This document shows positions 1-30,943 of a DNA stretch of 30,943 nt, piece by piece. A model generated the notes under the pieces. It saw nothing but the letters and a program-made list of their open reading frames with translations. It ran no database searches and was not told the origin of the DNA. Positions within the stretch are counted from its first letter, which is position 1. Every line of letters begins with the position of its first letter. Source of the stretch: a virus; IMG/VR virus record IMGVR_UViG_3300043331_002410, positions 1 through 30,943 of that record. The stretch is one strand, 5' to 3'. Made by a program: the position numbers and the translations under genes.

Positions 1-137
1 CCGCCGATGCCTACCCCGATCTCCAGCATGGCACCGCGGAAGCCCTGCAGATCGAAGGCCAACGGTGTGTTGTCGGCGGCGAGAGAGATGGGCCCCAGCA
101 TGTTGCGTGCGCGCAGCTGGTTGTGGATGTCCTTCAT
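1..137 (-). CDS. Small phage head-region protein, 3' part cut by window edge
   Basis: Reading leftward from an ATG at 137, 45 codons are open to the window edge (N-terminus MKDIHNQLRARNMLGPISL). An AAGGA ribosome-binding site lies about nine bases before the ATG. The start resembles a family of small proteins (about 110 residues in my memory, often beginning MKDLHNN) found just after the major capsid gene in HK97-type phages. Their function is not known to me; a head or head-tail role is inferred from position. It follows the capsid gene after a 101-base gap, in the same direction. Partial, so nothing can be said of its C-terminus. Confidence 0.7.
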   Translation of the reverse strand, partial: MKDIHNQLRARNMLGPISLAADNTPLAFDLQGFRGAMLEIGVGIG

Positions 138-238
138 GGGTGCGGTCCTTGTCAGTGTCGATGGGGGGATGGGGCGCGAACGTCGGCAGCGTCCGCGCCC
201 CGCGGCGGCTAGGTTGGGTTATGAGCCCGTTAGCCGGC

Positions 239-1810
239 CTAGGTGGAGCACTTCAGGAAGATGGCGGCGTCGAAGTTCTGCACGCCGCCGCCGACCCGCT
301 TCGTCGTGTAGAACTCGACGAAGCCCGGCCGGCGGTACGGATTGCGCAGCACGCGCACGCCGATGCGATCGACGATGATGTAGGTCTTGCGCCAGTCGCC
401 GAAGCCGACCGGGAAGGTGTCGGTGCCGATGTCGGGCATGAACTCGTCCTCGTCCACCGGATAGGCCAGCAGCGTCGGCGGCTGTCCCGCCACCAGCGAC
501 GGCTGCCACAGGTACTGCCCCGTGGTGTCCTTGAACTTGCGCACCTCGCCGACGGTCGCGCGCGTCATGAGCCAGCTGGCGTTCTTGCGGTGGCCCGACT
601 TCAGCTCCTGCATCTGGTTGATGAGAGCATCGCCGGGGTTGGTGGCCGCGAAGTTGCTGGCCGCGCCGGTGACGCGGAACCGGAAGCTGCCGTGCACCCA
701 GTTGGCGGGCGTCACGAAGGGATAGGTCATCAGCCCGCGCGGCTGCGTGGTGCCGTTGCCGTTGAACCAGGCGTCTGATTCCTGCAGGTCGAAGGCCTCG
801 GCGATCTCCTCGGCCAGCCACGCCTCGATGTCGATGATGGCGTCGTCGAGCATGATCTGCGTCGCCGCCGGCATGGCGTAGAGCTCCATGGTCGCGTACT
901 TGTCGAGGCCGAGCGTGGGGGTGCTCGTCTCGGGTCGCGGGTCCGTGCGCTCCGCCGTCCAGCCGGCCTGCGCGCCACCGGTGCGCATCGGCTGCACCAG
1001 CTCGCTGGTGCTGATCTCGCGCACCAGCGCCCGCTGGCGCATCATGCTAAGCTCGGTCAGGAAGGTGCGCAGCGGCGAGCGCTCGTGCTCCGGCAGCACC
1101 AGATAGCCGCCTTCGGGGTTGAGCTCAGTGTGCAGCGCCTTCTTCTGGATCGCCCTGAGGTGCTCGCCCTCGAAGGTCTCCTCGCCGGTGCGCATGTAGT
1201 GGATGACGGCCTTGCGCATCTTCTGCTCGGCCAGCTCGGCCATCTTCCGCATGCCGGCGGTGCGCGGCAGGCCGGGCAGGCCTGCGCCGAGGCCGGGCGG
1301 GCGGTCGCGCTTGACCTCGGCGGCGCTGATGCGCTTCTCGAGATCGCCCAGGCGGTCGATCACCACGTCCATGCGGCGGAGCTGGTCGAGGTCGAGCGGA
1401 TCGCCGGCGCGCCGGCCCTTGCCGAGCCGGCGGTCGTTGATCTGCTTGTAGAGCTCGTAGGCCCGCAGCTTGCGCTCATGCGCATCGCGCAGGGTCGTGG
1501 GGTCAGCGGGCTCGCGCGTTAGCGGGGCGCGGCGCGCGGGCGCCACCGGCGTGCGCGGCGTCGCGGCGGCCTTGCTGGCGCGCGCCATGCCATCGATCAC
1601 CTGGCCCTGGCGCAGCACCTCCTTGCCGATCTCGATCACCGCCTGCTTCACGTCGTCGCCGCCGGCCGGCGGTTGCGCGCCGCGCCGCGGCTGTCCACGC
1701 CGTGCTCCCAGCGTCTTCGTCTCCAGCGCGGCAGCGCCACGCTCCATCTCATCGAGGATGGCGTCGAGGTTGTCCCCGCCGAAAGCGGGCGCGGTGTTCA
1801 GCTGATGCAT
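239..1810 (-). CDS. Major capsid protein, HK97 fold
   Basis: This 523-residue protein should form the icosahedral shell. The first ~200 residues are charged and helical with Pro/Ala/Arg-rich linkers, as expected of an HK97-type N-terminal delta/scaffold region removed during maturation. The conserved part begins near 'NPEGGYLVLPE', followed by an acidic region with 'FNGNGTTQPRG', a recognisable HK97-family loop, and a C-terminal 'VGGGVQNFDAA' strand. I chose the ATG at 1810 because GGGAGA lies about eight bases upstream; the frame is open for 12 more codons without a better start. It follows portal and protease genes in the usual order. The exact cleavage site is not determined. Confidence 0.95.
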   Translation of the reverse strand: MHQLNTAPAFGGDNLDAILDEMERGAAALETKTLGARRGQPRRGAQPPAGGDDVKQAVIEIGKEVLRQGQVIDGMARASKAAATPRTPVAPARRAPLTREPADPTTLRDAHERKLRAYELYKQINDRRLGKGRRAGDPLDLDQLRRMDVVIDRLGDLEKRISAAEVKRDRPPGLGAGLPGLPRTAGMRKMAELAEQKMRKAVIHYMRTGEETFEGEHLRAIQKKALHTELNPEGGYLVLPEHERSPLRTFLTELSMMRQRALVREISTSELVQPMRTGGAQAGWTAERTDPRPETSTPTLGLDKYATMELYAMPAATQIMLDDAIIDIEAWLAEEIAEAFDLQESDAWFNGNGTTQPRGLMTYPFVTPANWVHGSFRFRVTGAASNFAATNPGDALINQMQELKSGHRKNASWLMTRATVGEVRKFKDTTGQYLWQPSLVAGQPPTLLAYPVDEDEFMPDIGTDTFPVGFGDWRKTYIIVDRIGVRVLRNPYRRPGFVEFYTTKRVGGGVQNFDAAIFLKCST

Positions 1811-1851
1811 GGGTCGGTCTCCCGTTTCGGGTTGGGTCACGCACACTGTCG

Positions 1852-1879
1852 CGCCGCCAACGCCCCGAGGGGCGCGGCG
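1852..1879. other. GC-rich hairpin in the protease-capsid gap
   Basis: CGCCG (1852-1856) and CGGCG (1875-1879) enclose a perfect CGCCCC-GA-GGGGCG stem (1861-1874), with CCAA as a one-sided bulge. It lies in the 101-base gap between the protease stop and the capsid start. No T-run follows on either strand, so it is not a standard terminator. It may stabilise or separate the highly expressed capsid message; that role is inference. Confidence 0.45.
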
Positions 1880-1911
1880 TGAAAGGCTCTATCGTCAGGA
1901 TTGGTGCTTGC

Positions 1912-2592
1912 TTAGCGGCTGAGCTTGGCGCCGCGCGTCTTGATGGCCGTGGCCAGCTCAGCGAGCTCGTCGCCGATGTCAGCGCCGCCGCGCGGTATGA
2001 ATAGCTCCGGCGCACCGTTTCCGAAGAGGTACAGGCTGTCGCGGCGCCGCTTCACGGTGTCGATGCGCGCGTCCTGATTCATCGGGAAGGTGACGACCGA
2101 CACTTCCCACAAATCGATCTCCTTAAGGCGGCGGACACCCTGGGAGGGATAGCCCATCGGCCCGAACTCGCTGCCCCCGTGCGCTCCATCCTCGATGGCA
2201 TCCATCTCCCACAGCTTGCACTCGTAGCCGATGGAGAGGCCGTCGACACCGCCGCGACGCATCAAGTCAAGGGCCTGGCGGCCACGATCGAAGCTGGTGA
2301 GGATCTGCCCCTTGCAGAGCAGGCCGTGACTGTCCTCGTGGATGTCAACCCAGATGCCGATCGGCTCCGCGGTCAGGTGCTGCCACAGGAGCTTGACGGT
2401 GGTGCCGCGCCGCTTGTGCTCGGCCAGCGAGCCGGCAAAGGCGCCGGGCATGACGATGTCGCCGCCGCCATCCTCGACATTGAACACGCTGCCGTAGCCG
2501 ACAAACGTGCCGTCCTCGGCCACGTCATCGGCCTTGATGCGGATGGCCTTGGCGTAGTGTGGTGCCCGCGCCGCCGTTTCCTTGATGAGCAT
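1912..2592 (-). CDS. Prohead (capsid maturation) serine protease
   Basis: A 226-residue HK97-family prohead protease, which cleaves the capsid N-terminal region inside the procapsid. Visible family features are an N-terminal 'GTFVGYGSVFNV' strand, the catalytic His in 'LLWQH' (His72), the nucleophile in 'VDGLSIGY' (Ser120) and the following 'LKEIDLWEVSVVTFPMN' block. Its ATG overlaps the portal stop by one base (TAATG) and is preceded by GGAGGGAAG, a strong ribosome-binding site, so the start is secure. The ~40-residue tail after 'MNQDARI' is poorly conserved in general and unremarkable here. Confidence 0.95.
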   Translation of the reverse strand: MLIKETAARAPHYAKAIRIKADDVAEDGTFVGYGSVFNVEDGGGDIVMPGAFAGSLAEHKRRGTTVKLLWQHLTAEPIGIWVDIHEDSHGLLCKGQILTSFDRGRQALDLMRRGGVDGLSIGYECKLWEMDAIEDGAHGGSEFGPMGYPSQGVRRLKEIDLWEVSVVTFPMNQDARIDTVKRRRDSLYLFGNGAPELFIPRGGADIGDELAELATAIKTRGAKLSR

Positions 2593-3965
2593 TACGTCTT
2601 CCCTCCAAGCCAGGTCGGCAGCCAGCGCCTCGCCTTGTCGCCAGCTCCCGGATCGGCCGGCGCCCGCGCCGGCGCCGGGGTTTGAGACCGGCCAGGGGCG
2701 GGCAGCGGATTGGTGCCGATCGGCGCGAACACGTCGTTGGCACGCGGATCGTCGATCGGCTCCAGCTCCTCCTCGTCGCGGATCTCGTTCACCGTCTTGA
2801 GGTTCTGCTGGCGCGCCGTCTGGTGCATGGCATACCGCTGCGTCGGCAGCGGCCGCAGGTAGGCGTTGCGATCGTGCTTCCAGTAGAGCTCGGCATCATC
2901 GGCGAGCAGGTCGCGCTCCGCCTCCTGCTCCCAGCGGATGAGCCACGGGTCGAGCGTGTCGGTGAGGTGCGCGTAGTTGAGCTGCTCGATCGAGCTGTAG
3001 CTCTGGGTGCCGGTGGCGTGCATCACCTTGACGGGCTGGGTCCGGAAGATGCGGCAGGCCTCCTCGATCAGCAAGCGATAGAGCGCAATGGAATCGGCGT
3101 CCTTGGCGCTGATGCCCATGGCCGAGTATGTGAAGCCGCCGTCGAGGATCGCCACCCCTCCCTCGCCGTCAGGACCGAACTGGCGCTGCCAGGTCTCCCG
3201 GATGCGGTCGAGGACCTTGGGGTCGATCTTGTTCTCGGATGTGACGATGCCGGACGGCCGCTGGTCCTTGCCGTAGAACTTGGCCTGCGACTCGGTGAGG
3301 CGCTTGGAGAGACCCAGCACCTCGCGCGCCAGCGTCACGCGGTTGATGCCGCGGAAGCCGTCGTAGGAGATGCTGGTGAGACGGAAGATGCGGTCTGGCG
3401 ATACCGTAACGGACTGCCAGGTCTCGCCCCAGCTCTCGCCGAACCACACATCGTAGACGAGCTGATTGTCGACCCAGCGCGGCACGCACTGGCCGGGCAG
3501 CAAGGGCCACAGCTCGCCCACCGCCCCCTTGGCGTTCATCGCCTTCCAGGCATAGCCTGTGCCTGACAGCATGGCGTGCAGGGTCAGCGTCTCCTTGAAG
3601 GCCTGCGCCGTCATGTACTCGTTCGGGCGCACCTCGAGCAGCTTGGCGAGGCGATTGAGGGGCTCGCGTGTGGACTTGCCGACGGAGGTGCGGCCGCTCT
3701 TGTCGCTGGTATCCCAGCGGTAGAGCTGCAGCGGCATCTTGCCAACGTCCTCGGCCACCACGGTGACGCATGCCATCACCGCGGCGATCTCCATGGCCGT
3801 GCGCGTCGAGATCGACACGCCGGACTTGGTGCCGCGCCACTCCGCCAGCAGCTCGAGGCCATTGCCGGGCGTGCCATCGAGGACCTTGCCCTCTAGCGGC
3901 GCCAGCCACGCACCCTGCTCAATCGCCGCGACCTCGTCGGGCGAGTAGATTTCCGGCTCGGCCAT
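2592..3965 (-). CDS. Portal protein, HK97 gp3-like
   Basis: This 457-residue protein should form the dodecameric channel at the capsid vertex. Family signs are 'AVMACVTVVAEDVGKMPLQLY' near residues 60-85, 'YAWKAMNAKGAVGELWPLLPGQC', the 'DGFRGINRV' segment, 'GKDQRPSGIV', and 'PVKVMHATGTQSYSSIEQLNYAHLTDTLDPWLIRWEQE', the hallmark of the phage_portal family. The C-terminal tail is Pro/Ala-rich. Start is the ATG at 3965; no strong ribosome-binding site is seen. The Acb1-like gene lies immediately upstream, ending 20 bases before. In some Mu-like phages such a domain is fused to the portal C-terminus; here it is a separate gene. Confidence 0.93.
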   Translation of the reverse strand: MAEPEIYSPDEVAAIEQGAWLAPLEGKVLDGTPGNGLELLAEWRGTKSGVSISTRTAMEIAAVMACVTVVAEDVGKMPLQLYRWDTSDKSGRTSVGKSTREPLNRLAKLLEVRPNEYMTAQAFKETLTLHAMLSGTGYAWKAMNAKGAVGELWPLLPGQCVPRWVDNQLVYDVWFGESWGETWQSVTVSPDRIFRLTSISYDGFRGINRVTLAREVLGLSKRLTESQAKFYGKDQRPSGIVTSENKIDPKVLDRIRETWQRQFGPDGEGGVAILDGGFTYSAMGISAKDADSIALYRLLIEEACRIFRTQPVKVMHATGTQSYSSIEQLNYAHLTDTLDPWLIRWEQEAERDLLADDAELYWKHDRNAYLRPLPTQRYAMHQTARQQNLKTVNEIRDEEELEPIDDPRANDVFAPIGTNPLPAPGRSQTPAPARAPADPGAGDKARRWLPTWLGGKT

Positions 3966-3985
3966 GGGGCGTCTGCGCTCGCGGC

Positions 3986-5062
3986 CTACGCCGCCTTCTC
4001 GAGGTCGGCGATCATGCGCTGCAGATCAACAGCGCCCGCCTTGTCGTCCTCGCCGCTTTCATCAGCTCCGGCGATGGCATCGAGCCGGCGCCGTACTTCG
4101 GCCATGCTCCGGTCCAGGCTGTTCAGAATGTCCTGGTAAAGAAACTCGCGATCGGCAGGCACGTTTGCCGCAATGAATTCCTCCCACCTGGCTCTTGCTG
4201 CCTGCAGCTCTTCCAGCTCGAGCTCCAATGCCGCTGCATCGGTGGGCTTGCCGAGAAGCCAATCCAACACGCCCTTGCGGTCTTGCACCGTGGCCTTTTC
4301 CTCGAGGCGGCGGCGGTCGGCGTTCCACCCGGCGTTCGGGTTGCCATCCTCGTCGGCGCCCTCGCCCGTGGACTCGTTGTAGACGAAGCCATCGACATAT
4401 TCGTCGAGGGCGTCCAATACCGGATAGGAGGGATGGGACGGGTGGTTGCGCCACTTGTCGAGCACGCTGTGGACGTATTGCGCTAGACCCTGCATCTCAT
4501 CGATTGCGGATTGCTCGCCGAAGCCGAACAGCTTCTGCTCAGCGCTCATGGCCTTTTCTCCCTCGAAGGCATCGACAACGAGGCGGTCGAACACCAGGTC
4601 GAAATCCGGCAAGTCGCGGTCGCGCATGTCCGGCTCGCCGTCCCAGTTGTAGCTCAGCGAGATGTGCGGCTTGAACTCGAACGTCGGCTCTGCACCATAG
4701 GTCTCGACGAGGTGCGTGCGCATCGCCGCGAGCTGGTCGCAGTGAGCCAGCAGCATCACCGGCGTGTCCTCATCACGGCCGAGGACGCCACAGCCGATCG
4801 GCACCACTGCAACGGGCTCGATGAGACGGTCGGCGAGCGGGATCGCCACGTCGTTGACGGTCGCCAGCAGCGTGACGTGGAAGGCGTGCCCCTCGTGCGG
4901 ATTGGGGCCGCCCACGTCGAAGCCCATGGCGTGGGCCCAGGCTGTAAGGTTGGCCTGGGTGGCGGGATCAGCGTAGAGCATGACGATGCGACGGCCGGGC
5001 GCGTCGTCGTGCTCCGCATCCGTCGCCCAGCCGCCGGCCGGACCCAGCACGGTGGAGAGCAT
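3986..5062 (-). CDS. Acb1-like 2H phosphoesterase (candidate anti-CBASS) with C-terminal helical domain
   Basis: A 358-residue two-part protein. Residues ~24-160 carry the two signature motifs of a 2H phosphoesterase, His62-Val-Thr64 (in 'HAFHVTLLAT') and His133-Ile-Ser135 (in 'FKPHISLSY'), 71 residues apart. Overall layout ('LYADPATQANLTAWAHAMGF' at the start, 'PTFEFKPHISLSYNWDG' at the end) matches the phage Acb1 anti-CBASS family. Known members hydrolyse cyclic oligonucleotide signals of bacterial CBASS immunity. Residues ~165-358 are acidic and helical with a probable coiled coil near 280-335; I do not recognise this part. Start ATG at 5062 lies eight bases after the cement gene stop, without a clear ribosome-binding site. 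Alternative: another 2H enzyme such as a 2'-5' RNA ligase-like protein. Confidence 0.72.
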   Translation of the reverse strand: MLSTVLGPAGGWATDAEHDDAPGRRIVMLYADPATQANLTAWAHAMGFDVGGPNPHEGHAFHVTLLATVNDVAIPLADRLIEPVAVVPIGCGVLGRDEDTPVMLLAHCDQLAAMRTHLVETYGAEPTFEFKPHISLSYNWDGEPDMRDRDLPDFDLVFDRLVVDAFEGEKAMSAEQKLFGFGEQSAIDEMQGLAQYVHSVLDKWRNHPSHPSYPVLDALDEYVDGFVYNESTGEGADEDGNPNAGWNADRRRLEEKATVQDRKGVLDWLLGKPTDAAALELELEELQAARARWEEFIAANVPADREFLYQDILNSLDRSMAEVRRRLDAIAGADESGEDDKAGAVDLQRMIADLEKAA

Positions 5063-5070
5063 GCCCGGTC

Positions 5071-5490
5071 TTACGCCGGCACCACGACGCCGGTGGGCCA
5101 GATGTTGAGGAGGATCTCGTCGGCGTCGTAGCCCACGCCGATCAGCACCACCTCGTCGCCGGCGGCGAGGTCCGCCTCCGGGCAGATGCCGCCGGCGGTG
5201 CCGGAGAGCACGTAGATGGTGCCCGGTATCACGGTGGCACCGATCTGGATACGGCCGGCGGTCTGCCACGCGACCGGCTGGCCCTGGGCGGCGCCGTGTA
5301 GCGCCACGCCCTTGGCCTTGCGCGCCGCGGCGCCAGGTGAGCCGGCGTCCGCGTCGGCGAGGTTGACCGTTCCGTCGCCGACATCGTAAAGGGCCTGGCC
5401 TGCGAGGATGGCGGCGGCCGCCCGGCTGTGCCTGACGACGGCGCCGACGCCTTGCTCGACGTTGGCCGGAGTAATGGAGAGGTCTGCCAT
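5071..5490 (-). CDS. DUF2190-like capsid cement/decoration protein
   Basis: A 139-residue small beta-rich protein, Gly/Ala/Val dominated, with no membrane segment. The pattern 'AILAGQALYDV', 'KAKGVALHGAAQGQPVAW', 'GATVIPGTIYVLS' and 'GDEVVLIGVGYDADEILLNI' is typical of DUF2190-type proteins that decorate or stabilise phage heads. GGAG about eight bases before the ATG supports the start. Unusually it sits between the large terminase block and the portal rather than next to the capsid gene. Function on the outer capsid surface is inferred from the family. Confidence 0.75.
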   Translation of the reverse strand: MADLSITPANVEQGVGAVVRHSRAAAAILAGQALYDVGDGTVNLADADAGSPGAAARKAKGVALHGAAQGQPVAWQTAGRIQIGATVIPGTIYVLSGTAGGICPEADLAAGDEVVLIGVGYDADEILLNIWPTGVVVPA

Positions 5491-5550
5491 GGCGGGCTCC
5501 GCTTGGAAGTATCAGGGTTCAAGGTGAGCGGGGGGACCGACGGCGGCGCG

Positions 5551-6159
5551 TCAAGCGTAGTTATGTTGCCCGTACTCGGAGAGGCTGTTCTCGATCAGAT
5601 ACTGCTCCTCGACGCCTTCGGCATCGAGCTGGTCACTGAGCTTTACCCACGCCTCCCACGCGGCATCGAGACGCTTCTGGAGCTCAGCCACTCTGGGCTC
5701 GTGCTTTTCCCGCTCCACCTTCGCAGCAGCAATCGCCTCCTCGTGCTCCTTCATCTCATCGACCAGCGATTCGAGATCGACCTCGGCATCCTGCAGCTCA
5801 CTGTCGACGGCATCGTAAGCTTCCACGGCTTTCAGCTGCTCGGCGAGCAGCGCCTCGGTGTCGGCCTTCGTCTCCACCGGGCCATGCCCAGACATGGCCT
5901 CGCCCTCGCCGCCCTGGTAGTGCTGCTGGAATTGCTCTTCCCCCAGGCTTTCGAGCGCGCCCTGGAACAGCTCCAGCTTCTCATTGAGGAAGGCGGCAAC
6001 AACACCATTCGGATCAGCGTCGAGCCGTTGCAGCTCGTCGGCGAGCGGCTGCATGCGTTCGATCAAATCGATCACCTCGCGGGAGCGTGCAAGCTGCTCG
6101 GAGATGGTGAGAATTTCCCGTTTGCGGCCGAGCCGTTCCAGCATCGTCGCGAGTGTCAT
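5551..6159 (-). CDS. Acidic coiled-coil protein of unknown function
   Basis: A 202-residue protein rich in Glu, Ala, Leu and Gln, almost entirely predicted helix. Long heptad-like stretches run from about residue 3 to 60 and 105 to 175; a Gly-rich hinge near 'YQGGEGEAMSGHG' separates them. Its ATG overlaps the large terminase stop (ATGA), so it is translationally coupled to packaging. Position between terminase and cement/portal genes would allow a scaffold or head-assembly role, but acidic composition alone does not show it. I recognise no family. Confidence 0.65.
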   Translation of the reverse strand: MTLATMLERLGRKREILTISEQLARSREVIDLIERMQPLADELQRLDADPNGVVAAFLNEKLELFQGALESLGEEQFQQHYQGGEGEAMSGHGPVETKADTEALLAEQLKAVEAYDAVDSELQDAEVDLESLVDEMKEHEEAIAAAKVEREKHEPRVAELQKRLDAAWEAWVKLSDQLDAEGVEEQYLIENSLSEYGQHNYA

Positions 6160-7802
6160 GGCAGCACCACCAGCTCCTGCGTGTCGAGATAGCTCCGGCC
6201 GGGATCCTCGCCGGCCATCGCCAGCGCGATCACCGCAGCCGCGACGCCGTCGATCTTGCCCTTCGAGTGGCCCTTCGACGGCATGTAGTTGTCGTTGGCA
6301 TCGCGCCGGATCGTCGTGTTGCCAACGTGCCAGCGCAGCACCGGATGGCTCCCGTGGTCCAGCTTGCCTAACAGCACCAGCCGTTCCAGGTGTTTCGACG
6401 GCGCCGACATGGAGGCGATGCCGAACCGCACCAGCTCGATGGGAAGGCCGTCGTCGGTGAGGTGCGTGGCCAGCATGTGCGCATTCCAGGCGTCGAAGCC
6501 GTCCTTCTGCACGTCGAACTTCTCGTGGTCCGCCCTGATCTGCGCCTCGATGGCGTCGTGGTCGGCGGCGTTGCCGGTCGTCGGCGTGATGGCACCGAGC
6601 TTGGCCCAGCTCTCCACCGGCACCCGGCTCTTCGCCGCGAACAGCTTCAGGTTGGCGTCGGGCCACCAGAAGCGGCACAGCAGTGTCCACCGCTCCAGCG
6701 CACCCTGCGGCGGGAACACGAGTACCCGAGCACACATATCGCGAGCCGAGGCGAGGTCGTTGCCGGCGAAGCAGCTGGCGCCGACGAGCTCGTCCTCCAG
6801 CGCCTTCCAGCGTCCCTCGCCGCTGGTGCACGCCGCCCAGGCCGGCGCCGATATCCACCGCTCCGCCGCGCCCACCCAGATGTTGAGGTGATAGCGCTTG
6901 AAGTCGTTCTCGCGCGACGCCAGCTGCGCCGCCTCGCGCGCCATCTTGGCCAGGTAGTCGGCGCGGGGCGAGACCGGGTAGTTGGGGTTGGCCTCCGCCC
7001 ACACCGCCGGATCCTGAATGTCGATCTCGACCTTGGGGTCCTGATCGGCACACCAGATCACCACCAGCGTCTCCGGATCGTCGAACACGCCCTCGCATAT
7101 CTTGAGGCTCTCGTCCCACAACTCCTGGCCGTAGCCCTCCTCCACGCCGGCCGTGGAGATCAGCCACTCCATGGGCTGCTCGCGGCTGCCCATGCCCTGG
7201 CGCACGAAGGTGTAGAGCTTGTCATTCGGCCACTCGTGCACCTCGTCTCCCAGCAGGTACGTGGTCGAGAGGCCGTGCTTGCCGGTCGGTTTGCCCGTGA
7301 GCGGGCGGAAGATGCTCGAAGTCGCCTCCAGCCACAGGCTGGCGCTGAAGGGCTGATACTGCTCGGACAGCTCCGGCGAATAGGCCGCCATCTGCACGGC
7401 GCGATCGAAGACGATCTCCGCCTGGTTGCCGTGGCTGGCGATAGAGTAGCACTCGGCCGAGTGCACCGCATCGCCAAGCAGCAGCAGGTGGGCGACGCCG
7501 GCGAGCAGCTCGGTCTTACCGTTCTTGCGCGGCACCCAGATCATGACCCGGCGATAGAGCCGGGTGCCGTCCGCGCGCTTCCAGCCGAAAGCCGGCCGAA
7601 CGATGTGGTCACGCTCCCAGGCGGGCAGCTCGAACACCTGGCCGGCCCACTTGTCCTTGGTGAGGCGGCAGTAGCTCGGGAAGAAAGCGGTGGCGGCCGT
7701 GGCCGCTGCCTCATCCCACCAGATGCCGAGCGGGCCGCCCTTGCGGGGGGTGGGCGAGCGATAGCGCGGCTCGCCGGGTTTCAGCCTCCTTTGTCGCGAC
7801 AC
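6156..7802 (-). CDS. terL: Terminase large subunit (ATPase-nuclease)
   Basis: This 548-residue motor protein packages DNA into proheads and cuts it. Visible parts: Walker A 'PRKNGKT' (residues 91-97), Walker B 'LLGDE' (183-187) followed by 'VHEW', a motif III-like 'MEWLISTAG' (211-219), and a C-terminal nuclease domain with Asp349 in 'CFAGNDLAS' and Asp518 in 'GKIDGVAAAVIALAMA'. Length and motifs fit the HK97/Terminase_1 group that partners P27-type small subunits. Start is a GTG at 7802, 14 bases after the upstream stop. No good ribosome-binding site precedes it, but AAAGGAGG occurs just inside the gene, so a slightly later non-ATG start cannot be excluded. Confidence 0.94.
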   Translation of the reverse strand: MSRQRRLKPGEPRYRSPTPRKGGPLGIWWDEAAATAATAFFPSYCRLTKDKWAGQVFELPAWERDHIVRPAFGWKRADGTRLYRRVMIWVPRKNGKTELLAGVAHLLLLGDAVHSAECYSIASHGNQAEIVFDRAVQMAAYSPELSEQYQPFSASLWLEATSSIFRPLTGKPTGKHGLSTTYLLGDEVHEWPNDKLYTFVRQGMGSREQPMEWLISTAGVEEGYGQELWDESLKICEGVFDDPETLVVIWCADQDPKVEIDIQDPAVWAEANPNYPVSPRADYLAKMAREAAQLASRENDFKRYHLNIWVGAAERWISAPAWAACTSGEGRWKALEDELVGASCFAGNDLASARDMCARVLVFPPQGALERWTLLCRFWWPDANLKLFAAKSRVPVESWAKLGAITPTTGNAADHDAIEAQIRADHEKFDVQKDGFDAWNAHMLATHLTDDGLPIELVRFGIASMSAPSKHLERLVLLGKLDHGSHPVLRWHVGNTTIRRDANDNYMPSKGHSKGKIDGVAAAVIALAMAGEDPGRSYLDTQELVVLP

Positions 7803-7816
7803 ATTGCAGGTGCAGA

Positions 7817-8887
7817 CTACGCGGCGCGTTCCAGGACAGCGAGGCGTGCATGCAGGGTACGGCCGTCCCCGGCCGACGCGGTCTCCAGCGCCCTCTCAAC
7901 CTGCAGCATCAAATCCAGGATGATCTCGATCTCAGCCGAGGAGGCTGACCCACTGGTGTAGTAACCCAGCAACTCCGCTTGCATGGCGCGCAGCTCGGCC
8001 TCGGTGAGGTCGTCGGCGGACAGCGACGAAGCGATTGCGTCTAGGCGGCCGAGCACTTCCGTATCGAGTGCCTTGCGGGCCACGGCGCCGCGGCGCGACT
8101 GCAGCAGTGGCGCGCCGCCGGATTCAATTGTCTCGTAGGCCTGCTCGATCCATTCCCCGAAGCCCGCGATCTCGCTCAGCAACTCGCGCCCTTCGGCGAT
8201 GGGATTGGCGTTGAAGTCTGAGACCGGGAATGCCACGGTGAGCTTTTGGAGGCGCATAGAGATTTCGAGAAGCGTGTTCAGCGCGGTCTCGCGCCCCCAC
8301 TCGCTCCCAGGCTGGTCGCGCACCAGCTCGACCATCGCTGCTGCTTCAGTCCACATCCCTTCGAGCTCTGCCCGCGCCGCCTCGATCTCGGCCTGGTAGT
8401 CGCGGCCGTCGTCCTTGCGCGTGAAGATGGCGGCCAGCGACATCTGCTCACCGTCGTCCTCATCCTGAGCCAGGATGGTGTCGACCTCTTCTAGCGCCGT
8501 CTCGGTCGCATCGCGCGCAGCCCCGGCGCGCTCCGATCTAATGAACGTGAGTGCGCCCACGGCGTCGTTGAGGTTCGCGCGCGCCCGCTCCGCGAACGCC
8601 CGTTCCTCGGGGAATAACGTCGCCTTCATGGCCTTCTCGTCCTCGGTGGCGTCACCATAGCCTCCGGCGTCGTTGATCATCGCCTGCAGCTGGCCGATGC
8701 CCTCCATCACGGACAGGTGCGCATCCAAGAGCCACTCCCGGTCAGGATAGGTGCTGGCCAGGTGCTCGATCTGCTCCTTGAGCCGTAAAAGCGCATCTTG
8801 CTCCTGCTGCAGCTTGGCGCCGTCGTCACCAAGGGCTGCACGGATGTTGGTCCACAGGCCCTTTCGGCCGGCAGTGGTCACAGGCAT
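7817..8887 (-). CDS. Unknown acidic helical protein between the terminase genes
   Basis: A 356-residue, Glu/Ala/Leu-rich soluble protein with repeated helical segments. A probable coiled coil lies near residues 25-70 ('LQQEQDALLRLKEQIEHLA'), and an acidic stretch 'LAQDEDDGEQMS' lies in the middle. No catalytic motif is visible. The ATG at 8887 has a very strong GAGGAGG site that overlaps the stop of the small terminase gene, so expression is certain to be coupled. A gene of this size inserted between small and large terminase is not standard. It may aid packaging or be an accessory gene carried in a late-expressed slot; no family recognised. Confidence 0.65.
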   Translation of the reverse strand: MPVTTAGRKGLWTNIRAALGDDGAKLQQEQDALLRLKEQIEHLASTYPDREWLLDAHLSVMEGIGQLQAMINDAGGYGDATEDEKAMKATLFPEERAFAERARANLNDAVGALTFIRSERAGAARDATETALEEVDTILAQDEDDGEQMSLAAIFTRKDDGRDYQAEIEAARAELEGMWTEAAAMVELVRDQPGSEWGRETALNTLLEISMRLQKLTVAFPVSDFNANPIAEGRELLSEIAGFGEWIEQAYETIESGGAPLLQSRRGAVARKALDTEVLGRLDAIASSLSADDLTEAELRAMQAELLGYYTSGSASSAEIEIILDLMLQVERALETASAGDGRTLHARLAVLERAA

Positions 8888-8898
8888 GGCAGCCCTCC

Positions 8899-9513
8899 TC
8901 AGTTCAAGCGCTTGCCAGTGTTCAACACGCCCAGCGGTGAGCCGGGCCTCGGTGCGCCGGCCGGCTGCGGCGCGTCCACGCCACCCGGCGGGGTCGAGTT
9001 GGGCGGCGGTTTATTCGAGGTACCCATCCGCACCAGCAGCGCCATGCGCGCCTGCGGATTGAGTCCGAACCTGTCCTCGTAATCCTTCAGCCGCGTCTCG
9101 AGCTTCAGCATCTGGTCGAACGCGGGGTTGGCCAACCGCCGTTTGCCGCCGGACGCCGTGGTCGTCAGATAGGTGGTGCGCAGGCGCCCCTTCCGCGTCA
9201 CGCATTCGGCCTGCAGCTTGCTCCACATCCAGCAGTGGTGGATATAGCGCCCGAACTCCTGCCATTCCCCCGCGGTCGTGACGATCCGCCGGCGCACCAG
9301 GTCTCCAGCAAGCGTGCCCCACAGCCGGCGCCCTTCCTCGGGCAGCCACTCCGGTGCCGGCGGCACACGCGTGGCCTTCGCAGGGCTCGCCTCCCCCGCT
9401 GGCGCGGCACCCGTGGCCAGGGCGGCAATCTCCGCCGTCGTCCTGGCCCGCCTCCGCCCCGGGTACCCCTGTTTTTTCTCCTGTTCAGGGGTCTTTTTTC
9501 GAGGTCTAGCCAT
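8899..9513 (-). CDS. terS: Terminase small subunit, P27 family
   Basis: A 204-residue DNA-recognition subunit. The N-terminus is basic ('RPRKKTPEQEKKQGYPGRR'), followed by 'PPAPEWLPEEGRRLWGTLAGDLVRRRIVTT', the W-L-x-x-EG-x-x-LW pattern of P27 terminases, and the C-terminal 'RLKDYEDRFGLNPQARMALLV' helix also typical of the family. I used the ATG at 9513; a TTG two codons upstream is in frame but less likely. It is the first gene after the 159-base non-coding gap that follows the HNH gene. The C-terminal ~30 residues are Pro/Gly-rich. Confidence 0.9.
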   Translation of the reverse strand: MARPRKKTPEQEKKQGYPGRRRARTTAEIAALATGAAPAGEASPAKATRVPPAPEWLPEEGRRLWGTLAGDLVRRRIVTTAGEWQEFGRYIHHCWMWSKLQAECVTRKGRLRTTYLTTTASGGKRRLANPAFDQMLKLETRLKDYEDRFGLNPQARMALLVRMGTSNKPPPNSTPPGGVDAPQPAGAPRPGSPLGVLNTGKRLN

Positions 9514-9672
9514 GTGCAAGTTGCATCGGAATCCCGCGCCGCTACTGCTCCGTTCGCGCCCTGTTCACTCACAATTTTTTCTGCGCCGAGTTTTGCGCCG
9601 GAAAAAATTCGAGGCTTCGCGCGGTTCCGGGGCCAGAGGCTATTAGAAAACCATCCCCCCCGGGCGCCTATG
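9514..9672. other. Non-coding gap between HNH and small terminase genes, candidate cos region
   Basis: No credible gene lies here. It contains an AT-rich imperfect inverted repeat at 9573-9609: AATTTTTTC and GAAAAAATT as outer arms, with GCGC/GCGC inside. It also has a C-rich tract with CCCCCCCGGG near 9653-9662. In HK97 and relatives the cohesive-end site lies between the HNH gene and the small terminase gene, so this is the place to expect cos or the terminase-binding site. The outer arms are T-rich/A-rich but no T-run follows a GC stem, so it is not a typical terminator. Confidence 0.4.
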
Positions 9673-10068
9673 CTAGCCGAAGTACTCAGGCAAGGCGCGG
9701 GAGAGGTTGAGATTAGCTTCGGAGCACTTGGCCTCGGCAAAGAGATGCTCAAGTCTCTTCTTGATGTGCTCATGACACCAGGTGCAAAGGGACTGCCAGT
9801 TGAGCGGACTCCAGAAGAGCGAGTGATCGCCCTTGTGGGGGATGATGTGGTCTACCAGCGCCGCGGCTTGGCTGCGGCCATTGGCCTTGCAGCAGACACA
9901 CAGCGGATGCTGACGACGGTGGCGCTTGCTGGTGCGTTCCCATCTCGCATTATAGCCCCGCTCGGTCTTGGTGCCTCGGCGCTTGGTTAGGGCGCGCTGC
10001 CTATCCGCCTCGGCACGACGGCGGGGGCCGAGGTGCCTGGGCCGGTGGAGCGGGGGGAGAGAGGGCAC
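9673..10068 (-). CDS. HNH endonuclease
   Basis: A 131-residue small nuclease. Residues 57-60 (CVCC) and 95-98 (CTWC) form the zinc-binding cysteines. The active-site region runs 'LVDHIIPHKG' (Asp73-His74, His78), then Asn90 in 'WSPLNWQSLC' and His99, giving H-N-H. The N-terminus is very basic with 'RGYNARW', a common lead-in for this group. Such proteins lie beside terminase genes and help cos cleavage in HK97-type phages. The start is taken as GTG at 10068, seven bases past the upstream stop; the basic leader is poorly conserved, so the start is uncertain. Confidence 0.88.
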   Translation of the reverse strand: MPSLPPLHRPRHLGPRRRAEADRQRALTKRRGTKTERGYNARWERTSKRHRRQHPLCVCCKANGRSQAAALVDHIIPHKGDHSLFWSPLNWQSLCTWCHEHIKKRLEHLFAEAKCSEANLNLSRALPEYFG

Positions 10069-10074
10069 TGCTAC

Positions 10075-10344
10075 CTACGCCGCTGCCTCGGTCTCGTTGA
10101 CTGCAGCTGGCGTGAAGTCCACGTAGTAAGTCTCACCGGGGTTGAACTTGCCGATGAGCGCCGGGTTGGCGACGTGGATCACAAACGTGGCGGAAGGCGA
10201 GAACCGCGCATAGGTGTTGTCCTCGTCGCTGCCGTCAGCCGGGTAGCTGCCCTTCGGACCCACGGCAGAAAACTCCAGCTTCTCGCCATACTCGGTGCGC
10301 ATGACCGAGCCGAGCCTCAGCTTCGCCCGCATTGTCGCCGCCAT
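10075..10344 (-). CDS. Small conserved phage protein of unknown function
   Basis: An 89-residue protein I recognise as a recurring small phage protein: 'YPADGSDEDNTYARFSPSA' and 'IANPALIGKF-NPGETYYVDFTPA'-like blocks recur in many phage genomes. No function is known to me. It looks like a small beta-sandwich. The ATG at 10344 has GGAGG eight bases upstream, so I prefer it to the in-frame ATG at 10368. It is the first gene left of the terminator-like hairpin at 10388-10419, and so would be the first gene of the packaging/head transcription unit if that hairpin works. Confidence 0.75.
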   Translation of the reverse strand: MAATMRAKLRLGSVMRTEYGEKLEFSAVGPKGSYPADGSDEDNTYARFSPSATFVIHVANPALIGKFNPGETYYVDFTPAAVNETEAAA

Positions 10345-10381
10345 TATCAGCCCTCCGAAGGCTTTCATTCCGGTTCACCAA

Positions 10382-10419
10382 AAGCAGCGGCCTCGGAGAA
10401 GGGGCACCTCCCGAGGCCG
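10382..10419 (-). terminator. Rho-independent terminator-like hairpin, minus strand
   Basis: Perfect 9-base arms CGGCCTCGG (10388-10396) and CCGAGGCCG (10411-10419) are, on the minus strand, followed by CTGCTTTTGG. It would stop leftward transcripts arriving from the glycosyltransferase gene before they enter the packaging module. A GAG/CTC pair extends the stem past a bulge. Confidence 0.55.
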
Positions 10420-10553
10420 TGATTCTGCATCGTGATGATTCCTATGACTCCGATGCACTGCACCGGGCAAGGGCCTCAATGCACTTGGACCGCATGCGGG
10501 CGTGACGGTGAATCCCGATTGCCACACCGGCTGCAACCCGGTTCACTGGCCGC

Positions 10554-10814
10554 ATGCCGAAGCGAACCACACCGAAGCGGCAGCGCTGGCGCGTATACCT
10601 CATGCATGGCCAGCGGGCCGAGCGGCTGCGAGACGTGCTGGCCGACAGCGAGGATGAGGCGCGCGCCAAGGCGTCGGGCGATCCGCTGCGTGCGGTTCAG
10701 AAGAGCCACGCTGCTAGCGACCGCTTCGGCATTGGCCCGGGAGCGGCGCGCTGCCGCGCCGAGATGGTGGCTGGTGCGTCGTCTCGTGCGGCCCAGAGGC
10801 GGCCACCCACTTGA
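10554..10814 (+). CDS. Small basic protein of unknown function, coupled to FkbM gene
   Basis: An 86-residue, Arg-rich possible gene. Its first half ('RWRVYLMHGQRAERLRDVLADSEDEARAKA') resembles small phage proteins that start W-R-V-x-L and have an acidic helix rich in E-A. The second half is low-complexity Ala/Arg and could be out-of-frame decay. No ribosome-binding site is evident. In favour, its TGA overlaps the ATG of the methyltransferase (TGATG at 10812-10816), implying coupling. It is one of only two plus-strand genes in the window. It may be a real small gene or a remnant. Confidence 0.42.
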   Translation: MPKRTTPKRQRWRVYLMHGQRAERLRDVLADSEDEARAKASGDPLRAVQKSHAASDRFGIGPGAARCRAEMVAGASSRAAQRRPPT

Positions 10815-11551
10815 TGCTGTTGCGTTACTCGCGCTACGGTTACGCCCGGGGAGGATTTGCCGTGCACCAACTCATGCGTCGTCTCACCAGCGCAGCTCGC
10901 GAGGGGCGCATTCTTGCAGCCATAGGCCGGCGTCTCTGGCCGCGACGCGGCTATCTTCGGCGGTGCAAAGGCGTCATCCACGTCGGAGCAAACATTGGCG
11001 ACGAGCGTGACGAGTATGCCCGCCGCGGACTCGACGTGATCTGGATCGAGCCCATTCCCGAGATCTATGCGGAGCTGGAGGCCAACCTGTGCGACTATCC
11101 GCGGCAGAGGGCAGTGCATGCGCTTATTACAGACGAGGACGGCCGGGAGGTGACGCTGCACGTCGCGAACAACCGCGGGTTGTCGTCATCGATCCTGCCT
11201 ATGCATCTCATCAGCGACATATGGCCTTGGTGCGTCTACACACATGATGTGGCGATGCGGTCGAGCCGGCTGCCGACAGTTCTGGCGGACATCGATCTGA
11301 ATAAGTACGACGCGCTGGTTCTCGACACGCAGGGTTCCGAGCTGATCGTCCTGCGCGGCGCAATCGATATGCTCCACCGCTTCCGCTACATAGAATGCGA
11401 GGCACCAACGTTCGAGGGCTACCGTGGATGCGCTACGCTGGACGAGATCACGTCATACCTGAACGAGCACGGATTCACGCTAGTCCGAAAGGACTTGCAG
11501 GCGAAGCATCCATCCGCCGGCGCGTACTACGACTTGCTTTACTGCCGCTGA
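10814..11551 (+). CDS. FkbM-family SAM-dependent methyltransferase
   Basis: A 245-residue methyltransferase. The SAM-binding motif I is 'VIHVGANIGDERDEYARRG' (from residue 54), the acidic end of strand 2 is 'WIEP' (Glu79), and the FkbM signature 'KYDALVLDTQGSELIVLRGA' follows near residues 165-185. The family usually O-methylates sugars or small molecules. Beside a GT-C-type glycosyltransferase the likely target is a surface polysaccharide or glycan. The first ~50 residues are basic and without clear function. ATG at 10814 overlaps the preceding TGA; a TTG one codon earlier is in frame. It is on the strand opposite to the rest of the phage, which marks it as cargo. Confidence 0.85.
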   Translation: MLLRYSRYGYARGGFAVHQLMRRLTSAAREGRILAAIGRRLWPRRGYLRRCKGVIHVGANIGDERDEYARRGLDVIWIEPIPEIYAELEANLCDYPRQRAVHALITDEDGREVTLHVANNRGLSSSILPMHLISDIWPWCVYTHDVAMRSSRLPTVLADIDLNKYDALVLDTQGSELIVLRGAIDMLHRFRYIECEAPTFEGYRGCATLDEITSYLNEHGFTLVRKDLQAKHPSAGAYYDLLYCR

Positions 11552-11576
11552 ATTTTCCGCCGGGCTGAAATGGCAG

Positions 11577-12908
11577 TCATGGGCTCCCACGGAGAATACG
11601 CTGGTATGGTGCCCACAGCGGCGCACCATGACTAGAGTAGCCGCCTGCCGGCTCCTCCCAACTGTCGGGCCCGATCAACAGGCGGCCGTCACTGGTTGCA
11701 ACGACCTCCCCCGTGCGCAGACCCCGCGTCAGCTCGCCCATCGCTGGCACCAGACCCGCTGGGGGGATCAAGAATCCCCACTTCACGTTCCGATACGCCA
11801 AGGGCGGGAGCACAAGAGCGACGACGACAAGTAGCATCAGTGTGCGGATCCCCGCGGCATACATAAGCAGTGGGACGATTAGGAGCGGCGCGAACAACAG
11901 ATGGCGGCCTTCGCTTAGCGACCCGTTGAGCCAGACTAGCGAGAAAATGACACTGAGAATGGAGGTAGCGGCGACGCTGACCAACACGGCGAAGCGAAGG
12001 TGCATCGCGCGCGACCCACTCGAACCGCGCCAAATGAGCGCCGCAATCACCACCAGCGCAAGGAGTACCGGCAAAGCCAAGTAGTCCGGCGCCAGAAGAG
12101 TGCCAATCGCAATGCCGGCATCGACGAGATTTGCTAGCGGCGATTGCTGTCCACCGACTATAGGATGGCTGCCCACCTGGCCCAGGGACCATCGGACCAC
12201 AATCCCCGCACCCAACGAGGACAGTACAAGCAGCGCGGCGGTTGCAAGCCGAGACATGAGCCCATGTCGTCCCAAGACGACAACCGCTCCGGCGCCGGCG
12301 GCAACGAAAACCACGCTGGCGTTATGAGTGGTCAAGAGAGCGGCACCCAGGAAGCAAGCGCACGTGTACAATAGCCAGTCCGCAGTTTGTTTCCGCATGG
12401 CGATCCAGATGCATGCAAGGAACACTGGCAGCAGGGTGTACGCCAGATTTTGCGCAAGGACCGCCTGTTGATTTAGCGGCACGAACAGCCCGACAAAGAG
12501 CACCGCGGCCGTCAGCACGCCGATGTGAACCTTGAGCGCGGTCTCCCTGAAGAGCACGAGAGACAACCAGAGCCAGGCAGAGGCCTGCAGCACGAGCAGC
12601 ATGCCGTTTGCAACGATGAGCGTGAGGCCGTACGGACCCAAAGCCTTTGTCCAGGCTGCTAGGTAGAGCGGGTATAGCGGCGGCCACGCGACAATGGGGT
12701 TGCCCGAAAAGTACCTGTAGTCTTTGCCTTCTGCAATCGAAACGGCGCCTTGCCATGCAGCCCAGCCGTCGGGCGTCAAGCCGATGCCGTGCCGGTGCTG
12801 CGCCACATAGACCAGGAGAGCGACCAAGCCCGCCAGCAACGACCACTGGCCGACCGGACCGGTCTGGCTGCCGTCGCTTGTGGGGGAGGAAAGGAACCTC
12901 GATGGCAT
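11577..12908 (-). CDS. GT-C-like integral membrane glycosyltransferase
   Basis: A 443-residue protein with about ten hydrophobic segments, starting near residue 23. The first large loop carries 'GLTPDGWAAWQGA...' with Asp after 'TP' and ends '...VAWPPLYPLYLAAW', a pattern typical of GT-C enzymes using polyprenyl-phosphate sugars. The last ~60 residues form a soluble tail. Such enzymes add sugars to lipid-linked or LPS glycans at the periplasmic face, and phages use them to change host surface antigens. ATG at 12908 is preferred; a GTG at 12932 is in frame. It converges on the FkbM gene with 25 bases between the stops. The sugar and acceptor cannot be told. Confidence 0.7.
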   Translation of the reverse strand: MPSRFLSSPTSDGSQTGPVGQWSLLAGLVALLVYVAQHRHGIGLTPDGWAAWQGAVSIAEGKDYRYFSGNPIVAWPPLYPLYLAAWTKALGPYGLTLIVANGMLLVLQASAWLWLSLVLFRETALKVHIGVLTAAVLFVGLFVPLNQQAVLAQNLAYTLLPVFLACIWIAMRKQTADWLLYTCACFLGAALLTTHNASVVFVAAGAGAVVVLGRHGLMSRLATAALLVLSSLGAGIVVRWSLGQVGSHPIVGGQQSPLANLVDAGIAIGTLLAPDYLALPVLLALVVIAALIWRGSSGSRAMHLRFAVLVSVAATSILSVIFSLVWLNGSLSEGRHLLFAPLLIVPLLMYAAGIRTLMLLVVVALVLPPLAYRNVKWGFLIPPAGLVPAMGELTRGLRTGEVVATSDGRLLIGPDSWEEPAGGYSSHGAPLWAPYQRILRGSP

Positions 12909-12929
12909 TGAGTGGACGCCCCGCAACCA

Positions 12930-12969
12930 CACAGAAATAAGCGTCAGTGGGTATCACGCCCACAGACGC
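12930..12969 (-). terminator. Rho-independent terminator-like hairpin, minus strand
   Basis: GCGTCaGTGGG (12941-12951) and CCCACaGACGC (12959-12969) form two 5-base stems around one mismatch with a 7-base loop. On the minus strand TTATTTCTGTG follows. It would end the long leftward operon after the gene at 12999. It lies only ~30 bases before the glycosyltransferase ATG, so that gene needs readthrough or a promoter overlapping the stem. A weak candidate promoter is TTGGCA (revcomp 12993-12998) with TGAAAA 16 bases on. Confidence 0.5.
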
Positions 12970-12998
12970 GTTTTCACCGAGCGGCTTGACTTTGCCAA

Positions 12999-13679
12999 TC
13001 ACCGCCTTCCGATCTGCTTTATAGCCTTCGCCACCGTCTCCTGCAGCCAATTCGTGCGCTCCTCGGCCGTCAAGCGCACGGCCCGGTCGAGCCACTCTAG
13101 CCGTTGCGCCTCCTCGAACACGGGGATGCCTGCTGTCCTCGCTACTTCCAACGCCAGTGTCTTGGCCTTGGCTGGTTCGAGACTGAAGAACCGGAACGCC
13201 AAGTGATGGTGCCGGAAATCCAAGGCGTCGATCAACATGGTCTTAAGTGATTCAGCCTGCTTCCTGTTCTGGCACCAAAGTACAGCATGGAGGTCGATCT
13301 CATGCCAGTTTTCCTGCTGCATGATGTGCTTACGATCGCGCGGGGAGCCGGTGGTCAGCACCTTGAAGGGCCACAGCTGCAAGCCCTGCATAACAGTGGG
13401 CACAGCTGTCGCCGGCCCTGCTAACACCACCGCCCGCCAGCCGGCCTCGCGCATGGCGGCCCGATATTGCAGCGAGGTGGGCGTGTACGCGATGAGGTCG
13501 TCGATGTCCTGCGGGACGAGGGCCGCGGTAGTCGGACCGGCATTGGGGATGCTCGCGTCCGCATGTGTGCTTGGTAGCACGCGAACCGGCTCGCCCGGCT
13601 TGCGCCTTGGCGGCCCCAGGTCGGTGCCGAGCTGCAGGCCGAGGTCCACCGCCAGCGCGGCCACCCGCGGGTCTGTCAC
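12999..13679 (-). CDS. Hypothetical phage protein
   Basis: A 226-residue soluble protein with no recognised family. The first ~60 residues are Pro/Ala-rich; the rest is mixed alpha/beta with a His-rich stretch 'DFRHHHLAFRFFSLEP' and a Trp/Glu-rich helical end ('EEAQRLEWLDRAVRLTAEER'). GTG start at 13679 overlaps the upstream stop (GTGA). It is the last gene of the coupled operon, just before the terminator-like hairpin at 12941-12969. Confidence 0.65.
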   Translation of the reverse strand: MTDPRVAALAVDLGLQLGTDLGPPRRKPGEPVRVLPSTHADASIPNAGPTTAALVPQDIDDLIAYTPTSLQYRAAMREAGWRAVVLAGPATAVPTVMQGLQLWPFKVLTTGSPRDRKHIMQQENWHEIDLHAVLWCQNRKQAESLKTMLIDALDFRHHHLAFRFFSLEPAKAKTLALEVARTAGIPVFEEAQRLEWLDRAVRLTAEERTNWLQETVAKAIKQIGRR

Positions 13680-14029
13680 TGCATCCTCCCCCTTGTCCTG
13701 GCCACCTCAGCCTCGCAGCGCGTGAGCACGCCGTCGACGGCCTCGTCCGACAGCGCCAGCCAGGCGGTCACATGCGCGGCATCGATGACGAACACTACAA
13801 ACGGCCACGCTCCGTCCGTCAGCAACTCGGGCTGGAAGGTGTAGCTGCCAGGCTCTTCGATCGGCAGCGCCTCCACCTTTCCGCCGCGTTGGAGGCAAAC
13901 CATGCGCTGGCCCTGGCAGAGGACTATGCGCGCTTGCTGCTGAGGCTGGTCGAAGATTGTCGCCTGGGTCAGGAAGGCGCCGGACTTCAGGCCGGCCTGA
14001 ACCAATGCTTGGCGCTCGCTCTCCGTCAT
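13676..14029 (-). CDS. Hypothetical phage protein
   Basis: A 117-residue protein with an N-terminal helix ('MTESERQALVQAGLKSGAFL'), a central beta-rich part ('ARIVLCQGQRMVCLQRGGKV'), and a hydrophobic strand 'WPFVVFVIDAAHVTAWLAL' too polar for a confident membrane segment. Its ATG overlaps the ASCH-gene stop (ATGA). No family recognised. Confidence 0.62.
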   Translation of the reverse strand: MTESERQALVQAGLKSGAFLTQATIFDQPQQQARIVLCQGQRMVCLQRGGKVEALPIEEPGSYTFQPELLTDGAWPFVVFVIDAAHVTAWLALSDEAVDGVLTRCEAEVARTRGRMQ

Positions 14030-14478
14030 GCTGCACCCTCGAGGATCCGCGAGAGCACCTCATCCGGCACGTCGAAGAGCCCCTGCTGGCCCCGCCAGGG
14101 TACCGGCTCGGGCAGCAGGCGGAAGGCGCCACGCTTCCAGCCGAAGCGGCCGGCGGCGAAATTGCCGCAGGCCAGGTCGTCGCGATACTCAGGGCGCGCC
14201 GGCTTCCAGCCTCCGTAGCAGCGCACGACTTCCTCGGTGCGGTAGCAGCCCTCGATCAGCACGGCGCCGACCAGCGCACCGCGCGGCAGCGAATCCAACC
14301 ACGCTCTACCGAACTGCTCGGTGCACAGCGGGGCAAGGAGCATATCGTGCTCCATCCTCTTGGCCGCATGCACGGCGAGCCAGCCGCGGTGCCGTAACGG
14401 CCAGTGGCGCGTCTCATGCACTTTGCGGGGCGAGCACCACAGCGAGGCCCAGGGCTGCCAGAGGGAGATGGCTTTCAT
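14026..14478 (-). CDS. ASCH-domain protein
   Basis: A 150-residue protein beginning 'MKAISLWQPWASLW' and continuing 'KVHETRHWPLRHRGWLAVHAAKR', the clear signature of phage ASCH (PUA-like) domains, which are thought to bind RNA or modified nucleotides. The second half has 'GALVGAVLIEGCYRTEEV' and 'FGWKRGAFRLLPEPVPWRGQQGLFDVP', also typical. Substrate is unknown. In phages these often sit near DNA modification genes, as here. ATG at 14478 overlaps the preceding TGA by one base (TGATG); a GTG one codon upstream is possible. Confidence 0.85.
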   Translation of the reverse strand: MKAISLWQPWASLWCSPRKVHETRHWPLRHRGWLAVHAAKRMEHDMLLAPLCTEQFGRAWLDSLPRGALVGAVLIEGCYRTEEVVRCYGGWKPARPEYRDDLACGNFAAGRFGWKRGAFRLLPEPVPWRGQQGLFDVPDEVLSRILEGAA

Positions 14479-14894
14479 CACGCCCTCCTCGCCTTGCCGC
14501 GCGCGGGCTGCACGGCCGCCACCTCGCCCGCAGCGCGACTGAAGCCCGAAAGCGTCAGGTCCTCCTGCGTGAGCTGGTTGTCCCGCCGGTGCCGCGCTTG
14601 GTTGCGCACCCAGTGTCGGCCGGTGCCGCCGTCGCTGCGCACGGCCAGGATGCAGGGCCCGAACTTTCCCTGCGCGACGAAGGCGTCCATCTCAGCGATG
14701 ACGGCATCGTTGCCGTCCTCAGCTTCGCCGGGCACCAGCACGTCGCCGCGCTGCACCCGCGCCACCTCCACGAGCTGGCCCGGCGCAAAGGACATGTGCC
14801 CCTCACCGGCCACCAGCCTGTCGCCTGCCTTCAGATCGCAGAGCCGTATCATCTCCTGTCCCTCCAATATTCCCACTGGGGTCAGACCCCTCAT
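14478..14894 (-). CDS. Hypothetical phage protein
   Basis: Up to 138 residues. The core 'IRLCDLKAGDRLVAGEGHMSFAPGQLVEVARVQRGDVLV' looks like a small beta-barrel; the C-terminus is basic ('PARGKARRA'). Two starts compete. The ATG at 14894 overlaps the upstream stop (ATGA) as elsewhere in this operon. The ATG at 14852 is preceded by GGAGGGACAGGAG and begins at the conserved-looking core. Between them lies a 13-base palindrome. No family recognised. Confidence 0.6.
   Translation of the reverse strand: MRGLTPVGILEGQEMIRLCDLKAGDRLVAGEGHMSFAPGQLVEVARVQRGDVLVPGEAEDGNDAVIAEMDAFVAQGKFGPCILAVRSDGGTGRHWVRNQARHRRDNQLTQEDLTLSGFSRAAGEVAAVQPARGKARRA
14878..14890. repeat. GGGGTCAGACCCC palindrome
   Basis: A perfect 6-base-arm palindrome around a central A, placed between two alternative starts of the 14478-14894 gene. 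Sequences of this form recur as small repeats in many Proteobacterial genomes as I recall. It could equally be an operator. Only one copy was noticed here. Confidence 0.4.
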
Positions 14895-15865
14895 CTCGCG
14901 CCAGCTCGCCGCCGCCGCTGCAGATCCATCGCCCGCTCCTTGCCTTGCTGGAACCGCGCCGCCGCGCGCTCCCGAACCTCAGCGTCGACGCCCGCCTCAT
15001 ACGCATCGACCTCCGCCCGCTCGGCCGGCGTCAGGGGCTCGACGATGTCGAACGTGGACTGAGACCCGGCCTCGCGCCGGAACCGCGCCCGTGCACGCTC
15101 GGCAGTGATGCCTCGGTAGTCGGCCAGCGTCTCGTAGGCTCGCTTCAGGATCTGACCGGCCTTGTTGCGCCCGCAGCCCAACGCTGCGCCAGCCTCCTTC
15201 AATGTCATCTCCTTCAGTCCGTTCGTGAGCTCGAACACCTCCAGGGCCCTGTCGCCAGCCTTCTTGCGAATTGGCCCTCGGAACTTACGTTCCAGCATCT
15301 GCATGGCGTGAAGCCGCACCGCTTCGATGCCGTGCGACACACCCATCTCAATGACCTCCCGCTGCAAATCGACCACGCCCTCTGACTTTCCCGCGGCCAA
15401 CTTCACAAGGTCCCAGTACTCGTCGAACAGGCAGCGCCATTCCGGCTTGAGCTGGGCACGACGGAACATCAGCACTATCGGATGGGTCCGGAATTCCGTC
15501 GGCGTCACGCTAGTCTTGTCGGCGCGCCTGCGCGCCTGGCGCAGGGCGTTATCGCCCTCGAACCCAGGTTGCACGCCTTCACCCACCAGGGCGAGATCGG
15601 CACTGGCCCGCAGCCAGGACGCCAGCGCTTCGTCGCGCGCCTCGCACGCGCGCCGCCACACGCGCTCGCGATGCCCGACACGGGCGAGCTGAGTGCGGTA
15701 GAGTAGCAGGTCGCAGGACGGGGCAGTGGGCGCTGCAGGTTCCGCCGCTGCGCTCGTAGGCCGACGGTTCGCTGGCTCATTCCGGAAACGCTGTCGCCAG
15801 CCGCTCAGCAGCCGGGCACGTACTGGCCGCACGTCCTCCCCCATGTCGATGGCCGCCCCGCTCAT
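14891..15865 (-). CDS. Helix-turn-helix protein, possible transcription regulator
   Basis: A 324-residue basic protein. Residues ~220-246 ('MTLKEAGAALGCGRNKAGQI') form a clear helix-turn-helix of the sigma-70 region 4/LuxR type. The central domain (125-215) is helical, with 'LMFRRAQLKPEWRCLFDEYWDLV' and 'EAVRLHAMQMLERKFRG'. The N-terminal 60 residues are a disordered Pro/Ala linker, and the C-terminus is Arg-rich. ATG at 15865 shares a base with the preceding TGA (TGATG), which fixes the start. A role in switching to late genes is possible because of its place near the end of the early operon, but this is inference. Confidence 0.68.
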   Translation of the reverse strand: MSGAAIDMGEDVRPVRARLLSGWRQRFRNEPANRRPTSAAAEPAAPTAPSCDLLLYRTQLARVGHRERVWRRACEARDEALASWLRASADLALVGEGVQPGFEGDNALRQARRRADKTSVTPTEFRTHPIVLMFRRAQLKPEWRCLFDEYWDLVKLAAGKSEGVVDLQREVIEMGVSHGIEAVRLHAMQMLERKFRGPIRKKAGDRALEVFELTNGLKEMTLKEAGAALGCGRNKAGQILKRAYETLADYRGITAERARARFRREAGSQSTFDIVEPLTPAERAEVDAYEAGVDAEVRERAAARFQQGKERAMDLQRRRRAGAR

Positions 15866-16254
15866 CAGCGGTCTCCATGGCGCACGCCATGCCGCGAGGG
15901 GTTGCACGGGGAGCCCATGCTCCTCGACCGCAGCTCGCGGCGCTCGCGGGTAACGTCACGAACGACGCTGAGGCGCTCGAGCGCGCGCCTGCGGGCGATG
16001 TCCGCGGCCTTGTCGGCGTTGAACAGCTGCGCCTGGCTCGCGTGCATGGCGCTTCCCATCGAGATGACGATTCCGTCGTTCCCCTCCAGCAACACGATCA
16101 CAGTGGTGAAGCCGGTCGGCGCCAGCACGGTGATGCGCGCCACGTCGGCCCGCCTCTCGGCTTCGGTTAGCGGCAGTCCCCACGTCTTCACGTCTAGTGC
16201 CAGTTCGATCCTGCCGCCGGCCCCATGCCCCGGCATTCCGCTCATGTCGTTCAT
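15865..16254 (-). CDS. Hypothetical phage protein
   Basis: A 129-residue protein. The first half is ordered ('RIELALDVKTWGLPLTEAERRADVARITVLA') and the middle is hydrophobic beta ('FTTVIVLLEGNDGIVISMG'). The last ~25 residues are basic and Ser/Arg-rich. ATG overlaps the upstream stop (ATGA). No family recognised. Confidence 0.6.
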   Translation of the reverse strand: MNDMSGMPGHGAGGRIELALDVKTWGLPLTEAERRADVARITVLAPTGFTTVIVLLEGNDGIVISMGSAMHASQAQLFNADKAADIARRRALERLSVVRDVTRERRELRSRSMGSPCNPSRHGVRHGDR

Positions 16255-16481
16255 CGCGCTCTCCCTGCCAAATCGCCGTCGCGCGACATGCGCCGCGCCC
16301 GGTTGGTAATCCAGTCGTCAACCATCACCGCCGCCTGCAGCCGCTGCTCGAGGCTGTTGTTGTTGACCAGCGCGAGCAGCGCCTTGAGGTCCACCAGCGG
16401 CACGAAGATGCCGAGGCGGGTCGGCACCGCCTCGCCGGCGCCGGCGCTGAACGTCCGCCTTGCCCGTTCCCGCTTGCTCAC
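16251..16481 (-). CDS. Small hypothetical protein
   Basis: A 76-residue protein starting with GTG at 16481, which overlaps the SNF2 helicase stop (GTGA). It has a basic N-terminus ('SKRERARRTFSAG'), a hydrophobic helical middle ('RLGIFVPLVDLKALLALVNN') and a basic tail. Too short for family assignment. Coupling to the helicase gene suggests joint function or simply operon packing. Confidence 0.58.
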   Translation of the reverse strand: MSKRERARRTFSAGAGEAVPTRLGIFVPLVDLKALLALVNNNSLEQRLQAAVMVDDWITNRARRMSRDGDLAGRAR

Positions 16482-18316
16482 AGCAGCACCCCCTGGGCCT
16501 CCCTCTCCTCGCTTGGGAGGAGAGGGCTGAGGGGAGGGGCAGCCGCGAGGGCCGCGCTCGCCAGATGGCTCTTGCCCGCCAGATACAGCTCCGCCAGTTG
16601 CCGGATGCGCGTCGCATCGGAGTGCTGCGCCTCCACGGGCTTCAGCGGATCGACGATGCCGGCCGACTGGCTGCCCTTCAGGCCCAGCGTGGCGACGATG
16701 GCGGGATCGGAACCGCCGTCGGCGATCAGGTAGATGGCGTCGACCTGTTGCGTCTGGCCGGGACGGCGCAGGCGGCCGATCACCTGCTTGTGCACCTGCG
16801 GGCTCCAGTCGAGCTCGCCGAACACGACGGTGCGGGCACGCCGCTGCAGCCCGTCCAGCCCCACGCCGGAACGCAGGGACATGATGAGGCAGTTGGTGGC
16901 GCCGGAGATGAACGCATCCTTGGCGCGCCTTTTCTGCGGCTGGCTCTCGCTGCCCGTGAACAGCACCGGGCCGAAGGCCTTCAGCTCCTTGAGCCAGATG
17001 TCGTAGACGGCGCGGTGCCAGCCGCAGAGCAGCACCGGCTGGCGCGCCTCGAGGAGGATGCGCACGAACGCCGCCACGCCCGTGGCCTTGGCGACGCCGG
17101 TCGTGTGCCGCATCAGGGCGTCGAACTCGCGCGAGGCCTGGCCGCGCTCGGTGAACGAGCCGCCCACCACCTTGAGGGCGAGACTGCGCGCCAGGTCCTC
17201 GTCCTTCTTCGCCTCCTCCTCGTCGAACGGCACCGTGTGGGTGATGACGTTGACGGGTGGCATCTCTTTGCCCACGTCGTGCTCGGTGCGCCGGATGGCG
17301 ATGTTCATCTCCCGCAGGTAGGTGCCGAGCGCCGGCGGCTCCTTCACCACCCAGTGCGCCCCGTGCGGCGTGCACCACTCGTTGTTGAACTGCCAGCGTT
17401 CACCCAGCAGGCCCGGCTCGATGATCTCAACGATGTTGAAGATCTCGGAGCCGTAGTTGTAGATCGGCGTGGCGGTCAGGCCGATGCGCATGCGGGGAGT
17501 GCCGTCGGTCATGGGCGGCTCCAATTGGCCGCTCGCGACCCGCTCCAGCATCGTGATGCTGTCTTCCGGCTTGGGCTCCGCGAACCCACAGAATGCCCGC
17601 GCCGCGCGGCCCTTGGCCGTTTCGGTGCCGTGGCGCAGCTCCTGCACCTCGTCGAACACGACGGAGCGGATCGGCGCAGTGGCCACGAAGTCCACCCAGC
17701 CGGCCATGTTGGAGTACTTCCAGATGTACACGTCGGCCGGCGGCAACTCGTAGGGCTTGGTGCCGCGGATGATGTGGGCGCGGAGCTTGGTGAATACCGC
17801 GATGTACTCGTCCACCCACTGTCGGGCGAGGTGCGGCTGCACGACGATGGCCGCAGGCAGATGCGCGGGGTGGGCGATGGCCGCCAGCGCCGAGACGGTC
17901 TTGCCGAGACCCACATCGTCCATGATGAGGAGACGGCCGAGGCGCCGCGCCATCTCCGCGGCCTGGGCCTGGAAGGTGTAAGGCGAGGCGCCGTCGCGGA
18001 AGCCGGCCGACGCGCCAGGCTTCCAGTCCGGTCGCATGATCGCTTGGAGCTGCTGCTGCTCGTGGGCGAAGGCTTCCTTGCCGAGTTCGAGGCGTGCGAC
18101 GTCGGCCGCAGTCATGGCGAGCGGATAGCGGCTCAGGAACCACGACAGATCGGCGTCGATCAGCGGCCCACCCTTGAGCACGAAGGGCGGCCGCCGCGTG
18201 CGATCGATGCGCGGGAACAGGGCCTTGAGGCGCAGGACGACGTGCGGTTCGATGCGCTCGATGAGCCAGCCGGCAGGTGTCCACTCCAGAGTGCCGTAGG
18301 TGCGGGTCGGCGTCAT
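16478..18316 (-). CDS. SNF2-family DEAD-like helicase
   Basis: A 612-residue ATP-driven DNA translocase. Motifs: Walker A 'DDVGLGKT' (133-140), 'DEVQ' (222-225), motif III 'LTATPIYNYGSE' (280-291), 'FDALMRH', a C-terminal helicase domain with 'SLRSGVGLDGLQRR' and 'VIGRLRRPGQ' (512-521). The order fits SNF2 proteins without an attached nuclease or methyltransferase, as often found in phage replication/recombination modules. ATG at 18316 overlaps the DUF1643-gene stop (ATGA). The final ~20 residues ('PPLSPLLPSEEREAQGVLL') are encoded by a hairpin repeat and are unlikely to belong to the ancestral protein. Confidence 0.9.
   Translation of the reverse strand: MTPTRTYGTLEWTPAGWLIERIEPHVVLRLKALFPRIDRTRRPPFVLKGGPLIDADLSWFLSRYPLAMTAADVARLELGKEAFAHEQQQLQAIMRPDWKPGASAGFRDGASPYTFQAQAAEMARRLGRLLIMDDVGLGKTVSALAAIAHPAHLPAAIVVQPHLARQWVDEYIAVFTKLRAHIIRGTKPYELPPADVYIWKYSNMAGWVDFVATAPIRSVVFDEVQELRHGTETAKGRAARAFCGFAEPKPEDSITMLERVASGQLEPPMTDGTPRMRIGLTATPIYNYGSEIFNIVEIIEPGLLGERWQFNNEWCTPHGAHWVVKEPPALGTYLREMNIAIRRTEHDVGKEMPPVNVITHTVPFDEEEAKKDEDLARSLALKVVGGSFTERGQASREFDALMRHTTGVAKATGVAAFVRILLEARQPVLLCGWHRAVYDIWLKELKAFGPVLFTGSESQPQKRRAKDAFISGATNCLIMSLRSGVGLDGLQRRARTVVFGELDWSPQVHKQVIGRLRRPGQTQQVDAIYLIADGGSDPAIVATLGLKGSQSAGIVDPLKPVEAQHSDATRIRQLAELYLAGKSHLASAALAAAPPLSPLLPSEEREAQGVLL
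16497..16540. repeat. REP-like hairpin repeat within the helicase 3' end
   Basis: CCCTCTCCTC (16501-16510) and GAGGAGAGGG (16517-16526) are perfect 10-base arms with a 6-base loop, followed by CTGAGGGGAGGGGC. This form matches chromosomal intergenic hairpin repeats frequent in Hyphomicrobiales and other Proteobacteria. In another frame it reads as 'PSPQPSPPKRGEGG', a peptide often produced when such repeats are translated. It supplies the last codons of the helicase. Confidence 0.55.
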
Positions 18317-18849
18317 GCCCGCACCTCGTTCAGGAAGGGGTAGGGCACAAGCTGGGCGGTTTTGGGCAAATACAACGGATGGCGGGGTGCGCCGTTCATC
18401 GTGACTCCGAGACACCACGGGTGCACGCGGTACAGCTGGAGCGTTGCCATGGTCCAATCGGCGCGCTCACGCAGCAGGACGTTGAGAGCTTTGGGAGACT
18501 CTGGCAGCGCTCCCCACGCGCACACGAACCGGCCCTCCTCGCGCGCTAGCTTGACGGCGGTGCGCAGGGCTTCGTCGGCTCTCGGCCCTACCGCATCGTC
18601 GAGCAATGAGAGGTTGGCTGGATGGGTGGCGCGGCCGGTGAGCAGATTGATCTTGACGTATCTGCGATAGCCGAACCCGTGAGTGAAGTTCAGCTCACGC
18701 GTCACAGTCGGGTCGTTCTTCTCGGGGTCGGCCGTCGAGGGGTTAAGCCCGCAGAACACGAGCGTGCCAATGCCCACAAGCCCATCCCGCTCCAGCCAAT
18801 GGCGGTGCTTGTCGGACATGGCGAGAGCTGAATCGCGTTTTGCTGTCAC
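18313..18849 (-). CDS. DUF1643-domain protein
   Basis: A 178-residue protein with the DUF1643 signature: 'VFCGLNPSTADPEKNDPTV' (residues ~32-50), 'FGYRRYVKINLLTGRATHPANL' and 'RFVCAWGALP'. The family is widespread in phages and bacteria; its biochemical activity is not known to me. GTG at 18849 overlaps the upstream stop (GTGA); an ATG ten codons further in is an alternative. It is coupled to the SNF2 helicase downstream. Confidence 0.86.
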   Translation of the reverse strand: MTAKRDSALAMSDKHRHWLERDGLVGIGTLVFCGLNPSTADPEKNDPTVTRELNFTHGFGYRRYVKINLLTGRATHPANLSLLDDAVGPRADEALRTAVKLAREEGRFVCAWGALPESPKALNVLLRERADWTMATLQLYRVHPWCLGVTMNGAPRHPLYLPKTAQLVPYPFLNEVRA

Positions 18850-19079
18850 TGCAGGCCCCCCAGCTTCTTGAGGGCAACACGGCGCAGGTCCTCGGCGTAG
18901 GTGAGCGCAGCCTCAGGCGGTAATGCGCCTATCGCGAATATCTCCATCCGGTCATCGAGCAGCTGTATGTAGACCGCGTTGCAGCCGCACTCAGGCGAGT
19001 CGCAGACACCGATGCTTGTGCCCTTCGCGAACTCAATGCCCCGGGCATTTTCAGGCTTTGCGTTGGCGCTCACAGCCAT
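18846..19079 (-). CDS. Small Cys-containing protein
   Basis: A 77-residue protein with 'CDSPECGCNAVYIQLLDD' near residues 26-43; the three closely spaced cysteines (C-x4-C-x-C) may bind metal. An acidic helical end ('EAALTYAEDLRRVALKKLG') follows. The ATG at 19079 lies 10 bases inside the upstream gene; a GTG at 19073 is also in frame. No family recognised. Confidence 0.6.
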   Translation of the reverse strand: MAVSANAKPENARGIEFAKGTSIGVCDSPECGCNAVYIQLLDDRMEIFAIGALPPEAALTYAEDLRRVALKKLGGLQ

Positions 19080-19441
19080 GCCCTCCCGAGGTCGACGACA
19101 GCCACCGGTTTGCCGTTGATCTCGGCCGGCAGGCTGAGCGGCCGGCTGCTGGCGACGATCAGCTCAGTAAGGTGCCGGTCGCCGCAGTACGCCTTCACCT
19201 GGCGGAAGATGTCGCGGCCACTGCCCCTGATCTTGATCTCGATGCCGACGAACCGATGCGGGTCCGGCAGGCAAGGCACCGCGAAGTCGATGCGGCCGCC
19301 GGCGATCTCGCGCTCGCGCCAGCGGCTCACCGAAGCCAGCGACAGCTCCGCGTCGATGGCTTCCTGCAGGCGCTTCTCATTCTCCAGCGGCAATCGCGCG
19401 CGGGAGAGGATGTTGACAACGCGCTCGGCGATCGGGCTCAT
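19070..19441 (-). CDS. PD-(D/E)xK nuclease-like protein
   Basis: A 123-residue protein with a minimal restriction-endonuclease-like core: Glu22, Asp52 in 'GGRIDFAV', Glu68 and Lys70 in 'VGIEIKIRG', and Gln81 in 'IFRQVKAY'. Strand-helix order after this ('LIVASSRPLSLPAEINGKPVAVVDLGRAWL') is typical of small phage nucleases of this fold. Substrate unknown: recombination, Holliday junction resolution or host DNA attack are possible. ATG overlaps the upstream stop (ATGA). Confidence 0.72.
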   Translation of the reverse strand: MSPIAERVVNILSRARLPLENEKRLQEAIDAELSLASVSRWREREIAGGRIDFAVPCLPDPHRFVGIEIKIRGSGRDIFRQVKAYCGDRHLTELIVASSRPLSLPAEINGKPVAVVDLGRAWL

Positions 19442-19989
19442 AGCAGCGCCACGTCCCCCGCCTTGGCGTCGCCAGTGATCTCAACCCGCTCCCCGGCCGC
19501 TGCCATCTTGCCGTCGAACAGCCCCGGCTGGGCGCGCTCGCCGTCGAGGTACCGCTGGGCCTCATTGCGCACGGCCTCGACGGCCTCCACCGCTTCGTCC
19601 GACAGCGTTGCCATGGGCTTGTCGCCGTAGGGCTCGAACGGCAGGTGCGGGGTGTTGAAACCCCACACGCCGTCGCCGTGCTGCAGGCTCACGTTGCCGC
19701 TGATAACGGCGCCCTCCACGTCATTCTTCGACATGGAGTAGGACACCTGCGTAGGGGAGAGCCGGTGCTCGGCGAAGTCGTCCGGCAGCTCGAGGATGGT
19801 GCGCACGTGGGGTGCCAGGGCCCGCAGAGACGCCGGCAGCTCCGGTGCCGGTTCCTCCTTGCACCTGTGCACGATCTCGACGGTGTGCTCGGCGCCCTCG
19901 CTGCCGCGGGTCTCCACTTCGTGGATCTCCACACTCCAGCCGCCTTCGGTCGGCTTGCACCTGACCTTTGTGATGCGTCTGCTGTTCAT
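19438..19989 (-). CDS. Hypothetical phage protein
   Basis: A 183-residue soluble protein. The start 'ITKVRCKPTEGGWSVEIHEVE' looks like beta strands. The middle has 'VRTILELPDDFAEHRLSPTQVSYSMS' and 'GAVISGNVSLQHGDGVWGFNTPHLPF', and the C-terminus is acidic and helical. The pattern looks like other phage proteins that act on single-stranded DNA or host factors, but I cannot name a family. ATG overlaps the next gene's stop (ATGA). Confidence 0.62.
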   Translation of the reverse strand: MNSRRITKVRCKPTEGGWSVEIHEVETRGSEGAEHTVEIVHRCKEEPAPELPASLRALAPHVRTILELPDDFAEHRLSPTQVSYSMSKNDVEGAVISGNVSLQHGDGVWGFNTPHLPFEPYGDKPMATLSDEAVEAVEAVRNEAQRYLDGERAQPGLFDGKMAAAGERVEITGDAKAGDVALL

Positions 19990-20345
19990 GCTGCCTCTCC
20001 CTTCGGTTCGACGGCGGCCGGCGGCGCATCAAGCTCTGAGCGAGCTACTGCCGACAGCGCAGCGAGCTGCGCGCGCTCGTTGGCGATGTGCACCTCGATC
20101 ACCGGCACGGAGAGCTCGTAGCTCACCCCGATTAGCTGCCGGGTGTTATGGCCGGTCGCGACACCAAGTTGCAGGTCACGGTGCCGGTAGCCGAGTGCGT
20201 CGCGCAGGTCCTCTTCCTTGTCGGGCCACCGCTCCTTCCGCTGAGCCAGCGCCTGGCGCACGTCGGTGAGCAGTTGCTCGCCACGCTCGATCTCTTGGTA
20301 GGCGAGCGCAATCCGCATCGCGGTGTTCTTGCTGATGAGTCCCAT
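19986..20345 (-). CDS. Hypothetical helical protein
   Basis: A 119-residue, mostly helical protein ('AMRIALAYQEIERGEQLLTD', 'LAQRKERWPDKEEDLRDALG'), with an Ala/Pro-rich acidic tail. ATG at 20345 follows the methyltransferase stop by two bases. No domain recognised. Confidence 0.62.
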   Translation of the reverse strand: MGLISKNTAMRIALAYQEIERGEQLLTDVRQALAQRKERWPDKEEDLRDALGYRHRDLQLGVATGHNTRQLIGVSYELSVPVIEVHIANERAQLAALSAVARSELDAPPAAVEPKGEAA

Positions 20346-20347
20346 GA

Positions 20348-21031
20348 CTAAACCTCTGCTCCTGCTGCAAACCGTCTGCGATCGTCGGGCCGCTCCAGCG
20401 CCTTGCGCTGGCCCGGCGGTATCCACATCAGTCTGGTGCTGGGGTTGAGGTGCCCGTCCTCCACCCACCACACGAACCAGGCGTAGGACGTGGCGGTGGA
20501 GGCCTCCGGGTCCCATCGCCCCTTGGTCATGGGCACGCGCTCGCAGAATACGGCGATGACGGTGGGCGGCGTGTCGCGGAACAGCGCCTCGTACCGTTCC
20601 CTGCTTTCCATCCAGACGGAGCGAAGCAGCAGCGCCACACCGCGGCGGGCCTGGCCGATGGCGCGCTTCGCGAACTCGACGCCGAGATTGAAGGGGGGAT
20701 TGGTGATGATCCAATCGGGTTTTTCGGCGCAGTAGGCCCGGTCCGGCCCCTCACCGATGAAGGTGCCGATGCCGTAACCGCAGCCATAGTCGTGCACATC
20801 GGAGGCATGGACGTCGCGGAAGTACTCCCTGAGCACCTCCGCCATGTGGCCCTCGCCGGCAGCCGGCTCCCAGCAAGGGCCGCGCATGCCTCGCGTGTAG
20901 GGATCGAAGCGCAACACCAGCTCGCACAGCGCCCGCGTCGCCCAGGGCGGCGTCGGGAAGAAGTCGAGCGCATTGGGGGCTTCGACGCGGTTCGCCATGA
21001 CGGCGGTGTGGCCTTTCGGGATCGCCTTCAC
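20348..21031 (-). CDS. Adenine-type DNA methyltransferase
   Basis: A 227-residue SAM-dependent methyltransferase. Motif I is 'EPAAGEGHM' (residues 55-63), and the catalytic motif IV is 'NPPF' (111-114) in 'DWIITNPPFNLGVEF', pointing to an exocyclic amino group (N6-adenine most likely). The 'LDFFPTPPWAT' lead at 22-32 is common in phage enzymes of this type. The GTG at 21031 overlaps the upstream stop (GTGA), which sets the start; an ATG is available 11 codons on. It is a solitary enzyme without a cognate restriction gene nearby. Target sequence cannot be read. Confidence 0.88.
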   Translation of the reverse strand: MKAIPKGHTAVMANRVEAPNALDFFPTPPWATRALCELVLRFDPYTRGMRGPCWEPAAGEGHMAEVLREYFRDVHASDVHDYGCGYGIGTFIGEGPDRAYCAEKPDWIITNPPFNLGVEFAKRAIGQARRGVALLLRSVWMESRERYEALFRDTPPTVIAVFCERVPMTKGRWDPEASTATSYAWFVWWVEDGHLNPSTRLMWIPPGQRKALERPDDRRRFAAGAEV

Positions 21032-21858
21032 GCTGCCTCTCCTGCACACGTGAGGCCGCACTCCACGTCATGCTCCTCGCCGTCGTCCACGAAGCCGTCG
21101 AACAGGTGACCTTGTGCCGTCACCTCGGCGAGGAGATCGGCGTAGCTGTATTCGGTGACGAAGCGGCCGCCGGTCCGGTGCTCCTGCTCGATCCACCAAT
21201 CGGCCGCTCCGGGATTTTCGCGGATGATGGCGAGCTTCTTCTGGCGGGACTTGAGGAAGCACAGATCGCAGTTACCCTCGTAGTCGCGCAGACCCAGATC
21301 GAACGGCTGGTTGGCCCAGCACCCCTTCACCGCCGGTTTAGTCACCTTCGCCTTGTCGAGCGGCATGACGCTGATCCAGCGCTCGCGACCCTGCTCGTTA
21401 CGATCGATTTGTTTCATCACGCGCCAACCTTCGTCGTGTCGAAGGCCGACAACGTTTGTCCACCGCCCCCACCCCAGCGACAGCGCGAAGTTCCGCATCA
21501 CGCGGATCTTCAGTTCCTGAGTGCAGAAGCGCGCGACCGCGTTGGGGGCGAACTTGCGCTCGGCGACCAGCGCCTCGAACGGCTCACCCTTACGTGCTGC
21601 CGAGTTGTAGCCGACCTCCTGGAAGCCGCCGCCCGCCGCGCGCTCCAGCCAGCGCACGCGCACGCCCCAGCGACTGCCACACTCGTGCACGAAGCGCAGC
21701 GTCTCCTCGCGCTCCTTGCCAGTATTGGCGAAGCAGACGTGCACATCGTCGGGGAGCTCGCCGTCCCAGGCCTTGACGATCTCGTGAAGCATGTAGGCCG
21801 ACGTGCGCCCGCCAGAGAACGACACGAGTGCTGGACCTTCGATGCAGTAAGGGTTCAT
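21028..21858 (-). CDS. PAPS-reductase-like PP-loop ATPase
   Basis: A 276-residue adenine-nucleotide alpha-hydrolase. The PP-loop is 'SFSGGRTSAYM' (Ser15-Gly-Gly-Arg-Thr-Ser20), with 'VCFANTGKE' after it and 'VVGLRHDE' (137-143) as a PAPS-reductase-like block. Four cysteines (112, 180, 197, 200; the last two as CDLC) could hold an iron-sulfur cluster, as in the related DndC and TtcA groups. Canonical sulfate reduction is improbable for a phage. A role in DNA or tRNA thiolation or other modification is an inference from its place among three methyltransferases. ATG overlaps the upstream stop (ATGA). Confidence 0.85.
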   Translation of the reverse strand: MNPYCIEGPALVSFSGGRTSAYMLHEIVKAWDGELPDDVHVCFANTGKEREETLRFVHECGSRWGVRVRWLERAAGGGFQEVGYNSAARKGEPFEALVAERKFAPNAVARFCTQELKIRVMRNFALSLGWGRWTNVVGLRHDEGWRVMKQIDRNEQGRERWISVMPLDKAKVTKPAVKGCWANQPFDLGLRDYEGNCDLCFLKSRQKKLAIIRENPGAADWWIEQEHRTGGRFVTEYSYADLLAEVTAQGHLFDGFVDDGEEHDVECGLTCAGEAA

Positions 21859-24446
21859 GCCGCCTGTCCCTCCGGCTCGGACGCCTTGAGCGCGTCGAAC
21901 AGCGACGGCATGGAGCGCTCGCGCTCGGCCGCGGCGCAGTAGTAGGCGCCATCAAGGAAGGAGGTATGGTTCAGCTCGCTGGCCGCCCCGCGCCGGCCCT
22001 TGAGGATGGCGCGATAGGGCACCGTCATCAGCCCGCCGAACGGGTCGTAGACGAGCTCTCCGGGGTTGGAGTAGCGCTCGATCAGCCGGTCGACGACGTC
22101 GAACTGGAGCGGACAGATGTGCTGCTCGACGTTGCGCCGCGCCTGGCTGCCGTTGAGCGTCAGCATGCGGTTCACGTCGTGCCAGACATCGGGATGGTGC
22201 GAGCCTGGCGCCAGCGCCATGAAGGTCGCCGGCAGGGCGCCCTTGGCCTCCAGCTCCTCGCCGATGCGGACGTGGAACTCGTAGTCGTACACGCCGGCCA
22301 GGCTGTACGCGGTGAAGGCCTTGGCGAGCGCAGCCGGGCCGAGGGCCGCCAGGTCCTGCGCCGTGATGGGACGGTCGCCGCTCGACTTCCAGAAGGCGTG
22401 CGCGTCCACCTGCCAGCGGGCGCGGGTGTACGCCTCCTTGCTCTTCACCACCGGCACGTCGGCGTAGCTCTTCGAACGGTCAGACTGGGGCTTGCGCAGC
22501 AGCACGATGTATTCTGGGCTGCCCACGCCCATCTTGGTGCCGTCCTTGCACTGCTCGCTCCAGCCGAGGCGATAGGTCTGATTGTTCTCGCGCACCACGT
22601 CGGTGACGATGGTGATGAGGCCCAGGTAGTCGAAGCCGTGGCGGCGGCCGTGCTCGATGGTCTCGGCGTGGAAGGGACTGATGGTGGGCACGCCGGTGCC
22701 CATGACGTTGCCGAACAGCACCCGGTCCTTGACGTGGATGCAGGCGAGCCGGCCCGGCCGGAGCATGCGGAGCAGCTCCGGCGTCAGGAAGTCCATCTGC
22801 TGCCAGAAGTGGGCATTGTCGTCGGTGTGCCCGAAATCGTTGTAACTCTCGGTGTACTCGTAGTGATTGGAGAAGGGGATCGACGTGACGATCAGGTCGA
22901 CAGAGGCATCGGCCTGTCGCCGCGCCTCGTCGACACAGTCGTTGCAGGCGATGGTGTAGCGCTCCGCCTTCACCTCCACCCGCTCGACGCCGATGGAGCG
23001 CCGCAGCGTCTCGGCCATGGCGGCGTGGTCCAGGCCGTACTTGCGGATGATCTCCCCCATGCGCGCCATCATCTCCTCGTGTCGTGCCCACTTGGCCTTG
23101 AGGGTGCGCAGCACCTCGCGCTCCGCCTCGGTGTAGATCAGGTGCACCTCGCACGGCCGCGTCTGCCCGAAGCGCTGGATGCGGTGGATCGCCTGAATGA
23201 AGTCGTTGAATTTGAAGCCGATGCCGAGGAACACCGCCTTGTGGCAGTAGCGCTGGAAGTTGCAGCCGCTGCCCGACAGCTCCGGCTTGGTGGCGAGGTA
23301 CTTGAACTCACCCTCCGAGAAGGCGATCACGTTGGCCTCGCGCGTCTCCAGGTCCTGGCTGCCGTAGACGCTCACCGCGCGAGGGACGGCGGCCTCGATG
23401 GCCTCGCGCTCCGCCTCGAGGTCGTGCCAGAGCAGACAGTGGGCTGCAGGATCCTCGTCGATGATCTCCAGCATCTTGGCGATGCGGCGGGGCAGGCTCT
23501 CGCGCTTCTCATGGGCGGCGGCCGTTACGCCCAGCGCCGCATCCTTGAACAGCAGAGCCTGGCCGTCCTTCTCGATGCCGGCGAGTCCATGATCGGTCGG
23601 CACCTCGTGGTAGACCACCTTGAGGGGCGGCAGATCGTATCCCGCGTCGGAGAAGCCGAGGTCCGAGGGCTTCTGCACGAACAGCGCCCAGCTGTGCACC
23701 CACAGCCAGAACTCGTCCTCCTTGTGCGGGTAGAGGCTGAGCTCGTTGGCTTTGGTGCTGTCGCGCTGGAAGAAGCGGGTGAGCGCCTGGCCCGTGTCCA
23801 TGATGCCGAGAAAGCCGGCGTAGTGGATCAGCTCCTTGAAGCGGTTAGGGCTGGGCGTGGCGGTGGCGACGAAGCGGAAGCGGACGCCGGCGAAGAGGCG
23901 CAGGAACTCGTGATAGGTCTTGGTGCCGTAGCTGCGCAGCACCGAGGCCTCGTCGAGGCTGGCAGCCACGAACAGGCTGGGGAGGAGCTTGCCGTCGCGG
24001 ATGGTCTCGTAGTTGGTGAGGTAGATCACCGCGCCTGCGGTGTCGCCCTCCATCTCCTCGGCTGAGCGGATGAACTTGAGGCGCACGGCGTTCGCACCGG
24101 TGAAGTGCGCGGCCGCGTCGCGCATGAACTCCTGGCGCACGCCGAGGGGCAGCACGATGAGGCGGCGGCCCTGCACATGCCGGCCGATCAGCCGCATGAT
24201 CTCGATCTGCATCGTCGTCTTGTGCAGCCCGAAGCTCGCGAAGATCGCGCGCTGCCCGCCGCGCAGGGCCCAGCGCACGATCGGCTTGCAGTGCGGCCGC
24301 AGCGCCGGGTTGATCTCCGCCACGCTCACCTCGATGCCGTCGAAGGCGGCGAGCTTGATCTTGCCCTCGAGGAAGGTGCGATAGTCGCCGCTGGCCTCGC
24401 CGATGCGGGCAGTGCGCTTGGTGGGGGCGATGTAGGGCTTGCTCAT
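21855..24446 (-). CDS. Helicase-DNA methyltransferase fusion
   Basis: An 863-residue two-domain protein. Residues ~50-460 are an SF2/SNF2-like helicase: Walker A variant 'FGLHKT' (72-77), 'DEAS' (165-168), 'TATP' (195-198), then 'SGSGCNFQ' and 'QAIHRIQRFGQTR' (418-430). Residues ~495-863 are an amino-methyltransferase in the permuted order: catalytic 'TSIPF' (521-525) before the SAM motif 'DPFGG' (801-805). No nuclease domain is visible, unlike type ISP or type I restriction proteins. Similar fusions occur in phages, and P1 DarB is a known helicase-methyltransferase antirestriction protein. ATG at 24446 overlaps the preceding stop (ATGA), which settles the start. Confidence 0.88.
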   Translation of the reverse strand: MSKPYIAPTKRTARIGEASGDYRTFLEGKIKLAAFDGIEVSVAEINPALRPHCKPIVRWALRGGQRAIFASFGLHKTTMQIEIMRLIGRHVQGRRLIVLPLGVRQEFMRDAAAHFTGANAVRLKFIRSAEEMEGDTAGAVIYLTNYETIRDGKLLPSLFVAASLDEASVLRSYGTKTYHEFLRLFAGVRFRFVATATPSPNRFKELIHYAGFLGIMDTGQALTRFFQRDSTKANELSLYPHKEDEFWLWVHSWALFVQKPSDLGFSDAGYDLPPLKVVYHEVPTDHGLAGIEKDGQALLFKDAALGVTAAAHEKRESLPRRIAKMLEIIDEDPAAHCLLWHDLEAEREAIEAAVPRAVSVYGSQDLETREANVIAFSEGEFKYLATKPELSGSGCNFQRYCHKAVFLGIGFKFNDFIQAIHRIQRFGQTRPCEVHLIYTEAEREVLRTLKAKWARHEEMMARMGEIIRKYGLDHAAMAETLRRSIGVERVEVKAERYTIACNDCVDEARRQADASVDLIVTSIPFSNHYEYTESYNDFGHTDDNAHFWQQMDFLTPELLRMLRPGRLACIHVKDRVLFGNVMGTGVPTISPFHAETIEHGRRHGFDYLGLITIVTDVVRENNQTYRLGWSEQCKDGTKMGVGSPEYIVLLRKPQSDRSKSYADVPVVKSKEAYTRARWQVDAHAFWKSSGDRPITAQDLAALGPAALAKAFTAYSLAGVYDYEFHVRIGEELEAKGALPATFMALAPGSHHPDVWHDVNRMLTLNGSQARRNVEQHICPLQFDVVDRLIERYSNPGELVYDPFGGLMTVPYRAILKGRRGAASELNHTSFLDGAYYCAAAERERSMPSLFDALKASEPEGQAA

Positions 24447-24637
24447 AGCCGCCATCCCGCCGTCCACACCCAGTAGCCCCAGGACAGCACGAACAAGCGA
24501 TAGGTCCCGGTAGGCCCTCGCGCCGCCAGCTCCCAGCCGAGCCGTGGACACCACAGCCATCTGACGAACTGGGAACCAGTGCCTACGAAGCACTTGCCAA
24601 GCCAAAGATACCGGACGGCCTTTTGCAACCGCCTCAT
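24443..24637 (-). CDS. Small Trp-rich protein
   Basis: A 64-residue basic protein with seven tryptophans ('RYLWLGKCF', 'VRWLWCPRLGWEL', 'FVLSWGYWVWTAGWRL'). Both ends overlap neighbours by ATGA, which supports a real gene. The last ~18 residues are hydrophobic and could associate with the membrane. No family recognised; it may be a small partner of the flanking methyltransferases. Confidence 0.6.
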   Translation of the reverse strand: MRRLQKAVRYLWLGKCFVGTGSQFVRWLWCPRLGWELAARGPTGTYRLFVLSWGYWVWTAGWRL

Positions 24638-26337
24638 GCCTCGCCTCCCATCAGCGCCAGCGCCAGCGCGCAGCCGGTACGGCGCGGCACGGCCTGGCCG
24701 ATCTGACGCACCACCTCGGTCTTGTTGCCGCTGAAGTGGTAGGGCCTCTCCGGCTCCGAGATGCTCATCGCCGCGGCGAGCTCGTGCGGCTCGAGCATGC
24801 GGAACAGGATGTCGTACTCGCGGCCGGCGGTAACCAGGTTGGTCCGGCCGGTGGCACAGATCGTGGGCGTGGGCTCCTCCACCGAGTGCACACGCGGCGC
24901 CTGCGTCGGCCGCTCGCCGAAGCTGGCCGTGATGAAGGCGAGCTCGCCGCGCTTGGCGGTGGTGAGTGTGGGAATCGGATCGTCGATGGAGCGCGCGCGG
25001 TTGCTGCCGTCGGAATGGGTGACCGGCATCACTAAGCCGAAACGCGCCTTGGCTGTGGCGGTCGGCAGCGGATCATCGACTGACTTGCAGGTCTCGCCCG
25101 AACCCGAACCGTAGTAGGGCGCAATGAGCGCGTGGCCCGCCTTGTTGACTAGGCCGGGCACGGGCTCACCGACCGAGCGCGGCGCTCCTCCCGCGTGGTT
25201 GCTGAGGACGAAGGGCTGCACGACGCCGACGCGCGGGACTGTCGTGACCGTCGGCAATGGATCGTCGACGCTGCTGCTGTCGCGCCGGAAATGCTGCTTG
25301 AGCACGAACGGCTCTACCAAGCCGAAGTCCGCGCTCGTGGCTGTGATGGTCGGCATCGGGTCCGACACCGGGCGTCGTCCCCGGCTGCGCTGCTCGTTCA
25401 GGTGCAGGGTGAACGGCTGCACGAGGCCGAGGTGAGTCCCTCCTGCGGTAATGGTAGGCAGCGGCACGTCGATGCCCAGGGCATCGCAGTGCTGGCGCAG
25501 CACCAGGATGAACGGCTCGGGCCATCGGAACTTGACGATGCCGGCGGCGATGCGGGCGAGCGTCTTGGGTGCCAACGGCCGCTTGCGGTCGAAGATGGAT
25601 TTGCCGGGGACCGACCAGTCGATGATCTCGCGCGCGGCGCGCCACGGCTTGGCGCCGAACAGATCGCCGCCGCCCTTGACGTGGCTGGGCTCCGGCCAGC
25701 GGATCGCCCCGCCGTCGCTGCGGCCCAGGATGAACAGGCGCTCGCGCGTGGTGGCGTCGCCGTAGTCGGCGCAGTTGAGCACGCGCCGCTCCAGCCGGAA
25801 CCCGATTCCCTCCAGTGCCGCCCACCACGCCCGGAAGTACTCGCCCTTGCGGCTCGCCACCGGCTTGCCGGTACGCGCGTTCACTGGTCCCCAGTCCTCG
25901 AACTCCGGCACGTTCTCGAGGAGGAGGCGCTTGCAGCGCAGCTCCGTGCACCAGCGCACCACGTGCCAGGCGCTCATGCGCTGCTGGTCGTTGACGGGCT
26001 TGCCGCCGCGTGCGCGCGAGAAGTACGTGCACTCGATGCCGGCCATCAGCAGGTCGAGCTTGCCCTCCGGCACCAGCTGGGACGGGAACGCCGCGTCGAG
26101 CGTGACGCAGTGCGCCCGTGCGCCAATGTGGTTGCGCAGGTAGGTCTCGATCGCCACGGGCCAGTGATTGACCGCCACGAACTCCGGCCGGTAGCCGAGC
26201 TCGGTGAGCGCATCGTTGGCGCCCATGGAAAGCGAGCCTGCCCCACAAAAGAGGTCCGCCACCAGCGCGCGGCGCGTGCGAGGCACCGGCCGCACGCCGG
26301 CACCTGACAGGGGCAGATCGGCAAGGCCGCCGTGCAT
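24634..26337 (-). CDS. C5-cytosine DNA methyltransferase with internal repeats
   Basis: A 567-residue enzyme. Motif I 'ADLFCGAGSLSMG' (27-39), catalytic Cys103 in 'AGIECTYFSRARGG' where most family members have PCQ, motif VI 'ENV' (141-143), motif VIII 'TTRERLF' (196-202), and C-terminal motifs IX/X in 'GNKTEVVRQIGQAVP' (537-551). Between VIII and IX lies a long region with seven repeats of the form D-x-P-x-P-T-[IV]-T-A (next feature), in place of a normal target-recognition domain. The E-C-T variant with 'RARGGKPV' is familiar from phage enzymes. Separated by one base from the upstream stop. Likely protects phage DNA from restriction. Confidence 0.9.
   Translation of the reverse strand: MHGGLADLPLSGAGVRPVPRTRRALVADLFCGAGSLSMGANDALTELGYRPEFVAVNHWPVAIETYLRNHIGARAHCVTLDAAFPSQLVPEGKLDLLMAGIECTYFSRARGGKPVNDQQRMSAWHVVRWCTELRCKRLLLENVPEFEDWGPVNARTGKPVASRKGEYFRAWWAALEGIGFRLERRVLNCADYGDATTRERLFILGRSDGGAIRWPEPSHVKGGGDLFGAKPWRAAREIIDWSVPGKSIFDRKRPLAPKTLARIAAGIVKFRWPEPFILVLRQHCDALGIDVPLPTITAGGTHLGLVQPFTLHLNEQRSRGRRPVSDPMPTITATSADFGLVEPFVLKQHFRRDSSSVDDPLPTVTTVPRVGVVQPFVLSNHAGGAPRSVGEPVPGLVNKAGHALIAPYYGSGSGETCKSVDDPLPTATAKARFGLVMPVTHSDGSNRARSIDDPIPTLTTAKRGELAFITASFGERPTQAPRVHSVEEPTPTICATGRTNLVTAGREYDILFRMLEPHELAAAMSISEPERPYHFSGNKTEVVRQIGQAVPRRTGCALALALMGGEA
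24823..25470 (-). repeat. Seven degenerate 31-36-residue repeats in the cytosine methyltransferase
   Basis: Units start near residues 290, 326, 358, 390, 421, 452 and 487, each with (D/E)-x-P-x-P-[TG] then, in most, '...GLVxPF'. Spacings are 36, 32, 32, 31, 31 and 35. Unit 4 (EPVPGL) is the most diverged. They occupy the target-recognition region of the enzyme. DNA identity between units is low, so they are old or under strong divergence. Confidence 0.8.
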
Positions 26338-26338
26338 C

Positions 26339-26914
26339 CTACCGGTCCTCCACCAGCTTCAGGATGCCCTTCACGGCGCCTTCGGCGATCAAGCCAACTT
26401 GGCTGTCGATCACGTCCCAGGGATCGTAGCTGTCGGGGATGTCGTTGGCCTGCCGCACCGTGCCGAGCTTGCGGCCGCCCTCGCTGACAACCCACAGCAG
26501 CTCCGTAGGCCGCACGTCGCAGGGGCCCTGGCCGCCCGTCCACTGCCTGCACATGCCGGGCTGCTTCGGGCCGATCCTCACCACCACATCGAGGCGCACG
26601 GTGCGCTGGCTCGCGGGGTCGAGCCGGCGACGGAGCGAGAGTGCGGCGAGCATGACCTCGCGCAGGCGTTCCTGCTGCGCCGCCGATGCCCCGCCCTCGA
26701 TGGTGGCGAAGACGATGTGCGCCGCCGCCGGCGGGCGCGTGTCCACCGCCAGCGCGCGCAGGTTCTGCAAGATCGCGAACGCCGCCACCGCGAGCAGCAG
26801 CGCCGTCGCCGTTGCCCAGCGGCTGATGCTGCGGCTCTCACGCGAAGCTATGCGCGAGCGAATGGCCTGCAGTCGCTCGGACGTAAGGCGTTGCCGCGAT
26901 CTTCTCTCAGCCAT
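26339..26914 (-). CDS. Single-pass membrane protein of unknown function
   Basis: A 191-residue protein. The N-terminal ~32 residues are strongly basic and helical, followed by one hydrophobic segment ('WATATALLLAVAAFAILQNL', residues ~33-52). The remaining ~135 residues would lie in the periplasm. That part has mixed alpha/beta character with 'VRLDVVVRIGPKQPGMCRQW' and ends in a helix. Orientation inside-in is inferred from the basic N-terminus. No family recognised. Its start overlaps the 3' end of the upstream gene by eight bases. Confidence 0.65.
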   Translation of the reverse strand: MAERRSRQRLTSERLQAIRSRIASRESRSISRWATATALLLAVAAFAILQNLRALAVDTRPPAAAHIVFATIEGGASAAQQERLREVMLAALSLRRRLDPASQRTVRLDVVVRIGPKQPGMCRQWTGGQGPCDVRPTELLWVVSEGGRKLGTVRQANDIPDSYDPWDVIDSQVGLIAEGAVKGILKLVEDR

Positions 26915-27164
26915 GATGGGCCCTCCTCACTGCCGCCAGCTCCGGCGAAACCGCCTCGGCCTTCTCGTCGTGATCCACCGCCTGCCGGTCGAAGGCCTCG
27001 GCCATGGCGATGAGGTGCTCGCGCGGCACGGCGCGGGGCGAATGCCGGCGCAGCAGCGCGCGCACCACCTTGGCGGCACCGCGCAGACCGCTGGCCTTGC
27101 CGGCATGGGCAGCGGCGTTGATGATGGCGCGGCGAAGCTCGCGAACTTGATCCATCGCGCTCAC
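26907..27164 (-). CDS. Small basic helical protein
   Basis: An 85-residue, Ala/Arg/His-rich, helical protein ('AMDQVRELRRAIINAAAHAG', 'HLIAMAEAFDRQAVDHDEKA'). GTG at 27164 overlaps the upstream stop (GTGA); an ATG three codons on is an alternative. No family recognised. Confidence 0.6.
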   Translation of the reverse strand: MSAMDQVRELRRAIINAAAHAGKASGLRGAAKVVRALLRRHSPRAVPREHLIAMAEAFDRQAVDHDEKAEAVSPELAAVRRAHHG

Positions 27165-27742
27165 CGCTTGCCTTTGCCGACCGTGTCAGGCTCGTCCTGG
27201 AACGGAGCGGCACAGGGCCGTGCCCAGAGCTGGCACGCCATGTGGTAGCCGTCGCCGCCGAGGATGTACTTGTTGACGAACGCGGAGCTCTTGCCGCTGA
27301 AGGTGTCCGGAACCTGGCTTTGGAAGCAGCGCCAGACGACATCGGCCGCGAGCGGAAAGCTCATGTAGATGTTGCCGTGCTCGGACTGCACGGCGATCAT
27401 CCATCTCAGCTTCGCATCAGCCTTTGAGTTGTCCTCGCTGGTGTGCTGCCCGCTCCATACGTGCACCGCCTTCATCAGGCAGCGCCGCCCCGCACCGCTG
27501 TGCTCGTGCCCTTGCTCCAGCGTGGAGGCGCGCTTGGCGCGCCAGGCTCTGCAGCCCTCCGGCCGGTAGCGCCCACCGCAGCAGAAGCGGCCCCAATAGA
27601 GGTCACCCCGGCAGGCCTTGTAGCCGAAGGCCTTGCGGGGCCATTCCTCCTCCGCCGCGGCCGCCGGCCCCCACAGCATCAGCCCGGCTAGCAGGGCAAA
27701 GAGCATCGCCAACAGGGTGGCGATCGACATGGGGCGCGTCAT
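27161..27742 (-). CDS. Exported Cys-rich protein of unknown function
   Basis: A 193-residue protein with a classic signal peptide: basic start, hydrophobic core 'ATLLAMLFALLAGLMLW', and a probable cleavage after 'PAAAA' (residue 30) before 'EEEW'. The mature part has eight cysteines (including an FCC pair), suited to disulfides in the periplasm. A His/Trp-rich middle ('MKAVHVWSGQH') and 'KYILGGDGYHMACQLW' follow. It may act at the cell envelope, for example superinfection exclusion, but this is speculation. ATG overlaps the upstream stop (ATGA). Confidence 0.66.
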   Translation of the reverse strand: MTRPMSIATLLAMLFALLAGLMLWGPAAAAEEEWPRKAFGYKACRGDLYWGRFCCGGRYRPEGCRAWRAKRASTLEQGHEHSGAGRRCLMKAVHVWSGQHTSEDNSKADAKLRWMIAVQSEHGNIYMSFPLAADVVWRCFQSQVPDTFSGKSSAFVNKYILGGDGYHMACQLWARPCAAPFQDEPDTVGKGKR

Positions 27743-28257
27743 GCGGCGTCTCCATCGGTTGGGTTGCGGGGAAGGTTCACGCGACGGGCGGGCGGTGCGG
27801 TCGGCGCCGGCGGCGCGGCCAGGTCGAACCCGCAGGACGGCGCCGAGCGGATTGCCTGGGCCAGCGCGTCGACACTGCTCTCCTCGCGGCCGCAGGCCTC
27901 CAGCCGCTCGGCCGCATGACGGAGGTGGTCGACGCGCTCCACCCTGCTCTCGGCGAGCGCGGCCCAGCGCAGCTCGATCAATGCCGCCTGCCGGCGCACG
28001 CAGAGGCCGAAGGCGGTCGCCACGCCCTCGGCGGTGAGGCGGCTCTCCGCCCGCCACACCTCCGGCTGCGACTTGCCACGATCGGCCGCGCGCGCCTGCG
28101 CGGACCGCACGAGGTCGCGGCAGCAGTCGAGATCACCGCTCAGCAGCGCGTACGCCGCTCCGCGCAGCGCCTGCAGCTCGAGGCGCCTGAGCCCCCAATC
28201 CGTTGTCACGTCGGCCAGCTCCAAGCCGATGCGCGCCATTCCTTCCGCCTTCGGCAT
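27739..28257 (-). CDS. Hypothetical helical protein
   Basis: A 172-residue, Ala/Arg/Leu-rich helical protein ('RLELQALRGAAYALLSGDLD', 'RRQAALIELRWAALAESRVE') with a Pro/Ala-rich tail. No domain recognised. Start is either the ATG at 28257, two bases after the DnaA-like gene stop, or a GTG at 28263 that overlaps that stop (GTGA). Confidence 0.62.
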   Translation of the reverse strand: MPKAEGMARIGLELADVTTDWGLRRLELQALRGAAYALLSGDLDCCRDLVRSAQARAADRGKSQPEVWRAESRLTAEGVATAFGLCVRRQAALIELRWAALAESRVERVDHLRHAAERLEACGREESSVDALAQAIRSAPSCGFDLAAPPAPTAPPARRVNLPRNPTDGDAA

Positions 28258-28259
28258 GG

Positions 28260-28751
28260 TCACACCTCCAATGCCTTGCTGACTGCGCGCTCCAGCGCCC
28301 GATCGGCCTGTCGCAGTGCCCGGGCCTCCGCCTGCTCCTGTGCGCGCTCCGCCAATCGCGCGGCCCGCGCCGCCCTGATTTCGTCGCGCTCGAGCTCGGC
28401 GGCGATCTCGGCCTCGTCCACCGCTGCGGCCCGAAAGCGCTCCAGCGCTGTCCGCTCGCCCTCGCCAGTGCGGCCCTCGGCCAGCGCCACGGCGAGGTCG
28501 CGGACCAGGGCCAGCTCCGTGGCCGCCGCCAGATCGCGATCGATCGTCGCCACGCCGTTCCGCACCGCGTCGTGGGTGCGTCCCAGGGCCCGGCCGATGT
28601 CGTGCAGGCTCGCCGCCGTGTGCATGCGTGCGATCCACATCGCGAGCTGGCGTGCCTCCACCTGGAGGCGCAGACGCGAGCGTCCCGTGAGGTGGGCAAT
28701 CCTGAGCCCGTAGGCATCGGCCACGGCGGCCACGATGTCGGGGAGCTGCAT
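28260..28751 (-). CDS. DnaA domain IV-like DNA-binding protein
   Basis: A 163-residue protein. Residues ~4-70 match the DNA-binding domain of DnaA: 'IVAAVADAYGLRIAHLTG', 'VEARQLAMWIARM', and the signature 'LHDIGRALGRTHDAVRNGV' (49-67; D-I-G near 51-53, R-T-H at 58-60). There is no ATPase domain. The rest is a long charged coiled coil (~75-160). It lies directly after the putative initiator gene, so it may bind DnaA-box-like sites or act in replication control; that is inference. ATG at 28751 shares a base with the upstream TGA; a GTG at 28754 is also possible. Confidence 0.82.
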   Translation of the reverse strand: MQLPDIVAAVADAYGLRIAHLTGRSRLRLQVEARQLAMWIARMHTAASLHDIGRALGRTHDAVRNGVATIDRDLAAATELALVRDLAVALAEGRTGEGERTALERFRAAAVDEAEIAAELERDEIRAARAARLAERAQEQAEARALRQADRALERAVSKALEV

Positions 28752-29845
28752 CACGCGGCCTCACCCGTGGCTGCGGCGCCCTTGCCCGGCGGCCATCGCG
28801 ACGGCACCTGCCACGACTGGTAGCGCTCCATCAGCCTGCGGGCGGCAGGCTCGTGCACGGCCAGGTACTCGGCCCAGCGGTGCCACTCCGGCATGTGCGG
28901 CTTGATGACGAACGCAATCCCGGCCGCGCGCCGCTCCTTCAGCGCCTCCTCCACGTGGCGCGGCGCGAACTTCGCCTTGGCGGCCTTGAGCACGTCGGCG
29001 GCGACAGCGTCGAGTACCTCCGGCGCCAAGTCCGCCGCCTGGGCAGCGAGCTGGCGCAGCCCGCCTTCGGGATCGGGGCACGAGAACCGGCGCTGGCTGA
29101 GCAGCGGGGCGATCAGGTGGTCCAACACCTTGGCCGCCACCCCGCCTGCACGCAGTGTGGCGATGAGGGCGAGGCGCTTACGCTCGGAGGCACTCCCCCC
29201 TGGCTGCCCTGCCGCGCTAGCGTCAGGCTCCGCCCCTGGGGGAGGGGCACCAGCCTGGTTGCTCGACCGATCGTCTGTTCCCTCCGCGCCGCAGGCGTGG
29301 GGGGCTAGGGGGGTTCTTTCTTGAAGTACGGGATCTCTAGTACGGGAATCTTCCTTATTCCCACCTGACACCTGTTGTCCGGTGGGCAACCTGACACCTG
29401 CTGCCCGGTGGGCAAATTGCCCGGTGGGCAAATTGTCAGGTGGGCTCGTTGCATCACCAAGGCCGTTGTCATTGGGCGGTGCGGCGCGCGAAACCCCACC
29501 TGACATGCTGTCATGTGGGCCTTCGCCCCCTGCGACCCTCCGCATACGATGCGGCCGGTTGGCCATGAGCCACGCTTCGAAGCCCACGATCTCGATCGCA
29601 TCGGGACGGCGGCCGTTTGACCGGTGGTTGGGGTGGCGCGTGATTAGGCCGCCGTCCTCGAGTTCCTTTAGGCGGCGCATGATGGTGCGCTCGTGCACGC
29701 CGACCTCCTCGGCGAGCACCAGGTTGCCGACCTTGCAGCGGAACGTGTCGTTGTAGGTGTTCTCGGCGATCGACCACATCAGCAGCCGCGATGTCGGCTC
29801 CGACACCGGCAGGGTCTTGACGTAGGCGATGGCATCGATGCTCAC
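28751..29845 (-). CDS. Winged-helix replication initiator-like protein (lambda O-type layout)
   Basis: A 364-residue three-part protein. Residues 1-~95 are a winged helix with recognition helix region 'LAEEVGVHERTIMRRLKEL' (44-62), typical of phage initiators and helix_turn_helix_36-like proteins. Residues ~100-215 are a low-complexity linker (Gly/Pro/Ser/Asp) whose DNA holds repeated iteron-like elements. Residues ~215-364 form a helical C-terminal domain with 'YLAVHEPAARRLMERYQSWQVP' and Trp-rich contacts. This order mirrors lambda O, whose gene contains the origin. GTG at 29845 has GGGGGAA upstream. Alternative: a DnaD-like or other regulator. Confidence 0.75.
   Translation of the reverse strand: MSIDAIAYVKTLPVSEPTSRLLMWSIAENTYNDTFRCKVGNLVLAEEVGVHERTIMRRLKELEDGGLITRHPNHRSNGRRPDAIEIVGFEAWLMANRPHRMRRVAGGEGPHDSMSGGVSRAAPPNDNGLGDATSPPDNLPTGQFAHRAAGVRLPTGQQVSGGNKEDSRTRDPVLQERTPLAPHACGAEGTDDRSSNQAGAPPPGAEPDASAAGQPGGSASERKRLALIATLRAGGVAAKVLDHLIAPLLSQRRFSCPDPEGGLRQLAAQAADLAPEVLDAVAADVLKAAKAKFAPRHVEEALKERRAAGIAFVIKPHMPEWHRWAEYLAVHEPAARRLMERYQSWQVPSRWPPGKGAAATGEAA
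29224..29257. repeat. Dyad symmetry element in the initiator linker
   Basis: CAGGCT (29224-29229) pairs with AGCCTG (29252-29257), and GCCCCT (29232-29237) pairs with AGGGGC (29243-29248). Loop is five bases. It lies on the far side of an AT-richer patch (29312-29360) from the iteron-like repeats and could be part of the same origin, or merely a hairpin in a low-complexity coding region. Confidence 0.4.
29361..29520. repeat. Iteron-like repeats, candidate replication origin
   Basis: A 26-base unit repeats in tandem at 29363-29388 and 29389-29414 with two mismatches. The core [TC]TG[TC]C[CA]GGTGGGC occurs four times in direct orientation (29375, 29401, 29417, 29433; spacings 26, 16, 16). Inverted copies (CCACCTGACA) lie at 29361-29370 and 29496-29505. 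The second begins an 11-base-arm near-palindrome at 29495-29519. A locally AT-richer stretch (29312-29360), with AGTACGGGA twice (29325, 29339), flanks them. All this sits inside the initiator gene, as in lambda ori. Confidence 0.6.
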
Positions 29846-29929
29846 GGCATTCCCCCAGGTCTTCCACAGCTCACACGCTGCACTGGGGCGGCTGCCGCCT
29901 TGCCGAATGGCCCTGCACTGAGGTACAAG
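29846..29929 (+). promoter_or_regulatory. Intergenic control region with weak promoter and DnaA-box-like site
   Basis: On the plus strand TTGCCG (29900-29905) and TACAAG (29924-29929) are 18 bases apart, each 4/6 to sigma-70 consensus. TCTTCCACA at 29860-29868 is 7/9 to a DnaA box. A 7-base-arm inverted repeat (TGGCCCT 29908-29914 / AGGGCCA 29930-29936) overlaps the promoter and could be an operator. All are weak individually. Confidence 0.25.
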
Positions 29930-30002
29930 AGGGCCACTGGCTCGGAGCCCCAGCTCCAGCCACTACGGCGCCGCAACCCTACGGCGGCTCGCCGTCACTC
30001 CA

Positions 30003-30038
30003 GGGCCCGCTGCGCAAACAGCGGGCCGTTGTGTTTCT
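30003..30038 (+). terminator. Rho-independent terminator-like hairpin facing the plus strand
   Basis: GGCCCGCTG (30004-30012) and CAGCGGGCC (30019-30027) are perfect 9-base arms with a CGCAAA loop; GTTGTGTTTCT follows on the plus strand. No plus-strand gene precedes it. A competing stem can form from GGGCC (30023-30027) and GGCCC (30039-30043). On the minus strand there is no T-run. Confidence 0.5.
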
Positions 30039-30043
30039 GGCCC

Positions 30044-30538
30044 CTACGCGGCCTCCACCTTGCAAACGCCGCCGTCGCCGCCGATCGCGAAGGCCCTGTC
30101 GTCGGCCTCGTCCAGCGGCACGCCCAGGCACGCCTTCAGGACCACTTCGCCGGTCTCGGTGTCCTTCAGCACGGCGTCGTCCTCGAAGATCGGCAAGCCC
30201 GACAGGGCGCAGAGAATGGGCGCCTCGTCGTGGTCGCGTTCGAACTCCGGCGTCGGATGGTCGTGCCAGGCTTTCTCCGCCGCGTCGGCCGCAATCTGCA
30301 GCGGCCTGCCTTCAAGCTCGGCGCGCCGCTGGGCGTCGATCTCCGCCTTGCGGTTCAGGAACGCCTGCTGCGCCTCCTCGTAGAGAGGCTTGTACTTGGC
30401 ATCGATCGCCTCAATGCCGCCGTCGCAGGCCGCATCGGCAGCGTCCGCGGCATCCTGGAAGGCCTGCCACAGCGCCAACGCCTCGCGCCGCTGCACGGCA
30501 TCGGGCACCCGTGCCGCGAACTCGTCCCGTGTCGTCAT
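30044..30538 (-). CDS. Hypothetical phage protein
   Basis: A 164-residue protein. The first ~100 residues are helical and charged ('REALALWQAFQDAADAADAA', 'YKPLYEEAQQAFLNRKAEID'). The last ~60 residues include 'EAPILCALSGLPIFEDDAVL' and 'VVLKACLGVPLDEAD', a small beta domain with two spaced cysteines of unknown meaning. ATG at 30538 overlaps the upstream stop (ATGA). Last gene before the 198-base intergenic region. No family recognised. Confidence 0.66.
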   Translation of the reverse strand: MTTRDEFAARVPDAVQRREALALWQAFQDAADAADAACDGGIEAIDAKYKPLYEEAQQAFLNRKAEIDAQRRAELEGRPLQIAADAAEKAWHDHPTPEFERDHDEAPILCALSGLPIFEDDAVLKDTETGEVVLKACLGVPLDEADDRAFAIGGDGGVCKVEAA

Positions 30539-30705
30539 CGTGCCCCTCGCTTCTTTCCTGCCTTGCCCGCGCCGATCGCGAGCTTTCCGCCACGCTTCAC
30601 CACGCTCCGCCCGAGCCGCACCTTCGGCCCGGCCTTGTCCTTCAGCTGCTGGCTGACGCTGCCCTTGGCCCGCTTCCAGCTGGTTCCGCTCACCCACCTG
30701 GTCAT
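30535..30705 (-). CDS. Very small basic protein
   Basis: A 56-residue Lys/Arg/Gly-rich protein ('WKRAKGSVSQQLKDKAGPKV', 'VVKRGGKLAIGAGKAGKKRG'), probably nucleic-acid binding by charge alone. Overlaps both neighbours by ATGA (start 30705). No family recognised. Confidence 0.58.
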   Translation of the reverse strand: MTRWVSGTSWKRAKGSVSQQLKDKAGPKVRLGRSVVKRGGKLAIGAGKAGKKRGAR

Positions 30706-30943
30706 GCGGCCTCCACGCACGGCGCAGCAGCGGCCGCCTGGCTGTCACTGATCGCCGGTTGTTGGGGCAGCGCGCGCGGATGGCCCCGCACCGCCGTGGA
30801 GGTCTCGGTTGGAGCCCACCAGCCGCAGCTGTCCGTCGGGGCCTTCGGCGGCCACACCGGCACGTCGGCCGGCAGGTAGCGCCGCATGTTGACCTGATAG
30901 CCCCAGTTGTCCCTGGCCTGCGGATGGAAGCAGCTCTCACCCC
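30702..30943 (-). CDS. Hypothetical protein, 5' part cut by window edge
   Basis: The frame is open from its stop at 30702 to the right edge of the window. Before the in-frame ATG at 30887 the reading continues as 'GESCFHPQARDNWGYQVN', which looks like coding sequence, so the true start is outside. Visible part: 'CFHPQARDNWGYQVNMRRYL' and 'PTDSCGWWAPTE', Trp/Cys-rich, then a low-complexity Ala/Pro/Gln tail. The spaced cysteines may bind metal. Function unknown. Confidence 0.6.
   Translation of the reverse strand, partial: GESCFHPQARDNWGYQVNMRRYLPADVPVWPPKAPTDSCGWWAPTETSTAVRGHPRALPQQPAISDSQAAAAAPCVEAA

Follow-up and report, generated by a model that had tools for sequence, protein, structure and literature searches.

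The window, by which we mean the whole stretch of DNA analyzed here, is a 30.9-kb virus record with all of its head genes encoded on the minus strand (Table 1). Among them lies an open reading frame for 358 amino acids that begins with an ATG at position 5062 and whose stop codon ends at position 3986. As had been proposed in the initial annotation, it is a stand-alone gene inside the head cassette and directly precedes the genes of an HK97-type portal, a protease and a capsid protein. Judging from gene position only, it would be expressed late.

Table 1. Features of the head gene cassette and of the 2H gene; E-values follow the family names.
Feature	Position	Strand	Details
TerS	9519-8899	minus	
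Helical ORF between TerS and TerL	8887-7817	minus	356 aa
Terminase large subunit (TerL)	6156..7802	minus	phrog_9 3.9e-126
Putative helical/coiled-coil ORF in the gap between TerL and the small gene	5551..6153	minus	200 aa open frame
Small structural-type gene upstream of the 2H gene	5071..5490	minus	phrog_4368 3.5e-6 (unknown-function family)
Acb1-like 2H protein gene with helical tail	3986..5062	minus	358 aa; directly upstream of portal
2H phosphoesterase domain	4550..5005	minus	residues 20-171
First catalytic motif H62-V-T64	4871..4879	minus	H and T invariant in 37/37 aligned relatives
Second catalytic motif H133-I-S135	4658..4666	minus	H invariant in 37/37; T or S in all
Candidate internal start	4547..4564	minus	GAGGGAG 4564-4558 and ATG 4549-4547 (M172); domain junction
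C-terminal helical, acidic region	3989..4549	minus	residues 172-358 (~187 aa); AF2 helices 174-357
Portal-proximal helical module	3989..4276	minus	residues 263-358, starts KGVLDWLLG; separate gene in L007
Portal, HK97 type	2592..3965	minus	PF04860 3.2e-74; TIGR01537 1.5e-45
Prohead protease S78	1912..2592	minus	PF04586 4e-30
Major capsid protein, N-terminal delta-like region	239..1846	minus	PF05065 1.2e-70, residues 246-532

The closest relative (L007) has the gene order of the window (TerL, small gene, 2H gene, portal, protease, capsid), with a counterpart of the small gene at 61%. The putative helical ORF at 5551..6153, whose GC3 is below that of the core genes, is missing in L007, where the small gene directly follows TerL. 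The 356-aa protein encoded between TerS and TerL looks wholly helical and has no family assignment; its gene has a strong ribosome-binding site (-12.6 kcal/mol) and a GC3 below that of the core head genes.

Family, fold and substrate pocket of the 2H domain

The two HxT/S motifs reported in the initial annotation were found at the coordinates and residues given there (H62/T64 and H133/S135, 71 residues apart; the pair in T4 Acb1 is H44/H113). Since two such motifs 60-85 residues apart were also present in 2.8% of composition-shuffled copies, the spacing alone is weak evidence. The alignment showed the catalytic tetrad intact in the window protein and in all six members of its subgroup, and the domain is likely to have the predicted catalytic activity. 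That the first domain belongs to the 2H phosphoesterase class is very probable.

In the PHROG search residues 27-164 matched phrog_755 (E=3.8e-8), a family labeled 'RNA ligase' that we identify with the Acb1 family because JS98 gp57B, the orthologue of T4 Acb1, matches it at 2e-66. The Pfam model Acb1 (PF23474) was matched with an E-value of 2.7e-5 and 24.4 bits, which is under the curated cut-off of 27, and PF13563 was matched weakly and with a lower score than Acb1 (E 0.004; 17.6 bits against a cut-off of 27). Acb1 outscored PF13563 for the window protein but not for the related protein of L008. Profile-profile comparison of the window protein and four near relatives with relatives of T4-type Acb1 gave 99.3% probability (E 5e-20), and a wider profile searched against the PDB rose above noise only for Acb1 entries (7t26, 8e-8; 9q2g, 2e-4; 9q2y, 0.0097) and the Pam3 portal (8hds, 0.0015).

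The AF2 model of the 2H domain (the first ~170 residues; pLDDT mostly >90) had as its top solved structures Acb1 entries 7t26 and 7t27 (Z 14.9 and 14.7; rmsd 2.4 over 133 residues for 7t26), followed by a Burkholderia phage phosphodiesterase named Acb1 in the PDB sequence file (Z 12.8), and then by plant CPDase and E. coli LigT (Z 10-11; LigT 10.7). A best structural match to LigT or CPDase, the outcome named beforehand as speaking against an Acb1-type protein, was looked for and did not occur; by both Pfam and structure the best match lies outside the LigT, 2'-5' RNA ligase and CPDase group, with solved Acb1 clearly ahead. In the phylogenetic tree of 41 domains a deep split (support 100/98 on both sides) separated T4-type Acb1 together with the portal-fused form from 26 rows that include the window protein, which on these sequences is placed in a clade that is sister to T4-type Acb1 with strong support, outside Acb1 proper.

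In Acb1 the bases of the ligand stack on Y12, W74, F107 and W147, E141 contacts adenine, and residues 145-152 form a lid (Hobbs et al., 2022; PMC9117128). According to the alignment only, the corresponding residues of the window protein are I26, L94, F128, D164 and K170 (for Y12, W74, F107, E141 and W147, respectively), so that in comparison with Acb1 it lacks the C-terminal lid tryptophan and keeps one of the four stacking aromatics, F107. Its clade generally has aromatic residues at the Y12 and F107 positions, and its subgroup lacks the one at the Y12 position. Because the tetrad is kept while lid and stacking residues are missing, catalysis is likely but the identity of the substrate uncertain, and CBASS signals are for the same reason a hypothetical substrate. 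The window protein thus shares with Acb1 (T4 gp57B/FBB1, PF23474, phrog_755) the 2H fold, the HxT/HxS tetrad, the phage origin and homology at sequence and profile level, and differs from it in its helical tail and its head-operon site, T4 acb1 adjoining ipI and 57A. What stands of the proposed Acb1 identity is the Acb1-type fold with an intact tetrad; the sister-clade position, the sub-threshold Pfam score and the altered pocket do not agree with it, and the apt name is Acb1-like rather than Acb1.

Relatives, helical tail and N-termini

Relatives were drawn from viral contigs and phage genomes; the 2H domain was found in neither the genome contigs nor the plasmids searched, and no viral contig encoded anything close to the full-length protein, to its tail taken separately or to the product of the helical gene 7817-8887. 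The subgroup of the window protein comprises six members (window, L007, L008, L009, L010 and L059), all in head cassettes. The 2H domain of L007 occupies the same place as that of the window and is 65% identical to it, and the next nearest relatives (L008, L009, L059 and L010) share 42-50% identity over the domain. A search for PF04860 portals in the records of 42 relatives found one in L007 only, so the remaining relatives have recognizable portals of different families, or ones beyond the ends of the record. Two more relatives of the portal (L069 and L071) are on contigs that end within the upstream regions, so that the comparison at this site does not include them.

Several relatives carry the 2H domain on head proteins. 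The initial annotation had mentioned it as a C-terminal portal extension, and such proteins exist: PF06381 portals with a C-terminal Acb1 domain occur in L042, Synechococcus phage Ssp-JY40 and Pam3 (PDB entry 8hds). They have in common with the window protein the link of a 2H domain to the portal region, but theirs forms the portal C-terminus and groups with the T4-type sequences in the tree (L042), whereas that of the window belongs to the other clade and has a gene of its own, followed by an HK97-type portal gene. In L008, L009 and L059, which share subgroup and head cassette with the window protein, the domain is found instead at the N-terminus of DUF2213 head maturation proteases and is not joined to a helical tail; the portal and capsid families of L008 also differ, its PF06381 portal being without the 2H domain, unlike that of L042. 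In L047 a 2H domain is joined N-terminally to an XkdF-type protease (weak Pfam match, 0.001). Since the portal-fused (L042) and DUF2213-fused domains fall in two different clades, attachment to head proteins arose more than once.

Caulobacter phage Sansa gp24 (KT001913.1; L075:3459-4649) is the product of an XkdF-protease-like head gene and has a dead N-terminal 2H domain, in which DLKVNVL replaces DMHVTVI and the catalytic residues are lost; over its whole length it aligns with L047 (8e-34). Head attachment is therefore no guarantee of activity, and by its sequence gp24 is a case of a 2H domain on a head protein that has turned non-enzymatic. The 'prohead protease' of Roseobacter phage DSS3P8 (L074:3492-3944, AMO44187.1) is probably a misannotated stand-alone 2H protein of ~150 aa and was not counted as a fusion. 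L049:5305-6417 encodes a single protein in which a cytidyltransferase-like domain (phrog_3041) is fused to a 2H domain of the Acb1 type.

The tail of the window protein had been described as an unfamiliar acidic helical domain. It is helical and acidic (pI 4.4; 40 D/E against 20 K/R), but acidity does not mark it out because the 2H part is equally acidic, and its last ~100 residues recur as a separate portal-proximal gene in L007. Specifically, residues 263-342 matched the L007 ORF 2476-3081 (BLASTP E 1e-4; z 6.5 over shuffles, with 0 of 300 shuffles reaching the score), which sits directly upstream of the L007 portal. The L007 2H domain itself is followed by a different helical tail, which indicates a conserved enzyme domain with a swappable tail. 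When modeled alone the tail had a pLDDT of 61 and no reliable fold match in Foldseek (best matches ferritin-like, with E about 0.3 and worse), and no known targeting signal was found in the window protein, tail included. A paralogous relationship of the tail with the helical gene 7817-8887, which shares an 'RKG' motif, was unsupported by a shuffle test. Short W-containing motifs (LDWLLG, FDWLFG) are recurrent in accessory proteins of the L007/L069 type, and variable helical-looking ORFs, which resemble one another (z 7.4), lie between portal and protease in L007 (4313-5002) and L069 (1052-1972); the portal and protease genes of the window overlap with nothing inserted.

At the domain junction the site preceding M172 has the strongest anti-Shine-Dalgarno pairing of the 38 ATG/GTG codons in the gene (-8.5 kcal/mol, against -3.4 kcal/mol at the gene's own start), although comparable sites were also present in other genes tested and such matches in GC-rich DNA are no proof. 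This suggests a candidate internal start that may additionally give rise to the free tail.

An N-terminus resembling the T4 capsid-targeting sequence (e.g., MKSFRTFMEE) was found in 8 of the 18 T4-like or large-phage proteins of the window's clade and in 4 of 274 other ORFs of these loci (Fisher 1.6e-8, for a motif defined post hoc on these sequences and with related rows that are not independent). In two further proteins (L013 and L018) the motif appears at another start codon, and the T4-type Acb1 clade showed no enrichment (1/10). The 2H proteins with such N-termini are L011, L013, L014, L018, L022, L023, L026, L027, L029 and L032. For comparison, T4 IPI, IPII and IPIII start with MKTFKEF or MKTYQEF, and T4 internal proteins with the capsid-targeting sequence are packaged defence proteins (PMC3012670). 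Unlike these, the window protein starts with MLSTVLGPAGG and is without the MKTxxEF sequence. No published link of capsid targeting with CBASS was found among open-access papers.

Proposed function and alternative explanations

Fusions of 2H domains to MuF and portal domains were described by Iyer et al. (2017; PMC5512222), who considered them likely to be packaged and suggested that they act as RNases or break down immune nucleotides, a proposal restated in 2022 (PMC9503650). Acb1 was found to cleave CBASS signals, the activity being shown for T4 and nine other relatives, and many acb1 genes were located in prophages near structural genes (Hobbs et al., 2022; PMC9117128). Among open-access papers, what appears to be new is that the sister clade is associated with the head, that 2H domains are fused to proteases, that N-termini resemble a targeting sequence and that the tail is portal-proximal.

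Starting from what is directly established at the locus (the gene, its predicted fold, the tetrad, the gene position and the tail homology), we infer activity, substrate, head tethering and delivery as follows. The window protein would be a metal-independent 2H phosphodiesterase that hydrolyzes a cyclic (oligo)nucleotide immune signal, for example that of CBASS, by means of H62/T64 and H133/S135. Its helical tail, a portal-proximal protein in the closest relative, would tether the enzyme to the assembling head, and some copies in or on the virion would already be on hand at the start of the next infection. We regard this as the best explanation and assign a probability of about 0.45 to the reading as a whole, an Acb1-sister enzyme that clears an immune cyclic nucleotide, is tethered by its tail and is partly virion-borne. 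Taken separately, degradation of an immune cyclic nucleotide is somewhat favored, and association with or delivery by the head is a possibility that falls a little short of an even chance. Use of the start at M172 would yield a surplus of free tail, in which the form with the enzyme would travel as a minor component. The nested C and Nu3 genes of lambda provide an analogy for such an internal start.

For head delivery speak the place of the 2H gene amid conserved head genes, which is kept in L007, and the fusion of 2H domains from two clades to unrelated head proteins; the occurrence of related domains on several head proteins suggests, as far as sequences can tell, that phages carry a signal-degrading enzyme in their heads. 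As with virion-delivered effectors of the polyvalent type (Iyer et al., 2017; T4 internal proteins; P1 DarA), the enzyme domain is joined to or encoded with head proteins, here between a conserved small gene and the portal and with a tail homologous to a portal-proximal ORF. Counter-defence is probably common to both, the presence of the window protein in the virion being putative. More speculatively, the Acb1-like clade may broadly represent a head-packaged branch of counter-defence that reached the capsid by independent routes (T4-type targeting sequence, protease fusion, and portal-proximal helical fusion or nested co-expression) and enters together with the DNA, ahead of any CBASS-like signals.

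The alternative that survives best, in our view still unlikely, retains the enzyme class and the anti-signalling role and places the protein in the cytoplasm, where a late product of the head operon would clear signals of late infection (e.g., from capsid or packaging intermediates) and the tail would be a joined accessory protein. It agrees with T4 Acb1, a 2H protein that stands free and has no head tail, and with sister-clade members (L016, L017, L028 and others) that are plain 2H proteins lacking the N-terminal motif. Against it speak the 2H domains that have repeatedly become joined to various head proteins, and the portal-proximal module in the tail of the window protein. Less probable is the degradation of a signal other than that of CBASS, of the Thoeris cADPR type or the cyclic oligoadenylates of type III CRISPR, by an open pocket that admits other ligands; the loss of lid and stacking residues relative to Acb1 would be compatible with this, although the pocket is deduced from an alignment.

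An RNA end-healing or tRNA-repair phosphoesterase of the LigT/CPDase kind is decidedly improbable, as the common superfamily, the Z-scores of LigT and CPDase and the weak PF13563 match (0.004) are countered by Acb1 structures that score 4 Z units higher, by the Pfam ranking for the window protein (L008 excepted), and by the observation that these phage 2H versions never occur with RNA ligases (Iyer et al., 2017; PMC5512222). A non-catalytic structural relic on a head-associated protein, of which the motif-less domain retained beside head genes in Sansa gp24 is an example, is very improbable given the fully intact tetrad in the window protein and its entire subgroup.

As CBASS-type immunity runs on nucleotide alarm signals, the time and place at which a phage provides a signal-degrading enzyme matter. 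If such enzymes are carried inside the particle as proposed, phages would pre-empt nucleotide-signalling immunity from the first moment, and some of the genes annotated as 'RNA ligase' or 'hypothetical' in head operons would be accounted for. The two-clade pattern (portal, two kinds of head protease, helical protein and T4-style N-termini) makes the proposal testable with a few purified phages.

Elsewhere on the minus strand of the window, positions 11577-12932 encode a protein of 451 aa with many hydrophobic segments and no family match, which is possibly a membrane protein. At positions 21855-26337 a helicase-methyltransferase fusion (916 aa; phrog_16 and phrog_67) adjoins a cytosine methyltransferase (567 aa; phrog_116), and these methyltransferases may serve self-modification against restriction.
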